Shown piece by piece: positions 1 to 64,000 of a DNA stretch of 64,000 nt; within the stretch, counting starts at the first letter, position 1; the number at the start of each line of letters is the position of its first letter. The DNA comes from Shouchella patagoniensis (lineage in GTDB: Bacteria > Bacillota > Bacilli > Bacillales > Bacillaceae_D): assembly GCF_002019705.1 (NCBI RefSeq), contig NZ_KV917377.1:1424565-1488564 (forward strand), written 5' to 3'. The notes below the pieces were generated by a model. That model saw only the letters and a program-made list of their open reading frames with translations. It was not told where the DNA came from and did not search any database. Position numbers and translations under genes: made by a program.

Positions 1-37
1 CCTATCATGAAGATAGCTTTCAACCAAGAATCCAAGC

Positions 38-253
38 CTACGTCCATAATATACGCTCCCATCTTTTAATTAACTTCTTACCATCTTCTGTTAGATACAT
101 CCCAGCTACTTGAGAATGGATGAACATTAATACCTCTTCATTCAAACCTTCGCCTGCTAGTTTTATTTTCATTTCTTCAGCTGATAGAAAAGAATTTTCC
201 TTTGAACCTTCTTTCGCCCGTTCTAATCGAACCTTAATGTTGTTGTTTTTCAT
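38..253 (-). CDS. Small prophage protein of unknown function
   Basis: This encodes 71 residues. I place the start at the ATG at 253 rather than nine codons upstream because AAAGGAG lies 9 bases before it. The protein is charged and probably helical, with no signal peptide or membrane segment, and I do not recognise the family. It is divergent from the HTH regulator at 398, and a dyad that could be an operator lies between the two genes. It may be the first gene of a leftward prophage operon continuing outside the window. The function is unknown. Confidence 0.6.
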   Translation of the reverse strand: MKNNNIKVRLERAKEGSKENSFLSAEEMKIKLAGEGLNEEVLMFIHSQVAGMYLTEDGKKLIKRWERILWT

Positions 254-281
254 GCTGTTCAGCTCCTTTTTGTTTTGCAAG

Positions 282-298
282 TTTACTTGCTTAGTAAA
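282..298. promoter_or_regulatory. Dyad, candidate operator of the divergent regulator
   Basis: The sequence TTTACTTGCTTAGTAAA has two perfect 6-base half-sites (TTTACT and AGTAAA) separated by 5 bases. It lies between the divergent starts at 253 and 398, where a Cro/CI-type repressor would be expected to bind. That it is bound by the protein encoded at 398-619 is inference. Confidence 0.4.
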
Positions 299-397
299 GC
301 TTATTGGCTACCGATTGTCCCGTATGACCATTTATTTAAAAAAATGTTTACACGTGGGGAAATTGGACATACTGGCTCGTACAAAGGAGCTGATCAA

Positions 398-619
398 ATG
401 TTTGGAACTGGACTAGGTAAACCACGGAGTAAGTTTGGTAAATGGCTTGATAAGCAAGGGATTACTCAAACGGAACTGATAAATGAATCAGGCTTGGGCA
501 AAGGAACGATTAACCGATTGTGCATTAATGACGATGAACCCACAGAAAGAACAATTTATTTAATTGAACAAGCTTTTGATGAAATGGGGATTCGCTTCAA
601 CTCAAATAAGTTTTGGTGA
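398..619 (+). CDS. Cro/CI (XRE)-type helix-turn-helix regulator
   Basis: This is a 73-residue protein consisting almost only of one HTH domain. The segment QTELINESGLGKGTINRLC (about residues 24-42) has the spacing of an XRE recognition helix pair. The start is the ATG at 398 because AAAGGAG precedes it by 9 bases; a longer frame upstream has no such site. It has no peptidase or dimerisation tail, so it resembles a Cro-like protein more than a cleavable CI. It is probably a lysogeny or gene-expression regulator of the prophage, divergent from the gene at 38-253. Confidence 0.75.
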   Translation: MFGTGLGKPRSKFGKWLDKQGITQTELINESGLGKGTINRLCINDDEPTERTIYLIEQAFDEMGIRFNSNKFW

Positions 620-693
620 TTGGAAACTTTTTCTTGAATATTCTCGTAGTCTGATAGTAAGCTTTTCATAGGACTATTTAAGGGGGAGTTATA

Positions 694-1023
694 TTGAAAA
701 AGGTTTTATTAATTGGAGTTCCGATTGTAGTTATTCTAGGTGTAGTTATCTTTTTTATCTTTTCAGGGAACCACAATGAACAATTAGCATATGAAGATAC
801 CGTAAAATTGTTTGAAGAACAAGCTGCTAATGATGGTCAGTCAGTGGAGTTATTAGATTATGAATCAACAATATTTAGACAAGATGGCAACAATTATGAA
901 TTACACGGATTAATATGGATAGATTTCCCTGAAGGAGAGAGACAAACACATAGCTATGTTATGAATGTATCTTATCCGCCTATAGGATCACCAAGTTTCA
1001 AATGGGAGTTAGAAGAACAATGA
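694..1023 (+). CDS. Small membrane-anchored protein of unknown function
   Basis: This encodes 109 residues and starts with TTG at 694 behind AAGGGGGAG. Residues 4-24 form one strongly hydrophobic segment (VLLIGVPIVVILGVVIFFIF), after which a soluble, acidic domain of about 85 residues would face outward. The layout resembles small one-pass secreted-domain proteins such as DUF3139, but I cannot confirm the family. A terminator hairpin follows immediately. It may be a lysogenic-conversion gene, since it is transcribed opposite to the late genes. Confidence 0.6.
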   Translation: MKKVLLIGVPIVVILGVVIFFIFSGNHNEQLAYEDTVKLFEEQAANDGQSVELLDYESTIFRQDGNNYELHGLIWIDFPEGERQTHSYVMNVSYPPIGSPSFKWELEEQ

Positions 1024-1043
1024 GCCTTAATTGGCTCTTTTTT
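1022..1043 (+). terminator. Rho-independent terminator
   Basis: GAGCC and GGCTC form a 5-base-pair stem around a TTAATT loop, followed by six T. It overlaps the stop codon of the gene ending at 1023. Confidence 0.75.
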
Positions 1044-1047
1044 CTAG

Positions 1048-1077
1048 TTGTAATACGAACATATATTCGTATATACT
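1048..1077 (+). promoter_or_regulatory. SOS-controlled promoter with LexA (DinR) box
   Basis: TTGTAA (1048-1053) and TATACT (1072-1077) are 18 bases apart. Between them, CGAACATATATTCG (1056-1069) matches the B. subtilis LexA consensus CGAAC-N4-GTTCG with one mismatch. The box covers the promoter spacer, as expected for repression by LexA. Confidence 0.7.
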
Positions 1078-1105
1078 GTTAATAAAAACAAAAGGTGTGT
1101 TAAAA

Positions 1106-1465
1106 ATGGCACAAGAAGATTATCTCAAGCGCGGGAATTTACTCTGGGAGGGCATGAGAATGATGCTCCCAGAACATAAAGAAGCGTTGATCAAGCAGGA
1201 AAAAGAAGAATGGAAAGTACCTTTACATGGTGAACTGGATGAAGATCAGTGGTGGGATATTGGAGAAATCATCATGGACGCTCTTAAGCATACGTTAAAA
1301 GTTAACCTGACCTATTGGGAAGATGGCTATTATATAGAGCGCGAATGCTACATATACAAAGTCGATCATCAAGAGAAGCGGGTACGAATTGAGTATGGGC
1401 CAGAGTATGAATCGGAACGTGAGTGGATTAATATGAGGGTGATTTATAATGTGCAGCGGGTTTAG
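1106..1465 (+). CDS. yolD: YolD-like protein
   Basis: This 119-residue protein has the YolD pattern: an N-terminal KRGNxLWEGMRMMLPEH segment and a C-terminal small beta domain ending near IPYxxIxxV-like residues. In B. subtilis SP-beta, yolD sits next to uvrX, a Y-family polymerase gene, and the pair is LexA-controlled. Here a LexA-box promoter lies directly upstream, which supports SOS control, but no uvrX follows. The start is the ATG at 1106 behind AAAGGTG. Its biochemical function is not established in the family. Confidence 0.8.
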   Translation: MAQEDYLKRGNLLWEGMRMMLPEHKEALIKQEKEEWKVPLHGELDEDQWWDIGEIIMDALKHTLKVNLTYWEDGYYIERECYIYKVDHQEKRVRIEYGPEYESEREWINMRVIYNVQRV

Positions 1466-1733
1466 GATACAAACCTAATCCCTTCCCTAATCTCTCCAAT
1501 AACATTAAATCAGAGTGAGAAATTGATCTAAAGTGGCATACCTCATTACGAAGGGGTATGCTTTTTCGTAATAGCTCATGTAAGGATGGGCTGTGGTTGT
1601 AGAAAGGTAAAATGTAGATAATAGTACGGCGGTAGGAGTCTTGGGTGTGTGCAGGTACACGGAATTTCTCGGTAAGGTGGGAATGGATGGTGAGCAGCAG
1701 TGTATAGGCGCTGGCATTGTGGTTATGATTCAT
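1428..1733 (-). CDS. Possible small protein, antisense to the yolD 3' end
   Basis: This is a 101-residue open frame on the minus strand whose start at 1733 has a very good ribosome-binding site (AAGGAGGTATGCC then ATG). Its last 38 bases overlap the end of the yolD-like gene, and the yolD terminator lies inside it. The composition (rich in H, S, R and L) is not typical of a folded protein. The strong start signal is the main reason to list it. Confidence 0.3.
   Translation of the reverse strand: MNHNHNASAYTLLLTIHSHLTEKFRVPAHTQDSYRRTIIYILPFYNHSPSLHELLRKSIPLRNEVCHFRSISHSDLMLLERLGKGLGLYPKPAAHYKSPSY
1536..1566 (+). terminator. Terminator after the yolD-like gene
   Basis: GCATACC (1536-1542) pairs with GGTATGC (1555-1561), followed by five T. 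It ends transcription of the rightward SOS gene. Confidence 0.65.
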
Positions 1734-1777
1734 GGCATACCTCCTTTTTCTTCTATATTCGACATAAATAAAAAATA

Positions 1778-1803
1778 CCCTCCCGATTAAGGAGGGCTTT
1801 TTA
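1778..1803. terminator. Bidirectional terminator at the end of the late operon
   Basis: CCCTCC (1778-1783) and GGAGGG (1791-1796) form the stem, with T runs on both sides. On the minus strand it follows the stop of the gene at 1801-2379 and so closes the leftward late transcripts. Confidence 0.75.
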
Positions 1804-2379
1804 CTGTAGTGAGACAAATACGGTTACAACCATAGCCGCTATGCCTAGAAGAGTGGTCAAAGCTAATGTCCAAATCGCTACTGTTGTTGCTTTTCGATTC
1901 TTCTCTCCGTCTTTTACTGTTTTTTCGATTCTATTAATTGTCTCGTTGAAACGGTCTTCTCGTTCTTTTGCATCGAGCGCAAATTGATCAACCTTTGCAT
2001 TAAAACGATCTTCTCGTTCTTTTGCGTCAGTAGTAATTCGATCAATTTGTTTATCAATACGATCTTCTCGTTCTTTTGATGACTGTGAAATTCTACGCTC
2101 GCTGTCTCTAAAATCTTCCTTCAATTCAGAGTATCTTTGGTCAAAATCGTCACCTGCCATAACCAAATCAGCCTCCTCTTTCTTTTCAAAACTAATACGA
2201 TTAAATATCAATGCACCGTCATATTTAGCTGTGTCTACTTTGCTAATCTTTATTGCTTTTTCATGGTCTATGTATCCGATAACATTGTCATGCGACTGAA
2301 AAGAAAGTTCTTCATCCTTTAAAAGAGCTTCCCAATCTACAGTTTTTTGTTGGAAATTAATTTTATACCTTTCTTCCAT
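1801..2379 (-). CDS. Coiled-coil protein with internal repeats and a C-terminal membrane anchor
   Basis: This encodes 192 residues from the ATG at 2379, which has AAGGTG 6 bases upstream; a GTG at 2388 is also possible. The N-terminal half is acidic. The middle holds three copies of an 18-residue unit built on KEREDRF/I. Residues from about 168 form one membrane helix (VAIWTLALTTLLGIAAMVV). This layout, a coiled coil followed by a tail anchor, resembles XhlA-type lysis accessory proteins, but I do not recognise the family. It follows the endolysin, so a role in lysis or in lysogenic conversion are both possible. Confidence 0.65.
   Translation of the reverse strand: MEERYKINFQQKTVDWEALLKDEELSFQSHDNVIGYIDHEKAIKISKVDTAKYDGALIFNRISFEKKEEADLVMAGDDFDQRYSELKEDFRDSERRISQSSKEREDRIDKQIDRITTDAKEREDRFNAKVDQFALDAKEREDRFNETINRIEKTVKDGEKNRKATTVAIWTLALTTLLGIAAMVVTVFVSLQ
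1951..2080 (-). repeat. 54-bp tandem repeat, three units
   Basis: The string TCTTCTCGTTCTTTTG recurs at a spacing of exactly 54 bases (units beginning near 1951, 2005 and 2059). Each unit encodes 18 residues and keeps the reading frame. Units differ by a few substitutions, so the duplication is not very recent. Confidence 0.8.
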
Positions 2380-2809
2380 CTGTAGCACCTTGTTGGTTAG
2401 ACTTATTCTTTACTTTTACAGGGAATTTTACTCGCTTTGAATTACCATCAATTATTAACTCAACCTCGTAAACGCCTTCAATGTTTAATTCAACATTGTT
2501 TAATCGAATATCCGCTTCACCAGTTGCCAATTCGTGTTCATCTGAACTTTCATTTAATGGAATGGGGTTAAAATTCAAATCACCACTATCTTCAACGACA
2601 CCGTTGTTTGGATCTTTTACAATAAATCGAAGAACTCCGTCTTCCTTACTCTTGTTAATATCTTTATTAAACAGTGAAAAAGCAATATAAAAAGAATAAT
2701 TTCCTGGAATATTAATTGGACTCATTACACCAATTGGCTTCATCATTAATTCACCATTAGAGGTCTTTCCGACATCTTCACAAACAATTAGGTAACCAAT
2801 TTCCCACAT
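2363..2809 (-). CDS. DUF6941-like protein
   Basis: This is a 148-residue protein beginning with a hydrophobic GYLIVCEDV segment and continuing as alternating beta strands (NYSFYIAFSLFN, GVYEVELIIDG). That resembles the DUF6941 family of unknown function, which has a beta-sandwich look. The start ATG at 2809 has ATAGGAG upstream. Its 3' end overlaps the next gene, so the two are probably co-translated. Its position after the endolysin marks it as a prophage accessory gene. Confidence 0.6.
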   Translation of the reverse strand: MWEIGYLIVCEDVGKTSNGELMMKPIGVMSPINIPGNYSFYIAFSLFNKDINKSKEDGVLRFIVKDPNNGVVEDSGDLNFNPIPLNESSDEHELATGEADIRLNNVELNIEGVYEVELIIDGNSKRVKFPVKVKNKSNQQGATDGRKV

Positions 2810-2894
2810 TCTAATTCTCCTATCAATTAAGTAGTCACTTTAATAATAACAATAACTAAGTAATAAAGAGAAGCAAAAACACGAAAATAATAAA

Positions 2895-2916
2895 AGCTCG
2901 CAAAAATCTACGAGCT
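2895..2916 (-). terminator. Terminator after the endolysin gene
   Basis: On the minus strand AGCTCG and CGAGCT form the stem, followed by TTTTATTATT. It separates the lysis operon from the two accessory genes to the left. Confidence 0.55.
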
Positions 2917-2923
2917 CTTTAAA

Positions 2924-4006
2924 TTATGCTAACTGATTTACTCTTGCTCTCACCTGGTTGTATTGCGCTTGCGATATACCTAAAGAACGTCTGCGGTTAT
3001 CGTGTCCGTTACCATGCTTACCAGCTATGACCTCACGTGCCATTTGATCAACAGACTTAGCAGGACTCTTTGAGCCACCACCTGCTCGACGGTTAACTTC
3101 AGCACGAACCTTTTCATATTCAGCCTGTGAAATACCTAGCGACCGTCTACGGTTATCATGACCATTGCCATGCTGATTGTTCAACACTTCAGTAGCCATT
3201 TGTGAAATGCTTTTCTTTGGCTTTGCTGGTGCTGGTTTGCTACCGCTTAGCTTTTGATTAACCAATGCTTGTACAGCATCATAGCGGTTGCCTAGTGACT
3301 TTTTACGAGCATCACCGCTGCCGTGCTTACCTGCAATGACTTCATCGGCTAGTTGTGCATCGGTTTTGCCTCCTGCAGACGGAGAAGGAGCTGGCTTATT
3401 ATCTACAATTACTCCACCTACTTGCGATTCGTTAGGAACAGTCACCTTTCCACCAAGATAAGCAATCGCACCAGCGGCAATAGCTTCACCTTGCGCTTTT
3501 AGTTTTGAGTTATCTCTCATAGCGACAATATCAACTCTCGAATCCATAAAACCGCCTTCTGTCAGGATTGACGGCATTCTTGTTTCACGGTTAATATGCA
3601 GGTTCGCTTTTTTAATACCTCGATCTCTTAACCCCATCGCAGCCAAGTAAAGCGGATGTACAGCGGCAGCTAATTTTTCCGATTCAGGGTGTGAACCGTT
3701 TTGTGTGAACGTTTCGATCCCCATTGCATGGTTATACCAAACACCTGTCATCGCGTTATGGTGGATAGAGATGTAAATGTCAGCGCCCCATGCATTTGCG
3801 GCGTTTGTTCTAGTCTGTAACGACACATCCGTTTTACCTGAAGCATCATCAAAACGCCTTACTTTGTGACCGGAAGCTTCAAAGACAGCAACGGCAGCAC
3901 GAACAACTTTGTCATTAAAATTCCACTCATATTCACCTGCAGGAGTACGTTTGCCTGGAGTAGAATTACTTCCACCGTGTCCTGCACAAATTGCGATTTT
4001 AGCCAT
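2924..4006 (-). CDS. Endolysin: N-acetylmuramoyl-L-alanine amidase with three C-terminal Cpl-7-like repeats
   Basis: This protein of 360 residues cleaves the amide bond between muramic acid and the peptide stem. Residues 1-185 are an Amidase_3 domain: the zinc ligands are expected at His9 (CAGHGG), Glu27 and the His of SIHHN near residue 82, and the conserved Glu of TEGGF lies near 148. Three wall-binding repeats follow at about 217-255, 270-308 and 320-360, each with GKHGxGxDxRRRSLG or a close variant, as in the Cpl-7 (CW_7) family. There is no signal peptide, so release depends on the holin gene just upstream. Confidence 0.92.
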   Translation of the reverse strand: MAKIAICAGHGGSNSTPGKRTPAGEYEWNFNDKVVRAAVAVFEASGHKVRRFDDASGKTDVSLQTRTNAANAWGADIYISIHHNAMTGVWYNHAMGIETFTQNGSHPESEKLAAAVHPLYLAAMGLRDRGIKKANLHINRETRMPSILTEGGFMDSRVDIVAMRDNSKLKAQGEAIAAGAIAYLGGKVTVPNESQVGGVIVDNKPAPSPSAGGKTDAQLADEVIAGKHGSGDARKKSLGNRYDAVQALVNQKLSGSKPAPAKPKKSISQMATEVLNNQHGNGHDNRRRSLGISQAEYEKVRAEVNRRAGGGSKSPAKSVDQMAREVIAGKHGNGHDNRRRSLGISQAQYNQVRARVNQLA

Positions 4007-4008
4007 AA

Positions 4009-4422
4009 TTATTCACTCTCCTTTTGGTTTTCTTCTGGTCCTTGTCGATCAAATCCGCGTAGCTTTTCCTTAATGACTGGCGGTACCTTCAAACCAATCT
4101 TTGCTGCATTCTCTGTGATCGAAAGAATTTCATTAGCCATATAAAAAAGCACAGTCGCCGTTGCAACCATGCCGTTTAAATCCAATATCCTATCCACGAT
4201 GTTGGCCACAATGATAATTCCAAAGATGGCTATTTTTCGTGCATAACCAAACAACGCCGACCGGCTACGCAGATCCTTTTCCTTTATTGCTTTCAATATC
4301 CCCGTGATTACATCAACAAGCATTAGGACAATCAATAAATCTAACCATTTCACGTTCCCAAATAGATATAGCTTAGCTACCTCAAGGCTTTCTAAATTAA
4401 AAAACAAACTAATATTCTCCAT
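4009..4422 (-). CDS. Phage holin (holin_4 family)
   Basis: This 137-residue membrane protein makes the lesion that lets the endolysin reach the wall. Hydrophobic segments lie near 24-46 (WLDLLIVLMLVDVITGIL), 62-82 (KIAIFGIIIVANIVD) and 85-105, followed by a charged tail, as in the Phage_holin_4 family. The motif LMLVDVITGILKA is typical of that family. It ends two bases before the endolysin start, forming a standard lysis pair. Confidence 0.88.
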   Translation of the reverse strand: MENISLFFNLESLEVAKLYLFGNVKWLDLLIVLMLVDVITGILKAIKEKDLRSRSALFGYARKIAIFGIIIVANIVDRILDLNGMVATATVLFYMANEILSITENAAKIGLKVPPVIKEKLRGFDRQGPEENQKESE

Positions 4423-4455
4423 ATCGACACGACCTTTTCTCCAAAATAAAAAGAC

Positions 4456-5865
4456 CTATTCGGTCTCTGGTTCTCTTCCTTCTATTACTTTCAACCTTCG
4501 ATCAATATCATCTACTAACATTACAAGAGGATTGACTATAGCCATCACCTCCCCAACTTGCTGATCGGTGTAGCCTTTTTGTTTTAAAATTTCAGCGTCC
4601 GTATACTTACGTGCTTCATTGAGTGCCCACGCTGCATCACCCTCGTCAGCTTTAGCATTCCATTTCTCACGTTCACCTGGTTGGATATGAAGCTGCGTGT
4701 TCTGCATATGCAATTGAAACTGACCATCGGGACCATTCACTGTTTCAAGAGCTTGTTTTGCGTTTGTGTCTGCTCTCGTTGCTGTGGACAGCGCCCTAGT
4801 GGTTTGACCTGCCACCGCATCTATTTTCTTACTAGCCTTGTTCGCTTGAGCCATCTGCTTACTAATATCGCGCCTGAAGTTGCCAATTTCTATTTCAGGA
4901 CTTCTGCCCACAGCAAAGGGATATCTTGTCCGAGCCGTTACACGCGTTTGAATCAACATATCGAATGGTTCATATATCACCCAAACATAATCGAACAAAC
5001 TAAACGGGTGAAGCAGGACGCCATTTTTTCTTAGTTCGGCAAGGGTAACTGTAATCGAATAATCAGGTACGTCTTTCATACGAGCGATCAATGATTGCCT
5101 TGCCTCTGTGGAATTCCTAAAACGTTCATCGTAATAAGCGCCATAATAATATCTAACCTTGCCATTAGAATCTAAATAGTTCTTTGCGTTAGGAGACACA
5201 TACGTTTCGTGGATCTCGTACTTCTCTGTTTCATCATTCCAGTTAGCGAAGATCTCTCCATACGTTTCAAGATCAGACGCATCAATATGTTCTTCGATCG
5301 TTATCAAGTTATGGTCATGTCTGATCTGACTTTGAATCTGATTGATTCCTAGGCTTCCCACAGGGGCAATGATTACATGCGTTCCTTTTACATCGTACTC
5401 TGCATCAAAGCGACCGAGGAAGTATTTAAAAAGCGTCCATTGATCATCATGACCAAAGTTTTCAAATTCCTTTGTTTGAAAAGAACCGCGTATCTCATAA
5501 GTTACTCCGCTACCAGCAAAACAAATCTCTGCACATCTGTGGATAGATAATGTTTGTGTAAGCTGCTGTTTGAATCGCTGCGACCTCATCCGGTCAACTA
5601 TTTCATGCTGGGCGATTATACTTTTACGTATAACATCATCACCTGTTTTACTAATCGTATCAATCACGTACTTATTGCCCTCGACCTCAACCTTCTCCTT
5701 ATGATTCAATGCGTCAAACACTTTTGCATTCCTTCGCGTTTTCAACAAAGAAAAAGAGATAGAACGCTCTCCTGCGCCTACCTCTCGTATCATAAAATTC
5801 TGTTCGTCAAAGTCGATGATTGGTTGATTTAGACCTGACATGGTATAGAGTTGTGGTAATTCCAT
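4456..5865 (-). CDS. Tail-associated endopeptidase-type protein (Tal, Prophage_tail family)
   Basis: This 469-residue protein resembles the Prophage_tail family (PF06605), the hub under the tail tip. Residues 1-330 hold the gp27-like region (LxTRRNAKVFDALNHKEKVEVEGNKY early, then the FGRFDAEYDV-type segment). The C-terminal 120 residues are helical (KQMAQANKASKKIDAV, then a coiled segment), probably a linker to other tail parts. It normally follows Dit directly; here the spike and two small genes lie between. Two copies of the CTGTGGRNAG motif lie near each end of the gene. Confidence 0.8.
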   Translation of the reverse strand: MELPQLYTMSGLNQPIIDFDEQNFMIREVGAGERSISFSLLKTRRNAKVFDALNHKEKVEVEGNKYVIDTISKTGDDVIRKSIIAQHEIVDRMRSQRFKQQLTQTLSIHRCAEICFAGSGVTYEIRGSFQTKEFENFGHDDQWTLFKYFLGRFDAEYDVKGTHVIIAPVGSLGINQIQSQIRHDHNLITIEEHIDASDLETYGEIFANWNDETEKYEIHETYVSPNAKNYLDSNGKVRYYYGAYYDERFRNSTEARQSLIARMKDVPDYSITVTLAELRKNGVLLHPFSLFDYVWVIYEPFDMLIQTRVTARTRYPFAVGRSPEIEIGNFRRDISKQMAQANKASKKIDAVAGQTTRALSTATRADTNAKQALETVNGPDGQFQLHMQNTQLHIQPGEREKWNAKADEGDAAWALNEARKYTDAEILKQKGYTDQQVGEVMAIVNPLVMLVDDIDRRLKVIEGREPETE

Positions 5866-5874
5866 TAGATCACC

Positions 5875-6117
5875 CTATTTTTCTTTTTTAAAGATATCAT
5901 TAATCTTATCTTTTCCTCTGTCTTCGTTAATATTAAGAATGCTTTTGTACAGATTTTCTAAATTCTCATCAAGATTCTCTGCATGCGTTAATAAATAGGG
6001 ATCGTTATTATGTCTCAGTTCCCTTACTCTTCCATCTCTAAGTTGACGAATAGTGTAATTAATTTTTTCTATTTCATCAAAGTAATCTTTCTTAAACTTT
6101 TCTAATTTATCGGTCAT
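5875..6117 (-). CDS. Small helical tail-region protein, unknown
   Basis: This is an 80-residue charged protein (MTDKLEKFKKDYFDEIEKI), almost entirely helical, possibly a short coiled coil. I start it at 6117 because AGAGGGGGAG lies 6 bases upstream. It sits between the spike-side genes and Tal. The function is unknown. Confidence 0.6.
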   Translation of the reverse strand: MTDKLEKFKKDYFDEIEKINYTIRQLRDGRVRELRHNNDPYLLTHAENLDENLENLYKSILNINEDRGKDKINDIFKKEK

Positions 6118-6180
6118 ATTATCTCCCCCTCTTTCATCTTCCATTATACGACAAAAAAGGGGAGAATCCTTTATAAAAGT

Positions 6181-6483
6181 TTACAAACTTTGACCTTCCT
6201 CTAACACTGGTTTAGCATTCTTATAATCGTCCATTGTAGCCATGTGACGGTAAATTTGCTTTTTAGTGTTAACTGACGAATCGTTAAACTCGGCAGTAAA
6301 AGGGATCCACGTTTCGCTACCGCTTATATGGGCTGCTCCTTCTAGAAACCTTTCTCTTGTGACATAGGCTCTTAATACAAAATCTACATTATTCGTATGC
6401 GCACAACGATATTCATGTATTCTTACGTATGCTCTCTCAAAGACCATTCCAATATCTGAGTTTACTCGATGCTCAATAGCCAA
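6181..6483 (-). CDS. Small tail-region protein, unknown
   Basis: This encodes 100 residues from a TTG at 6483, chosen because AAAGGAGG stands 7 bases upstream; an upstream ATG at 6522 would overlap the spike gene and lacks such a site. The protein has a predicted beta-rich part (VFERAYVRIHEYRC) and no known motif. The close spacing to the spike gene suggests a spike accessory or chaperone, but this is inference. Confidence 0.6.
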   Translation of the reverse strand: MAIEHRVNSDIGMVFERAYVRIHEYRCAHTNNVDFVLRAYVTRERFLEGAAHISGSETWIPFTAEFNDSSVNTKKQIYRHMATMDDYKNAKPVLEEGQSL

Positions 6484-6496
6484 AATGTTTCCTCCT

Positions 6497-8164
6497 TTAA
6501 AGTGGTCTATATATCGGTACAAAACCTAAGCTATTACCTTTATCATCAAATATTTCGTACTTCCCCCATATCCAACCTATATTCTCGTTAAATACAAGTG
6601 AATGATTTCCAACTCCTATACCGCCTTCTGTAAGAAATTTCCCTCCCTGTTCAAGTGTTAAATTATTTCCTCCTAATCTAAATTGCATGCGGTGCGGCGC
6701 GGAGTAAATACCATAACTCATATCGTTAACGATGGTTTTAGCGTTTCCTCCTTGCTCATTTAGATGATGTTCAAAAACATACCCTCCGTCATACTCTTCC
6801 AGTAATAAACTATTTTGCGCAAGAAATCTCGCTCTGCTTCCTATACACTTTACAAGCCGAGTTTCGTTCTTGGCATTCTTAAGCATTAAACCAGTCGATT
6901 CACCCACTAACGTACTATTATTAACTGTAGTATCGAGTATAATTGGCGCACTCTTTGCATCTCTTTTCGACCACACATAAGCCCCTCTGATCTCCAAACC
7001 ATGTACACGATAACGTTTGTTGTAGGTCGCAGAGGAACCTTTATCATCCACCCTCGCAAGGAATAGAAGATTCTCGCCATCGCCGTTAAGCTCGTAATAA
7101 CCTTCCAAGATAAGTTTATGAATGCGACCACTGTTAACATGAACAGCCGCTTTATGATTTGTTTCCATTTGGACACCATCAATAAAGTGGATACCATGAA
7201 TCTGGTCATTTGATGTTTTAGAATCGAAATAAGCTCCAACTTGATTATCGTTAATCATCCCTTTTTTAAATACAATCGCATTAAGCTCATGCCCGTTAAA
7301 ATGAACTCCATACTTATTATGAGTAATTCTAGCGGTATCAAATTTCAGAGACCAACAATTATCTTCAAATAAGATACCTGATCCATCTTTAAAATTTTCG
7401 ACGCTGAAATCATCAAAATCTCCCTCGGTCGCTCGATCTAACCTAAAGCAATAATCTGATGTCATACCGGTATCCTCGGGCTGAAAACACAAGTTAAGAA
7501 TTTTAAATCGGTTTACCCGTTTATCAAGGGCGGTGCTGCCGATGTTGATACCTGCACCGTAGCGTAACTTAATAATAGTATTATGACGATTCATGCTCAT
7601 GAGGACAAAGCGACTAAAATAAATGTAAATTTGTTCATCAATTAAATAATCACCAGGTGGGAAAAACAAAACTTTATATCCCTCCCAAGGTTGGGCTTCC
7701 ATAAATCTTAACGCCGCCTTAAATGCCTCTGTCCAGTTTCCATCCTTGACTAGATGTTTCCACCAGCGAATGTTAACGCCTCGTCCTGTAAATTCCGTAT
7801 TTAGTTTCTCGGAGATGTTGAATCCTTCTGCTTTAAAGATATCGATGTCCCCGATTTTCTCGTCAGTATGTGCCAACTGCGCGGTATTACGAGCCTGCAT
7901 TTTTTGCACCATGTCCGCCGCTGTGGGTAGCGTTTCATGTGTTTCTGGATCAACACGGAGCATTAATACTTCTTGTAACTGATCACCTTCATCAAGTGCT
8001 GCTTTCACTTGCTCACTTGTTAAATTAGATTTAATTTCCGCTAACCTTGCTTTCTCTTCGGCAGATAATGAACGATCTCTAGCCACTTGCGACAAATGTT
8101 TCAAATCACTAATCTCAACTAATCGTTGATAAATCTCACTGTTAATTGGAGCATTAAAACTCAT
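6497..8164 (-). CDS. Tail spike / receptor-binding protein with beta-helix (pectate-lyase fold)
   Basis: This encodes 555 residues. Residues 1-120 form a helical attachment region. From about 125 (GVNIRWWKHLVKDGNWTEAF, then FPPGDYLIDEQIYI) the sequence has the pattern that opens pectate-lyase-type right-handed beta helices in phage spikes, and it goes on with repeated short strands (INDNQVGAYF, HGIHFIDGVQM). It probably binds or degrades a cell-surface polysaccharide. None of the prophage-wide CTGTGGRNAG sites fall in it, consistent with recent exchange. Confidence 0.8.
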   Translation of the reverse strand: MSFNAPINSEIYQRLVEISDLKHLSQVARDRSLSAEEKARLAEIKSNLTSEQVKAALDEGDQLQEVLMLRVDPETHETLPTAADMVQKMQARNTAQLAHTDEKIGDIDIFKAEGFNISEKLNTEFTGRGVNIRWWKHLVKDGNWTEAFKAALRFMEAQPWEGYKVLFFPPGDYLIDEQIYIYFSRFVLMSMNRHNTIIKLRYGAGINIGSTALDKRVNRFKILNLCFQPEDTGMTSDYCFRLDRATEGDFDDFSVENFKDGSGILFEDNCWSLKFDTARITHNKYGVHFNGHELNAIVFKKGMINDNQVGAYFDSKTSNDQIHGIHFIDGVQMETNHKAAVHVNSGRIHKLILEGYYELNGDGENLLFLARVDDKGSSATYNKRYRVHGLEIRGAYVWSKRDAKSAPIILDTTVNNSTLVGESTGLMLKNAKNETRLVKCIGSRARFLAQNSLLLEEYDGGYVFEHHLNEQGGNAKTIVNDMSYGIYSAPHRMQFRLGGNNLTLEQGGKFLTEGGIGVGNHSLVFNENIGWIWGKYEIFDDKGNSLGFVPIYRPL

Positions 8165-8175
8165 GTTCAGCCCTC

Positions 8176-9015
8176 CTAAATAAACAGAAACGGGAAGTCG
8201 AAGCCAATTTCAAACGCTCCGCTTGTTCCTGTTAATATGATTTCATTTGGTCCCGGTGCCAGTGTAATAATCCCTTTGTTTGTCTGTGGGAAGATAGGCT
8301 GGCTGTTCTTGTATGAAAAAACATCTTCAATAACTACAATGTCTCTTGTTGAAGTGCTGCCTTGGTATTGCCAAAACGTCCCTGTTGTTGTGTTACGAAT
8401 ACCAAGATTATTAGAAGCACCCTGATAGATTATTTTTAATTCCTCATTGATGCGCTTGGGATTAATTTCTGCATGACCAAGATTCCATATAACAAACCGC
8501 CTTGTCTGATGCTTATACTTAATTTCATCAGGTATAGCAGGAATGTTCATGCCGAATTGCCATAAGCCAGAGAAATCAAACCGATCATCAAGCGTTCCTC
8601 TCGAATACGCATAAGGAGAAGACGACTCTAATTGAATCTGTGCTTCCCCTGCGTAGTGAGCGATATGAGGTATTTGAAAACCATTAGGAGCCGTAACCTT
8701 CCATAACTTGTTCGGCTCGTTTTTAGTGGACGCATAGAATTCTTTCTTCCCACAGATAAGGGCAAGGAATTCAGTACGCTTGAGCAAATAATGCATGTAG
8801 CTCTCACCCTTAATGATCAAATCCCAGTCAATCATTCTACCTGCATAGCTAGAAGCCTGTGGGAGATAAATATGCCCATTTGAGCTACCCACAGCTTCTT
8901 GCCTTGCTTGTCGTTGCTGTAACGATTGCGGTAAAAATTTGCGCGACAAATAGCCAAGTTTCTCACAATCGAATACTTGACCTGTTTCAATATCTTCTAT
9001 TAATACTGCTGGCAT
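8176..9015 (-). CDS. Distal tail protein (Dit)
   Basis: This 279-residue protein is a member of the siphovirus tail family (PF05709) that forms the ring joining tube and tip. Features include the early LxYLSRKFLPQSL segment, YxYSRGTLDDRFDF in the middle, and a C-terminal galectin-like half (GTFWQYQGSTSTRDIVVIED, then LAPGPNEIILTGTSG). The ATG at 9015 lies just after the tape-measure stop, with GGGGGGTG as the ribosome-binding site inside the end of that gene; upstream in-frame starts would overlap it. Confidence 0.85.
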   Translation of the reverse strand: MPAVLIEDIETGQVFDCEKLGYLSRKFLPQSLQQRQARQEAVGSSNGHIYLPQASSYAGRMIDWDLIIKGESYMHYLLKRTEFLALICGKKEFYASTKNEPNKLWKVTAPNGFQIPHIAHYAGEAQIQLESSSPYAYSRGTLDDRFDFSGLWQFGMNIPAIPDEIKYKHQTRRFVIWNLGHAEINPKRINEELKIIYQGASNNLGIRNTTTGTFWQYQGSTSTRDIVVIEDVFSYKNSQPIFPQTNKGIITLAPGPNEIILTGTSGAFEIGFDFPFLFI

Positions 9016-9016
9016 A

Positions 9017-12000
9017 CTACACCCCCCACAGCGCATCTGTATCAGCACGAGCGCCTAATTTACGACCAACGTTTTTGTATATTGTTTCTTCGCCAAGTTT
9101 TACTAAGATGACTGGCGACATATCACTATCTTTCACACTACGAATCAATTCATCTAGCTTGCCTGTAAGAGCTGACAAGTCGAACATTGAACCATTCGAT
9201 CTCCCCTGTGGGAAGCTATCCACAGAAGGGACGGTATTAAACACGCCAAGCTTTTCACCTAACTCACTGAATAATGAAAGTGAACGATCAGACGCTTGAG
9301 CAGGGATAACATACTCTTCATGGTCACGTTCAGATAACCAAGCAAGTTGACGCTTGCTACTAATCCCACCATCTGCATAACCTTGTGGCTTAATCCTTTG
9401 CCCGTTCAATCTCTGCTCATAGTGGACGTGTGGACCCGTACTTTGACCAGTTGATCCTACAAGCGCAACAACCTGTCCTTTTGTAACTGGCTGCCCTGTT
9501 CTTACCATGTTGCGGCTGTTGTGGGCGTAGTAGTGTTGCATTGGACCCGATTGGACGACTACTAAGTTACCATACCCACCGTTGTAACCAGTAGATGATC
9601 GAGCAACATATCCAATTGATTGTGATGGAATAGGAGTGCCAATAGGTGCAGCATAGTCAACCCCACCGTGGAATGATCCTCGTTTACCCGTTACCGGATG
9701 TGTACGAAAACCATAGCCTGATGTTCTTCTCATACCAGGGAAACCATTGCCACTACCAGCAAATGCTTCACCATCAGCACCACCAAAACCAAACCCTCCG
9801 GTTACAAAGTCAATTGCACCTGATGCTACCTTTTTAAGAATAGCTGTACCGAATGGAACATAATTAGAAGGAACCCAGTTCTTACCTAACTTAGAGATAG
9901 CCTTCTCAACTAGCGCTTGTGGTCCTTCCATCATGGATTTCCACCAGCCCATGATCTGATTACCTACACCACCTTCATATGCAGGAGGTAAAGCAAAATT
10001 AGATTGGTTACCAAAGCCGTATTGATTAAGCAAAGATTTCGTGTGGTGGGCTGGCAAGACGGACGAACCTTTATGCAAAAATACTTGCTCTGGTCCTTTG
10101 TTGCCTGAAACATACGTACCGACTTTAGGATCATGTACTAGCTCTGGACCTTTTTCTGATATGGTAGCAATTCCATCTTCAGGGTGACCGAATGCTGATG
10201 TTCCTAACGCGTATTCAGCATGTCCTCCACCAAGACCTCCGGTTATAGCTTTATTTGCATTCGTTCTTTGCTTCTGTTGTACCGTAGGGATTTCTTTTAG
10301 GCCAAAGAATTTTAATACTTTATTTGATTGTTCCGCTAACCAGTTCATACCTCCAAGTACACCTTCAACCATGTGATCCCACTTGCCTTTTACTTCGCCA
10401 GTTTGCCAGTTTACTTGCCTAGCATGACCGTCTGCTTGAAGTTTAGCTTGTGAAACTACACCTTCATGCATTTCTTCAGCAGCGGCTATCGAATCATCAC
10501 GTTGTTTTAACGCTTCAGCAATAACCATATCTGCTTCTTCTTTTGTAAGAAGACCTTTTTCATCACGTTGTTCTACTGCCCACTGGACAACTGCATCATA
10601 TTGTTCATTAGCAGCTTTGATAGCACCATCTTTTGCTTCAACAGATTTTTTTACCGTGTCTGCTGCTTGTTCAGCGTTTATAATAGAAGCATCAGCTTTA
10701 AGTTGCTCCATGATCGCCCTTTGTTCAAGACTACCCTCTGTAACAGCAAGTACATTTTGGTTCATCATTACTTCTTTGATACGGTTAATTTCTTTCTGTT
10801 CAGCCTCGGTAATAGCTCTATTCTCTTCAGCCGCTAAGCTAATAATGTCATTGATTTTTTTCTCGCTCTCGTCAGCATGAGTGATTCTTGCCGTGTAGTA
10901 GTCATCGTAACGTTTCTTAATCTCGTCCTGATGCTCACCAGTAATCACTTCAGACTGACTAAGGAACTTACTTAAATCCTCTTGTGATTTTGTGTAGTTC
11001 TCGTTTAAGCTGTCTTTGATCATCGTACCCATTTCAGAGAACTTTCCAGTTAAAGAAGATGCCATATCATCTGTTATCTTCTCAGATCCCCACGCGAGTT
11101 TATTCAACTCAACTGTCGCTTCATCATGTAGCTTTTTGTAAGCATCCAGTTGTTCCGCTGTGGACTCACTTACCTTTTCACCATTCTCCATGACAATATC
11201 GCCAAAGCCCTCAAACGTAGGCATGACTTTATCTTCATAGTAATCATTAACTTCTTTTCCTGCCCACAGGAGACCCGTTATTGCGGCAGCCCCAATACCT
11301 ACGGGACCACCTAATAATGCGGCACCACGACCAAATAAGCCAACACCTCTTGTAAGACCACCCACACTTTTGGTTGCATCGACAGCATTCTTACCAAAGC
11401 CAAGTAGTTGACCACCACTGCTGACAGCATTTTTACCAGCACCTAGCAACCTGCCGCCAAGTCTAAGTATTTCAGGCGCAAACATCATAGCCATACCTAA
11501 ACCTTGATTGCTATCATCACCAAAGGCAAGCATACCGAGTCCAGCTATTGATGCAGCAGTACCAACACCACTAAGACCACGACCAAAACGCCCCATGCCT
11601 CTATTGGCTGTGGCTACTTGTGTTCCTGCTACCATTGCGCTATTACCAAATCCAGCTGTGGATGTTTGAGCGACCTTTGCACTTGTTGTATAACGTCCAA
11701 ATGCACCTACAGCTTTTGCTAATCCAGCAGATAAATAAGATACTGATCTCAAAACTGTGGAAAGCACAATTGCAGCTGGTCCTAACACAGCGGCTATACC
11801 TGCGGCAGCTAGGATGTATTTTTGTGTATCTTTTTCAAGACTACCAAACCAGCGTACAAGGTCGGTTAATTTTTCAGTGGCTGTTACAAAGTGCGGTATC
11901 ATGTGTTCTGCAAAAGTAATAGCAAGACCTTCAGCAGCAGATGTTAATTCCACAATTGATCCATACGCATTATCAAGCATGGTGTCTGCCATTTCCTCAG

Positions 12001-13294
12001 CAGCACCAGTTGATTCTTCTAATGCTACAGTTTGATCACGTAATCCTTCTGAACCTTCTTCCATTAAAATTGCCCAGTGTTTAAAAGCTTGGTTACCGAA
12101 TAAGGTTGTGATAACATTCGCTTCCTGTTCATCCGTCATACCTTTTGTTGCTTGTTCAATCTCGCCAACAAGATCTGGAAGAGGCTTCATGACACCCTCA
12201 GCATCAAAAAACTTTATATTTAACTCTTCCATCATGTCCGACATTGCAGCAGTCGGCTTCGATAAACGTTGCAATGACGTTGACCACGCTTGACCAGCTT
12301 TACCACCTTGAATACCAGCGTCACCAAATTTCATAATAGCCGCTGTAGTCTGTTCAACTGACCAACCGAACACGTTCGATGTAGGACCTGCATACTCCAT
12401 TGCTTCCCCTAGCTGTTCAATGTTGGTGTTTGAGTTGGAAGCAGCCTCGGCAAGAACATCTGATACATGTGCAGATTCTTTCGCCTGTAACCCAAACGCC
12501 TGCATGATGTTTGATGTAATATCCGCTGTTCGACCAAGTTCTAATTGACCAGCTGCAGCTAAGTTAAGTAGACCAGGCATAGCATCATAAATGTCAGCAA
12601 CTTCCCAACCTGCCATTGCAAGAAAGGCTTGTGCTTCAGCGGCTTGTGAAGCGCCAAATACAGTCGTTTCACCTAATGACTTAGCTTGACCTTCCAACTT
12701 TTCCATTTCTTCAGCTGTTCCGCCGGATAATGCTTGTACCTTTGACATGGACTTTTCAAAATCAACCCCAGCTTTCAAAGCAACAGTGCCGAGACCGACA
12801 ACAGGCAATGTAAGTCCCATCGTCATTTTCTTACCAGCCGCACCAAAGCCATCAGCCATCTTTCCAGTCGTATCGGAAAAGCTATTTAAACCACTTTCCA
12901 TGCTGCTCCAAGCTGATTCCTGATAGGCGATTTCATTCGTTAATGTTTTTAATTGACTCTCCATCTTCGAATACTCGGAAAGAGCATTATTATAATGCCT
13001 AGAAGCATCAATGGCTGCTTTTGATTCTGCACCTTTTTCAGCAACAAGGCGTTGGTAGTTACCTTCTAAATCTTTTACCTTTTGCCCCTGAAGCTCATAG
13101 ATTTTATTTAATCCTTCTTGCTTCTTTTTGAGTCCGTCCGTAGATGAACCGAAACCACCCATTTGAGAACCCGTTGCCCTCATTTCAGAACGAGCAGCAG
13201 AGAGGCGACTATTTAAGTTTGAAACTCCGCTGTCCACAGCTGAAGCATCCCAGCCAACTTTTAGCACTGTTGCATCAGCAGCATTACTAAACAT
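9017..13294 (-). CDS. Tail tape measure protein with C-terminal M23 peptidase domain
   Basis: This encodes 1425 residues and sets tail length. The N-terminus (1-150) is coiled coil, residues about 160-480 match the TP901-type tape-measure core (GVDFEKSMSKVQALSGG), a glycine/alanine-rich hydrophobic region follows (about 485-700), then long helices (740-960). Residues about 1190-1310 are an M23 (lysostaphin-type) domain: SGYGFRTHPVTGKRGSFHGGVDYAAP carries the first His and Asp, and HVHYE near 1289 the second His pair. It could open the wall during DNA entry. Several prophage motif copies fall inside it. Confidence 0.93.
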   Translation of the reverse strand: MFSNAADATVLKVGWDASAVDSGVSNLNSRLSAARSEMRATGSQMGGFGSSTDGLKKKQEGLNKIYELQGQKVKDLEGNYQRLVAEKGAESKAAIDASRHYNNALSEYSKMESQLKTLTNEIAYQESAWSSMESGLNSFSDTTGKMADGFGAAGKKMTMGLTLPVVGLGTVALKAGVDFEKSMSKVQALSGGTAEEMEKLEGQAKSLGETTVFGASQAAEAQAFLAMAGWEVADIYDAMPGLLNLAAAGQLELGRTADITSNIMQAFGLQAKESAHVSDVLAEAASNSNTNIEQLGEAMEYAGPTSNVFGWSVEQTTAAIMKFGDAGIQGGKAGQAWSTSLQRLSKPTAAMSDMMEELNIKFFDAEGVMKPLPDLVGEIEQATKGMTDEQEANVITTLFGNQAFKHWAILMEEGSEGLRDQTVALEESTGAAEEMADTMLDNAYGSIVELTSAAEGLAITFAEHMIPHFVTATEKLTDLVRWFGSLEKDTQKYILAAAGIAAVLGPAAIVLSTVLRSVSYLSAGLAKAVGAFGRYTTSAKVAQTSTAGFGNSAMVAGTQVATANRGMGRFGRGLSGVGTAASIAGLGMLAFGDDSNQGLGMAMMFAPEILRLGGRLLGAGKNAVSSGGQLLGFGKNAVDATKSVGGLTRGVGLFGRGAALLGGPVGIGAAAITGLLWAGKEVNDYYEDKVMPTFEGFGDIVMENGEKVSESTAEQLDAYKKLHDEATVELNKLAWGSEKITDDMASSLTGKFSEMGTMIKDSLNENYTKSQEDLSKFLSQSEVITGEHQDEIKKRYDDYYTARITHADESEKKINDIISLAAEENRAITEAEQKEINRIKEVMMNQNVLAVTEGSLEQRAIMEQLKADASIINAEQAADTVKKSVEAKDGAIKAANEQYDAVVQWAVEQRDEKGLLTKEEADMVIAEALKQRDDSIAAAEEMHEGVVSQAKLQADGHARQVNWQTGEVKGKWDHMVEGVLGGMNWLAEQSNKVLKFFGLKEIPTVQQKQRTNANKAITGGLGGGHAEYALGTSAFGHPEDGIATISEKGPELVHDPKVGTYVSGNKGPEQVFLHKGSSVLPAHHTKSLLNQYGFGNQSNFALPPAYEGGVGNQIMGWWKSMMEGPQALVEKAISKLGKNWVPSNYVPFGTAILKKVASGAIDFVTGGFGFGGADGEAFAGSGNGFPGMRRTSGYGFRTHPVTGKRGSFHGGVDYAAPIGTPIPSQSIGYVARSSTGYNGGYGNLVVVQSGPMQHYYAHNSRNMVRTGQPVTKGQVVALVGSTGQSTGPHVHYEQRLNGQRIKPQGYADGGISSKRQLAWLSERDHEEYVIPAQASDRSLSLFSELGEKLGVFNTVPSVDSFPQGRSNGSMFDLSALTGKLDELIRSVKDSDMSPVILVKLGEETIYKNVGRKLGARADTDALWGV

Positions 13295-13311
13295 AAATTA
13301 ACCTCCTTTCT

Positions 13312-13542
13312 TTAAAAGCTGAATACAGCATCAATGGTTGTATTAGGAACTGGTTCACCATCCGGTGTTGTCTCAACTTCATTTTGTTGTTGCTTTCGTT
13401 TCTCTCTATGTTCACGCAACTTAAAGTATAAGTTCACGTCTGTTTGCTCGAGTTGGTAAATAGGAGTGCCTTTCGATTCCTCTAATAAGTAAAAGTCCAA
13501 GAATTTTTCATAATTATATTCAGCCCGTTCGAGCTTTGTCAT
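13312..13542 (-). CDS. Tail assembly chaperone, T-like part (probably made as GT by -1 frameshift)
   Basis: This is 76 residues if translated alone from the ATG at 13542. Its frame stays open upstream to the A-rich stretch at the end of the G gene, and it lies in the -1 frame relative to G, directly before the tape measure. This matches the G/GT layout of long-tailed phages, where a fraction of ribosomes make a G-T fusion that coats the tape measure. There is no ribosome-binding site before the ATG, which supports synthesis by frameshifting. Confidence 0.75.
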   Translation of the reverse strand: MTKLERAEYNYEKFLDFYLLEESKGTPIYQLEQTDVNLYFKLREHREKRKQQQNEVETTPDGEPVPNTTIDAVFSF

Positions 13543-13556
13543 CTTGCTTAATTTCT

Positions 13557-13571
13557 CTATTTCTTTTTGTT
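13557..13571 (-). other. Probable -1 frameshift site joining tail chaperones G and T
   Basis: In the G frame the sequence reads AAC AAA AAG AAA TAG. Slipping back one base at C-AAA-AAG continues as GAA ATA GAG AAA TTA AGC AAG ATG, the frame of the gene at 13312-13542. The run resembles the A-AAA-AAG slippery heptamer, with C in the first position. Conservation of this layout in siphoviruses is known; the shift here is inferred. Confidence 0.6.
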
Positions 13572-13922
13572 CCTCTTCGCTTCTTTCTCCATCAACTTCC
13601 CCAACTTTTCTTGCTCGAACTGAATTTTTTTTAATTCTTTTAACGGTCTGTAACCTAGGACATTAACACCGACAGTTTCATAAAAAACATTATCAGAACC
13701 GATAGTATTCAAACCGTTTTCTAATTCATCTTTTGTAAATTGGTTATCAAACGCTTCAACCATAAGATCAAGTTTGATATCGAGATTAGTTAACGGATTG
13801 GCTCCTTCCTTATTCATTTCAATTTCTTGTTCCAAGGCTTTACGCTTCAATGTAAAAGGCACAAACGATGCTACAAACTTCTTCTCTTTACCATCAATTC
13901 TCAATTTAATTTCCATGTCCAT
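13557..13922 (-). CDS. Tail assembly chaperone, G-like part
   Basis: This is 121 residues. It starts as a small beta unit (MDMEIKLRIDGKEKKFVASF), then becomes helical (VEAFDNQFTKDELENGL) and ends in a Lys-rich tail (KEAKRNKKK), the usual look of the first tail chaperone of Gram-positive siphophages. It lies between the major tail protein and the tape measure. It acts only during assembly and is normally absent from virions. Confidence 0.75.
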   Translation of the reverse strand: MDMEIKLRIDGKEKKFVASFVPFTLKRKALEQEIEMNKEGANPLTNLDIKLDLMVEAFDNQFTKDELENGLNTIGSDNVFYETVGVNVLGYRPLKELKKIQFEQEKLGKLMEKEAKRNKKK

Positions 13923-13942
13923 TCACCTCTTCTATAAATTAA

Positions 13943-13968
13943 AAGGGCTGGCGCTATGCCAACCCATA
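13943..13968 (-). terminator. Terminator after the major tail protein gene
   Basis: On the minus strand GGGTTGGC and GCCAGCCC form an 8-base-pair stem with one G-T pair, followed by TTTTAATTT. It would lower transcription into the tail chaperone and tape measure genes relative to the abundant tail protein. Confidence 0.6.
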
Positions 13969-13984
13969 AATGCTTTTATAACCC

Positions 13985-14051
13985 CTATGACCAGGACAAC
14001 GTAACCTCATTAGTCCCACTTGCCCCGCTCAATTCTTGGGGAGTATTAGGG
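13985..14051 (-). other. +1 frameshift site (CCC-TAA) and 20-residue C-terminal extension of the major tail protein
   Basis: The gene ends GAA ACA CCC TAA. If the ribosome slips +1 on CCC, reading continues for 20 codons (NTPQELSGAS then GTNEVTLSWS) to a TAG at 13985-13987. The ending VTLxWS is the A-B strand start of an FN3 domain and matches the extension of the capsid protein. CCC-stop +1 shifts that extend tail and capsid proteins are established for Listeria phage PSA and, at the tail protein, for Bacillus phage SPP1. Confidence 0.75.
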
Positions 14052-14648
14052 TGTTTCTGGCGCTTCCGTTTTTGATTTGTATACCTTGTTGAAGTATTCT
14101 TTTACAACCTCTTCATCAGCAGTATCAGTATCCAAAGTATGCATCATTAAACCATCATATTTACGGTCAATAAAAGTTCCTTCAAGTGTTGAGTTCTGAG
14201 GTGTAGCTGTATCTTCTTTTGTGTTGTGTTCACGGTTTGGATTAGAAAATTTACCTTTTAACAACCAAACATACCCGAATGTGCCATCAGCTTTCAGTGA
14301 TTTAAAACCAACTGCTACGAAAGGAGAAATACGGTCTTTGTGATATTCCGTACCACCCTTATCATATTTAGCACCTAATAGATCAGCTTTGACTTCATCT
14401 TTTATTCCTGATGTGGAAATTGATAAAGTAGTGGCTCCATTGCTTGAAATTACATCAAGAATACCGTCATCTGCATATTCAGGAGTATTAGTTGAACTAG
14501 GTGTTACCGATGCTGTCTTAGCAGGTGCAAGTTCTTTAATTTGACTATACACTGCTCCTTCAGCATCATCTTTGAGTAACTTTGCATAAACAAGTTCTCT
14601 TAAACCAACATAAGACTTTGACCCTTGAGTTGTTTTATTTTCTGGCAT
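14046..14648 (-). CDS. Major tail (tube) protein
   Basis: This 200-residue protein (phi13/TP901 type) forms the tail tube. The start ATG at 14648 follows GGGTGG; a GTG three codons upstream is less likely. Sequence landmarks are VGLRELVYAKLL near the start and FVAVGFKSLKADGTFGYVWLLKGKF in the centre, typical of the family. The last codons are CCC TAA, a +1 shift site (see 13985-14051), so a 220-residue minor form is expected. Confidence 0.88.
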   Translation of the reverse strand: MPENKTTQGSKSYVGLRELVYAKLLKDDAEGAVYSQIKELAPAKTASVTPSSTNTPEYADDGILDVISSNGATTLSISTSGIKDEVKADLLGAKYDKGGTEYHKDRISPFVAVGFKSLKADGTFGYVWLLKGKFSNPNREHNTKEDTATPQNSTLEGTFIDRKYDGLMMHTLDTDTADEEVVKEYFNKVYKSKTEAPETP

Positions 14649-14660
14649 ATATACCACCCT

Positions 14661-15026
14661 TTAAGTTTTAATTTGATAACGCATGATTTTTCTGATTTCA
14701 CTTTTATCCATATCATAAGATGTTCTAACATTCGCTCTTGTAAACCCTAACTTCTTGACCATCACTTTGTTAATAGAAGTAAGAAGGTCGTCTGGTGGGT
14801 TTACATCCCAAACATCAATTTGCATAAATATATGTGATGTTGAAGGTTGGTCATCTTCATAGTCCGAGTCGGAATTATCCACTTCTACGATCCTTACATA
14901 TGGATAATCATTATTCTGTGATACCGAGCGACCAACTGAGTACCTGAATACTTTTCTACCCACAGCTGAAGACACTTCTGGATCATCCCAAAGTGCCTGT
15001 TGTATTTCTCGATCTAAACTTATCAT
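14661..15026 (-). CDS. Tail terminator / tail completion protein
   Basis: This is a 121-residue protein. Its start overlaps the stop of the upstream gene as ATGA, implying translational coupling. Residues such as YPYVRIVEVDNSD and FMQIDVWD with a mixed alpha/beta layout resemble the tail-terminator proteins (gpU/DUF3168 type) found at this place in HK97-like genomes. The assignment rests on position and overall pattern. Confidence 0.7.
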   Translation of the reverse strand: MISLDREIQQALWDDPEVSSAVGRKVFRYSVGRSVSQNNDYPYVRIVEVDNSDSDYEDDQPSTSHIFMQIDVWDVNPPDDLLTSINKVMVKKLGFTRANVRTSYDMDKSEIRKIMRYQIKT

Positions 15027-15427
15027 GACCAACGCATCACTTTCTTTTGCAATTCAGTAAGCATAGCAGCTCGTATCTGTCCTTTTGTTCGTTGGGCAGT
15101 ACGTAGAATGAAGTCGTTAGGCGGCATGAATTTGGTTCCATTGACTAAGAAATTAGCACGCCAACGTGTTCCATCCTTGCCATCTGTTGGTCCTACTTCA
15201 ACAATTTTCACACCATCAACATTTTTAACCCTACCTACTCGGATATCATCAACCATATGCTTATAATCAGTGGCGCTAATGTTAGAACGAGGTACTTCTT
15301 GCTTCATTATAGGAACGGCAATATTTGCCCCTGCTTTAATGGCTGCATTCTCTGCTCTGTTAACATTGCGCCCCATCTCTTCTACTTGTTTTAATAAGGC
15401 ATCCCAATTTACAACTTCGAAACTCAT
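15023..15427 (-). CDS. HK97 gp10-like head-tail completion protein
   Basis: This is 134 residues. WDALLKQVEEMGRNVNRAENAAIKAGANIAVPIMKQE is the characteristic N-terminal helix pattern of the HK97-gp10 family, with the hydrophobic RWRANFLVNGT and PNDFILRTA segments in the middle. The ATG at 15427 has AAAGGTG upstream. It participates in joining head and tail. Confidence 0.85.
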   Translation of the reverse strand: MSFEVVNWDALLKQVEEMGRNVNRAENAAIKAGANIAVPIMKQEVPRSNISATDYKHMVDDIRVGRVKNVDGVKIVEVGPTDGKDGTRWRANFLVNGTKFMPPNDFILRTAQRTKGQIRAAMLTELQKKVMRWS

Positions 15428-15431
15428 AGGA

Positions 15432-15770
15432 TCACACCTTTATGCATTTGAGTGTAATGTACATGTTGTCTTCTGGACGATAGTCAACGTCATCAACTTC
15501 GTACAAATAATCTTTGCCGTATACTTTCCACAGCACTCTCATGCCCTTTTCAATTTCCATTGACTTCTTGCTTTGACGTATGGTCATTTCTGTGTAACCT
15601 TCAACGGTTTGTACATCATTCTCGGTTACTTGTTTTAGCTGGTTGACGAAGATGTAGGCCATTGCTTTCATGAACTTGAAATAATCTTCGACCCACATAC
15701 CATCATCATCAAAGTCACCTTTAAACTCTTGTATTTCAATCTTTTTATCAAAGTGACCAGCATTAATCAT
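15432..15770 (-). CDS. Head closure (head-tail adaptor) protein
   Basis: This encodes 112 residues from the ATG at 15770, chosen because family members (SPP1 gp16-like, PF05521) begin with M-x-x-G-x-F/L-x-x-x-I-x-I-Q, here MINAGHFDKKIEIQ. In-frame starts up to 15803 exist and the GGGGGTGAGG before one of them is ribosome-binding-like, so the start is uncertain. It overlaps the connector gene upstream by 8 bases. The protein seals the connector after DNA packaging. Confidence 0.8.
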   Translation of the reverse strand: MINAGHFDKKIEIQEFKGDFDDDGMWVEDYFKFMKAMAYIFVNQLKQVTENDVQTVEGYTEMTIRQSKKSMEIEKGMRVLWKVYGKDYLYEVDDVDYRPEDNMYITLKCIKV

Positions 15771-16062
15771 TCGGGGTGATTTTCTCAACATCCTCACCCC
15801 CATATTTGATTAAAGTAAGCATCGTATTAAGGCTAAAAGAAAGATCTTTATGCTTATCTAACGTGTAAATGCCGCGATTCTCATAGTTGTGAGATACATA
15901 GAGACATAGACAAAGCCTGTGAAGTGAATTTTCTTCATTAAATCTCTTCCCTGTGGACAGCCTAATAGACTCCTTACCTGCTTCAATCATCATTTGTATC
16001 TCTAAATCTTCTTCCTCTGATTCATCGAATACTCTTAGATACTGCTTAACTTCATTCAGCAT
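15763..16062 (-). CDS. Head-tail connector protein (gp6-like)
   Basis: This 99-residue protein, MLNEVKQYLRVFDESEEEDLEIQ, is the typical start of the phage_GP6/DUF3199-type connectors, with a helical ring-forming fold and the later segment IEAGKESIRLSTGKRF. The ATG at 16062 overlaps the end of the Ig-like gene by 11 bases. It stacks on the portal to form the neck. Confidence 0.82.
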   Translation of the reverse strand: MLNEVKQYLRVFDESEEEDLEIQMMIEAGKESIRLSTGKRFNEENSLHRLCLCLYVSHNYENRGIYTLDKHKDLSFSLNTMLTLIKYGGEDVEKITPND

Positions 16063-16531
16063 CTTCCGGATCCTCTGGTTCTGGCTCTGGTTCCGGTGGC
16101 TCCTTGACTGTGACAGTACATGTTGCGGTAATACCATCACCTGCAGTTGCTGTGATTGTAGCAGTACCAGCTTTCACACCAGTGATCGTTCGTGTGTTGC
16201 CTGATGTACTTACTGTTGCCACATCACGATCAGAAGTATTAAAGCGAACCGTCTTGTCAGTAGCATCTTCTGGCGCAACAGTTGCAGTCAGTGATTTTGT
16301 CGCCCCTTCATCCAACATCATTGTTCGTTGCGATAAAGTAACTTCAGTTACAGCAACAGGTTCGGTTTCCACAGTGATAGCTTCAGTTAGCTCCGATTCT
16401 CCTGCTTCATTTTCAGCGCTGACTTGATACTCGTAAGTGGTATTAGGCTCAAGACCCGTATCCGTGTACGTCTTTTCCGTCAAACCAGAAGCAACTTGCT
16501 CACCATTTCGGTATACGTTATAAGTAGGCAT
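16052..16531 (-). CDS. Ig-like protein: FN3 domain lacking its first two strands, plus Big_2 domain
   Basis: This encodes 159 residues. Residues 1-56 (TYNVYRNGEQVASGL, then TYTDTGLEPNTTYEYQVSAE) are strands C to G of a fibronectin type III domain; strands A and B, with the core Trp, are missing. Residues about 60-142 are a bacterial Ig-like Big_2 domain (VTLSQRTMMLDEGATKSL, then GVKAGTATITATA), and a Pro/Glu-rich tail ends the protein. The missing strands are encoded in the +1 extension of the capsid gene just upstream, in the same frame. It is probably a capsid or tail surface decoration that binds cell-surface sugars. Confidence 0.8.
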   Translation of the reverse strand: MPTYNVYRNGEQVASGLTEKTYTDTGLEPNTTYEYQVSAENEAGESELTEAITVETEPVAVTEVTLSQRTMMLDEGATKSLTATVAPEDATDKTVRFNTSDRDVATVSTSGNTRTITGVKAGTATITATAGDGITATCTVTVKEPPEPEPEPEDPEDAE

Positions 16532-16552
16532 TCATCATTCTCCTTTCTTCCC

Positions 16553-16619
16553 CTATGACCACTCCAACGTGACAGAATGACTGTCAGCGCTGGAAGTCAA
16601 TGTTTGGGGTGGGTTAGGG
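16553..16619 (-). other. +1 frameshift site (CCC-TAA) and 20-residue C-terminal extension of the major capsid protein
   Basis: The gene ends GAT ACG CCC TAA. A +1 slip on CCC gives 20 more residues (NPPQTLTSSA then DSHSVTLEWS) to TAG at 16553-16555. The sequence is the A-B strand start of an FN3 domain, with the conserved Trp two residues before the end. A possible stimulatory hairpin, TGACAG paired with CTGTCA (16570-16586), lies about 30 bases downstream of the slip codon. Confidence 0.75.
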
Positions 16620-17729
16620 CGTATCTTCTCCAAGATCAAGCAAACCGTAAAGAGAAGCATCTGGATCGGTTTGAATAACATCAAAGGACTCAATCATACG
16701 AATCATTGTTTGATTTTTCTTGAACTCAACGTGATCTGATGCATCAATAATTAAGCCTTTACGCTCAACGAATTGTGCAGATTCAGTTGTTGAACCATAA
16801 ATAACTGGCGCTTTGCCGTCCACAGAAGGGAGCTGACCATTGCTGAACACTTCAACCGGATATCCTTTGAACAACTTTTGTGTTGGTAAAGAAGGATTAG
16901 GCTGCAATAATCCGCGACCGTTTTCATCAACTTGTAGATCTAAATGGTTGAAACCATCTTGATTCGTAACAATGCGAATTGAAGAAGCGAAAGCAGGATC
17001 AATATCAACATTTAAAGACTGAACAAGGCTCTTCCAGTCACTAAGCTCTTTTGCCGTTTTTCCATCAATCAACTGTTTAAAAATAGCTTCATTCTCTGTA
17101 ATTGTCGCTTTACGTACAAACATACGACCGAGATAAGCCATCAATCCACCAGCTTCAACCTCAAGTAATTTCTTTGAAATTGGAAGCAACGCACCATAAT
17201 CTTTAACCTTGTAGCCTTTGTTCTTGAAAGAAGGTTCATCAGAGTAACCGATCTCGTCACCATCTTCAAAAGAAGCAAGACCGAGCATTGTTTTACCTTC
17301 TTCATAAACGAATGAACCGGCAAGGACATTAGTGCTGTAGTAGCTGACAAGATGACGCGCTGATTTAAATTCACGACGATATTCAGTGATTTGGTGATTG
17401 ATATCTTCTGGAATTAAGATGATTTCATTGTTATCACCTTCAGTAAGCATTGCGTTTTCAGCTTCTGTTAAATCTTTGCCGCGTAGAAATTTAAAGAAAG
17501 CTTCTGTAGCATCTGATTTTGTATCAGTTTGTTTGTTCTTATTTAAAGCAAGAACCTTACCTTCTTCATCGTCTTGAACATCAAGTAAAATGTCAAAACG
17601 AGCCTGCAAATCTTTCATTTCGTCACGAGCAGCCTTTGCTTCCTCAATCTTCTTTGAATTAGCAAGTTCACGCGCTTCTTTCTTCTTGTTTTGAATCTCT
17701 TCTAATAAATCACGCATTTCTTTCGTCAT
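16614..17729 (-). CDS. Major capsid protein (HK97 fold)
   Basis: This is 371 residues. Residues 1-65 are a long charged coiled coil (MTKEMRDLLEEIQNKKKEAR), the delta/scaffold domain removed by the prohead protease encoded upstream. The mature part has typical segments such as REFKSARHLVSYYSTN, LLPISKKLLEVEAGGL, and GLLQPNPSLPTQKLFKGYPVEVF. The stop is CCC-TAA, giving a predicted 391-residue minor form. It follows the portal and protease in standard order. Confidence 0.92.
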   Translation of the reverse strand: MTKEMRDLLEEIQNKKKEARELANSKKIEEAKAARDEMKDLQARFDILLDVQDDEEGKVLALNKNKQTDTKSDATEAFFKFLRGKDLTEAENAMLTEGDNNEIILIPEDINHQITEYRREFKSARHLVSYYSTNVLAGSFVYEEGKTMLGLASFEDGDEIGYSDEPSFKNKGYKVKDYGALLPISKKLLEVEAGGLMAYLGRMFVRKATITENEAIFKQLIDGKTAKELSDWKSLVQSLNVDIDPAFASSIRIVTNQDGFNHLDLQVDENGRGLLQPNPSLPTQKLFKGYPVEVFSNGQLPSVDGKAPVIYGSTTESAQFVERKGLIIDASDHVEFKKNQTMIRMIESFDVIQTDPDASLYGLLDLGEDTP

Positions 17730-17771
17730 GGATAATAACCACCTTTAATAAATTTGGGTATAAAAAAAGAA

Positions 17772-18491
17772 CTAGATTAGATCCAGTTCGAGTAACAGAT
17801 TTTCAATTTCTTCTTTGCTTGGTTCGTTGTCGATGTGGGCAGGAGGAGCTGTAGTTGTTTGGCTTTCCACAGGAAGGGACGTAGGAACCTTGTTATACTT
17901 CTTCAACATGTCACTAGCAGAAGCGGCAATGGTATTAGGTTCAGCAACGTTAAGATTAAAAATCTCTGCTGCTTCTTTACCATTCAGCCAAGTTTCAGCG
18001 TTCACCATTTGTTTCACCGTCTCCATATCTACGCCATCAGCTAAATTCTCTTCATAAACGTTTAATAGACCTGATTCAATACTGTCCAGGTCATCAGCCA
18101 ACTTTCTCATATCGTTTGAATTACCAATACTCATTGCCCACGGTTTATGAATCATCAAGAACGCATTCGATGGAACGTTAATTTCATCACCAGCCATTGC
18201 AATGATTGATGCAATAGACGCGGCCATACCATCAACATAAACTTTCTTATGCGCTTGATGACGCTTGAGCATGTTGTATATAGCCAAACCTGCGAATACA
18301 GATCCGCCACCGCTATTAATATAGATGTTAAGGTTTTGTACCCCATCAACTTGTTTAAGCTGCTCTCGTACATCCTCTGGCGCGGTGTCGCTATCTTCCC
18401 ATTTGCCCCACTCACTTGAAACAATATCACCATAAAAATAAATATCGGCACTATCAGCGGTGAGATTTTTAACGCTTAGGAACTTATTCAT
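17772..18491 (-). CDS. Prohead maturation protease (ClpP/S14-like)
   Basis: This is a 239-residue protein with a ClpP-type fold: INSGGGSVFAGLAIYN near 58-73, the catalytic Ser92 in GMAASIAS and His115 in MIHKPW; the Asp is expected further on near 166. It cuts the delta domain off the capsid protein. The ATG at 18491 follows GGGGGTGAG and overlaps the portal stop by 8 bases. The last 50 residues are a low-complexity tail. Confidence 0.9.
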   Translation of the reverse strand: MNKFLSVKNLTADSADIYFYGDIVSSEWGKWEDSDTAPEDVREQLKQVDGVQNLNIYINSGGGSVFAGLAIYNMLKRHQAHKKVYVDGMAASIASIIAMAGDEINVPSNAFLMIHKPWAMSIGNSNDMRKLADDLDSIESGLLNVYEENLADGVDMETVKQMVNAETWLNGKEAAEIFNLNVAEPNTIAASASDMLKKYNKVPTSLPVESQTTTAPPAHIDNEPSKEEIENLLLELDLI

Positions 18492-19716
18492 TATTCTCAC
18501 CCCCTTTCAAAGCACCCGCTTTAGCTAATTGATACTCATCCGCTACATCAAGAGCTATGCTGTTTAAGTCAACACGGTGCGTGTCTCCACCATCAATTCC
18601 ATCCATATCCTCTAACTCTAAAATGTCATTAATGGAATATACACCATTTTTGATCATCTTTTCATAGTAAAGAGCGCGCGTTTCATCATTTGAACGCAAA
18701 GCAGAACGTAAATTGAATTTAAAGTACAAATGCTGACGCTCACGAGTAGTGAAAAGCTTATAATTAAACTCTTCTTCAATGGCTGTCAGCTCTGGTTGAA
18801 TGCTGTTTGCAATAAAATCTCTTCCCTGATGTTCAATATTGTTGTTCGTTGAGCGCTCAAGTTCAGCAAGCATGTGTGGTGGAACGTTGAAAATACGTGC
18901 AATCTCTGTAATATTGAACTTCATATTCTCCACATACTGCATATCAGCAATAGGCATCGTCAAACTGTCAATATCCATACCGCCAGAAGCAACTAATGGT
19001 CTACCGCTGTTAGAGGCGCCGCCATGAGATTTCATGTATTCGTCCACGACTCTTTCTCGCGCTTCACTGCTTAATGTCTCTGGCGTTGTGATTTTAACGT
19101 TTGTAGCAGCACCATTCTTATAAAAACCACTCATGAACTTTTTACCTGCCTGCATTTGTCCGCTTGTCTCACGGGCAACTTGGATAGGCGATAAAGCCGT
19201 TATTCCATCAGGAGTAAAATAAGGAAGATAAACAATTTCTGATGGATGAAATGCTTTAGGTTGATGACCATCTGCATAAACAAACCAATATTCTTTCGTT
19301 TCGTGATGTTGAACAATATCCATATAATTAGGATTGAGTAATTCTAAGCTCTCTATCTTCCCTCTTCGATTAAATACAGGAAGAACATAAGCCGCACCAT
19401 GAATATGCCTGTGAGCAATTAACGTTTGTTTAAACATGTAGCTTGACTGCATAGTATTTGGTCTGTTTTCAATAAGATCAGAAAGGCTATGGTTCTGTTC
19501 TCTGGTTCGTTTATTTTCCTTTTTACTGTACATCTGCAAAGGAAGCTTCGCCACGCTATTAGCTTTAATATTTATGGCCGCATAGATCGCGCTAATTCTT
19601 AATGAAGTATCAGCTGTTATGATCTCTCCGCTGTGGGTAGCATAACCAGCGCCCCAAGCGTTCCATAACGGCTTTTCCCAGTCTTGAATACTGTTAACTA
19701 CTTTTCTAAGAAGCAT
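18484..19716 (-). CDS. Portal protein (HK97/SPP1-like)
   Basis: This encodes 410 residues and forms the dodecameric vertex through which DNA passes. Characteristic features are the N-terminal SLRISAIYAAINIKANSVAKLPLQMY, MLAELERSTNNNIEHQGRDF near 270-290 and the C-terminal LRSNDETRALYYEKMIKNGVYSINDILELEDM, as in HK97-family portals. It overlaps the small membrane gene at its start and the protease gene at its end. Near its start codon, one copy of the prophage motif lies at 19631. Confidence 0.92.
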   Translation of the reverse strand: MLLRKVVNSIQDWEKPLWNAWGAGYATHSGEIITADTSLRISAIYAAINIKANSVAKLPLQMYSKKENKRTREQNHSLSDLIENRPNTMQSSYMFKQTLIAHRHIHGAAYVLPVFNRRGKIESLELLNPNYMDIVQHHETKEYWFVYADGHQPKAFHPSEIVYLPYFTPDGITALSPIQVARETSGQMQAGKKFMSGFYKNGAATNVKITTPETLSSEARERVVDEYMKSHGGASNSGRPLVASGGMDIDSLTMPIADMQYVENMKFNITEIARIFNVPPHMLAELERSTNNNIEHQGRDFIANSIQPELTAIEEEFNYKLFTTRERQHLYFKFNLRSALRSNDETRALYYEKMIKNGVYSINDILELEDMDGIDGGDTHRVDLNSIALDVADEYQLAKAGALKGGENNE

Positions 19717-19891
19717 CTTTTTTCACCCCCTTCCCTCCTTTCGAGACAAACACCAAAATACCAGCGCCAATAAACACAGCCCCAGTTAAATAATTTCCTA
19801 TGGTAATTGAAATTGTATAAGTCGTATAAATGATAAAAGCAAATCCTATTAAAAAGAGGATGTCATCTGCTATTTCGTATAAGAACTTCAT
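19706..19891 (-). CDS. Small membrane protein between terminase and portal (DUF1056-like)
   Basis: This encodes 61 residues with two hydrophobic segments (ILFLIGFAFIIYTTYTISI and YLTGAVFIGAGILVFV). Small two-helix proteins of the DUF1056 type are commonly found exactly here in Gram-positive siphoviruses. The ATG at 19891 has GGGGGTGGG before it. The function is unknown. Confidence 0.65.
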   Translation of the reverse strand: MKFLYEIADDILFLIGFAFIIYTTYTISITIGNYLTGAVFIGAGILVFVSKGGKGVKKDAS

Positions 19892-19901
19892 AACCCACCC
19901 C

Positions 19902-21617
19902 CTAAAAACCAAAATCATCACTCATGACGTACCTTTCAACATCAGCTTTGAACTCGTGGTATCTAGCCTGAGCATAAGCATCAATCACAGCAGCAATTGG
20001 ATCTATTCTTTCCGTTGATTTCTTTTTACTCAGCTTTATTCTGTCGTCGCTGTTGTTGACGGTAACAGCATTTCCAATCGCCCAGGTTAATAAGCCGTTT
20101 CCATTATGGACAATCTCTTTTTTAAGCACTTTTTCCTGAAATTCAGTAAGTGGCTCGTGTTGAGTAGCGATATTCTGCTTTACTTCAACCATCGTATAGC
20201 CTTTTTCCGTCATTTCTTGACTTAAATAAGAAGCATCATGAGGATCATAACCAATCTCAAGCACTTCCCATTTGTTCTTTCTTATAAGCATTTCTACATG
20301 GTCTATGATATAGCTATAATCAGTCACAGCGCCATCGGTCATGGTCAACAACTCTTGCCTTAACCACATGCGAAAAGGCGCTCTATCACTCTGTATACGC
20401 TGCTCTAAGCTCTCATTTGGTATAAATGAATGCGAATCAACGAAAAAACGCCCGTTATCGAGTGGAATCACGATACCGAGCGAACAAAGATCTTGTTTAG
20501 TTGCTAAATCCAGTCCTAAATAAACTTTTCTGTTTGTAATGTCAATTGGAGCTTCCCACAGGCAAGATGCCCATTTCTGTTGATCCAAATAGCCTCTTTC
20601 TTGTGATTGCACCCATATATTACACTGTTTCGTCAAAAACGAGTCCATAGCGCTTGGTTTATCCTTCGCAATGAGTGCTAAGTCACGTATGTTCTCAATC
20701 CCCTGTGGGTAGGTAGCTGCTACAGGATTTGCTTTAATCCATACGTTTTCATCAAACGGATCGTCACCCTCGTCAATCTCACAGATTAGGACGAAGTAAC
20801 GCTCATTTTCCACAGGATTATCAGGATCGATAATGTTTGAGCAGTAGTCATATTCTTCTTTACAAGGCACGTTGAGGTCTAATCCTGCCGTTGTGATGAT
20901 GACAAGTAAAGGTTCTTCCCTCGCCCCCATACCGCTCTCTAAAGCTTCCATGATCTCACTAGTTAAATGAGTATGGTATTCGTCCAAGATGGCTAGAGAA
21001 GGGTTTAAACCCTCACCTTGCTTACGTGCTTCTTTACTCAACGCACGAATAACTGAATTTGTTTTAAGATGTCTAATCCTGTGGTAAGAATCACTATACT
21101 TATCCTTTAAAAATGCAACGCGTCTTATCTGTGCAAGGATCTCATCATAAACAATCTTCGACTGCTCACTTGTCCAACCACTGATGTACGTTTCCTCCGT
21201 CTGATCGCTGAGGAATGTGACGTAGCTGCTGATGATGGCAAGTATTTGTGACTTAGTGTTTTTACGACCGAGCTGCACATATGCTTTCCTATACCGCCTC
21301 TTATCATCACTTTTCTTCTTCCAACAAAAAATGTTCCCTGCAAGGAACAATTGAAATGCCGTAAGCTCGATATTTTGATTAGCTAGTACACCTTTTGAGT
21401 GCTTAAACAACGATGCCCAACGATTAAACTGCTCTAATTCCTCAATATCAAAGTAATAAGGAAAGTTCTCTGGATCATCCTGCAGCTTCTGTAAATCATT
21501 AATAAACCGTTGAGCAGCGTGAATGTGTTTCTTACCCGCTATCTGTTTTCCAGTCGTAACATCAACTGCGTAATTATATATCTTATAGAATAATTCCTGT
21601 GCTGTGGGAAGGCTCAT
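19902..21617 (-). CDS. terL: Large terminase subunit (TerL)
   Basis: This is a 571-residue protein that pumps DNA into the prohead and cuts it. The ATPase half has YVQLGRKNTKSQ near 112-122 (Walker A variant), LAILDEYHTH near 208-216 (Walker B with catalytic Glu) and LLVIITTAG as the coupling motif. The nuclease half begins with VYLGLDLATKQDLCS near 365, carrying the first metal-binding Asp. It fits the Terminase_1/HK97-type family and overlaps TerS by 4 bases. Confidence 0.94.
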   Translation of the reverse strand: MSLPTAQELFYKIYNYAVDVTTGKQIAGKKHIHAAQRFINDLQKLQDDPENFPYYFDIEELEQFNRWASLFKHSKGVLANQNIELTAFQLFLAGNIFCWKKKSDDKRRYRKAYVQLGRKNTKSQILAIISSYVTFLSDQTEETYISGWTSEQSKIVYDEILAQIRRVAFLKDKYSDSYHRIRHLKTNSVIRALSKEARKQGEGLNPSLAILDEYHTHLTSEIMEALESGMGAREEPLLVIITTAGLDLNVPCKEEYDYCSNIIDPDNPVENERYFVLICEIDEGDDPFDENVWIKANPVAATYPQGIENIRDLALIAKDKPSAMDSFLTKQCNIWVQSQERGYLDQQKWASCLWEAPIDITNRKVYLGLDLATKQDLCSLGIVIPLDNGRFFVDSHSFIPNESLEQRIQSDRAPFRMWLRQELLTMTDGAVTDYSYIIDHVEMLIRKNKWEVLEIGYDPHDASYLSQEMTEKGYTMVEVKQNIATQHEPLTEFQEKVLKKEIVHNGNGLLTWAIGNAVTVNNSDDRIKLSKKKSTERIDPIAAVIDAYAQARYHEFKADVERYVMSDDFGF

Positions 21618-22090
21618 GTTCGATCACCAAACCCATTATCATCAGGATCTTTCTTATCCACCTTTGTAACCAAACTCAAAGCCAATTTCGCTCGGTCAGA
21701 AGGGGATAAACCGAAACGGCCAGCAACTTTCATTGCACGTTCAAAAGCTTTATCCTGGTGACTAAGCAACTGATGAGGTTTACCGAACGGCATTAATCCA
21801 TCATGCTCAATCTGCTCCTTTATATTAAGGTAGCGATCCATTGCATCACAATACAACCCTAACATCTGGCTATCGACATTCTTCAAAATCTGTGTATACT
21901 GAAATTCAAGCAGCAAGTTTTCAAAAATCTCGTTGCCTCTTTCACTCAAAAAATCAGGCGCTTTAATATCATCATCCTTAAACGTTAACTGATCCTCTGC
22001 TTGTTTTCGCTGTTCAATAACTTCCTTCGATAACTTTGCTTTATTGCCACTTATAACGTGTAAATCCATCGATTTTGCATTTCTACCCAT
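21614..22090 (-). CDS. terS: Small terminase subunit (TerS, P27 family)
   Basis: This 158-residue protein recognises the packaging site and hands DNA to TerL. The P27-type pattern is clear: LHVISGNKAKLSKE near the start, PDFLSERGNEIFENLL in the middle and GRFGLSPSDRAKLAL near the end. It fits with an HK97-type portal and the HNH gene upstream, suggesting cos packaging. Confidence 0.92.
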   Translation of the reverse strand: MGRNAKSMDLHVISGNKAKLSKEVIEQRKQAEDQLTFKDDDIKAPDFLSERGNEIFENLLLEFQYTQILKNVDSQMLGLYCDAMDRYLNIKEQIEHDGLMPFGKPHQLLSHQDKAFERAMKVAGRFGLSPSDRAKLALSLVTKVDKKDPDDNGFGDRT

Positions 22091-22457
22091 TTCAAACCCT
22101 CCTTTCCATAAAAATTGGTAATATATGGTTAAAATTAAACTTGAAATAAAACGGACTTTGTATCTTATCCCCGGGCCGAGCGGTTCTGGGCTTGGGTTTC
22201 CAAAGAATTCTTGGTGGGGGGTACTTACGACTTTTGGTAATGTTTTACCAATCGTTTCCCTTCATCCACGTTTCAAATTGTTTCACCCTTGTTGTCCGCT
22301 CGGTTGCCGTCGTTGCTGTGGATGTGGTGGCTGCCCACAGCTGATGATGTTGTTGCCGCCCTGCTCCATGTCTAGCACTAGCCAGGCACAGAGAACGAAA
22401 GCAAAGCAAAAAAAGAATACGATATCACAATTGGCATTTGACATTTGCTTTTGCCAT
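22091..22457. other. Gap between terS and the HNH gene, possible cos region
   Basis: No convincing gene is seen. The stretch holds a GC-rich run (CCCCGGGCCGAGCGG near 22169), a perfect 7-base hairpin TTGGTAA-TGTT-TTACCAA at 22234-22251 and one exact CTGTGGRNAG copy at 22331. In HNH-TerS-TerL phages the cohesive-end site lies in this neighbourhood, so this is the best candidate in the window. A short frame with one membrane segment (22283 to about 22440, minus) is possible but weak. Confidence 0.35.
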
Positions 22458-22859
22458 TTACCTTTTGCGATCCGCATTCTCTCTTGCCGTTTTGATATTG
22501 TGACACGCATGACACAGTGACTGTAGGTTCTCTGGGTTCAAGCGTAGTGACCAGTCATCTTTCAGTGGACGGATATGATCTACGATTGCCATTGGTACTA
22601 ATCGCTTTTGCATTTGGCATTTCACACATAACCCTTTGTCTCTTCGTTTTACAGCTTCCCTCATGCCGATCCACTGTGGTGATTTGTAGAAAGCATTGTA
22701 TGATTTGTTCTCTTCCGTGTAGCGTTTCGTTTTGTCATATTGAATCCACTTATCGCGTTTGTCTTTTTCAGTTAGGTGTTCATGATCCTCGCAATACTTC
22801 TCTCGTGTTAGCTTTCCACAGGCAGGAGCTTTGCAACTACGAAGTGGCTTCGGTGGCAT
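22458..22859 (-). CDS. HNH endonuclease
   Basis: This is 133 residues. The HNH core is VDHIRPL (His95 with Asp94), Asn111 in LNPENLQSLC and His120 in CHACHNIKT, with zinc ligands CVKC at 78-81 and CHAC at 116-119. A second Cys cluster (CKAPAC, KYCEDH) stands at the N-terminus. HNH proteins directly upstream of TerS in HK97-type phages assist TerL in cutting concatemers at cos. Confidence 0.92.
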   Translation of the reverse strand: MPPKPLRSCKAPACGKLTREKYCEDHEHLTEKDKRDKWIQYDKTKRYTEENKSYNAFYKSPQWIGMREAVKRRDKGLCVKCQMQKRLVPMAIVDHIRPLKDDWSLRLNPENLQSLCHACHNIKTARENADRKR

Positions 22860-23163
22860 TCGCTCTTACCTTTTCGATTTCGTTAAAGACAATTGCTAGG
22901 ATGGCTTTAGATTCTGGTTTCCAAGCATCCGGAAAGCATTTGAGATCGAATAAGTCATAACGTTGATTGCGATTCATGTTTGCAATTGCATTGTCGATGC
23001 CTTGCTTTGACTCAAGCTTAACGTCTGGGTAGCAGATCAGTTCGCACATGGTGGTTTCGTATTCGAGTTGAGTCATTGGTGCTGCTAAATCAGGTGGACC
23101 ATGTTGTACTAAAGGTCCTTTAATCTCTTCTGGTCGTTTACCGAATGAACTTGTCTCTCTCAT
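22837..23163 (-). CDS. Prophage protein of unknown function
   Basis: This encodes 108 residues overlapping the HNH gene by 23 bases and the gene upstream by 4 (ATG within the previous stop region). Segments include MTQLEYETTMCELICYPDVKLESKQGIDNAI and FPDAWKPESKAILAIVFNEI. The layout is mostly helical and no known domain is recognised. The overlaps indicate co-translation with the packaging genes. Confidence 0.6.
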   Translation of the reverse strand: MRETSSFGKRPEEIKGPLVQHGPPDLAAPMTQLEYETTMCELICYPDVKLESKQGIDNAIANMNRNQRYDLFDLKCFPDAWKPESKAILAIVFNEIEKVRANATEATS

Positions 23164-23459
23164 ATGTTAACCACTCCAAACAACTCTTCTTGCAATGCAA
23201 ACAAAGCAGTAGCAGATTCGAGACCAACCGACTCATGCGTTGCTTCCTTTAATCTTGAATAGTCCCATGCTCTCGATATGTTAAATAAGCTGTACCAAGC
23301 ATGCGAACCCTGTATACCTGAATTCCCTAAGATACCCATAGATTTGATGTAGTGTTCATCATCCCACTGCTTACCAACCATCGTTAAGCCCACTCGAATC
23401 TCTTCTTCGGTTACATTGTTTTGTTGGCTTGTTTCAATGATTAATTCATTTAAATTCAT
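23160..23459 (-). CDS. Prophage protein of unknown function
   Basis: This 99-residue helical protein begins at the ATG at 23459, which has AAGGAG 9 bases upstream; longer starts at 23498 or 23480 lack a site and would run through a terminator. The segment SHAWYSLFNISRAWDYSRLK is distinctive but I cannot place it. It overlaps the next gene by 4 bases. Confidence 0.6.
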   Translation of the reverse strand: MNLNELIIETSQQNNVTEEEIRVGLTMVGKQWDDEHYIKSMGILGNSGIQGSHAWYSLFNISRAWDYSRLKEATHESVGLESATALFALQEELFGVVNI

Positions 23460-23487
23460 TCCAATCATCTCCTTAGACATAATAAAA

Positions 23488-23509
23488 ACACCCACCAAAT
23501 GGCGGATGT
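23488..23509 (-). terminator. Terminator after the DUF4177-like gene
   Basis: On the minus strand ACATCCGCC and GGTGGGTGT pair over 9 bases with two G-T pairs, followed by TTTTTATT. It separates the two small upstream genes from the packaging operon. Confidence 0.55.
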
Positions 23510-23733
23510 TAATTTTTCTTTCTTCTTTTGAAGACTGCTACAAACAATTCAACTCTTATTTCACTTAAACCCTCATAACCACTATACCTATCTTTTTCCC
23601 CTCTTACTTCAGGAATTATATTAACCAGTTCCCAACCTTCTTCACCAAAATGATTAAGGTCAAACTCTAATCTGCTAATATCTCCCTTAAAGCCATCAGC
23701 TATACCCATTGTTCTATATTCCCATTGTTCCAA
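23509..23733 (-). CDS. DUF4177-like small protein
   Basis: This is a 74-residue protein. WEYRTMGI at the start, LNHFGEEGWELVNIIPE in the middle and LFVAVFKRRKK at the end follow the DUF4177 pattern (strand, helix, GEEGWELV, strand). The function of the family is unknown. It is preceded by the coiled-coil gene at 23749. Confidence 0.7.
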   Translation of the reverse strand: MEQWEYRTMGIADGFKGDISRLEFDLNHFGEEGWELVNIIPEVRGEKDRYSGYEGLSEIRVELFVAVFKRRKKN

Positions 23734-23748
23734 TTTATACGACCTCCC

Positions 23749-24114
23749 TTAAACATCTTCTATAAAAATTTCATCTTGAAACATTCTTTTAGCATCTAAA
23801 TTTCTAATTGCTCTGACAAGACTCTCATGAGCAATGTCTGCATCTTTTCTCATATTCCTATATTCATCAAGTGCAGTACTGTATTTCTCTAACGCAGGCG
23901 TGTAAATTTCTTCATTAATCCACTCATAATAATCATCTTTTTCAGAACCTAAGGCAGAATTAGCAGCTTCCAATTCAGCTTTAAGCATTACTATTTCCGA
24001 TGATTTTTCTTTTAATTTCGTTTTAATTTCATGAGTTTTTTGTTGTAAGTGATTCCTCAATAAGTTAGACTTATTCGCTTGTAACTGACCAGGTAACACC
24101 ATTTCTTTTTCCAA
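23749..24114 (-). CDS. Coiled-coil prophage protein, unknown
   Basis: This encodes 121 residues, charged and nearly all helical, with a heptad-like stretch from 20 to 60 (HLQQKTHEIKTKLKEKSSEI). No catalytic motif is visible. The ATG at 24114 is preceded by AGCGGAGGTG. The function is unknown. Confidence 0.6.
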   Translation of the reverse strand: MEKEMVLPGQLQANKSNLLRNHLQQKTHEIKTKLKEKSSEIVMLKAELEAANSALGSEKDDYYEWINEEIYTPALEKYSTALDEYRNMRKDADIAHESLVRAIRNLDAKRMFQDEIFIEDV

Positions 24115-24212
24115 AAAAACACCTCCGCTCCCCTAATTCGACAGCGAACGCATAAGTCCTGCATCAAATTACACAAGACAAAATAAATAAGCTACCCACA
24201 GGAAGGAGCAGC

Positions 24213-24350
24213 TTACTTGAACAACTTATTAATGCTTCTGTTTACTGGTCTTCTAATCGCTCTTCTTGCAACCCGCTTGTGATAAGTACCATTACCGACA
24301 GATTTCATATCTCCCATAATCCTCAAGATACTGAACAATGCTTTCATCAT
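24213..24350 (-). CDS. Very small basic prophage protein
   Basis: This 45-residue frame has a clean GAGGGAG ribosome-binding site 8 bases before the ATG at 24350 and lies just downstream of a TATACT box. The C-terminal half is strongly basic (HKRVARRAIRRPVNRSINKL), so it may bind nucleic acid. It is the first leftward gene of the block facing the integrase. Confidence 0.6.
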   Translation of the reverse strand: MMKALFSILRIMGDMKSVGNGTYHKRVARRAIRRPVNRSINKLFK

Positions 24351-24380
24351 ACTTATCACTCCCTCTTCTTTGTTATCTTA

Positions 24381-24386
24381 AGTATA
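24381..24386 (-). promoter_or_regulatory. Probable -10 box of the leftward prophage promoter
   Basis: TATACT on the minus strand, 31 bases before the start at 24350. No good -35 hexamer is seen at the normal distance, so the promoter may need an activator. Confidence 0.35.
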
Positions 24387-24635
24387 GCACAAAACAAGGA
24401 AGAAAGATATAAATTAACTGAAAATTATTTATTATTCATTTTACTGCCCACAGGCTTTTTTGATTGATACTCTTTCAGTAATAACAGAATAACACGGAAA
24501 AACGGCTATGAATGATCTTATCCCTCTCTTTTTCTTACCTTTTTATGTCCAATATTTTCCCTTTTCTTCCCTTTCACTCAATCAACTGATATATTTTAAA
24601 AGAATGTGTCAAAAAATCACGAAGGGAGAAGATTA

Positions 24636-25817
24636 ATGGCTAATATACAGCAAAGGGGAAAGAATTCATATTTCTTCACTGTATACTTCAAAAACAGCAT
24701 TACAGGCAAGAATGAGAGGAAGACAAGGACATATAAGGTAGAAGAGGAAATGAGCCCTAGAAAGCTCGAGAAACACGTTTTAAATGAGTATCAGAAGTTT
24801 GAGGAACAAGTTAAGTCCGGTGAGTATGTTTCAGTCAGCAAAATCACGTTTGAACAGTTCTCTAATCTGTGGGTAGCAAATTATCTGGACACTTTGGAAG
24901 GTTCGACTTATGAGAATCATTTATCGAAACTTAAGAACCACATCTTACCCAAGATAAGTGACAAGCAGATTCAGTCGATTAAGAGTATTGAAATAATCAA
25001 CTTGCTTAAGGATTTGAAGCGAATTGATAAACCAGACATACCTTTATCGATTAGAACCAAACAGGATGTTTATCTTACCTTGAAGAGTATTTTCAAGTTT
25101 GCTTATCAATGGGAAGTGATTAAGAGTAATCCTATGACAGCCGTGGACAAGCCTCAACAGAAAAATGGAATTAGAAAAACGGTTAATTACTATGAGGAAG
25201 ATGAAGTGAACAATCTTTTTCTTTTAGCCGATAAGGAATCACCTCATTGGAGAATCTTCATCATTCTGTTGCTTACCACAGGATTGAGACGTGGAGAAGC
25301 GTTGGGTTTAGAATGGTCTGATATCGATTTAAAAGAAGGTATTATGAATATCGATAAGTCCATTACGCTAGGAAGAAGCGGTAAGGCTGTTGTCAAGGCG
25401 ACAAAAAGCGAATCGTCCGACCGACTCATTTCATTGCCTAAGTATGTTGTTAAAGAGTTGGAGAGTTATAAGAAGGTTTGGGCCCAATACAAAAATAATG
25501 ATGATTGGGTTGAGGAAGAACGCGAATGGCTTTTCTGCAATTCAAATGGGAAGCACTTCTATCCAACCACACCAACTACTTTTTGGATGAGGTTTACTAA
25601 GAGGGCAAACGTAAGACACATCCGGTTACATGATCTAAGGCACACATCAGCAACGTTATTAATTGCTCAAGGGATTCATGCTAAAATCATATCCGAACGC
25701 CTTGGACACAAAAAAATAAGCACAACCATGGATATCTATGGTCATGCTCTACGTTCCGCAGATCGTGCAGCTGCAGATAGTTTCGATAAGTTCTTTGCCG
25801 AGAAATTATCGGATTAA
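24636..25817 (+). CDS. int: Tyrosine-recombinase integrase
   Basis: This 393-residue protein inserts and excises the prophage at attB. The N-terminal 55 residues form an arm-binding domain (MANIQQRGKNSYFFTVYF), 75-160 the SAM-like core-binding domain, and the catalytic domain carries Arg near 218 (TTGLRRGEALGLEW), HDLRH near 332-336, His in LGHKK and Tyr near 367 in MDIYGHAL. I start it at 24636 because AAGGGAG precedes; an in-frame ATG ten codons upstream has none. It points at the tRNA-Ala gene 90 bases on, which marks attR. Confidence 0.94.
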   Translation: MANIQQRGKNSYFFTVYFKNSITGKNERKTRTYKVEEEMSPRKLEKHVLNEYQKFEEQVKSGEYVSVSKITFEQFSNLWVANYLDTLEGSTYENHLSKLKNHILPKISDKQIQSIKSIEIINLLKDLKRIDKPDIPLSIRTKQDVYLTLKSIFKFAYQWEVIKSNPMTAVDKPQQKNGIRKTVNYYEEDEVNNLFLLADKESPHWRIFIILLLTTGLRRGEALGLEWSDIDLKEGIMNIDKSITLGRSGKAVVKATKSESSDRLISLPKYVVKELESYKKVWAQYKNNDDWVEEEREWLFCNSNGKHFYPTTPTTFWMRFTKRANVRHIRLHDLRHTSATLLIAQGIHAKIISERLGHKKISTTMDIYGHALRSADRAAADSFDKFFAEKLSD

Positions 25818-25906
25818 CATCAAGTTTTAACATCAACTGTGATATTTTATGTTTTTTCGATACCTTCATACTCTCGAAAGTACTGGTATCATTAAGTTTC
25901 CCCTAA
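25818..25906. other. attR flank of the prophage
   Basis: This is the stretch between the integrase stop and the tRNA 3' end. It contains GATACC and GGTATC (about 25858-25897) as an inverted repeat, which could be an integrase arm or core site or a weak terminator. The exact crossover core cannot be fixed because attL is outside the window. Confidence 0.5.
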
Positions 25907-25979
25907 TGGAGCCTAGGGGGCTCGAACCCCTGACCTCGACGCTGCCAGCGTCGCGCTCTCCCAGCTGAGCTAAGGCCCC
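25907..25979 (-). tRNA. tRNA-Ala (anticodon GGC)
   Basis: A full cloverleaf can be drawn: acceptor stem GGGGCCT with AGGCTCC, anticodon stem CGACG/CGTCG around CTGGCAG (anticodon GGC), and T-arm AGGGG-TTCGAGC-CCCCT. CCA is not encoded; TTA follows. Its 3' end faces the integrase, so it is the prophage attachment target, and the prophage restores this end. Confidence 0.95.
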
Positions 25980-26108
25980 TCCTATGTACGTAACAACTCG
26001 TTTAGTATAGCATAGCTTTCCAGAAAGCTGCAACACAAAATTGCGACAATAAAAATGGGTTTCATTCGACAGAATATGAGGAATACTGTTTCGAAAGGAG
26101 TCGATTTT

Positions 26109-26297
26109 ATGAATAAATTAATAGAAGCTTTTAACGCAATGCTGGTTGCCGCTATTGCTGTTATAGTTGGGTCGTTTTTACTTTATGGATCCTTTTTCTT
26201 CGTGATAACGCTCATAACAAGTGTAACCGTCTTTCTATTTACTTATATTGTTCATCATATAATTCACGTTCGGTCATTACGGCAAAAGCACTCCTAA
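26109..26297 (+). CDS. Small two-helix membrane protein, unknown
   Basis: This encodes 62 residues, with hydrophobic segments MLVAAIAVIVGSFLLYGSFF and FVITLITSVTVFLFTYIVHHI. The ATG at 26109 has GAAAGGAG upstream, and a longer frame from 26055 has none. It overlaps the opposing gene at 26277-26438 by 21 bases. The function is unknown. Confidence 0.6.
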   Translation: MNKLIEAFNAMLVAAIAVIVGSFLLYGSFFFVITLITSVTVFLFTYIVHHIIHVRSLRQKHS

Positions 26298-26438
26298 TAC
26301 AAACCAGATAATTCCTGCCACAATGCCAACAAAAGCTGACTGAATGAGAACTTCTTTCGTGATTTTCTTTGTTTTGACTACATCGAGCAAGAGCCACCCA
26401 CAAAAAATGGCTATAGCCATAATTAACGCTTCTCCCAT
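26277..26438 (-). CDS. Small two-helix membrane protein, unknown
   Basis: This 53-residue frame starts at an ATG with GGAAGGGGTG upstream. It has two hydrophobic segments (LIMAIAIFCGWLLLDVV and SAFVGIVAGIIWFVLGVLLP) with a basic KTKKITKE loop between. It is convergent with and overlaps the gene at 26109. I do not know the family. Confidence 0.6.
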   Translation of the reverse strand: MGEALIMAIAIFCGWLLLDVVKTKKITKEVLIQSAFVGIVAGIIWFVLGVLLP

Positions 26439-26494
26439 ATGTACACCCCTTCCCAAGAACCCACTTTACCAAGATCCTAGGAAGGCTGCAACTT

Positions 26495-26911
26495 TTAAGG
26501 ACGTAATGTATGTTCTAATTCTTGCAGCAAGTTCTTAGCTACCATCCTGTATTTACTATCTACTTCCGCATCTTTATTGACTGGTTTTTGAAACTGGTTG
26601 ATCAACCCATCAGCTGCGGCCGGGATAAAACCACTTATTTGACTCTCATCGTTTTCTGCTTGGTACACATGATGTAATAAATAAGGCGTACCAAGTTGAA
26701 ATATCGCGCTTACGCTCCCCACTTCACCTTCAATTGCTTTAAAAGGTACACGTAAAAATGTATACCCATCCTCTTCCGATAGCTTGTAATCATAATAGCC
26801 ATGATCATAATCCCAGTTCCCGCCTAAAGAATAGCCAATCGGTTCTAGTAACGCTTCGAGTTCTTTCGCTTTTATTGTTAGTCCTTCAATTGTTGATTCA
26901 AGTTCAATCAT
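26495..26911 (-). CDS. yugN: YugN-like family protein
   Basis: This is a 138-residue soluble protein matching B. subtilis YugN in its pattern (YDHGYYDYKLSEEDGYTFLRVPF) and its place next to pgi. The fold is alpha/beta; the function of the family is unknown. The ATG at 26911 has AAAGGGGCG upstream. Confidence 0.8.
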   Translation of the reverse strand: MIELESTIEGLTIKAKELEALLEPIGYSLGGNWDYDHGYYDYKLSEEDGYTFLRVPFKAIEGEVGSVSAIFQLGTPYLLHHVYQAENDESQISGFIPAAADGLINQFQKPVNKDAEVDSKYRMVAKNLLQELEHTLRP

Positions 26912-26977
26912 AGTAACGCCCCTTTACGAATAGAATAGCTTTATTTTGTGACTGCTTATGAAAGTTATACAAAAAAA

Positions 26978-26999
26978 AGCACGGGTTTGCACCCGAGCT
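26978..26999 (-). terminator. Terminator after pgi
   Basis: On the minus strand AGCTCGGGT and ACCCGTGCT pair (one mismatch) around GCAA, followed by eight T. Confidence 0.75.
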
Positions 27000-27004
27000 T
27001 TCCA

Positions 27005-28360
27005 TTAATTATCATTTAATCGAGTTTCTAGCTCTTTTTTCTCATCTTCAAATCCAGGTTTACCAAGTAATGCAAACATATTCTTTTTATATGCTTCTAC
27101 TCCTGGTTGATCAAAAGGATTAACGCCAAGAAGATAACCACTCACAGCTACTGCTTTCTCAAAAAAGTAAACAAGGTAACCAAAATGATACTCATCCAAC
27201 TTTGGAATTGACACAATCAAGTTAGGTACACCTCCATCTGTGTGGGCAAGCATTGTTCCTTTAAAAGCTTGTTTGTTTACAAAGTCCATCGTCTCGCCTG
27301 CTAAATAATTTAGCCCATCAAGATCGCTATCTGCTTTTTCAATCGTCATGTGTTTCTCAACTGATTCAATGTGTAAAATGGTTTCAAACAAATCACGGCG
27401 CCCATCTTGGACATATTGCCCCATTGAATGAAGATCAGTCGAGAAATCAACCGAAGCAGGATAAATCCCTTTTTGGTCCTTGCCCTCACTCTCACCAAAT
27501 AGCTGCTTCCACCATTCGGATACATAATGAAGTTGAGGTTCGTAATTAACCATAAGCTCAATTGTTTTCCCTTTATTGTAAAGGACATTTCGGACAGCTG
27601 CATATTGATAGGCTGCATTTTCAGTTAAATCAGCTGAAGAAAAAGCTTTACGTGCATCTGCTGCTCCCGCCATCATCTGTTCGATATTTAAGCCACTCAC
27701 TGCTATTGGTAATAAACCTACTGCCGTTAATACAGAGAATCGTCCACCAACATCATCTGGAATAACAAAAGACTCATAACCTTCTTCATTCGCAAGTGTT
27801 TTTAAGGCGCCACGCTCTTTATCCGTTGTCGCATAAATACGTTTACGAGCCTCTTCTTTTCCGTATTTCTTTTCAAGAAAATCACGGAATACGCGGAATG
27901 CAATCGCCGGTTCTGTTGTCGTTCCTGATTTTGAAATGACATTAACCGATACGTCTTTTCCTTCAAGCAACTCGAGAACATCTTTGATATAAGTAGAACT
28001 AATGTTTTGTCCAACAAAGATAACTTGTGGTGCGTTTCTCTTCTCGCTAGATAGTTGATTAAAGAATGAGTGATTTAATGCTTCAATTGCCGCTCTTGCA
28101 CCTAAATAAGAGCCTCCTATACCTGCTACAAGTAAAACATCCGAGTCTTGACGAATTTTCTCCGCCGCTTTTTGAATGCGAGCAAACTCTTCTTTATCAT
28201 AATCTACAGGTAAGTCAATCCATCCTAAATAGTCACTTCCTGCACCTGTTTTTTCATGAAGTGATTGGTGTGCTGCATTAATTAAATCTTGCATATAAGC
28301 AATTTCATGCTCTCCGAAAAAGGAAAGTGCTTTGCTGTAATCAAATTGAATCTGTGCCAT
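27005..28360 (-). CDS. pgi: Glucose-6-phosphate isomerase
   Basis: This 451-residue enzyme interconverts glucose-6-phosphate and fructose-6-phosphate. Landmarks are [18 protein letters not shown] near 79, [16 protein letters not shown] near 142 (phosphate binding) and the catalytic Glu in [10 protein letters not shown] near 290. The start at 28360 is set by AAGGAGG upstream and by family length (450 in B. subtilis); in-frame ATG further up lacks a site. A terminator follows. Confidence 0.96.
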
Positions 28361-28423
28361 AAAAAAGAGCCTCCTTAAATTCGGTACGTATTTAATGTAC
28401 CGAACAGAGGCTGAAAACACAAG

Positions 28424-29530
28424 TTAATTGCGGTCAAAAACCGAGCTTTTCAATTGTTTGTCACTCGCATGGCGCTCAAGAGCTAACTCTATCAGTTTAG
28501 TAATTAGATCACTGTAAGTTAGTCCGCTCTCTTCCCAAAGCTTTGGATACATACTAATTTTAGTAAATCCTGGTAATGTATTAATCTCATTAATAATGAC
28601 TTCACCAGCGTCAGTTACAAATACATCAACACGTGCTAGCCCTTCGCAATTTAATGCAAGGTAAGCACTTATTGCAATTTCTCTTACTTTTTCACTTATC
28701 TCATTAGACAAATCGGCAGGAATTGCAAGCTTCGCTCCATCTTCGTTAATATACTTCGCATCATACGAGTAAAAACCATCTGTCGGAAGAATCTCTCCAC
28801 ACACACTCGCCTTTGGGTTGTCGTTTCCTAAAACCGCCACTTCAACTTCGCGTCCATTAACTGCGGCTTCAATTAAAATTTTATGATCATAAGAAAACGC
28901 TTCTTCAAGAGCTGTGTTAAATTCTTGTTCATTCGTTACTTTATTTACACCGACAGATGAACCTTGGTTCGCAGGCTTAATAAACAAAGGCAGACCAAAC
29001 CGCTCGGATATTGCTTCAAAGTCAATTTGTCCTCTGTTTGCGCGCGTAAAGCTCACTCCACTCGCAACATTTAAATCAGCTGCTTTCAGTAGCTTTTTCG
29101 CTATGTCCTTATCCATGCTTACAGCTGAACTTAAAACATTTGAGCCAACAAACGGTAAGTTGGCTAAGCGAAGCATGCCTTGAAGCGATCCATCTTCTCC
29201 AAGCGTCCCATGTACGATTGGAAAAATAACATCCAATTGGCTAAGCGCTACGTCCTTTTCTGTACAAATTAGCTGCTGTGTTTCTTGACCTGGAATTAAA
29301 GATACACCTTGGTTTGATTTATTTAATTCAATTAAAGCTGGGTTGTTTGCATTTAAGAGAAAATTAGATGCTTCATTTAAGTGCCACTGACCTTGTTTAT
29401 CAATACCAATTAAGGTTACTTCAAAACGCTCTTTATCAATCGCGTCTACAATATTTTTTGCTGATTGCAATGACACTTCATGTTCGGCTGATTTCCCACC
29501 AAAAATAATGCCAACACGTTTTTTTACCAA
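28424..29530 (-). CDS. ddl: D-alanine--D-alanine ligase
   Basis: This enzyme of about 368 residues joins two D-Ala for peptidoglycan. It has the ATP-grasp pattern: [19 protein letters not shown] at the start, [16 protein letters not shown] for the ATP loop, [14 protein letters not shown] and the metal site [26 protein letters not shown]. The start is either TTG at 29530 or GTG at 29539; AAGGAG sits too close to the GTG, so I prefer TTG. It stands 64 bases before the pgi start. Confidence 0.92.
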
Positions 29531-29620
29531 ATCCTTCACTCTCCTTCCCGTTCATTATACACGGAAAAAGCTTGTTACAGAATGAAAAATCAAAGGCATA
29601 AAATGAAAGGATGTGAAAAA

Positions 29621-29646
29621 AGCGAACCAACAAGGTTCGCTTCTAG
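29621..29646 (-). terminator. Terminator after the alcohol dehydrogenase gene
   Basis: On the minus strand AGCGAACC and GGTTCGCT form an 8-base-pair stem, followed by six T. Confidence 0.8.
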
Positions 29647-29654
29647 TTATGAAA

Positions 29655-30818
29655 TTACAAGGAGTCTTTTAAAATTTCCAGGGCTTCTGGCTTACCTAAC
29701 TTATTGTAATTACCAAAGATTCCATTTGCACTTGCGATATCAGCAATTTGATCTAATTGTTCTTCTCCAATATTATAATCTGCAAGCTTTGAAGGTGCAC
29801 CAAGACTTGTCCAAAAAGCAGATAAACGATCAATACCTTCAAGTGCTACATCTCGGTCTTCTTTCCCTGTTCGATCAACACCAAAGACACGTTCAGCAAG
29901 TTGCGCCCCTCGTGCTGGGTTAATATCAACGCTATGACGCATCCAATGTGGGAATAAAATAGCCAAACCTCCAGCATGAGGGATATCAGAAATAGCAGAA
30001 ACCGCATGCTCTAAGTTATGCGTACCCCAATCACCTCTTGCTCCCATCTGAGTTATGCCATTGAGCGCCATCGTTCCACTATAAAGAATCGTCTCTCGAT
30101 GATCAAGATTTTCCAAGTCATCAATCAGTTCTGGACCTACCTCCATTACGGTTTGCAAAATTGATTCACAAATCCGGTCTTGGAGAGGTGTGTTTTCAGC
30201 TGGATGGAAATATGCCTCAAGCACATGACTCATCATATCAACAATTCCATACGTGGTTTGGTCCTTAGGCACAGATGTAGTATTAACAGGATCCAGAATA
30301 GAGAAGTTTGGAAATGTAAACACACATCCCCAACCTACTTTTTGATGTGTTTCCCAATTTGTAATAACAGAACCTGAATTCATTTCTGAACCGGTCGCTG
30401 CTAATGTAAGTATCGTTCCAAATGGGAGCGCATCTTCTGGAGTTTCTTTCTTCGTAATAATATCCCATATCTCTCCATCATAACGAGCGCCAACTGCTAT
30501 CGCTTTTGTTGCATCAATAACACTACCTCCACCCACAGCCATGATAAATCCAATATTGTTTTCACGGCAAAGGTCAATTCCCTTCTGTACAGTTGTTAAG
30601 CGTGGATTAGGTTCAACACCAGAGAGCTCGGTAACTGTGCAACCAGCCTGCTCGAGTTGTTGAGTTACTTTATCATATAGACCATTTTTCTTAATGCTCC
30701 CCCCACCATATACGAGTAAGACATTACGGTCGTATACAACAAGTTCATCTGCAAGCAACTCCGTTTTACCTTGTCCAAAGATTAATTTTGTAGGATTATA
30801 AAATGTAAAAGCGTCCAC
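29655..30818 (-). CDS. Iron-containing (NADH-dependent butanol-type) alcohol dehydrogenase
   Basis: This 387-residue protein resembles B. subtilis YugJ/YugK. It has the GGGS nucleotide loop ([17 protein letters not shown] near 93) and metal ligands Asp and His in [19 protein letters not shown] and [13 protein letters not shown]. It reduces aldehydes or ketones to alcohols, substrate not known. The ATG at 30818 has AAGGAGG upstream. Confidence 0.9.
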
Positions 30819-30887
30819 AATGGAACCTCCTTATTTATGTTCTTTTCTATGGTAGCCTTTTTTTAGAGCTAACGCAAAAAGCCAGCT

Positions 30888-30915
30888 TTGCAACCGTTAA
30901 TTGCCAGCTTATACT
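30888..30915 (+). promoter_or_regulatory. Probable promoter of the DUF378 gene
   Basis: TTGCAA (30888-30893) and TATACT (30910-30915), with 16 bases between, precede the gene at 30998. Confidence 0.5.
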
Positions 30916-30997
30916 ATGCATAAACAAGCGGGAGAGACACCACCCTAAGACTAGCACATCTAAAGAAGTGTGCAGAGAATGTTCGGAGGTGATACAA

Positions 30998-31231
30998 GTG
31001 AGCGGTATTCAAAAAACAGCACTGGTACTCGCCATTATCGGTGCGATTAACTGGGGATTAATTGGGTTCTTTCGATTTGACTTAGTTGCATTTATTTTTA
31101 ATGGTCAAGCTTCTGTTATTTCACGCCTCATTTATGCCTTAGTTGGACTAGCTGGTTTATATGCTATTTCAATTTTAATGAAGCCAAAAGAAGAACTTGG
31201 TCGAGACCACGAAGTCGAACCACAACGGTAA
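30998..31231 (+). CDS. yuzA: DUF378 membrane protein (YuzA-like)
   Basis: This is 77 residues. The pattern IIGAINWGLIGFFRFDLVAFIFNG is the hallmark of DUF378, with a second hydrophobic segment (LIYALVGLAGLYAI). The GTG at 30998 has GGAGG 8 bases before; a longer frame upstream lacks one. The function is unknown. Confidence 0.85.
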   Translation: MSGIQKTALVLAIIGAINWGLIGFFRFDLVAFIFNGQASVISRLIYALVGLAGLYAISILMKPKEELGRDHEVEPQR

Positions 31232-31255
31232 TAACAGAACGAGGTCAAAGAGAAA

Positions 31256-31285
31256 AGCAGCTAGTAATGATACTAGCTGCTTTTT
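31256..31285. terminator. Bidirectional terminator
   Basis: AGCAGCTAGTA and TACTAGCTGCT form an 11-base-pair stem with T runs on both sides. It serves the genes ending at 31231 (plus) and 31287 (minus). Confidence 0.8.
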
Positions 31286-31286
31286 C

Positions 31287-31700
31287 TTATTTCTTCGCGC
31301 GTTTGTTTAAGTCCGCTTGAATTTCATTTGATTGTTTTAACCATTCTTTTAACTTATCTTCAAGCGTATTAAATCCTTGTTGCTTTTGTTGCGTAGCTTG
31401 TGGCTTACGCGCAGCGCCACCACCAGTTGCACGTGGTTTGCTTTGTGGACGTGCTGGTGCTTCTTGTGTAGCACGAATTGAAAGAGAAATCTTTCCAGAA
31501 GCTTCATCTACTGACATGATTTTAACTTTCACTTCATCTCCTACTGTAAGAACATCAGCAATGTCTTTCACATAGCCGTGAGCGACTTCAGAAATGTGGA
31601 CAAGCCCTTGCTTTTTTTCATCGATAGCAACGAACGCACCAAAAGGCTTGATTCCCGTCACTTTACCTTCAATAATGCTGCCTTCTTCATAATTAGACAT
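31287..31700 (-). CDS. yugI: S1 RNA-binding domain protein (general stress protein 13 type)
   Basis: This 137-residue protein has one S1 domain in residues 1-75 (GSIIEGKVTGIKPFGAFVAI, then GLVHISEVAHGYVKDIADVL), followed by an Ala/Pro/Gln/Arg-rich linker and a short helix. It matches YugI, thought to act on ribosomes or RNA under stress. Its place near yugG/yugH is as in B. subtilis. Confidence 0.9.
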   Translation of the reverse strand: MSNYEEGSIIEGKVTGIKPFGAFVAIDEKKQGLVHISEVAHGYVKDIADVLTVGDEVKVKIMSVDEASGKISLSIRATQEAPARPQSKPRATGGGAARKPQATQQKQQGFNTLEDKLKEWLKQSNEIQADLNKRAKK

Positions 31701-31777
31701 TAATCACAACTCCTAAACATGTTTTAACCTTTTAATTTTACCATACGATCTGGGATTTAGCAAAGGAGGAACTAAAT

Positions 31778-32917
31778 CTATTCTGGCAGCTTTAATTGAC
31801 CTCTTTGTAAAGTAGCCATACTAATGTTTATGCCTAAATGCCTTTCGTATTTATCCTTTTTATATAGCTCTCTTTGCTCAAATAAAGAGATGACTTTACC
31901 TGAACGATTCATTCTTCCAGTTCGTCCAGCTCGATGCAAATAACTAGATGCTTCATTTGGAGTTTCTAACTGAATGATATGCGTGATACCATCTACGTCT
32001 AAGCCTCGAGCTGCAACATCCGTTGCCACTAAAATGTTTGCTTCTCCTGATTTCATTGCAGCAAGCGCTGCTTCTCTCTCTTGTTTATTACTCTCTGAAG
32101 ATAGAGATACAGCTGCAATTTGACGATACCGAAACTTCTCAATCGTTTCAGTAAGCTTTTCTAACTGATTAACAAACACAATTCCTTTTTTGATTTGTTC
32201 AGCATGAATGAGCTTTCTTGCTATATCTATGCGATCACGTGCTTCAATTTTAACACCGATATGATCAACATTTGCTGGCAACAGAGAGCCTTCAGCTTCT
32301 ATACGATGTAATTCTGGAACAAATGAACGCAGTTTCTTTTCTAATTGCTCTGGTGCGGTCGCCGAAACAAACAGAAACTGAGCTTCATACCCAATCCGTT
32401 TTCCTAACTCTTCTACTTCAGACCAGGCCTTATCTTCAAGCACTAGACGGTCGACTTCATCAATGACATAAAACCCAATATCATTTAGTTTCAACTTTTT
32501 TATACGGACTAGCTCAAGAATCCTCCCTGGGGTTCCAACTGCAATTTGTGGTTTCTTTTTCTTTAACTTTTCAACTTGCCGATTTATATTGGCTCCACCA
32601 ATAAATACCATACATGATAAGCCTGTTTGCTCTGAGGTTTCCTTTATGACTGTTTCAATTTGAACAGCTAGTTCTTGAGAAGGCGCAATAATAAGTGCTT
32701 GCGTTGCCTGTTTTTCAAGTTCAATTTTTGCTAAGATCGGAAGCACGTAAGCAAGCGTTTTTCCTGAACCTGTTTGTGAGCGTAGGATCAAATTTTTGCC
32801 GTTTAGCGCCTCGGGAATTGCAGCTTCCTGAATGGGTGTTGGTGAAGTAATACCTTGTGCTGCTAAATTTCCAGCTAGCGCCTGAGGCCATTCGTTCTCC
32901 ATAAAATGGTTAATCAT
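31778..32917 (-). CDS. DEAD-box RNA helicase (YfmL-like)
   Basis: This protein of 379 residues has the motifs: Q motif PTPIQEAAIPEAL near 27, Walker A SQTGSGKT near 47, TPGR near 129, DEVD in place of DEAD near 153, VSAT near 184, and ARGLD, HRAGRTGR in the second domain. It lacks a long C-terminal extension, like B. subtilis YfmL. It acts in RNA folding or ribosome assembly. Confidence 0.9.
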   Translation of the reverse strand: MINHFMENEWPQALAGNLAAQGITSPTPIQEAAIPEALNGKNLILRSQTGSGKTLAYVLPILAKIELEKQATQALIIAPSQELAVQIETVIKETSEQTGLSCMVFIGGANINRQVEKLKKKKPQIAVGTPGRILELVRIKKLKLNDIGFYVIDEVDRLVLEDKAWSEVEELGKRIGYEAQFLFVSATAPEQLEKKLRSFVPELHRIEAEGSLLPANVDHIGVKIEARDRIDIARKLIHAEQIKKGIVFVNQLEKLTETIEKFRYRQIAAVSLSSESNKQEREAALAAMKSGEANILVATDVAARGLDVDGITHIIQLETPNEASSYLHRAGRTGRMNRSGKVISLFEQRELYKKDKYERHLGINISMATLQRGQLKLPE

Positions 32918-32929
32918 TTTTTATCTCCT

Positions 32930-33712
32930 TTAGTGTACCTGTCGAACGCGTTTAAACGCCTCTGCTTCTTCAATAGTTAAGTTACCAAGTTCATTTAAAA
33001 ACTGTTGTTGAAATGTGCCAATACCTTCATTTTCGGTTTTCGTAAAAGCACGTTCAGCTGCAACACCATAAAAAACAAGCGATTGTACAGCAGCACTTAC
33101 CATTCCTTTTGGATTTACCGCGGCAAACGCACTCATGACTCCACCAAGCAAACAGCCAGTACCAACTACTTTTGTTAACCACTCATGTCCATTCGCCACG
33201 GTCATTACTTGTTTACCATCCGTAACAACATCGACTTTTCCAGTGACAACGATAACCGTGCCTAATTTTTTAGCTGCTTCTTTTGCAAGTTCAATTGAAT
33301 CAGTCTCTATTTTAGCATCGACACCTTTAACTGTACCGACTTGTCCAACTATCGCCGCAATTTCCCCAGCATTTCCGCGAATGATCGAAATATCCACTTC
33401 TTCAAGTATTTGCTTAATGATCGTTGTTCGAAAAGGAGTGGCCCCTGCACCAACTGGATCGAGGATAACTGGAATTCCTTTTTGATTAGCTGATTTACCA
33501 GCTAAAATCATTGATTCCACAATGTGTGGTGATGGTGTACCAATGTTAATTAACAGTCCTTCAGCCGCCGCTGCCATATCAGCCGTTTCTTCTTTTGCAT
33601 AAGCCATCACCGGTGATGCGCCAATAGCTAATAGCCCATTTGCAGTAAAATTAGTGACGACAAGGTTCGTCATACAGTGAATAAGTGGGTTCATTTGTCT
33701 CACTGTTTTCAT
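32930..33712 (-). CDS. thiM: Hydroxyethylthiazole kinase
   Basis: This 260-residue enzyme phosphorylates the thiazole alcohol in thiamine salvage. Features are the start HCMTNLVVTNFTANGLLAIGASPVMAYA, the LDPVGAGATPFR segment and the catalytic loop VGTGCLLGGVMSAFAAVNP. It lies alone between the aminotransferase and helicase genes, not with thiE, and I see no TPP riboswitch before it. Confidence 0.94.
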   Translation of the reverse strand: MKTVRQMNPLIHCMTNLVVTNFTANGLLAIGASPVMAYAKEETADMAAAAEGLLINIGTPSPHIVESMILAGKSANQKGIPVILDPVGAGATPFRTTIIKQILEEVDISIIRGNAGEIAAIVGQVGTVKGVDAKIETDSIELAKEAAKKLGTVIVVTGKVDVVTDGKQVMTVANGHEWLTKVVGTGCLLGGVMSAFAAVNPKGMVSAAVQSLVFYGVAAERAFTKTENEGIGTFQQQFLNELGNLTIEEAEAFKRVRQVH

Positions 33713-33766
33713 TTATATTTCCCACTCCTTTTATTAATCATAGAATTGGTCCAAGTTCCATCTCTG

Positions 33767-34954
33767 TTATACGTTCTTTGTATGTCTCTTCAAGAAATTC
33801 CCAATCCGTTCCAGAGCTTCTTCTAAATTCGAAAGAGACGTCGCATAAGAACAGCGAATGTGTCCTTCACCACCTTCACCAAATACTGACCCTGGTACTA
33901 CAGCTACACGTTCTTCCATCAATAGTTTCTCCGCAAATTGTTCAGAAGTGAGCCCAGTATGTGAAATGGAAGGAAATGCATAAAATGCCCCATCAGGCTT
34001 ATGACAAGGTAACCCAATTTCTTTAGCCGTTTTCACAAAGTAATTCCGTCGCTGTTGGTATGATAACTTCATTTTTGCCACGTCTTCCATCCCATTTTCC
34101 ATCGCTTCAATTGCTCCATGTTGGGCCATTGTTGGCGCACACATTAAACTATATTGGTGGATCTTCAACATCGCTGCTAATAGATCAGGTGGAGCCATTA
34201 CGAAACCTAAGCGCCACCCTGTCATTGCAAAAGCTTTGGAGAAACCATTTATGACAATCGTTTGTTCCTTCATATCAGGTAACGTAGAAAAACAAACATG
34301 ATCATGGTCGTAAGCAAGTTCAGCATAAATTTCATCTGAAAAAACAATGAGCTCATGTTTTCGAACAATATCTGCAATCTGGTTAAGCTTTTCTTTGCTA
34401 ATTGATGCACCTGTAGGATTATTTGGATAGCAAATCATGATCGCCTTCGTTTTATCTGTTATTACCGCTTCAATATCCGCAGGACGCACTTCAAAATTAG
34501 TTTCTGCAGATGTCCCCACTGATATAGGGACACCCCCAGCAAGTTTCACAAGTGGGGCGTAAGAGACAAATGTTGGTTCGACAATAATAACTTCATCACC
34601 AGGATTTAAGATCGACCGCATTCCAATATCGATTGCTTCACTTGCACCAACCGTTACAAGCACTTCTGTTTCAGGGTCGTAGCAGACACGAAACCTTGTT
34701 CTCATATAATGAGCGATTGCCTCTCGTAACTCTAATATACCTGCATTTGCTGAATATGCGGTAAATCCTCGCTCCAATGATGAGATACTCGCTTCCCTAA
34801 CATTCCACGGTGTGACAAAATCCGGCTCACCAACACCGAGAGAGATGATATTTTCCATTTTAGATGCCAAATCAAAAAAACGGCGAATGCCGGATGGTTG
34901 AATCGTTGCCACTCGTTCTGATAACCGACTATTTTCCGATACGATTTTCTCCAT
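33767..34954 (-). CDS. yugH: PLP-dependent aminotransferase, class I/II (YugH-like)
   Basis: This is 395 residues. The PLP lysine is in NGFSKAFAMTGWRLG near 238, with the CYPNNPTGA and DEIYAEL motifs before it and FRVCYDPETEVLVTVGASEAID early. It is close to YugH/PatA-like aspartate or aromatic aminotransferases; the amino acid is not known. Its start overlaps the stop of the Lrp-like gene (TAATG), and the pair forms an operon. Confidence 0.9.
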   Translation of the reverse strand: MEKIVSENSRLSERVATIQPSGIRRFFDLASKMENIISLGVGEPDFVTPWNVREASISSLERGFTAYSANAGILELREAIAHYMRTRFRVCYDPETEVLVTVGASEAIDIGMRSILNPGDEVIIVEPTFVSYAPLVKLAGGVPISVGTSAETNFEVRPADIEAVITDKTKAIMICYPNNPTGASISKEKLNQIADIVRKHELIVFSDEIYAELAYDHDHVCFSTLPDMKEQTIVINGFSKAFAMTGWRLGFVMAPPDLLAAMLKIHQYSLMCAPTMAQHGAIEAMENGMEDVAKMKLSYQQRRNYFVKTAKEIGLPCHKPDGAFYAFPSISHTGLTSEQFAEKLLMEERVAVVPGSVFGEGGEGHIRCSYATSLSNLEEALERIGNFLKRHTKNV

Positions 34955-35451
34955 TATGGACTCACCACGATTCGGCGGTCTTCGTCTGGTTTGTCAAATA
35001 TAACACCATCGTGCTTATACGTTTTTAATTGAAAATGGGTGGTTGTTGATAGCACGGAATCAATTGTTGAGAGCTTTTCCGAGACGAAACGAGCCGTTTC
35101 TTGCATTGTTTTTCCTTCAATCACTACAGAAAGATCATAAGCCCCAGACATTAAGTAAAGCGCACGAACTTCTGGAAAGCGGTAAATACGTTCTGCTACT
35201 TCATCAAAGCCTACCCCTCTTTTAGGTGCAACTTTTACATCAATCGTAGCAGTAACAGTCTCCTGAACGGGTACTTTAGCCCAATCAATGACCGCGGAAT
35301 AGCTTAATATAATGTTCTTTTCCTCAAGTTCTTTTATATATTGGTCAACGTCCTCTGGTTTCAAATCAACCATCTTTGCTAACTTATTCGTTTCCATCCG
35401 ACCATTTGCTTCAATAATTTGCAGTATTTCATATGCCTTTTTGTCAAACAC
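34954..35451 (-). CDS. yugG: Lrp/AsnC-family transcriptional regulator (YugG-like)
   Basis: This 165-residue protein has an N-terminal winged HTH (LAKMVDLKPEDVDQYIKELEEKNII) and a C-terminal RAM ligand domain (YLMSGAYDLSVVIEGKTMQETARF). The GTG start at 35451 has GGGGGAG upstream. It probably controls the linked aminotransferase in response to an amino acid. Confidence 0.9.
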   Translation of the reverse strand: MFDKKAYEILQIIEANGRMETNKLAKMVDLKPEDVDQYIKELEEKNIILSYSAVIDWAKVPVQETVTATIDVKVAPKRGVGFDEVAERIYRFPEVRALYLMSGAYDLSVVIEGKTMQETARFVSEKLSTIDSVLSTTTHFQLKTYKHDGVIFDKPDEDRRIVVSP

Positions 35452-35576
35452 TTATACTCTCCCCCTATAAACAATCCTTGCTTCGAATGAGTCATTTTCT
35501 TTTTGTCTATCCTAATCATAACATACGGATCCTGTTTTTAGCTTTACAAATAAGCTGGTTCATAAGGAGGTTTTCC

Positions 35577-36125
35577 ATGAATAGTAAGACTTCTGCATTA
35601 TTAATTGTTGATATGATTAATCCTTTCTCATTTAAACACGGGGAAGAACTATTTCAACAAGCAGAACGGATAACGAGCAATATTATCCAGTTGAAACAAC
35701 ATATGAAAAAGCAAGGATCGCCTGTGCTTTATGTGAATGACAACTATGGGAAATGGCAATCTGATTTCCTGAACTTAGTTGATGAAATCAAAGAAAGCAA
35801 TGCAATTGGTGCTCCAATTGCTGAGATGCTCAGACCAGAGCCAACAGATTATTCCGTGCTTAAACCAAAATACTCAGGTTTTTTTGATACCCCTTTACAT
35901 TTGTTACTTGAACACTTAGAAATTACTACGTTGTTCTTAACAGGTATTGTAGGAAATATGTGTATCCAATTCACAGCTAATGATGCTTATTCACTTGAAT
36001 ATAAGCTTTGTATCCCTTCCAATGCCATTGCAAGTTTTTCTGAACAAGATAATCAAGTGGCGATGCACCATTTTAAACACATCTTAAAAGCAGATATTTC
36101 ACCTACTCAAAAATGGTTAAATTAA
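35577..36125 (+). CDS. Isochorismatase-family cysteine hydrolase
   Basis: This is 182 residues. The catalytic triad is visible as Asp in LLIVDMINPF, Lys in VLKPKYSGFFDTPL and Cys in TGIVGNMCIQFTANDA. The start at 35577 has AAGGAGG. The substrate may be an amide such as nicotinamide, but the sequence does not settle it. It is divergent from yugG. Confidence 0.87.
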   Translation: MNSKTSALLIVDMINPFSFKHGEELFQQAERITSNIIQLKQHMKKQGSPVLYVNDNYGKWQSDFLNLVDEIKESNAIGAPIAEMLRPEPTDYSVLKPKYSGFFDTPLHLLLEHLEITTLFLTGIVGNMCIQFTANDAYSLEYKLCIPSNAIASFSEQDNQVAMHHFKHILKADISPTQKWLN

Positions 36126-36131
36126 ACAAAA

Positions 36132-36163
36132 AATCCGCAAGCTACTAACTTGCGGATTTTTTG
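36132..36163. terminator. Bidirectional terminator
   Basis: AATCCGCAAG and CTTGCGGATT form the stem with A/T runs on both sides, between the hydrolase gene and luxS. Confidence 0.82.
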
Positions 36164-36168
36164 TTCGA

Positions 36169-36639
36169 TTAAAATACTTGTTTTAATGATTCTTTATCTT
36201 CTGCAAGCCATTTACGCATGCGATCTTTTGTTCCTTCTAAATCATGAAGAATCGCTTGCCCACATTCTTTCTCTGTAGCAGCAGGAACATCTTCTGTTAA
36301 AAGAGAATAATTCATAGTCTTCTCAAGCACATCGATGATTTCAGTGACCGTTGGTGTTCCACTCATGATTAGATAATAACCAGTTTGACAGCCCATTGGC
36401 GATATATCAACCACGTCAAAATGGTCATAATCTTCGGCAAAACGACGAATATTAATGGCAAGCAAATGCTCCAGTGTATGAATTACATCTGGTTTTAGCG
36501 CCTCTTTATTCGGTTGACAAAACCGAATATCAAATTTATTCACTTCTCCATCACTGCCAATCTTATGGGTACCACAATGACGAACATAAGGTGCCTTAAC
36601 AATGGTATGATCGAGTTCAAAACTTTCAACTGAAGGCAT
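36169..36639 (-). CDS. luxS: S-ribosylhomocysteine lyase (autoinducer-2 synthesis)
   Basis: This 156-residue enzyme splits S-ribosylhomocysteine to homocysteine and DPD, the AI-2 precursor. The metal site is His54, His58 (HTLEH) and Cys126 (EKECGQ), with catalytic Cys84 in GCQTGYY and Glu57. AAGGAG precedes the ATG. All key residues are intact. Confidence 0.96.
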
Positions 36640-36755
36640 AATATCCTCTCCTTTTCCTTTTCTATAGTATAAAGGAAAGCTGTTTGTCCTGTCGAAGTAT
36701 AGGTTTATTTTTTATTTATCAGGGTACTTTTAATTGATTACACCTAGGAGGAATA

Positions 36756-37586
36756 ATGGATATTCGAGTGATTACAGACTTCACAAAAAAACTAATTGAA
36801 CAAATTAAATCAGACCCGATACCTGATTTAGCAGCCACTTTAGCTTTTTATTTTATGCTTGCAATCTTCCCGCTTATGATTTTTGTTCTTGCAGGAGTTT
36901 CTTTTTTTGATATTAACAATGAACAAGTATCAGATTTAATAACAGATTTTTTTCCAGGTGAAATTGGCACCACGTTTAGTAATATTGTATTAAATACAAT
37001 TGGCGAACCACAAATTGGGTTGCTCTCTTTAGGAATTATCGGCACGCTTTGGTCGGCTTCAAATGGGATTAATGCTTTTATTCGATCTGTAAACAGAGCC
37101 TACAATATTGAGGAAACCAGACATTTCCTTAAACTACGTGGCGTAGCCATTGTTCTTACAATTGCTATGGTACTTTTAATTATCATTACACTTGCTTTGC
37201 CTGTATTTGGAAGTGTCATCCTGAATTTTTTAGAAAACCAATTAAACTTACCAACTGAAGTAGCCTCTTTGTTAAATAACTTGCGATGGGTCGTCGCTAT
37301 TATCGTTATGATAGGATCATTAATGATTCTCTACTGGATTTCTCCAAATGAAAAAATCCGTTTACTTGACGGCTTGCCTGGAGCCATTACAGCAACAATT
37401 GGGTGGCAACTGATTTCCTTTTTCTTTTCGCTTTACATAAGTAATTTTGCTAATTATGAAAGCACCTATGGCCCGTTGGCGGGTGTTATTATTCTCATGT
37501 TTTGGTTTTTTATTACAGGTATTATCCTTATTGTTGGCGCAGAAATTAATGCGACATTACATCAAATGAGAAAAAAACATTACTAA
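36756..37586 (+). CDS. YihY/BrkB-family inner membrane protein
   Basis: This is a 276-residue protein with six predicted membrane segments; [21 protein letters not shown] and [25 protein letters not shown] are hallmark regions of the YihY family. It was once called ribonuclease BN, which is not supported. The transport or other role is unknown. GGAGG precedes the ATG. Confidence 0.88.
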
Positions 37587-37657
37587 CTATGTATAAACTT
37601 CTAATGCCTGGGCATGATGGTAGCAGAACTTACTTATACGTATATAGGAGTGATCAA

Positions 37658-37930
37658 ATGAATAAAACTGAATTAATTAATGCGCTAGCAGAACGAGCGC
37701 AATTATCGAAAAAAGACGCTACATCCGCGGTCAACGGTATGTTTGATTTAATCACCGAAACGTTAGGAAAAGGCGATACTGTCCAATTAATTGGCTTTGG
37801 TAACTTTGAAGTTCGCGAACGTGCTGCCAGAAAAGGACGTAACCCGCAAACAGGCGAAGAAATTGATATTGCTGCAACAAAAACTCCGGCATTTAAAGCT
37901 GGTAAACAATTAAAAGACGCAGTTAAATAA
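37658..37930 (+). CDS. hbs: DNA-binding protein HU
   Basis: This 90-residue protein has the typical start [20 protein letters not shown] and the DNA-wrapping arm ([18 protein letters not shown]). The ATG at 37658 has TAGGAG 9 bases upstream; a frame from 37589 is not needed. It compacts DNA in the nucleoid. The prophage-integration arm and other recombinases may use it. Confidence 0.95.
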
Positions 37931-37940
37931 GTTCTAAAAA

Positions 37941-37979
37941 AAGACGCAGTCATTTCATGAAATGACTGCGTCTTCTTAT
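37941..37979. terminator. Bidirectional terminator
   Basis: A perfect palindrome of 34 bases, AAGACGCAGTCATTTCA and its complement, between hbs and the antiporter gene, flanked by A and T runs. Confidence 0.8.
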
Positions 37980-37986
37980 TTAGGTA

Positions 37987-39315
37987 CTATAAAATCAACG
38001 CCGTTATACAACCAACAATAAATAAAGGGATTGTTAAATGAAGAAATGTCGGTACGCATGTATCCCAAATATGATTGTGTTGTCCATCTGCATTAAGACC
38101 AGCTGTTGAGCCAAGCGTCGAGTCTGATGCAGGTGCACCAGCATCACCAATCGCTCCAGCAGAACCAATAATAGAGATAATTGCTAAGGTTGAAAGTCCA
38201 ACTTCAATTCCTAAAGGGACAAACAGTGCTGTTATAATTGGTATCGTTGAAAAGGACGATCCAATTCCGACTGTGATAATTAAACCAACAGTCATCATTA
38301 AGAATACGGCGATTACTTGGTTACCATTAATGACCCCTGCAACACTGTTCACAAGTTGTTCAATATCTCCAGTTGCACGAATAACATCTGCAAATCCCGC
38401 AGCAGCAAGCATGACAAAACCAATAAATGCCATCATCTTCATACCTTCTGTGACGACTTGATCAGCTTGATTAAATCGAATTGCACCCGTAAGCAATAGA
38501 ACGGTCACTCCAGCTAAAGCAGCCGGTACCATTGAATCTGGATAAATCCATTGGACCCCTACAGTAACAATGACTGCAACAACAGCCAATATAATGGATG
38601 ATTTCCGATAGCTTTGCTCATCTTCCTCACCTGAATCACTGGCAATCGGTAAATCGTTATACGAACGTTTTTGTCGGTAAGTGATAAATACTGCAAATAA
38701 TAAACCTAACAGAGAACTTGCAGTCGGAAGAAGCATTGCTCCAGGGATTAAACCCATATCAATTGGTAAGCCACTAGCCGCCATATTATCTGAAATTATT
38801 CGATGAAAAAGCTGACCGAAACCATAAGGAAGAAGCATATATGGCGCAGTTAGACCAAAAGTTAAAATACAGGCAACAAGCCTACGGTCAACCTCGAGTT
38901 TATTTAATATCGTTAAAATAGGCGGAATCAAAATTGGTATAAAAGCAATGTGAATAGGGATGAGGTTTTGAGACATGCACGCTACTACAAGCAGCATTAA
39001 AAACAACAGCATTCTTGTTAAAGTCTGACGATCAGTGTCTCCACTTTTCTGCATCCAATTTTGTAAATGCGTAACAAGAAAAGTAGGCAATCCCGTCTTT
39101 GACAATCCAACTGCAAAAGCACCTAGAAGTGCATAACTAAACGCAATTTCTGCATTTTCTCCCAGTCCTTCTGTAAAGATGGTAACCGTCTCTGAGAAAT
39201 TGATTCCTCCTAGTAAACCTCCAACGATTGCTGAAACCGTAAGCGCTAGCACCACGTGGACGCGGAGTAGGCTTAAAGCGAGCATAAGTATTACAGCAAT
39301 AACAACAGCGTTCAT
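37987..39315 (-). CDS. yuiF: Na+/H+ antiporter-family transporter (YuiF-like)
   Basis: This 442-residue membrane protein has about eleven hydrophobic segments. IGDAGAPASDSTLGSTAGLNADGQHNHIWDT near the C-terminus and the GLGENAEIAFSYALLGAFAVGLS region match YuiF of B. subtilis, which belongs to the Na+/H+ antiporter/IT superfamily and may carry amino acids. The substrate is not known. Confidence 0.85.
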   Translation of the reverse strand: MNAVVIAVILMLALSLLRVHVVLALTVSAIVGGLLGGINFSETVTIFTEGLGENAEIAFSYALLGAFAVGLSKTGLPTFLVTHLQNWMQKSGDTDRQTLTRMLLFLMLLVVACMSQNLIPIHIAFIPILIPPILTILNKLEVDRRLVACILTFGLTAPYMLLPYGFGQLFHRIISDNMAASGLPIDMGLIPGAMLLPTASSLLGLLFAVFITYRQKRSYNDLPIASDSGEEDEQSYRKSSIILAVVAVIVTVGVQWIYPDSMVPAALAGVTVLLLTGAIRFNQADQVVTEGMKMMAFIGFVMLAAAGFADVIRATGDIEQLVNSVAGVINGNQVIAVFLMMTVGLIITVGIGSSFSTIPIITALFVPLGIEVGLSTLAIISIIGSAGAIGDAGAPASDSTLGSTAGLNADGQHNHIWDTCVPTFLHLTIPLFIVGCITALIL

Positions 39316-39403
39316 TACATCAAATCCTTTAATTTGTTAAATCATTAAATCACTAAAATATTTTATTAATTTATCATCATTTTTTATGGTTGTCAACGCA
39401 AAA

Positions 39404-39435
39404 AAGCGCTAAATAGGTTTCCCCATTTAGCGCTT
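39404..39435 (-). terminator. Terminator
   Basis: On the minus strand AGCGCTAAAT and ATTTAGCGCT form a 10-base-pair stem, then six T. Confidence 0.8.
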
Positions 39436-39438
39436 CGA

Positions 39439-39720
39439 TTAGATAACGGCAATTTTAGTAAAGGATAATGATTTATCTCTGCATCCTTTTAATTGATAAG
39501 AAATTTTGTCACCGACTTGAACAGATAACTCAATTGGCTCAGTGAAAGAAGCGTCATTTGTTGCGAACAGCTTATGCGTACCTGCAGGAACTTCAATTGT
39601 CATTTTTTGTCTACGCTTTAAAGCCCCCACAAAATGGTCATTAATAAAGACGCGATATTTACGGTTTGTCGCATATAATTCACGAGCGCACTTTATCTCA
39701 ACATAAGCAGTATCAATCAT
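39439..39720 (-). CDS. Small beta-domain protein, unknown
   Basis: This encodes 93 residues. YRVFINDHFVGALKRRQKMTIEVPAGTHKLFA has the strand-turn-strand look of PEGA-like or small surface beta domains, but without signal peptide. I start it at 39720 where AAGGGG precedes; 23 more residues upstream have no site. The function is unknown. Confidence 0.6.
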   Translation of the reverse strand: MIDTAYVEIKCARELYATNRKYRVFINDHFVGALKRRQKMTIEVPAGTHKLFATNDASFTEPIELSVQVGDKISYQLKGCRDKSLSFTKIAVI

Positions 39721-39823
39721 TTTGTTCCCCTTCCTCTTACAGAAACAATCTGTTTGGCTAGGTCTTCCGTTTATTATAACTTCATGCACTTACTCGTACA
39801 AGTAATAAATATTTTGTTATGCA

Positions 39824-41314
39824 TTAACCTCTGTCAACAATATAGCGTGCAAGTGTGCGCGCCATTACCCCGGTCGCCCCTGCTGGACCAAGATTCGAAT
39901 CATTGCTTTGTGAAGACGTTCCAGCAATATCTAAATGGACCCAAGGCGTATTTTCTGCAAAAACACCGATAAAAAGCCCTGCCGTAATGCTACCACCTGC
40001 ACGGCCTGGTGCATTATTTAAGTCTGCAACATCGCTTGTTTTTAACATCTTCTCATACGCTTTATTATTAGGAAATTGCCAAACCGGCTCTCCTGTTTTT
40101 TCTCCAGCTTTTATAACAGCATCCATGAGTGCTTCATCGTTTGAAACTGCTCCTGTTGTCACATCCCCAAGAGCAACAACACAAGCACCAGTCAATGTAG
40201 CCACATCAATTAAGCGAGCTGCTCCAAGCTGTTTTGCATATGCTACGCCATCAGCTAATATTAAGCGCCCTTCTGCATCGGTATTGCGCACTTCAATTGT
40301 CTTTCCATTTAATGCGCGAAGCACATCGCCCGGTTTCACGGCAGAACCATTAACTAAGTTTTCACTTGAAGGAATAACACATAGCACATTTTCTTTTGGC
40401 TTTTCCTCCCCGATGATCTTCATTGCACCAAGTACTGCTGCTGCTCCACCCATATCGCCCTTCATTGTATGCATGTTAGCAGCTGGTTTTAAGGAGTAAC
40501 CACCAGCATCAAATGTTAGGCCTTTTCCTACAAATGCCGTCACATCATCCGTATCTGGATTGCCCTCATACCGCATAATAATCATTTTTGGTGGTTGATC
40601 GCTTCCTTGTGCTACTCCAAGCAATGCTCCCATACCAAGGCGTTCCATATCTTCTCGCTCTAGTACTTCGTAATAAAAGTCATATGTTTTTGCAATGGCT
40701 TTTGCTTCTTCAGCCAAATCAGTTGGTGTTAGCATATTTCCAGGAATATTCACAAGCTTACGTGCTACATTCGCACCTTCCCCATATGTATATCCACGCT
40801 TGGACTGTTGTGTGAGTGCATTCTCTTCTTCGGCATAAAGTGTAACATGAGCAAGCGTTTTTATTGGCTCGTTGCTTTTTTCTTTATATGTTCTTTTCTC
40901 ATAGGTACTAAGTGAGATTGCTTCTCCGACGCCGAAAGCTGCATTTTCTAATGTAAGTGTGTCCGTTATAAAGCTATCAAGAAGTACCCCAGCTCGTTCA
41001 ACCCTTTCACTCTTTAAGCGCTTACCAGCTTTACTTACACAATTACGCAATTCTTCTATTCCAAACTCTTTTCGCTCGCCTAAATGGACCATATAAAGAC
41101 GTTTTGCCCCAATTAGACCCATTGTATATACGCTCGTCATTTCCCCTTGTTTTTTAGGAAATGCGTTTTGTTTCTTTAATTCTGTAAGTTGACCCTTTAG
41201 TGCTTTGTCCAGTTCCTTAACTGATTCAACGAAGCCTTCTTTTTTCCAAATCCCTACTATTAAAACCTCTTCAGACATTTGCTTCGTAGTCCAATTTCCA
41301 TTTACTTGAAACAT
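39824..41314 (-). CDS. pepA: Leucyl aminopeptidase (M17)
   Basis: This 496-residue enzyme removes N-terminal residues from peptides. The metal/active site is GKGLTFDAGGYSLKPAANMHTMKGDMGGAAAV (two Asp, Lys) and NTDAEGRLILADGVAYA (Asp, Glu, Arg). It corresponds to YuiE of B. subtilis, in the same region. The N-terminal domain (1-170) is less conserved, as usual. Confidence 0.94.
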   Translation of the reverse strand: MFQVNGNWTTKQMSEEVLIVGIWKKEGFVESVKELDKALKGQLTELKKQNAFPKKQGEMTSVYTMGLIGAKRLYMVHLGERKEFGIEELRNCVSKAGKRLKSERVERAGVLLDSFITDTLTLENAAFGVGEAISLSTYEKRTYKEKSNEPIKTLAHVTLYAEEENALTQQSKRGYTYGEGANVARKLVNIPGNMLTPTDLAEEAKAIAKTYDFYYEVLEREDMERLGMGALLGVAQGSDQPPKMIIMRYEGNPDTDDVTAFVGKGLTFDAGGYSLKPAANMHTMKGDMGGAAAVLGAMKIIGEEKPKENVLCVIPSSENLVNGSAVKPGDVLRALNGKTIEVRNTDAEGRLILADGVAYAKQLGAARLIDVATLTGACVVALGDVTTGAVSNDEALMDAVIKAGEKTGEPVWQFPNNKAYEKMLKTSDVADLNNAPGRAGGSITAGLFIGVFAENTPWVHLDIAGTSSQSNDSNLGPAGATGVMARTLARYIVDRG

Positions 41315-41336
41315 TCACACAGCTCCCTTCACATTA

Positions 41337-41366
41337 AGTATAACACGACTTAAAAAAAGGGTACAA
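41337..41366 (-). promoter_or_regulatory. Promoter of pepA
   Basis: On the minus strand TTGTAC (41366-41361) and TATACT (41342-41337) are 18 bases apart, 23 bases before the start codon. Confidence 0.6.
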
Positions 41367-41492
41367 AATCGAAACAGCTTAAAGAGAAATCAAACAGCTC
41401 CTATGTTATACTTAGTGAATGATTAGGCAATGATATTGTCATCCGTTCATTGCAAAACATTCGGACAGACTCAGCTGTGAAAGGAAGAGTAT

Positions 41493-41960
41493 ATGGAAAT
41501 TCTGCAAAACTTTCCACTTTGGGCGGCATTTTTAGCCATCATTATTGCACAAGCAATTAAGATTCCTCTCGCTTTTTTTGCTACGCGGAGAATTCAACTT
41601 TCATTGTTCACTAGCACAGGTGGGATGCCTAGTTCCCATTCTGCAGCAGTAACGGCCTTATCCACAGGCGTCGCAATTGAACATGGATTAGATTCAACCA
41701 TATTTGCCGTATCCTGCGTTCTAGGTATTATTGTCATGTTTGACGCTACTGGAGTAAGACGGCATGCTGGATATCATGCGACTGTCTTAAATCAGCTTGT
41801 GCAGGATTTTAATCGCCTTGTGGAAGAGGTCAAAACTTGGCCCAAAAAAGAAAATGAGCAGAAATTAAAAGAATTGCTAGGACATCAACCGATTGAAGTG
41901 TTTTTTGGAGCCCTTCTAGGCATTATTCTTGCTCTCTCACTTTATCCCTTAATTGGCTAA
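41493..41960 (+). CDS. yuiD: Divergent PAP2-family membrane protein (YuiD)
   Basis: This is 155 residues. GGMPSSHSAAVTALSTGVA and VRRHAGYHATVLNQLVQDF carry the phosphatase-like motifs of the divergent PAP2 family, with four membrane segments. It may be a lipid or undecaprenyl-phosphate phosphatase; the family activity is not established. AAAGGAAG precedes the ATG. Confidence 0.88.
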   Translation: MEILQNFPLWAAFLAIIIAQAIKIPLAFFATRRIQLSLFTSTGGMPSSHSAAVTALSTGVAIEHGLDSTIFAVSCVLGIIVMFDATGVRRHAGYHATVLNQLVQDFNRLVEEVKTWPKKENEQKLKELLGHQPIEVFFGALLGIILALSLYPLIG

Positions 41961-41968
41961 GACAAAAA

Positions 41969-41994
41969 GGGCAAGCGCGTATGCTTGCCCTTTT
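41969..41994 (+). terminator. Terminator after yuiD
   Basis: GGGCAAGC and GCTTGCCC with four T after; A runs on the other side make it usable by yuiC as well. Confidence 0.75.
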
Positions 41995-41996
41995 CT

Positions 41997-42623
41997 TTAT
42001 GTCTGTCTATTCTCTCTAAATCCATGGATTGAGTTTTGTTTATTTAAATCGTTGAACTGCTCCTGTGTTAATGTTCCATCTCCTTCTTTGATAATGTATA
42101 CATCCACTTCCTGTTTACCCCATTCATCATAAACAGCCTCGACCGTTTCATAATAGAGGTCAATTCGATTTCCTTTTATAGCTGATCCAGTGTCCGCCAC
42201 AACTCCATAACCGTATCCAGGTACAAATAAAACTGTCCCGATAGGAAAGACGGATGGGTCCGCTGCTACCGTGGAATAAGCATCGCGTTGAACAGGTAAA
42301 CCAGAAAACGTAATCCCGTAAGCTGGGTCACCTGGAACTTTTCCAGTTGACTCTATTCCAGCCGTATATCCCGTTGCAACAACTGTTTTACTTTCAAATT
42401 GGCTTGTATCAAGTTTTTCTGCCATTAACGTATGCGTAGCAATCGTTATGCCAGGTATTATTTTTTTTTGAATTGCGGTATGTTTTAAGCCACTGTCCGT
42501 TGATTTAAAATGTGAAAAGGTTAGATTCGTAAATACATGAATGGTTGTTAGCAAAGCTGCAATAAACAATGCACCCATCACTACACGAAAAACCCACTTA
42601 AACGCCGAATTTGGATAAATCAT
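41997..42623 (-). CDS. yuiC: 3D-domain protein (YuiC, Sps-type lytic transglycosylase)
   Basis: This 208-residue protein has a membrane anchor at 10-30 ([19 protein letters not shown]) and a C-terminal 3D domain from about 95: [38 protein letters not shown] contains the catalytic Asp residues. The family cuts peptidoglycan without hydrolysis (mltA-like) and is linked to spore or stationary-phase walls. The position next to yuiB is conserved. Confidence 0.9.
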
Positions 42624-42678
42624 CTGTCACACTCCTCTCTTACAGCTTTACCAGTAAAAGAGACAATATGCACAAAAA

Positions 42679-42702
42679 AACAGACTTCCTTAAAAGTCTG
42701 TT
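42679..42702 (-). terminator. Terminator after yuiB
   Basis: AACAGACTT and AAGTCTGTT form the stem and seven T follow on the minus strand; the stem overlaps the stop codon. Confidence 0.7.
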
Positions 42703-43027
42703 AAAACATTTGATAGCCAGCCTTCCTTAACAGTTTCATAATGATTCCAGATGCAATCGCACCGAGAAAACCACTGACTAAAATAATAATATCTGCGAAA
42801 TGAAGTCCTAGGACGCGTTCAAACAAAACCGGAAACGCCTCACCTGGATTTTGGAAGAAAAGACTGTACTTCTCTTGATTCACAATCAGCAAAACGATTA
42901 CTGGATAAATAATCGCCATCACCCAAGTAAGGCGAAGCACCATATTTAATAGAAAGCCGATACCGGCAAATAAGATAAAGAACAATATAATAGATACAAC
43001 TAATTGTAAGATGTGAATTTCATTCAT
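42701..43027 (-). CDS. yuiB: YuiB-like membrane protein
   Basis: This encodes 108 residues with three hydrophobic segments (LQLVVSIILFFILFAGIGFLL, WVMAIIYPVIVLLIV and IIILVSGFLGAIASGIIM). It matches YuiB in size and place. The ATG at 43027 has GGGGGGCG upstream. The function is unknown. Confidence 0.82.
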   Translation of the reverse strand: MNEIHILQLVVSIILFFILFAGIGFLLNMVLRLTWVMAIIYPVIVLLIVNQEKYSLFFQNPGEAFPVLFERVLGLHFADIIILVSGFLGAIASGIIMKLLRKAGYQMF

Positions 43028-43164
43028 TTTTGCGCCCCCCACATTAGTTTACGAAAAAGCGCTTCCCTTCGTCAACTGCTTGTTTAACAACATCACCAAT
43101 CAATGATATTGTTTTACTTGCTTGCCTCGGTCCTACATGTTATTAAAAATAAAACTAAAAAAAC

Positions 43165-43184
43165 AGCCATATGGCTGTTTTTTT
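43165..43184 (-). terminator. Terminator after yumB
   Basis: AACAGCC and GGCTGTT around ATAT, with T runs on both sides. Confidence 0.75.
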
Positions 43185-43199
43185 AGTACTTCTACTCTT

Positions 43200-44402
43200 T
43201 TACAATGGAAACTTCCCTTTTTTCAAAGCAAGCATAGGGCCACCAAGAACAAATAAAGCACGGTTATCAATCATTTTCTTCATGAAATTAGCCGTTCCTC
43301 CATAAATCTTTTTTGATCCAACTACGCCAATCGCCTCTTTACCACCAAGTGAAGCAACAGTACCTTTAATATCAGGCTTAAAACTCTCTAAACTTGAACC
43401 ACCTTTATTAAGGGTTGCAATATTATTTGCTGTTGTTTTCGCCATTTGCATTGCAATCTGTGCTGTAGGAGGGTAAGGACGATTAGCCTCCTCATTAATG
43501 ATTAATGCGCAATCACCAATAATGAAAACATCTTCGTAACCAGGCGCACGCAAATCAGGATCTACTTTTACACGGCCACGCATCGCATCAAAACCGGATT
43601 TCTCAATAACTGGATTTCCACGAACACCAGTAGCCCATACAATTGTTTCAGCTTTGATCTCTTCGCCTTCACCAACAATGACGCCTGACGCTGTTACTTC
43701 TTTAATTGGTGTGTTAATTTTAAACTCAACACCACGGCTCTCAAGCAGATTCATACCGTATTCAACGAGCTCTGGATCAAAACCTGGAAGAGCGCTTGGT
43801 GCGGCTTCAACAACAAACATTCTCACTTTTTCGCGAGGCACATCGTATGTTTTGCATAACTCTGGAATGCGCTCTGATAATTCACCAATAAATTCGATTC
43901 CTGTAAAACCGGCTCCTGCAACTACAAATGTTAATAAACCTTCGTGCTGATCGGCTGTATTGTTATAGTTTGCAAACTGCGCATCAATATGGTCTTTTAC
44001 TTGACGAGCGCCATTTAATGTCCATTTCGTAAACGCATGCTCGTGCACACCTGGAATACCAAATGTTTCAGCTGTCGCACCAAGTGATACGACGAGATAA
44101 TCATATTCAAGCTCGCCATCTTTTAGCATAACTTTCTTTTCTTCGGTTTTAATCTCAAGTACTTCATCTTGCACGAAGTTCACTTTGTTTGTGTTGAGAA
44201 CATCTGAAATTTTTACACGTGTACGGTCTGGGTCCATTGTCCCTGCTGCAGGTTCGTGCAACCATGTTGTTTGGTAATGGTAATCATGTTTATTTACCAA
44301 AGTAATTGAGGCATCATTATGGCCTAACTTTTTAGAGAGTGTTACGGCTGTATTCATTCCGCCATATCCAGCTCCAGCAATAACAATCTTTGCTTTATTC
44401 AC
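43200..44402 (-). CDS. yumB: Type II NADH dehydrogenase-like flavoprotein (YumB)
   Basis: This 400-residue protein has two Rossmann FAD/NAD folds ([15 protein letters not shown] at the start, [16 protein letters not shown] near 160) and IIGDCALI near 290 for FAD. It matches YumB, an NDH-2-like enzyme that passes electrons from NADH to menaquinone. The GTG at 44402 has GGAAGTGA upstream; an ATG five codons before is possible. Divergent from yumC. Confidence 0.9.
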
Positions 44403-44572
44403 TGTAATCACTTCCATTTATCAAATTTTAGTTTGTGATTCATTTCACGTTCTAGTACATGCTCATCCGTTCTTCACTAATTCGTCATACTATCTAACAC
44501 TCTAATAATATTCGTTTTTTCTTCAAAATTCAACTCCATCCAGCAAAAAACTTTCACCTTTTTATCATGTCT

Positions 44573-44601
44573 TTGTATTTGTCTCTCTGTACATGTATAA
44601 T
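44573..44601 (+). promoter_or_regulatory. Promoter of yumC
   Basis: TTGTAT (44573-44578) and TATAAT (44596-44601) are exactly 17 bases apart, upstream of the TTG start at 44639. Confidence 0.75.
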
Positions 44602-44638
44602 GAGAAAGGATCTCAATTCACACGGGGGTGTAGAAATT

Positions 44639-45631
44639 TTGCATGAACACAATGATTTATATGACATAACCATTATTGGCGGAGGACCTTCTGGACTTTT
44701 TGCAGCTTTTTATGCAGGGATGCGCCAAATGAAAGTTAAGGTTATTGAAAGTATGCCCCAACTTGGCGGACAACTTTCAGCTCTTTATCCAGATAAATAT
44801 ATTTATGATGTCGCCGGGTTTCCAAAAGTAAAAGCACAAGATCTCGTCGACCAGTTAACCACTCAGGCACAACAATTTAATCCGGAACTAGTATTAGAAG
44901 AAGCTGTTCAAACATTAAAAAAAGAAGACGATGGCTCTTTTACTCTAACAACAGATAAACAAACACATTATTCAAAAGCTGTTTTAATCACTGCAGGTGC
45001 TGGTGCTTTTGCTCCTAGAAAACTGCAGGTGGATAAAGCTGATTACTATGAAGATAAAAATATCCACTATTTTATTCGCGACTTATCCGCATTTACGGGA
45101 AAACGTGTTGTTGTTATCGGTGGTGGAGATTCAGCCGTTGACTGGGCGCTTATGCTTGAACCGATTGCCAAAGAAGTAACACTCGTTCACCGTAGGGACG
45201 CATTCCGCGCCCATGAACATAGTGTAGAGCTTCTTCAGAAATCTGCAGTAAATGTATTAACACCCTTTGAAACAACGGAACTTCACGGGGATGAGAATGG
45301 CGTATCTGCTATTACATTTACAAAAGTAAAAGGAGAAGAAACACATACCATTGATGTTGACGACGTCGTAGTAACATTTGGCTTTGTCTCCACACTTGGG
45401 CCGATTAAAGAATGGGGACTTGATATCCTTAAAAATGCAATTCAAGTTAATTCAAAAATGGAGACAAATATTCCAGGTGTCTACGCTGCGGGAGATGTCA
45501 GTACGTATGATGGCAAAGTAAAATTAATAGCAACTGGATTTGGAGAAGCACCTACGGCTATTAATAACGCTAAAGTCTATATTGATCCAAAAGCACGAGT
45601 CTTCCCTGGTCACTCCACAAGTCTTTTTTAA
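44639..45631 (+). CDS. yumC: Ferredoxin/flavodoxin--NADP+ reductase, type 2
   Basis: This 330-residue protein is a thioredoxin-reductase-like fold without the Cys pair. [21 protein letters not shown] binds [18 protein letters not shown] binds NADPH, and [24 protein letters not shown] is typical of the YumC family. A TTG start at 44639 behind GGGGGTG gives the family length. It supplies electrons to ferredoxin or flavodoxin. Confidence 0.93.
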
Positions 45632-45638
45632 CAAAAAC

Positions 45639-45678
45639 AGTGCCTCTGTTCTTAGTATGTGAACAGAGGCACTATTTT
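45639..45678. terminator. Bidirectional terminator between yumC and mtlD
   Basis: AGTGCCTCTGTTC and GAACAGAGGCACT form a 13-base-pair stem with T runs on both strands. Confidence 0.8.
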
Positions 45679-46808
45679 TATAATCGTTTTGTTAACATAT
45701 TTACGAGGGGGTGGGTTGTTTCAATTCCAGAAACCTCTGTAAAAGCCTCAATTAGTCCTTTTTCAGCGACCAACTCTTTAAGTGTTTCACTTTCTGCATC
45801 ACCAGCTACATAAAAATGCAAGGCATCATAAATTGTCTCAACAAGTGATTCTGGATGCAATCCTTTTTCAGCGAGTAATTTCGCAGGTTTAACAAGTCGA
45901 TCATGTTGACCAAGCTTTCGGATTGGACCGCGCCCCACCCGTTCTACTAAATCTTCTAAATAAGGATTCTCAAACCGAGAGATGATTTTTTCAATATAAG
46001 CCTCATGTTGTTCTGCATCAAAATCATACAAATCAACAAGAACCGCTTTTGTTTCATTAAGCGTGCCACGTAGCCGATGCTTAATATAATCATCTTGTAA
46101 TGCTTCAAGGATCGTACGTTTCCCCTCCTGAAAACCAGCATAAGCTGCAACAGCATGTCCTGTATTCACGGTGAAGAGTTTTCGCTCAATATAAGGAGCA
46201 AGGTCTTCCACAAGCAATGCTTCACCTAGATTCACATTTTGACCTTTTAAAGAAGGTTCTTCAACAACCCATTCAAAAAAAGGTTCTACTGTTACCGCTA
46301 AAACATCTTCAGACTCGATGTTTGGTACAATACGGTCAACAGCTGCGTCAGCGAAACCAGTTAATGAAAGAACTGAATTAGTTTCCTCTTCTGTCAAATG
46401 ACGAAGGATTTCTGATTTTAATTGTGAAGTTGCACGAATTGCATTCTCACAAGCAATCACATTTACCGGAGATTGACCTTCACGCAAAGCAAGTCCTCTT
46501 GCAATCGTTTTTGCAATCAATGGCAACACGGTTGGCCCTACCGCTGTAGTAACGATATCAGCAGAAGCAATCGCTTGTATAACCGCATCTTCATCTTTTT
46601 TACTATTAATACCACGGACATTGTTTACAGTGAATGTCTCTTTTTTCTCTGCTGCCGTTGTTACCGTGTACGAGCCTCGCTCATTTAACACATCAATCAC
46701 TTCATTATTAACATCAGAAAAAATCACTTCGTATCCAGCGTCAGCGAGTAAAGCTCCAATAAATCCTCTTCCTATATTTCCGGCTCCAAAATGGACTGCT
46801 TTCATCAC
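45678..46808 (-). CDS. mtlD: Mannitol-1-phosphate 5-dehydrogenase
   Basis: This 376-residue enzyme oxidises mannitol-1-phosphate to fructose-6-phosphate. It has the NAD loop HFGAGNIGRGFIGALLADAG at the N-terminus and the catalytic Lys region in VNTGHAVAAYAG near 213. It is the last gene of the mannitol operon and overlaps the EIIA gene by 4 bases. Confidence 0.95.
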   Translation of the reverse strand: MMKAVHFGAGNIGRGFIGALLADAGYEVIFSDVNNEVIDVLNERGSYTVTTAAEKKETFTVNNVRGINSKKDEDAVIQAIASADIVTTAVGPTVLPLIAKTIARGLALREGQSPVNVIACENAIRATSQLKSEILRHLTEEETNSVLSLTGFADAAVDRIVPNIESEDVLAVTVEPFFEWVVEEPSLKGQNVNLGEALLVEDLAPYIERKLFTVNTGHAVAAYAGFQEGKRTILEALQDDYIKHRLRGTLNETKAVLVDLYDFDAEQHEAYIEKIISRFENPYLEDLVERVGRGPIRKLGQHDRLVKPAKLLAEKGLHPESLVETIYDALHFYVAGDAESETLKELVAEKGLIEAFTEVSGIETTHPLVNMLTKRL

Positions 46809-47236
46809 TCTGCTACCTCTGAGAAGAAGTCAAGTACTTCACTTGGAGATTTAGCTTTTAAGAGAGTGCGAACATTTTCTTCTTCAGAGCAAGCAATGGC
46901 AATTTTTGATAAGATTGCAAGATGCTCGTCTCCTTTACCTGCAATTCCAATGACAAGCTGCACAGGGTTACCACCCCAATCAATTTCTTTTTCAAGTAAT
47001 TGAATAGACAAGCCAGAAGTTTTCACTTCATCACGCGCGTCTTCTGTACCATGTGGAATAGCAAGTAAATTCCCCATATAAGTTGAAGTTAACGTTTCCC
47101 GCTCAAACATTTTGTCGATATAATTCTCACTAGTATAACCTTGCTCTGCCAAAATCTCTCCTGCTTGACGAATCGCTTCTTCCTTTGTTTCAATTGCTGC
47201 ACCTATTTTAATATTTCCTTCTGTTAAAATGCTCAT
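46805..47236 (-). CDS. mtlF: PTS mannitol-specific EIIA component
   Basis: This 143-residue protein receives the phosphate from HPr on His62 (LLAIPHGTED) and passes it to EIIB. The ATG at 47236 directly follows the mtlR stop, with AAGGAG inside the end of mtlR. As in Geobacillus, EIIA is separate from the EIICB protein. Confidence 0.95.
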   Translation of the reverse strand: MSILTEGNIKIGAAIETKEEAIRQAGEILAEQGYTSENYIDKMFERETLTSTYMGNLLAIPHGTEDARDEVKTSGLSIQLLEKEIDWGGNPVQLVIGIAGKGDEHLAILSKIAIACSEEENVRTLLKAKSPSEVLDFFSEVAE

Positions 47237-47237
47237 G

Positions 47238-49298
47238 TTAGTCCACTCCTTCATTAATATATGTTAGTAAAAATTCTCGGCATTTCTGTTCCAATAAAGA
47301 GACAATCTCCGCTATTGTGCCTCGTTGAAATATACGAGTCTGGTCTTCTGATCCTATGAGTAAAATGCTGATAAAACTCATTAAACTAAGCTTATGTTCA
47401 TCTAGGGAGCTAGGCGCTAGCATTAACAACACCCGATTCACAGCTTCTTCACCGCTTGCCATAGATGAAACTGTTACGTTTTGTTTTAGTGTTAGAACAT
47501 AAAAAACAGGTACTTTCACATCATCTGTCCTTGTATGGAATAACGCAAACCCAGTCCCCGGAATAGCCAAGCCACCTAGTTGTTCTCTTGCTCTTAATGC
47601 TCCATACACTCGAGAAGCATTGACAACGGCTTCCTTCGACTCAAGCCAAATGCACATGTCATATAACCCTTTTTCAAGCTCATCAACCTCTATTTCTCCA
47701 ACAGACTGTAACAACTGTTCAGTGTAACCGGCCATCCTAGCTATGTCAGCGAATGTTGGTTTCCCTTTGGAAATGTTAAGAAAAGAAGGGGTAGTGGTCA
47801 TCGGCAATTGCTCCCGCACACTCCTTTCTATGCGAGCACGAATGACCGCCACTTCATCTTTTGTTAAAACAGGGCTAACATGGAGCGCTTCTCTTTCTTT
47901 TTCCACTTTTACAGTGGAAATAAACAAATCAAAATCCATTGGATTATAATTTTCTAATTCAAACAAAGAAGCATTGGTTATTGAAATAATTTCTGGAAAC
48001 TCTTGCTTGATTCGACTTGACAACATTTTTGCCGATCCAATCCCACTGGAGCAGACAACTAATGCAGAAAGAGGACCCACTTGTTTTTTTCTCGTGGTTA
48101 CTGCTCCAAAATGAAGCGTCAAAAAGCCAATTTCTTCATCAGGTAAAATAAGTGGTGAAAAAGCCTTAGATGCTTGACGCTTAGTTGCAGCAAATAATTC
48201 TCCATAATCTGCGCGGATTCGCCAAAGTAAAGGGTTGTGGATCTTCATATTATGTTTTACGCGGTAAAGCGCAGGTGTGAAATGGGCAAGTAATCCTTGA
48301 AATAACGACGGTTCTGAAAGAGTTAGATTCAGCTCTTCTTCCATTCCTGAAATAAGTTTTTTTACGCGAACCGTTAAATCAATCTGATCTTCTTTTAATG
48401 ACAATTCAAACGGTTCAATGGCAGTTGCTCCTCGCAAATGCATCACAAGGTAACCAACCTCTTCATTCGGAATAGAAACAGAAAATTTTTGTTCCAATGC
48501 CTCCGCTAGTTTTTTTGCAATTGGTAGAGAAGGTTCTTGCTCTAACACTTTTAACTGATCTGCATCCATCCGAATTTGTTCACCTTGCCGAATTCGTTCT
48601 ATCGCAAGTGTGACATGGACAACTAGAGCCATATACGAATGGTCTGACATGTGTTCAAAGTGTGCTTGTTTCATTTGAGCAACGGTCATCTGCACCATTC
48701 GGATCGTTTCTAAATCAACAAAATGCAACAGCCTGTCAGCTACTTCGTTTTTTTCTTCTTCGAGCTGAACCGCATGGTAAAATGCCTCTTCCGTTAAATT
48801 TTCCGCCAGAATGCTGGACATCGCCCTACGAATATTCGTTTCGCTCCCCTTTACTTCAACCCCGTAACCTCGCTTGCGAATTAACCCAATACCAAATAAC
48901 TCCAGCCATTCCGCGGCTTTTGTCAAATCGGAAGCAACGGTTGCCGAAGCCACGTTTAATTGTTTAGCAAGTGTAAACAACTTTACTGGCTCTTTTGCAT
49001 CGAGAAGAATTGCAAGCAACAAACTAACTCTTTCTTCACTCGTTAAATCAGTGTGCTTTTTCCCTGACAACTCGCCCCGTAACGTTTCCTTTGCTTCCGT
49101 TCGCCCTTCTAATGAAAGTAGATGTCCTTTTTTCAAACTTAGCTGAAAGGCGGTTACCGTTCGTTCAAGTGTAGGTAAATCTCTCTGAATTGTACGAATA
49201 CTCACAGATGCGGCTTGGGCAAGCTCCTTTAATGTCAGTCCACTGTCATGGTCAAGCAATGCCATTAGCAGCACACGTTCTCTCGCAGTCACATGCAC
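47238..49298 (-). CDS. mtlR: Mannitol operon activator (PRD-containing)
   Basis: This is a 686-residue regulator: N-terminal HTH (LTLKELAQAASVSIRTIQRDL) and a second HTH near 105, two PRD domains (about 185-290 and 300-395) with regulatory His residues such as in HLRGATAIEP and HFGAVTTRK, an EIIB-Gat-like domain (VVCSSGIGSAKML near 415) and a C-terminal EIIA-like domain (to 686). HPr and the mannitol EII proteins control it by phosphorylation. GTG start behind AAAGGAGG. Confidence 0.92.
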   Translation of the reverse strand: MHVTARERVLLMALLDHDSGLTLKELAQAASVSIRTIQRDLPTLERTVTAFQLSLKKGHLLSLEGRTEAKETLRGELSGKKHTDLTSEERVSLLLAILLDAKEPVKLFTLAKQLNVASATVASDLTKAAEWLELFGIGLIRKRGYGVEVKGSETNIRRAMSSILAENLTEEAFYHAVQLEEEKNEVADRLLHFVDLETIRMVQMTVAQMKQAHFEHMSDHSYMALVVHVTLAIERIRQGEQIRMDADQLKVLEQEPSLPIAKKLAEALEQKFSVSIPNEEVGYLVMHLRGATAIEPFELSLKEDQIDLTVRVKKLISGMEEELNLTLSEPSLFQGLLAHFTPALYRVKHNMKIHNPLLWRIRADYGELFAATKRQASKAFSPLILPDEEIGFLTLHFGAVTTRKKQVGPLSALVVCSSGIGSAKMLSSRIKQEFPEIISITNASLFELENYNPMDFDLFISTVKVEKEREALHVSPVLTKDEVAVIRARIERSVREQLPMTTTPSFLNISKGKPTFADIARMAGYTEQLLQSVGEIEVDELEKGLYDMCIWLESKEAVVNASRVYGALRAREQLGGLAIPGTGFALFHTRTDDVKVPVFYVLTLKQNVTVSSMASGEEAVNRVLLMLAPSSLDEHKLSLMSFISILLIGSEDQTRIFQRGTIAEIVSLLEQKCREFLLTYINEGVD

Positions 49299-49337
49299 AC
49301 AAGCCGCCTCCTTTGTTGTTAGTCACCAATACAGAGA

Positions 49338-49360
49338 GCACCCCCATGACTAGGGGATGC
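49338..49360 (-). promoter_or_regulatory. Hairpin in the mtlA-mtlR gap
   Basis: GCATCCCC and GGGGGTGC pair around a short loop without a following T run. It may be an mRNA-processing or stability element giving more mtlA than mtlR mRNA. Confidence 0.4.
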
Positions 49361-49367
49361 TTGCCTG

Positions 49368-51074
49368 TTACTTTAATCGATTAATTAACTCATCGTACCG
49401 AGGACTGTTTAAGAAGTTTTCAACCGAAATATGTTCTGCTTCAGGCTGTTTTTGTTTTGCTCGATCCGTTAAGTCTTTATGCGTAATGACCAAATCAGCG
49501 TCGCTAGGGATATTGCTAATGGCCGTATTCGATATGTGAATACCCGTAATCCCTGCTTTTTTAAACTTATCTTTTAATAAAGAAGCTCCCATTGCACTTG
49601 ATCCCATTCCTGCATCGCAGGCAAAAATGATCTTGTCAACGGTTTCTACCTGAGCTGGCTTCGGCTCATCTGTTTCGTTCTGTTTTAACCCATCAATAAT
49701 TTCATTGTATCGTGGACTATTCATAAAATTGTCAACCGAAACATGAATCGCACTTGGTAATTTTTGCTTTGCACGTTCAGTTAGATCCTTATGTGTGATA
49801 ACAAGATCCGCATTGTCTGGAATGTTACTAATAGATGTATTCGAAACTGCGACATCATCGATACCCGCTTTTTTCACCCGGTCTTTCATGATCGAAGCTC
49901 CCATCGCACTTGATCCCATTCCTGCGTCACACGCAAAGATAATGGTTTGAACATCTGCATAGCTTTTGCTAGTAGAGCCTTCAGGTACCACCCCTGTTTT
50001 TTTGCCTTTCATATCTTTCATTTTTGCTTGAGCTTCCTCAATATTGTCGTCTTCATCTTTACGATCCATTTTCAAAATAATCGCAGAGATCACAAAAGAG
50101 ACAGCCGTTGCTGCGAGCACACCTAGAATTACGCCAAGATGATCGCCTGGTCCAGCTAAACCTACAATTGGAATAATACTCCCTGGTGAGGCGGGTGCAA
50201 CTAAACCAACTCCAAATGCATTAAAGACAAAGACCCCTGTAGCACCACCAAAAATAACTGAAATAAATAAAAGTGGTTTCATTAAAATGTATGGGAAGTA
50301 AATCTCATGAATTCCACCAAAGAAATGTATAATTCCAGCGCCATAAGATGAACCTCTGGCGACTCCTCTGCCAAAGATCATAAAAGCAAGAAGCACACCA
50401 AAACCTGGACCTGGATTTGCTTCTAGAAGATAAAAGATTGATTTTCCTAGTTCTTGAAATTGTGTTGCTGCTAAAGGAACTAGAACACCATGGTTAATGG
50501 CATTGTTTAAAAATAATACTTTTGCCGGTTCAATAACTAAACTGACTAGCGGTAAAAGACCTGTTGAAATTAAAACATCTGCTCCTCGACCGAGTAAAGA
50601 CGTAAGCCCATTTACTAATGGTGCTATGACAAGTGAACCCATTACGGCAAGTAAAGCACCTAGAATACCTGCTGAAAAGTTATTGACTAGCATTTCAAAT
50701 CCTTGTCTGATTTTCCCATCAATTAATTGGTCAAATTTCTTAATGACATACCCGCCTAATGGCCCCATTATCATTGCACCAATAAACATAGGTGCATCCG
50801 GAACAGCTGCAATAACACCCATCGCCGCAGTCGCGCCAACGACACCACCACGCATATCATGAACTAACTTACCGCCTGTGTAAGCAATTAATAGAGGCAA
50901 TAGATAATAAATCATTGGTTCAACCATATTATCTAAAATTTCTATAGCAGCAAACGCATTGATTGCCGTAATAATACCAAATGCGATAAATGCGCCGATG
51001 TTTGGCATAATCATACTGCTTAAATTACTACCAAACTTTTGTACACGAGAACGGATGCTCTTTTTTTCCGCCAT
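49368..51074 (-). CDS. mtlA: PTS mannitol EIICB with two tandem EIIB domains
   Basis: This is 568 residues. Residues 1-340 are the EIIC channel (FGSNLSSMIMPNIGAFIAFG, and MFIGAMIMGPLGGYVIKKFDQ). Two EIIB domains follow, near 374-470 and 478-568, each with a phosphoryl Cys in FACDAGMGSSAMGAS and the same ending (FMNSPRY or FLNSPRY). B. subtilis MtlA has one such domain and about 478 residues, so this one carries a duplication of about 104 residues. Both Cys are intact. Confidence 0.93.
   Translation of the reverse strand: MAEKKSIRSRVQKFGSNLSSMIMPNIGAFIAFGIITAINAFAAIEILDNMVEPMIYYLLPLLIAYTGGKLVHDMRGGVVGATAAMGVIAAVPDAPMFIGAMIMGPLGGYVIKKFDQLIDGKIRQGFEMLVNNFSAGILGALLAVMGSLVIAPLVNGLTSLLGRGADVLISTGLLPLVSLVIEPAKVLFLNNAINHGVLVPLAATQFQELGKSIFYLLEANPGPGFGVLLAFMIFGRGVARGSSYGAGIIHFFGGIHEIYFPYILMKPLLFISVIFGGATGVFVFNAFGVGLVAPASPGSIIPIVGLAGPGDHLGVILGVLAATAVSFVISAIILKMDRKDEDDNIEEAQAKMKDMKGKKTGVVPEGSTSKSYADVQTIIFACDAGMGSSAMGASIMKDRVKKAGIDDVAVSNTSISNIPDNADLVITHKDLTERAKQKLPSAIHVSVDNFMNSPRYNEIIDGLKQNETDEPKPAQVETVDKIIFACDAGMGSSAMGASLLKDKFKKAGITGIHISNTAISNIPSDADLVITHKDLTDRAKQKQPEAEHISVENFLNSPRYDELINRLK
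49400..50000 (-). repeat. Internal duplication of the EIIB domain
   Basis: Two stretches about 310 bases apart encode near-identical domains; the DNA still shares runs such as CTTGATCCCATTCCTGC, so the duplication is not very old or is kept alike by conversion. Confidence 0.8.
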
Positions 51075-51113
51075 CCTGCTTCCTCCTTTTTAAAAACTTA
51101 ATGTTAAGTGTAA

Positions 51114-51187
51114 GCTCATCTTAATACCCTATAGAGTTCCCTTCAATAAAAGGAAAATACAATTTCGTCGCAATGACCACGACAAAA
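51114..51187 (-). promoter_or_regulatory. mtl promoter and candidate MtlR operator
   Basis: On the minus strand TTTTGTCG and CGACGAAA (51187-51163) are an inverted repeat with 9 bases between, fitting the TTGNCAC-type sites bound by MtlR in Geobacillus only loosely. TTGAAG then 17 bases then TAAGAT lies just downstream as a promoter. Confidence 0.45.
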
Positions 51188-51305
51188 CTGTTTTTAAGAA
51201 GCTTACTTTATATGGAGGAAAGAGATCAACCGCTTGATTGTTTTGCCATTTAGCGGCATACTTACAAATGGCATTTATCGATTTATTTAGGAGGCATATA
51301 CATCT

Positions 51306-52127
51306 ATGAACAAACGCTTATTCATTCCCACTATCGTTGCAGTTACCCTTCTTACTGCATGTGGAGATACCGAGGAAAATCAAAACACGGCTTGGGATCA
51401 AATTCAGGAATCTAAAACAATGACTGTTGCAACTGCGGGTACACTTTTCCCTACCTCTTATCATTCTGAAGAAGACGGTCTAACAGGGTATGAAGTAGAA
51501 CTCGCTCGAGAAGTAGCAGACATTCTCGGAGTAGAAATTGAATTTGAAGAAATTGGTGTTGATACAATGACGCAAGCATTAAATAGTGGGCGCGTCCATC
51601 TGGCAGCAAATAGTTTATCGATAACTGAGGAACGTGAAGAAAATTTTGATTTCTCCATTCCTTATAAATTTTCATATGGTAGTGCCATAGTTCGTACAGG
51701 TGATTTGTCGGGAATTGAAACAATGGAGGATTTAGAAGGAAAGGTTGCATTAGGTGCAAACACCACAACGTATATGCAAAAAGCAGAAGAATACGGCGCT
51801 AAGCCTAAGTATTTGGACAATGTTACAAATGACGTTTATTTACGTTCCGTCGAGAACGGACAAGGTGACCTTATTTTAAACGACTATTATTTGCAATCCA
51901 TTACTGTTGAGTCTATGCCTGAAATCGATGTTCAAATTCATCCGTCCCTTTTTTATGATCCTACTGAACAAGGTTTTATGATTGCAAAAGAGGAGCCACT
52001 TTTACAAGAAGCTCTCAACGATGCCCTGCAAACATTGCTTGACGATGGCACAGCAACGGCCCTATCAGAACAATTCTTTGATGGACAAGATGTGACAAAA
52101 TTGCCTGCTGATGTTGATTTCGAATAA
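51306..52127 (+). CDS. Amino-acid ABC transporter substrate-binding lipoprotein (YckB-like)
   Basis: This 273-residue protein begins with a lipoprotein signal ending in LLTAC (Cys19). The SBP_bac_3 fold shows as TSYHSEEDGLTGYEVELAREVADIL and the RVHLAANSLSITEER segment near 95. It is probably for a polar amino acid such as cystine or glutamine. With the permease at 52139 it resembles B. subtilis yckB-yckA, a pair that also lacks a neighbouring ATPase. Confidence 0.88.
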   Translation: MNKRLFIPTIVAVTLLTACGDTEENQNTAWDQIQESKTMTVATAGTLFPTSYHSEEDGLTGYEVELAREVADILGVEIEFEEIGVDTMTQALNSGRVHLAANSLSITEEREENFDFSIPYKFSYGSAIVRTGDLSGIETMEDLEGKVALGANTTTYMQKAEEYGAKPKYLDNVTNDVYLRSVENGQGDLILNDYYLQSITVESMPEIDVQIHPSLFYDPTEQGFMIAKEEPLLQEALNDALQTLLDDGTATALSEQFFDGQDVTKLPADVDFE

Positions 52128-52138
52128 GGGAACCACTA

Positions 52139-52804
52139 ATGAACTCATTTAACTTGAACCTTGCCATCGAGTCTTTCCCCTTTATTTTAATGGGATTGCA
52201 ATACACAATGCTGGTTGCTTTTATAAGTATGGGCATTGCGCTCATCTCCGGTTTATTCTTAGCACTCGGTCGAATGTCAGACCGCTTTTACTGGAGAGTA
52301 CCCTGCATGTTATTCATTTCATTTAACCGTGGCGTGCCGATCTTAGTGCTTTTGTTTTTGCTTTATGCTGCATTACCCGAACTTGGTCTTAGTTTAAGCT
52401 CCATTTCTGCGGCCATTCTCGCGTTTAGTATTAATACGTCGGCCTATGTCGCTGAAGTAAACCGCTCAGCCTTATCTTCTGTTTCAAAAGGGCAGCACGA
52501 AGCGGCAGCATCGCTTGGTCTTAATAAGTGGCAAGCGATGCGCTATGTCGTTTTGCCACAAGCAACTCGAATTGCCTTACCACCATTAAGCAATGTTTTT
52601 TTAAGTCTTGTTAAGTCAACATCGATTGCCTCAACAATTGCCTTGCCCGAACTGATGTATCAGGCTCGTATCATTGGTGGACGTGAATTTAATTATTTCA
52701 CTGTGCTCGTTGTTGCAGCTCTTATTTATTGGGGAGCTTGTTCATTGCTTTCCTGGCTTCAGCGCTATTTGGAGAAACGATTTAACCGTTATTTGGAATC
52801 ATAA
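52139..52804 (+). CDS. Amino-acid ABC transporter permease (YckA-like)
   Basis: This encodes 221 residues with five to six membrane segments. The EAA loop, GQHEAAASLGLNKWQAMRYVVLPQA near 122-147, is the contact with the ATPase. It starts 12 bases after the binding protein. No ATP-binding gene follows, so a separate ATPase must serve it. Confidence 0.9.
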   Translation: MNSFNLNLAIESFPFILMGLQYTMLVAFISMGIALISGLFLALGRMSDRFYWRVPCMLFISFNRGVPILVLLFLLYAALPELGLSLSSISAAILAFSINTSAYVAEVNRSALSSVSKGQHEAAASLGLNKWQAMRYVVLPQATRIALPPLSNVFLSLVKSTSIASTIALPELMYQARIIGGREFNYFTVLVVAALIYWGACSLLSWLQRYLEKRFNRYLES

Positions 52805-52805
52805 A

Positions 52806-52843
52806 AAAACCGTTGATGGATATATCCATCAACGGTTTTTTAA
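52806..52843. terminator. Bidirectional terminator
   Basis: A perfect 34-base palindrome, AAAACCGTTGATGGATA and its complement, with T after it, between the transporter and yutM. Confidence 0.82.
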
Positions 52844-52845
52844 AT

Positions 52846-53199
52846 TTAACAATTCTCTGGTGTCCCAGCATTTACAGCCGTGCGGAAAGATGATCCACAA
52901 CCACATTTTGCGATTGCGTTTGGATTATCGATCGTAAATCCTCCACCCATCATGTTTTGTTTATAGTCAATGATAAGCCCTTTTATAATAGGCTCGCTTT
53001 CTTGATCCACTAATACGTCAATCCCGTTCACTTTGAAATGTGTATCGTTATCGTTTTGTTCATTATCGAAGCCCATTCCATAAGATAGTCCTGAACAACC
53101 GCCGCCTTTTACGCCAATCCGTAGCATTAATGAGCTATCGCCTTCGTCAGACTTCATTTCATTAATTTGAGCTGCTGCTGCATCTGTAAGAGTAATCAT
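52846..53199 (-). CDS. yutM: Fe-S cluster assembly scaffold/carrier (HesB/IscA/ErpA family, YutM)
   Basis: This 117-residue protein has the three Cys of the A-type carriers: Cys35 in GGGCSGLSYGM and Cys99/Cys101 in KCGCGSSF. It inserts Fe-S clusters into target proteins. It matches YutM and lies near the related yutI gene, as in B. subtilis. Confidence 0.92.
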   Translation of the reverse strand: MITLTDAAAAQINEMKSDEGDSSLMLRIGVKGGGCSGLSYGMGFDNEQNDNDTHFKVNGIDVLVDQESEPIIKGLIIDYKQNMMGGGFTIDNPNAIAKCGCGSSFRTAVNAGTPENC

Positions 53200-53257
53200 A
53201 AATATGCCTCCCTCACTTTAGTTTCTTGTGTTAGTATAAGGCCTTTTTATTTTATAC

Positions 53258-53437
53258 TCAAGTCCTCTGCTTAGTAAACGGAACCTCTTTATGATTTTGA
53301 ATCATCAAGATGTCATTGTGTATTTGATCAATTTCTTCGCTATACATTAAAACAAGGGGATGGGACAATCCATATTGTTTCACAGCCTGAAGCATTAGCG
53401 CACGGACATGTTCTAGTTTCTCATATGTTGTCTTCAT
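53258..53437 (-). CDS. Spo0E-family aspartyl-phosphate phosphatase-like protein
   Basis: This is 59 residues. YSEEIDQIHNDIL near 36-48 is a variant of the SxELDxLI motif of Spo0E proteins, which remove phosphate from Spo0A and so delay sporulation; the usual Ser, Leu and Asp are partly replaced (Tyr-Ser-Glu-Glu-Ile-Asp). The start at 53437 has GGGGTGG upstream. The assignment is moderate. Confidence 0.7.
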   Translation of the reverse strand: MKTTYEKLEHVRALMLQAVKQYGLSHPLVLMYSEEIDQIHNDILMIQNHKEVPFTKQRT

Positions 53438-53647
53438 TATTACCACCCCACTCCACTAATAAAGATCCACTGAACCGCATATTACTTACATTTTAAAATT
53501 TATCGATCAAGCTTGCAATAAAAATGTTTTGACCCCTTCACTCTGCATTCCTTTCCTTATGAAATGTCTAGTAGTATAATAGATTGCAAGTACGTAAATA
53601 TGAAGTATTTTGAAATAGTTGTGATGTTCCAAAGGAGGATTTCGAAG

Positions 53648-54742
53648 ATGAGTGTATTGCTTACCGACACGAAGCTTCATGGAGTAAAAGAAAAAGTATT
53701 AAATGGAGAACGCTTGTCAATTGAAGATGGGCTAACTTTATACGAAACACCAGATTTATTAGGAGTTGCACAATTGGCTAACCTAGTCAATGAGCGAAAA
53801 AATGGTCAAAACGTCTATTTTATTGAGAATCTCTACATAAACCCTACAAATGTATGTGAAGCGAATTGTGGTTTTTGTGGATTTAAACGAAAGCCTGGTG
53901 AAGAAGGCGCGTATACGATGGACGAAGAAGCTCTGCTTAAGTATGTAGCGGACCGTTGGAACGATAATATTCGTGAGTTCCACATCGTTGGTGGACATAA
54001 CAATGAAGTTGGTTTTGATTACTATGTGAATACAGTAAAAACGTTAAAGAAACATTACCCTCAAGTTACTGTAAAGGCATATACTGGTGCAGAAATTGAG
54101 TTCTTCTCTCGCTTAGCAGGCATTTCTATGAAAGAAGTCATTCAAACGTTAATGGATGCCGGTCTATCAACATTAACAGGTGGAGGGGCGGAAATACTAA
54201 CTGAGCGCTACCGTGCAATAATGAGCTCTGAAAAAGCTTCTACTGACCAATGGCTTGAAGCTCATGAAACCGCACATAATTTGGGTCTACGTACACATTC
54301 TACGATGCTTTATGGTTCTGTTGAATCAAAAGAAGAACGCTTAATTCATATGAAACGTGTACGCGAATTACAAGATCGTACAAATGGATTTATGGTATTT
54401 ATTCCACTTGCCATGCAACCAAAAAATATAAAAGCGGGTTTAAACCGTCGTACATCAGCGTATGATGACATGCGGACGATTGCAATTAGTCGCTTAATGC
54501 TCGATAATTTCCCACATATAAAAGCATACTGGATTAATATTGGCGTGCAACTTACGCAAATGGCTCTCACTTTCGGGTCAAGTGATATACATGGTACATT
54601 AATTGAAGAACGTATTTCTCACTCTGTTGGCGCGCTTACATCATCAGGTATTACGCGCAAAGAACTGATTCATATGATTAAAGGAGCTGGAAAAAATCCA
54701 GTTGAACGCGACACATTCTACAATCATATTAAAGAATATTAA
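53648..54742 (+). CDS. mqnE: Aminodeoxyfutalosine synthase
   Basis: This 364-residue radical-SAM enzyme joins the SAM radical to chorismate-derived 3-[(1-carboxyvinyl)oxy]benzoate in the futalosine route to menaquinone. The CxxxCxxC cluster is Cys70, Cys74 and Cys77 (NPTNVCEANCGFCGFKRK), and the family segments EFHIVGGHNNEVGF and THSTMLYGSVE are present. The ATG at 53648 follows AAAGGAGG. B. subtilis uses the men pathway instead. MqnC, another radical-SAM enzyme of this route, is a less likely match. Confidence 0.85.
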   Translation: MSVLLTDTKLHGVKEKVLNGERLSIEDGLTLYETPDLLGVAQLANLVNERKNGQNVYFIENLYINPTNVCEANCGFCGFKRKPGEEGAYTMDEEALLKYVADRWNDNIREFHIVGGHNNEVGFDYYVNTVKTLKKHYPQVTVKAYTGAEIEFFSRLAGISMKEVIQTLMDAGLSTLTGGGAEILTERYRAIMSSEKASTDQWLEAHETAHNLGLRTHSTMLYGSVESKEERLIHMKRVRELQDRTNGFMVFIPLAMQPKNIKAGLNRRTSAYDDMRTIAISRLMLDNFPHIKAYWINIGVQLTQMALTFGSSDIHGTLIEERISHSVGALTSSGITRKELIHMIKGAGKNPVERDTFYNHIKEY

Positions 54743-54749
54743 AGAAAAA

Positions 54750-54800
54750 ACTGCATCTCCATTGTTGGTAAAATCTAACAATGAAAGATGCAGTTTTTTT
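54750..54800. terminator. Terminator after mqnE
   Basis: AAACTGCATCT and AGATGCAGTTT form a long stem with a second internal stem (CATTGTT and AACAATG), followed by seven T on the plus strand. Confidence 0.75.
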
Positions 54801-54832
54801 GATATTTAATGTGCTAATTGAATAGGAGGAAC

Positions 54833-55684
54833 TTACACGTATACTTTTCCTGTGCATACATATTCAGCTGGTCCATTCATTAGTACATCTCCGTTTTCCT
54901 GCCACTTGATCTCTAAATCGCCTCCAAGCAAGTGTACTATAATGGGTTCTCCACGATTTGAATAACCATTTAATACACTTGCTACCACAGCTGCACACGC
55001 ACCTGTACCACATGCCTGAGTGATGCCAGAACCTCTTTCCCACACTCGGAAATTTAGTTCTGTTTGACTTATTACTTCTACCCATTCAGCGTTCACCCAT
55101 TCCGGGAAAACGGAATTCTTTTCAATTAAAGGACCAAGCTCTGTGACTGGAGCCTGATCAATCGCATCAACAAACATAACCGCGTGCGGATTCCCCATTG
55201 ATACAGCGGTAATATTCACTGTCTCCTCACCTGCTTTTATCGGCTGATTGATTACAGAATCTGCTGCAACTCCTGACATGGGGATTGCGGCAGGGTCTAG
55301 ACGAGGTTTGCCCATATTAATAGAAACCGTTTCAACGATATTTAGATCATTTGGATAAACAGTAGCTGAAACTGGCCCGCCTAGCGTTTCAATTGTAAAT
55401 GTCTTCTGATCTACTATTCCTTGTTCAAAACTATATTTAGCAACACATCGCAAGCCATTTCCGCAATTTTTCGCTTCAGAACCATCGCTATTAAACACGC
55501 GCATTTTAACCGCACAAGAATCCGATGGAGCAATTACAATCATGCCATCGCCACCAATCCCTCGATTTGGATCGGCAACCTGAATCGCAGTTTCAGCCAT
55601 TCGCTCTTCGGGTAAAGTTTCTTTGAACAAGTTAATATAAATATAGCTATTCCCTAACCCATGCATTTTAGTAAATTTAATCAC
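54833..55684 (-). CDS. dapF: Diaminopimelate epimerase
   Basis: This 283-residue enzyme converts LL- to meso-diaminopimelate for the wall and lysine. Both catalytic Cys are seen: Cys74 in KNCGNGLRC and the Cys of ACGTGACA near 223. The start [17 protein letters not shown] is typical. Confidence 0.96.
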
Positions 55685-55688
55685 TTTT

Positions 55689-55928
55689 TCACTTCCTTAA
55701 TGGTTCGTTTGCCCAAAAATAATCTGAATCAGCCTCCAGAATCGTCATCACACCATGGCAACACGGCATGACCAAGCGTACTTTAAAATGTTCTTTTGCA
55801 AGCTTTAACTCTTTTTGTTTCATATGTGTCAATACATGCTCTTCGCCGCAGTAAGGGCAAGCTTCAACATAAATATCTTTGCCTTGCAATTCATAAGGCC
55901 AAGTATGACTAAATGGCAAAAAATCCAT
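55689..55928 (-). CDS. Small Cys-rich protein next to dapF, unknown
   Basis: This is 79 residues, with [10 protein letters not shown] near 23 and MPCCHGV near 55, probably binding one metal ion. It ends just before dapF and is probably in its operon. I do not know its role. Confidence 0.7.
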
Positions 55929-56026
55929 CCGGGAATGCTCCTTTTTTGGTAGACAAAAAGACCGCCCAGCTTTATGCCTGCGCAGGCCCTGTCCCTTTGT
56001 TTTTCAAGCTCTGCTTTTGCAATCTA

Positions 56027-56263
56027 TTAAAACATTGGATTTTCTTCTAAATGATTATAAATATTGGTGACTAGCTCTTCAGCTGTCTCACCAGATACAA
56101 AGTCTCCATTCACTAATGCAAAATGGTCAAGTGCACATGTTCCGCAATGATTTAAACACCCGTACTCAATAATGTCAAGGTTTGGATCTTTTTCAAGCTC
56201 CTCCATCGCATCATGTGAACCGCTTGCCAAATTGCTTAAACAAAATTCAATAATCGGTCTCAT
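56027..56263 (-). CDS. yuzB: DUF1450 protein (YuzB)
   Basis: This 78-residue protein begins with [13 protein letters not shown] and has [23 protein letters not shown], the Cys pattern of YuzB. The thioredoxin-like family lies next to yutJ in Bacillus. The function is unknown. Confidence 0.9.
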
Positions 56264-56493
56264 CTGCGGTCACCTCATCGTTATGCTACTCTGTCTGCTT
56301 CGTAAAGTCAATCATCGGTGCTCTTATGTAACTATTACTGAAACGGAATCGATGTTTTGTAACAAAACGTTCAAAAATGGGTTGTCGAAAAAGGATCAAA
56401 TCGGTATAATCAGAACTGACCAAGGTCATTTTCAAGTTGCTGAACGATTAAAAACGAGGTGAAGTTGGCACGTACTTCATATGGCCAACACTT

Positions 56494-58128
56494 ATGAAAA
56501 CAATACAACGTAAAACGAAAACCCGCTTAGCAATTTTAACTGCCGCTGTGGCTTTATTTTACGAAAAAGGCTATCAATTAACAACCGTACAAGAGATTAC
56601 AAACGCTGCCAAAGTAGCTAAAGGAACTTTTTTTAATCATTTTCCTACGAAGGAATCCATTTTAGACGCACTTGCAGAAGAAAGGCTTATAGGACTCGCA
56701 CAATATCGAGAAGAAGAAATCACCTCTTCCTCTTATGATTTGCTTCCTCGCATTCGAGCAAGTTTACTTTTTTTATTAAAAGATTATGATATTCACCCCG
56801 TGCTTACAGCGCAAATTTGGAAACAAGTGGCTGAAAATGACGGCATTCTATTTGATCACTGGAAGTTGATGCTTGAGGAAGCAGAGCTAGAGTTAACTGC
56901 TGTACAAGTAGACGTGTTTGCTCACATTATTAACAGTCATATTGCATATGGAATGTATATTTTCAAAAATGAACCTACTCGAATCGGACTTGTCAAAAAA
57001 GTTATGACACTTGTTGATACGAGTTTTGAAGCCATTTCACACAGAAGGAGACCTTTTTCCATGAAAAAACTCGTCGTACTAGGAGCAGGTTACGGAGGCA
57101 TGCGCGTATTACAGCGATTACTTCCAAATGATTTACCTAAAGACTGGGAAATTATATTAGTGGATCAACTCCCATACCATTGCTTAAAAACCGAATATTA
57201 CGCATTAGCAGCAGGGACTGCTTCCGATCATCATTTACGAGTCACCTTCCCCGAAGATGCTCGTTTACAAGTTAAATACGCAACAGTAACTTCCATTCAT
57301 CCAAAAGACCATGTCATTGAACTTGATACTGGTGAATCAATTCAGTTTGATAAACTTGTCATTGGACTTGGTTGTACCGATAAATACCACGGCGTACCAG
57401 GAGCAGACCAATATACACATAGTATTCAAACAATGGGTGCAACACGTAAAACTTACGAAACTTTAAATAACGTTCGTCCTGAAGGTGTCGTTTCAATCGT
57501 TGGAGCTGGTTTGAGCGGGGTAGAATTAGCTAGTGAGCTCAGGGAAAGTAGACCGGATTTAACAATCCGCTTATTTGACCGCGGAGATTCTGTCATGTCT
57601 CAGTTCCCAAAAAAATTAAGTAGCTATGTTCAAAATTGGTTTGTAGAACATGGTGTCGATGTTAGCAATAATTCAAATATAACTAAAGTCGAGCCCGGTG
57701 CACTATACAATCATGATGAACGAATTGAAACGGATGCTGTAATTTGGACAGCTGGTGTTCAACCTGTTGGCGTGGTACGTGATTTGGATGTTGAAAAAGA
57801 TCGTTCTGGTCGAATTATTCTAACACCTCAACATTTTATCCCTAATCAACCTGATGTGTTTGTGGTTGGTGATTGCGCCAGCTTGCCTCACGCACCTAGT
57901 GCACAACTTGCTGAAGGACAAGCGGAGCAAATTGTGACCATTTTAAAGCATCAATGGAAAGGCGAAGAGTTACCTGCATCAATGCCTCGAATTAAATTAA
58001 AAGGCGTACTCGGATCGCTTGGAAAAAAACATGGCTTTGGTATGATGGGTGAACGTCCCCTGACTGGTCGGGTTGCCCGCATCTTAAAAAGTGGCGTTCT
58101 ATGGATGTACAAATACCATTCTGGTTGA
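56494..58128 (+). CDS. yutJ: TetR-type regulator fused in frame to YutJ-like NADH dehydrogenase
   Basis: One open frame encodes 544 residues. Residues 1-189 are a TetR regulator (HTH: TTVQEITNAAKVAKGTFFNHFPTKESIL). Residues 190-544 match YutJ, an NDH-2-like flavoprotein (VVLGAGYGGMRVL at its start, VSIVGAGLSGVELASEL, VFVVGDCASL). The 355-residue length of the second part equals stand-alone YutJ, and its Met190 has its own AAGGAG site (57045), so two products, the fusion and free YutJ, are possible. A fused regulator-enzyme is not normal for either family; the simplest history is loss of the TetR stop. Confidence 0.85.
   Translation: MKTIQRKTKTRLAILTAAVALFYEKGYQLTTVQEITNAAKVAKGTFFNHFPTKESILDALAEERLIGLAQYREEEITSSSYDLLPRIRASLLFLLKDYDIHPVLTAQIWKQVAENDGILFDHWKLMLEEAELELTAVQVDVFAHIINSHIAYGMYIFKNEPTRIGLVKKVMTLVDTSFEAISHRRRPFSMKKLVVLGAGYGGMRVLQRLLPNDLPKDWEIILVDQLPYHCLKTEYYALAAGTASDHHLRVTFPEDARLQVKYATVTSIHPKDHVIELDTGESIQFDKLVIGLGCTDKYHGVPGADQYTHSIQTMGATRKTYETLNNVRPEGVVSIVGAGLSGVELASELRESRPDLTIRLFDRGDSVMSQFPKKLSSYVQNWFVEHGVDVSNNSNITKVEPGALYNHDERIETDAVIWTAGVQPVGVVRDLDVEKDRSGRIILTPQHFIPNQPDVFVVGDCASLPHAPSAQLAEGQAEQIVTILKHQWKGEELPASMPRIKLKGVLGSLGKKHGFGMMGERPLTGRVARILKSGVLWMYKYHSG
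57045..57063 (+). promoter_or_regulatory. Internal ribosome-binding site before the YutJ part
   Basis: AAGGAG at 57045-57050 stands 10 bases before the ATG at 57061, the start of the YutJ homology, inside the longer fusion frame. Confidence 0.7.
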
Positions 58129-58142
58129 TCCCTATTAGAATA

Positions 58143-58170
58143 AGCACGATGTTCTATTGAACATCGTGCT
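58143..58170. terminator. Possible terminator after the yutJ fusion
   Basis: AGCACGATGTTC and GAACATCGTGCT form a 12-base-pair stem; the following region is A/T-rich but without a clean T run. Confidence 0.5.
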
Positions 58171-58259
58171 TAATTTATTTTATTTCCTTCAATAGTTTAT
58201 TTAGTTGTAACGTCGTAACGGATGCCTCCTTCCTAATCAAAAAACGTCTCCTTACACCA

Positions 58260-58589
58260 TCAAAGCATTTCTCTTGAAGGACTAGTAGTTAATTCCTCCA
58301 CTTTTTTTGTTATCTGCTTTAAGCTAGGGTTCCCTTCTGCTACAATCTCACCGTTCAAAACTAACAGTGGATAAAAATACTCATCATTTAAAATTGCTTC
58401 GGCATACAGCCTTTCTTCTTCTGAGTTTGGGTGTTCAATATCCACATAATGAAATTCAAGCGCTTCATCAGGGAACTTTCTTAATAAGGCAGCCTCTAAC
58501 CATTCCTTTGTCTCAAGTGCGCTTGGCAGATGGACGCAAGATGCACATTTTTGTTCTGCTCCATATACTGTCAATCGAATTGCAATCAT
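58260..58589 (-). CDS. yuzD: DUF1462 protein (YuzD)
   Basis: This 109-residue protein has a thioredoxin-like fold with CASCVHLPSALETKEWLEAAL near 15-35, the second CxxC Cys and the EYFYPLLVLNGEIVAEG strand. It matches YuzD and its place. The start at 58589 has AAGGAGG. The role is unknown; a thiol exchange role for Fe-S proteins is possible. Confidence 0.85.
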   Translation of the reverse strand: MIAIRLTVYGAEQKCASCVHLPSALETKEWLEAALLRKFPDEALEFHYVDIEHPNSEEERLYAEAILNDEYFYPLLVLNGEIVAEGNPSLKQITKKVEELTTSPSREML

Positions 58590-58729
58590 AAAGCGCCTCC
58601 TTTTATATGTCTTTCTAGCGTACATGAGCTTGCTTCAAAAGTGCAACTTAAAAATTAAATACGCAGATGCATGGATTTTTTTATGCTCGCCTATTATAAT
58701 GAGTATAAGAAAGAAAGGAGTGATTCCTG

Positions 58730-58969
58730 ATGGAAACAAGCACAGATATGATGGAGCAAGTACAAGAAGTCTTGGATAAGCTTCGTCCGTTTTTACTACG
58801 TGATGGTGGAGACGTTGAACTTGTTGATGTGGAAGACGGAATTGTAAAAGTACGCCTATTAGGCGCTTGCGGTTCTTGCCCAAGCTCTACAATTACGTTG
58901 AAAGCCGGTATCGAGCGTGCGCTTTTGGAAGAAGTTCCTGGCGTAACGGAGATCGAGCAAGTATTTTAA
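58730..58969 (+). CDS. yutI: NifU-like Fe-S scaffold domain protein (YutI)
   Basis: This 79-residue protein is a NifU C-terminal-type domain. The CxxC, Cys47 and Cys50 in [14 protein letters not shown], binds Fe-S clusters. It matches YutI. AAAGGAG precedes the ATG. Confidence 0.93.
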
Positions 58970-58984
58970 TAAAAGCATTCACCA

Positions 58985-59016
58985 GCAGCAAAGGCCATGC
59001 CTTTGCTGCTTTTTTC
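58985..59016 (+). terminator. Terminator after yutI
   Basis: AGCAGCAAAGGC and GCCTTTGCTGCT form a 12-base-pair stem around AT, followed by six T. Confidence 0.82.
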
Positions 59017-59080
59017 TTCTAATGAAACAATCGTATATAAAAAACCATAAGGCAGTAAAAAGGCCCTATGGTATCTCATA

Positions 59081-59302
59081 TTACAACACATATTGCTTAT
59101 ACACTTGTTCAGCATCTTCATAGGAAGCAAATACAGCATCATCATCCTCCAATGTATGATAATAATCATACACAACTACGCTTGCTCCAAGAGCATCTAC
59201 CGATATATACCCTTCTTGAATCGTGGCGACAGTTGGCGTATGGGGATTGCTGTAAATAATATAGACGGTTTGACCATCCGCTAACTCACTTATTTGTAGC
59301 AT
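59081..59302 (-). CDS. SplA-like protein (spore photoproduct lyase regulator family)
   Basis: This is 73 residues. YIIYSNPHTPTVATIQEG near 15-32 and DDAVFASYEDAEQVYKQYV near 55-73 resemble SplA, a TRAP-like regulator of splB mRNA in Bacillus. The start at 59302 has AAAGGAGG; upstream Met codons have none. No splB lies near. The assignment comes from remembered family sequence, so moderate. Confidence 0.6.
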   Translation of the reverse strand: MLQISELADGQTVYIIYSNPHTPTVATIQEGYISVDALGASVVVYDYYHTLEDDDAVFASYEDAEQVYKQYVL

Positions 59303-59348
59303 CCTATCTCCTCCTTTATGGGAGTAGTATGAACGCAAGTTTTGCCTT

Positions 59349-60242
59349 CTATGCTTGAATAACCGATACTGCTGCTCCATTTAATGCTGGTTTTAACACT
59401 ACAACCTCATTACCAGGAAATGCCTCCTGTAAGCGACGCGCGAAAGATCCTCCTTTTTGTTTTTCCGTATAACAGAGAATGATTGGTCCTGCGCCACTTA
59501 ATGCCGCCCCATAAACATCTACATCGGCCTTTGCAAATTCACATATTTTTGTCATATGGGGAATTAATTCTTGTCGATAAGGCTGATGAAACAAATCCTC
59601 CATCATCATCTTTCCAGCAAGCTCCCAATTATTTGTTACTAGGGCTCCTGCCATAACATTTGCAATTGCACTTGCACGAACGGCTTCGGTAAAAGCAATT
59701 TTTTCAGGTAACACACCACGAGCTTTTTTTGTCGCAAGAGTACGCCCTGGAATAAATGCTACAAGTTCAACTTCAGGTGCTTCCACATGTAAGATGTCAG
59801 TCGCATCTGCTCGATGCGCACCAATTACTAGTCCACCATAAATTGAAGCAGCTACATTATCTGGATGTCCTTCAAACATTGTTGCAAGCCGGGCTTTTTT
59901 TTTCTTAGATACTGGGTTAGTTGAGAAATTACAAGTAAGCTCAATACCAGCAACTGTCGCCGCCGCACTAGACCCAAATCCCTTTGAAAGAGGAATGCCA
60001 TTATCCATCGTAACTTTGCATGGAGGCAAATCAACACCTAATTGATTTGCTGCAAACATTGCAGCCTCCGTAATTAAATTACTAGAGCCAATCTTTTCTA
60101 AGCCTGGCGACTGACACTCAAACAACCAATTGGAAGCTTGCTCCACGTCAAGGTGCAAGTAACGGTCTATTGCTAAGCCAATTGAATCAAATCCTGGTCC
60201 TAAGTTTGCTGTACTTGCGGGTACTGTAATGGAAAACATCAT
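59349..60242 (-). CDS. thrB: Homoserine kinase
   Basis: This 297-residue GHMP kinase phosphorylates homoserine. The motifs are [18 protein letters not shown] at the start, [12 protein letters not shown] for the ATP loop near 89 and [12 protein letters not shown] near 255. The start overlaps the stop of thrC (ATGA). It is the last gene of the hom-thrC-thrB operon. Confidence 0.95.
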
Positions 60243-61309
60243 GATACCTCTGCTTTCTCTTTTAGCAAGTATGCTGCTAAAGCTTCTTTTGTATCGTCAA
60301 TGGAAATTGTTTCTACTTGCGAAACATCCATCGCCGTTGTTGGATCTTTTAGTCCATTTCCTGTTAATACCGCAACAACTTTTGCGCCTTTCTTAATTTT
60401 ACCTACTTCCACATGTTTTTTTACGCCAGCTAGTGAAGCACAAGAACCCGGCTCTGCAAAAATTCCTTCTTTAAGAGCGATTTCTCGATATGCTGCAATA
60501 ATCTCTTTGTCGCTTACAGCATCAATTTCTCCTTCTGATTCATTAGCCGCTTCAACAGCTAAGTTCCAGCTTGCTGGATTACCGATGCGAATGGCTGTTG
60601 CAATTGTCTCTGGAGACTCAATCACTTTGTTTTGAACAATTGCTGCAGCTCCTTCGGCTTCGAAACCATGCATGCGCGGTAACCCCGTTTTGTATGTTTG
60701 ATTATATTCTTTAAACCCCATCCAGTAAGCAGAAATATTACCAGCATTTCCAACTGGAATCGCTAAAACATCAGGAGCTTCTCCAAGTGCATCGCATACT
60801 TCAAAAGCAGCTGTTTTTTGCCCTTGCAAGCGATATGGGTTAACAGAATTAACAAGTGACACAGCTTCCGTTTCGCTTATTTCTCGTACTAAGGAAAGGG
60901 CCTTATCAAAATTGCCTTCTATTTCGATAATTTCCGCGCCATACATCGCAGCCTGAGCGACCTTCCCAAGTGCAATCTTTCCTTTTGGGACAACAACAAT
61001 TGACCTTAAGCCAGCTCTTGCTCCATAGGCCGCAGCTGCAGCTGATGTATTGCCAGTCGAAGCACATATAATCGCCTCTGCCCCGTCTTCTTTCGCTTTT
61101 GCAACGGCAAGCACCATTCCTCGATCTTTAAAAGAACCGGTCGGATTTGCGCCTTCATATTTAATAAAAAGTTCAATACCCCATTCTTTTGACAATTGCT
61201 CTAACTTTATAAATGGAGTATTTCCTTCACCGAGAGTTAGTGCTGGTGTGTTTTCTGTTATTGGTAGAAACTCCGCGTACTCGTTTATTAACCCTTTCCA
61301 TGCTGCCAT
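60239..61309 (-). CDS. thrC: Threonine synthase
   Basis: This 356-residue PLP enzyme makes threonine from O-phosphohomoserine. The PLP Lys is in GSFKDRGM near 60, with [18 protein letters not shown] and the GNAGNISAY loop. GGAGG precedes the ATG, overlapping the end of hom. Confidence 0.95.
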
Positions 61310-62610
61310 TATGCATTACCTCCTTCAACTCGATACGAACTTGCAACTCGTTCAATTACGTCCATAGTTTCTAACTCATTTATAAGTTGTTTGTATACAG
61401 CACGACTCGTAAGATGGGTGATAATAACCACTTCTGCGAGCATTTTATTTTCCAAAGGTAATTGAATCAATTTTTCAAAGCTAACATCATGATTTGCAAA
61501 AAGAGAGGTAACCCTCGCAAATGTGCCTGTCCGATCTTCAACATGTAGTCGAATAAAAAATTGCGACTGCATTTCTTCTTCTGTTTTTAATGTGGCTGGA
61601 TAAAGTGGTAAATGTTGAGCAAAACCATTCACTTTGCGCTTAACATTCTTTGTGATTGAAACAAGATCGCTTACAACAGCTGTCGCTGTAGGCAGCGATC
61701 CCGCTCCAGGGCCATAAAACATTGTCTCTCCAACAGCTTCACCATGAACAAATACAGCATTGTATTCGTTTTGGACATTAGCTAATGGATGACTAGAAGG
61801 TAAGAGCGTTGGCTCGACACTCACTTCTAAACGTCCTTCATCACGTTGGGCAATTCCAATCAACTTCATCGTGTATCCAAGCTGCTCACAAAACTCAAGA
61901 TCAACCCCGGAGATACCCGAAATTCCTTTAACTGCTACATCAGCCAATTGCACAGGTGCAGAAAATCCAAGTGTCGCTAGGATCGCCATTTTTCTTGCTG
62001 CATCAAGTCCCTCCACATCTGCGGTAGGATCGGATTCTGCAAACCCTAAGCGCTGCGCTTCTTTTAGTACATCTGTATAAGCAAGTTTCTCTTTACTCAT
62101 TTTCGTTAATATATAATTGGTTGTACCATTTACTATTCCCATCATTTTCGTAATGCGATCAGCTGCTAATCCTTCCGTAATCGTGCGAAGAATTGGAATA
62201 CCCCCTGCGACACTTGCCTCATAATAAACATCGCATCCATGTTCTGCCGCTTGTTGAAGGAGAGAAGAACCATACTCTGCCATTAAGTCCTTATTTGCAG
62301 TCACTATATGTTTTTTATGGCTGAGCGCTTTCTCTAATAAAAGCTTTGTCTCTTCAATTCCACCCATCACTTCTATAATGATGTCTATTTCAGGATCTTC
62401 TATTACATCAGCTGGATCAGCGGTCAATTGAATACGCTCGTTCCACTCACCTCGTTCTTTTTGTAAATCTTTAACAAGCGCGCTCTTAATAGAAATAGGA
62501 CCGCCTACTTGATGCTCAAGTTCATTTTGATGACGCGATACGATCTCTGCGACTCCTCTACCCACGGTTCCAAATCCTAAGAGACCGACTTGAATGACTC
62601 TTCTCTCCAC
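61309..62610 (-). CDS. hom: Homoserine dehydrogenase
   Basis: This enzyme of 433 residues has the NAD loop [15 protein letters not shown], the catalytic region with Lys/Glu ([19 protein letters not shown]), and a C-terminal ACT domain for threonine feedback ([16 protein letters not shown]). The GTG at 62610 has AGGGAG upstream; a GTG three codons earlier is also possible. It is the first gene of the operon. Confidence 0.94.
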
Positions 62611-62665
62611 GAACTCCACTCCCTAATGTCCATTTAAAAAATACATTTGTTTTCTTATAAAGGAC

Positions 62666-62694
62666 ATTATAGTGTTTATTCTCTGTTTATTCAA
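62666..62694 (-). promoter_or_regulatory. Promoter of the hom-thrC-thrB operon
   Basis: On the minus strand TTGAAT (62694-62689) and TATAAT (62671-62666), 17 bases apart. No T-box or riboswitch is seen between it and the start. Confidence 0.8.
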
Positions 62695-62702
62695 GCTTTC
62701 TT

Positions 62703-63734
62703 TTAAAGTTTTTGTCCTGGTAACCAATCTAAGGCTGGGATTGCTTGATATCTACTTAGCTTAGCTTCTTCAGCAAAGTTGCTTAAGAAATCTACATTTG
62801 ATTTTTCATTATCTAAGAACGTTTGAAAATCCGTCGCTCGTTCTCGCTTTTGATTTGGTATTTGGGCGCGATAATAGTTTTCAATTGTTTCAAAATAATG
62901 AAGAGGAAAAAGCAAGCGAGAAAACATTAGTTGCCATGAATAGGGAGATAATGTTTGCAATTCTTCGTATCCACCTAGAAAAGAAAGAATTTCTTCATTA
63001 CCTCTCGGATCATCTCGTTTATCTCGTACCCATTCAGCTAAGTCGCGAGCTCGATGATCGAATAAAAAAGTTGTTGGTGGTTTTACTATTTGCCCATTTT
63101 CCGATAAGCGCAACCAACTACTTTCATTAAAACGGCGATGACAAATCGTCCCTACATCTGTTGCTTCCATCGGAACATCTAAGCGGGTATCAACAGCATA
63201 TTGGATTGCATTTTCGGTTAACCCCATAAAATACGGATACGTATATAAAAATGCCTCATCAGTAAGTGTTTTTGGCCCTTGTGAAAAGATAGATTGATAC
63301 CAGTCTTCTAATTGTTCTAATCGAGTAGCCCAAAGAGTTGGCCATTGGCCGAGTACCGCATTGTCCCAATTTGCCTGACCTTGCTGGCCCGCTGCGTGCC
63401 AAGCATGTAGTTGTCCGCCCAAGTCCCAAGTCGATTGAATTCGTACCCCCCGATCGTCTCCCCAGTCTGGCAGCTTAAACAAGTAAACCTCCATGCCATC
63501 TATTAATGCTGATGGCTGATTGGAACGACTTGGAACAAGCTCTAGTACCGATTCATCACCAGCGGTCCGCATGTAAGTGGAAAAAGCAATCATTTGCTGT
63601 TCTTCTGATTGCAATTCGTCTTTAGGCAAGATAATATAAGCTTGATTATTTGCACGGATACATTCATACGGACCAATTGAAAAACGTTCTTCACAGTAGA
63701 GTTTGTATTGGTCGTAGAGATTACGCTCAAGCAT
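62703..63734 (-). CDS. yutH: YutH-like spore coat-associated protein
   Basis: This is a 343-residue protein of the CotS/YutH family, related in fold to aminoglycoside kinases but with changed active-site residues. Landmarks are YPYFMGLTENAIQYAVDTRLD and VGTICHRRFNESSWLR, in the place of the kinase HxDxxxxN loop. It probably belongs to the spore coat. The start at 63734 has AAGGAGG upstream. Confidence 0.85.
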   Translation of the reverse strand: MLERNLYDQYKLYCEERFSIGPYECIRANNQAYIILPKDELQSEEQQMIAFSTYMRTAGDESVLELVPSRSNQPSALIDGMEVYLFKLPDWGDDRGVRIQSTWDLGGQLHAWHAAGQQGQANWDNAVLGQWPTLWATRLEQLEDWYQSIFSQGPKTLTDEAFLYTYPYFMGLTENAIQYAVDTRLDVPMEATDVGTICHRRFNESSWLRLSENGQIVKPPTTFLFDHRARDLAEWVRDKRDDPRGNEEILSFLGGYEELQTLSPYSWQLMFSRLLFPLHYFETIENYYRAQIPNQKRERATDFQTFLDNEKSNVDFLSNFAEEAKLSRYQAIPALDWLPGQKL

Positions 63735-63904
63735 GAATAGTCCCTCCTTACACAGAGCTGTTTTTCTAGTCTATGACCCAGTCGCATAAAATGTGTATTC
63801 TCACGTAGAATGAATAATGCAAACAGCTAAATCGCTCTATTTTGTCGAAAAATAATATGACAGAGATAAAAAAATGGAAAAATTAAATAATAAGGAGGAG
63901 TCAC

Positions 63905-64000
63905 ATGGAAAAAGATCCAGTAGAACAGAGCGCTAGGTCCCTTTTGACTGAACGAGGTCTTAGTCTTATAGACATTGCCGAGCTTGTTTATGAACTTCAA
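63905..64000 (+). CDS. yutG: Phosphatidylglycerophosphatase A-like protein (YutG), 5' end
   Basis: The first 32 codons of a gene continuing past the window. ARSLLTERGLSLIDIAELVYELQ matches the start of the YutG/PgpA family, which removes a phosphate in phosphatidylglycerol synthesis. AAGGAGGAG precedes the ATG. Confidence 0.75.
   Translation, partial: MEKDPVEQSARSLLTERGLSLIDIAELVYELQ

Follow-up and report, generated by a model that had tools for sequence, protein, structure and literature searches.

We analysed a prophage of Shouchella patagoniensis in a window of 64,000 nucleotides, the whole stretch of DNA under study, whose positions serve as coordinates. All parts of the locus lie on the minus strand. 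The major capsid and major tail protein genes both have a shifted-frame extension at the 3' end (the tag), and relatives suggest that these extensions are expressed. Each extension has 20 residues and is not a whole Ig-like domain; the remainder is encoded by a separate gene (the acceptor).

16614..17729, minus: major capsid protein gene, frame 0, 3' end GAT ACG CCC TAA (Pfam Phage_capsid, E 5.5e-22; phrog_10, E 4.8e-40)
16617..16619, minus: CCC codon, putative +1 slip site of the capsid gene, then stop TAA (shift suggested by relatives)
16553..16615, minus: capsid tag, FN3 strands A and B, +1 frame NPPQTLTSSADSHSVTLEWS, 20 codons at 16556-16615 and stop TAG at 16553-16555 (sequence)
16550..16609, minus: RNA hairpin over the capsid tag, its base pairing CCCC 16606-16609 with GGGG 16550-16553 (pairing, covariation)
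16540..16546, minus: ribosome-binding site AAAGGAG of the free acceptor gene (read from the sequence)
16052..16531, minus: free acceptor gene, 159 residues, FN3 strands C to G then Big_2, PHROG 341 (Pfam, PHROG, model)
16361..16531, minus: FN3 half of the acceptor, residues 1-57, with strands C, C', F and G in the AlphaFold2 model (Pfam fn3 40-83; AlphaFold2)
16112..16354, minus: Big_2 domain of the acceptor, residues 60-140 (Pfam, E 1.7e-18)
14046..14657, minus: major tail protein gene, frame 0, 3' end ACA CCC TAA (Pfam Phage_TTP_1; phrog_88, E 1.3e-48)
14049..14051, minus: CCC codon, putative +1 slip site of the tail gene (shift suggested by relatives)
13985..14047, minus: tail tag, FN3 strands A and B, +1 frame NTPQELSGASGTNEVTLSWS, 20 codons at 13988-14047 and stop TAG at 13985-13987 (sequence)
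13982..14041, minus: RNA hairpin over the tail tag, its base pairing CCCC 14038-14041 with GGGG 13982-13985 (pairing, covariation)

The likely start of the tail gene is the ATG at 14646-14648.

The first-pass annotation had proposed that one FN3 domain is divided between the capsid and tail extensions and the free gene. Searching the host genome with Pfam fn3, in a scan that by design passes through stop codons, bears this out. Tag and acceptor together matched fn3 positions 2-83 with 42.2 bits (E 4e-10, cut-off 25), against 28.1 bits for the acceptor alone. This is the single fn3 place in the window, with two TGA and one TAG inside the match. The FN3 profile (PF00041) is covered from strand A to strand G by the tag and acceptor jointly, not in one chain; the tags and the free gene are a split FN3 domain. 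Searched alone against Pfam, the two window tags gave no match, and in a search of ten tags five matched fn3 (positions 2-22, E 0.0014-0.068). The tail tag had been described as having no second half nearby; indeed, the tail gene has none in its vicinity, and the free gene turned up as a single copy when the host genome was searched. The capsid tag and the free gene also share a reading frame in the window, as claimed, but this does not stand as a meaningful feature, since the frames differ in one relative (L020). Spacers between tag and free gene vary among relatives, and the common frame is, on the sequences compared, incidental.

The acceptor starts MPTYNVYRNGE and contains fn3 positions 40-83 of 84 followed by a whole Big_2 domain. 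It matches PHROG 341 over its full length (its residues 2-146 align to profile positions 3-151 of 154, E 1.2e-37), a family labelled 'major tail protein' in many records. Although strands A and B are missing from it, the AlphaFold2 model of the acceptor is of high confidence, and the protein may therefore be stable by itself. Fold comparison with the whole model returned mainly Big_2 matches, the best viral model being a homologue from phage SP-QS1 (TM 0.78), and among the chains found no solved structure spans the full acceptor. We infer that this arrangement is best explained if the acceptor docks on the tags by strand complementation.

We next compared relatives, taking in 80 of the 341 matches of one viral-contig search. 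The free FN3(C-G) and Big_2 protein occurs in at least 41 sequence clusters, and in 40 of the 41 clusters found it starts within 10 residues of strand C. The same split recurs in many viruses of Gram-positive bacteria: it is present in the same genus and order, in Staphylococcus, Enterococcus and Carnobacterium, and in further phages. A loose tag pattern also fired in control ORFs (26 of 685, in 84 loci), and a stricter one was therefore adopted; three of those 26 belong to L088 and L098 and are tags, both loci having been retrieved as acceptor relatives although counted among the controls. Strict shifted tags were found in 54 of the 341 ORFs of 39 acceptor loci, against 2 of the 664 ORFs of 82 control loci, with a pattern drawn up once tags were already known and with controls scanned on both strands and acceptor loci on one. 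They occur in 33 of the 39 acceptor loci, one of the 33 (L063) being a false match; the tags of L063, L126, L136, L026 and 812 are visible by eye only. As judged from profile matches, most of the proteins that carry a tag are capsid or tail proteins (among 64 ORFs with the loose pattern, 22 match phrog_10 and 23 match phrog_88).

Depending on the relative, the tags are produced by a +1 slip, by a -1 slip or in frame. Three in-frame tags (812 gp151, L086 and L104) need no slip, and Kayvirus 812 has an in-frame daisy chain. Since the same tag is reached by all three routes, the tag peptide itself is kept where slipping is needless. PDB entry 9rox matches 812 gp151 up to residue 175 only, which excludes its tag. 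In some staphylococcal phages the acceptor carries its own C-terminal tag, which is modelled as disordered and hence would be free to donate. Relatives with an uninterrupted FN3 frame, from which this prophage differed by a single mutation, would have counted against the proposed split; no uninterrupted homologue was seen among the ORFs of the loci examined, and the split recurs on different capsid genes. One locus (L126) was flagged as a fused homologue and rejected, its upstream match not being tag-like. Across tag and acceptor pairs, a certain position of strand F is aromatic in none of 13 acceptors facing a Trp-containing tag, against F, W or Y in 20 of 27 facing tags that lack Trp, a comparison that comprises only two independent pairs (five with weak branches), too few to give a test on the tree much power.

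The tag-coding stretch doubles as a covarying RNA hairpin downstream of CCC-UAA. This hairpin is a new element, not part of the earlier reading of the sequence. Of five covariation measures one was weak, that of pairs changed on both sides (12 against 10.1; 40 of 500 shuffles reached 12). The shared end of the two tags, TAGGGG, is explained by pairing of CCCC with GGGG in the RNA. The first-pass annotation had placed the break in the B-C loop of the protein; that may be part of the cause of the common end, but not the sole one. Runs of T follow the hairpin in some cassettes. As in the +1 sites of Listeria phage PSA, CCC stands before the stop and RNA structure behind it, which predicts a frameshift.

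The hairpin might be the only thing selected, as a frameshift signal, attenuator or terminator, in which case the tag would be incidental and the free Ig-like protein would act on its own. The covariation, the common end that the hairpin fixes, the T runs and the confident acceptor model without a tag all fit such a reading. Nevertheless, tags are retained in frame (812 gp151, L086, L104) and with -1 sites, their peptides keep the FN3 A-B signature, and they accompany the acceptor gene. We therefore regard selection on the RNA alone as unlikely.

Published virion masses of staphylococcal relatives were compared with predictions. The free protein (15,871) and the short tail protein (23,295) are both listed. 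A published but unassigned peak at 25,208 matches the tagged tail protein of phage 47, whose predicted mass is 25,205.7; the assignment is ours, and 25,208 is a single value listed for six phages, with a prediction of 25,245.8 for phage 3A. The corresponding doubly charged signal is 5 below prediction. The published list contains no mass for a tagged capsid protein, and the capsid peak at 30,373 is uninformative in this respect because an untagged form cut after residue 113 fits it (30,375.8). The masses of the acceptors and, in Kayvirus virions, of gp151, gp152 and gp153 are those of separate full-length chains. For another staphylococcal phage, QT1, the authors believe that virions lose an Ig-like tail domain by cleavage (PMC6950010), which counts against our reading, and the accessible part of the 812 neck paper (PMC12886913) mentions no Ig-like or cement proteins. 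In part by our own peak assignment, the free protein and the tagged tail protein are present in relatives' virions as separate chains.

These masses bear on a covalent link. SpyTag and its catcher, a short tag with an Ig-like partner, are joined by an isopeptide bond, and the layout here is alike. Yet in relatives the masses of the acceptor and of 812 gp151, gp152 and gp153, like the 25,208 peak, are those of chains without a covalent link, and a bond of this type is very improbable. Still less credible, and rejected on frames and conservation, are two readings suggested by the window, where the capsid tag shares its frame with the free gene. Mutational breakage of a whole frameshifted FN3-Big_2 extension, with the second half retained by chance, could have left the three intervening stops, but the identical break in 40 of the 41 clusters found, on different capsid and tail genes and with spacers of differing frame, speaks against it, as does the free protein in relatives' virions. 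Equally remote is a second recoding step, by read-through or bypass, that fuses tag and free gene into a long protein: the stop context TAGGGG is conserved, but L020 is out of frame, no free gene follows the tail tag in the window, and relatives' masses fit separate chains.

We consider it probable that the locus encodes a two-part virion display, in which slip-made FN3 A-B tags are docked by the free C-G and Big_2 protein on both head and tail. Some ribosomes that arrive at the CCC-UAA closing the capsid or tail gene would slip +1, probably aided by the hairpin immediately downstream, so that part of the subunits gain the 20-residue tag with strands A and B. Strands C to G and the Big_2 domain would come from a separate protein, translated in the normal way, which would dock non-covalently on the tag. 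Because this docking completes the FN3 fold, one small protein could decorate both head and tail, with the slip rate setting the number of acceptors. The self-tagged acceptors of some staphylococcal phages could form chains, and the purpose may be surface binding. A broader proposal, to which we give an even chance, is that this is a widespread natural tag-and-catcher, that the tag RNA itself stimulates frameshifting, and that acceptors with tags polymerise by donor-strand exchange into surface whiskers, virion-pilus-like.

In pilus donor-strand complementation, a strand from another chain completes an incomplete Ig-like fold. The likeness lies in completion of such a fold in trans and in possible head-to-tail chains; the difference is that here two C-terminal strands, partly from recoding, sit on shell and tail proteins. 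We know of no chaperone or usher for the split-FN3 phage system. Among phages, SPP1 gp17.1* arises by a frameshift at the tail gene end that adds FN3 to the major tail protein (PMC8718954), and, as here, part of the subunits receive it. By description, SPP1 adds a whole FN3 in one chain, whereas here only A and B are added and the separate rest also serves the capsid. In Lactobacillus phage A2, the capsid gene and the tail gene are both reported to undergo a -1 frameshift (PMC5009743) and, as here, are recoded for Ig-like sequence; by sequence comparison, the shifted frame of both A2 genes is a whole, unsplit Big_2-like domain, unlike here. The same source describes a +1 frameshift in PSA cps and tsh. 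PSA shares the CCC slip site, and in its tsh gene CCC UGA is followed by the same CCCC..GGGG hairpin; unlike here, the PSA extensions shown have no FN3 A-B tag at the end and their stop is not TAGGGG. Our searches of open-access papers turned up no FN3 split of this kind.

Ig-like frameshift extensions on phage heads and tails were known before, without a clear logic. The dual-coded RNA is a hairpin that also encodes the putative docking strands, and the tag and acceptor may be a natural tag-catcher pair usable in protein engineering. The split offers a testable function for the PHROG 341-type protein family and a reading of the published 25,208 mass peak. The split domain would act as a plug: the structural genes bear a 20-residue tag, and an exchangeable protein would give a surface domain to head and tail.

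A prophage in the window is read on the minus strand, and its capsid and major tail genes both end in CCC TAA. In each gene the +1 frame stays open for 20 codons and then meets a TAG stop followed by GGG, which gives the extensions (tags) NPPQTLTSSADSHSVTLEWS for the capsid and NTPQELSGASGTNEVTLSWS for the tail protein.

16614-17729, minus strand, capsid gene, terminating CCC TAA
16052-16531, minus strand, free gene with its own ribosome-binding site, located behind the capsid tag
14046-14657, minus strand, major tail gene, terminating CCC TAA

The free gene is single-copy in the host genome in our genome searches. Its product (the acceptor) matches Pfam fn3 at positions 40-83/84, contains an entire Big_2 domain and matches PHROG 341 across most of its length. 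Five of ten tags submitted to Pfam matched fn3, at positions 2-22; the window's two tags, submitted alone, gave no fn3 match. The host genome was searched with the fn3 model at a cut-off of 25 bits, with stops read through by design, and a single place within the window matched positions 2-83 (42.2 bits, E 3.6e-10), spanning two TGA and one TAG. Thus, one FN3 domain, cut in the B-C loop, is divided between the tag and the free gene, which bears out the split domain proposed in the first-pass annotation. The annotation also placed both parts in one frame; this holds in the window, where fn3 runs across the stops, but in the relative's locus L020 the tag and free gene lie in different frames.

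We gathered relatives from viral contigs (in a second search, the best 80 of 341 matches), genomes of the order and phage records. Relatives on viral contigs have another capsid protein, yet keep the tag, stop, ribosome-binding site and free gene. Matches were found in 83 of 299 genomes of the order, in most of which long proteins match through Big_2 only. In the collected loci, among them those best 80 of 341 viral-contig matches, 74 ORFs matched a profile of the FN3 half; they fall into 41 clusters at 90% identity. The ORF starts within 10 residues of strand C in 40 of the 41 clusters, the exception, L126, being the weakest match (16 bits). A strict sequence pattern placed shifted tags in 54 of 341 ORFs (at least 150 aa) of 39 acceptor loci. 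The arrangement of tag, stop and gene is conserved, with strict tags in 33 of the 39 loci (one, L063, a false match) and at least two such ORFs in 21, the two in L030 being copies of one gene. Control loci (n = 82) had strict tags in 2 of 664 ORFs; since the pattern was composed after the tags had been seen and the controls were scanned on both strands, these co-occurrence counts are a description, not a clean test. Where the strict pattern failed, a loose one found in-frame tags in L086 and L104, and tags were visible by eye in L026, L126, L136 and Kayvirus 812, as well as in L063, in a gene other than its false match. The loose-pattern ORFs matched phrog_10 (capsid, 22 of 64) and phrog_88 (tail, 23 of 64); four matching Dit were rejected as false.

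In L030 (Staphylococcus phage vB_SauS_IMEP5, 566-3672) there is a tandem duplication of the tail gene, its tag and the acceptor, and the first acceptor is shortened to 83 residues, almost just the FN3 half. Many phage records label the free acceptor (PHROG 341) 'major tail protein', and some 'chitinase'; its domains mark it as Ig-like and not as a tail tube protein. The acceptor of H127 (Enterobacter phage BHUENT5) shares 99.3% identity with the one in Enterococcus phage BC611, and the host label of H127 may be mistaken.

The +1 cassettes (slip site, tag-coding stretch and stop region) share a predicted RNA hairpin, judged by eye in 42 of 44 distinct examples, with L148 and L149 the exceptions. 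The hairpin starts 5-7 bases past the CCC codon and has the tag-coding stretch as its stem; at its base, a C run pairs with a G run located at the tag stop or immediately after it. When compared with randomly chosen synonymous versions encoding an unchanged peptide, 30 of 31 cassettes had a stability above the mean (median z -2.35). For the named structure in 19 cassettes we counted 59 two-sided changes against 24.8 +/- 3.8 when shuffled; its covariation score was 0.394, and shuffles scored 0.157 +/- 0.019 (0/500 reached it; at most 0.198 when slid). The contrast with the shuffles is inflated by relatedness of the cassettes. Pairs with two-sided change numbered 12, a count as high in 40 of 500 shuffles; in eight additional cassettes, six of 17 pairs had such changes. 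Both window genes do stop at TAGGGG, as first annotated, but this common end of two unrelated genes is explained by the pairing at the hairpin base. T runs follow the hairpin in some relatives, so a terminator or attenuator role is also possible. The PSA tsh gene, reported as a +1 site in the accessible text of PMC5009743, has the same layout (L032 7285-7335; CCC UGA and a CCCC..GGGG hairpin), but what it appends is not an FN3 tag. The RNA device may predate the tag or be of wider use than it.

The tag is reached by several routes: mostly +1 at CCC-UAA/UAG (the window phage, Staphylococcus and others), -1 in Enterococcus BC611, L103 and L112, and in frame with no shift in L086, L104 and Kayvirus 812 gp151. 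The last, a head cement protein, ends in SEPSAPKNVQVTPKEDGADVSAE; it is followed by gp152, an acceptor with a tag-like stretch at its own end, and then by gp153, a bare 75-residue FN3 half. As read from sequence, this order is a putative daisy chain. The gene order is the same in L086, and several staphylococcal acceptors have a C-terminal tag of their own. AlphaFold2 modelled the body of one of these, the L090 acceptor, confidently and its end tag at pLDDT 46-61, consistent with a donor that is free; in the model of the window acceptor (mean pLDDT 94), strands C, C', F and G are present along with Big_2. In L085/L086 (L086 7204-8942) tandem acceptors follow a structural gene whose tag is in frame, the first acceptor bearing a terminal tag for the second. 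The PDB 9rox chain matches residues 2-175 of the 210 of 812 gp151 (L147 8337-8969), the tag-bearing end being absent. L148 (Enterococcus phage EH93P1; 3099-4465 and 6180-7444) has a tagged tail gene with an acceptor behind it, and a capsid gene whose terminal A run overlaps a Big_2 gene; if ribosomes slipped at this run, entire Big_2 domains could be added, and one phage would then use both solutions.

Particles of staphylococcal relatives were analysed by MALDI in PMC5923470, in the accessible text of which the free Ig-like protein of 3A, 42E and 47 (calculated 15,855 and 15,871) was found at 15,857-15,875, and Kayvirus K1/420 gp151, gp152 and gp153 have masses of 23,070, 17,718 and 7,819. 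Our computed masses of unlinked full-length chains agree with these values. Signals common to six Triavirus phages include 15,871, 23,295 and 25,208, the last absent from the assigned masses in the table; the +1 tail product of phage 47, including the tag, is predicted at 25,205.7. The listed 12,598 and 11,645 lie 5 and 3 under the doubly charged predictions for the tagged and short tail forms, respectively. For 3A the tagged tail protein is predicted at 25,245.8, and that text gives no separate value for this phage. No tagged capsid mass is among the masses it lists.

In the simplest account, the free protein would have its FN3 fold completed noncovalently by the tag and would in this way be mounted on head and tail. 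We favor this account because the halves match, the break point is fixed, tag and acceptor co-occur, the tag is kept even in genes that require no slip, the chains found in virions are separate, and a large residue appears swapped for a small one between the tag Trp and an acceptor strand-F aromatic. Acceptors paired with Trp tags were aromatic at one strand-F position in 0 of 13 cases, and those paired with non-Trp tags had F, W or Y there in 20 of 27. Fisher's test without L126 gave p 1.3e-5, but a tree of the Big_2 part holds only 2-5 independent pairs, so that the pair test lacks power. Against docking, the acceptor may be stable alone.

Ig-like extensions made by frameshifting are already known from SPP1, A2 and T3 (accessible parts of PMC5009743 and PMC8718954); by our reading of the sequence, the shifted frames of A2 encode whole Big_2-like domains. 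In the open-access papers searched we found no description of an added domain to which a recoded tag contributes one part and a free protein the other. To a bolder reading, a natural tag-catcher system with chains, we give no more than even odds, because its polymerisation part is drawn from sequence. Display of the free protein would serve surface binding, a purpose proposed in the accessible text of the review PMC8718954.
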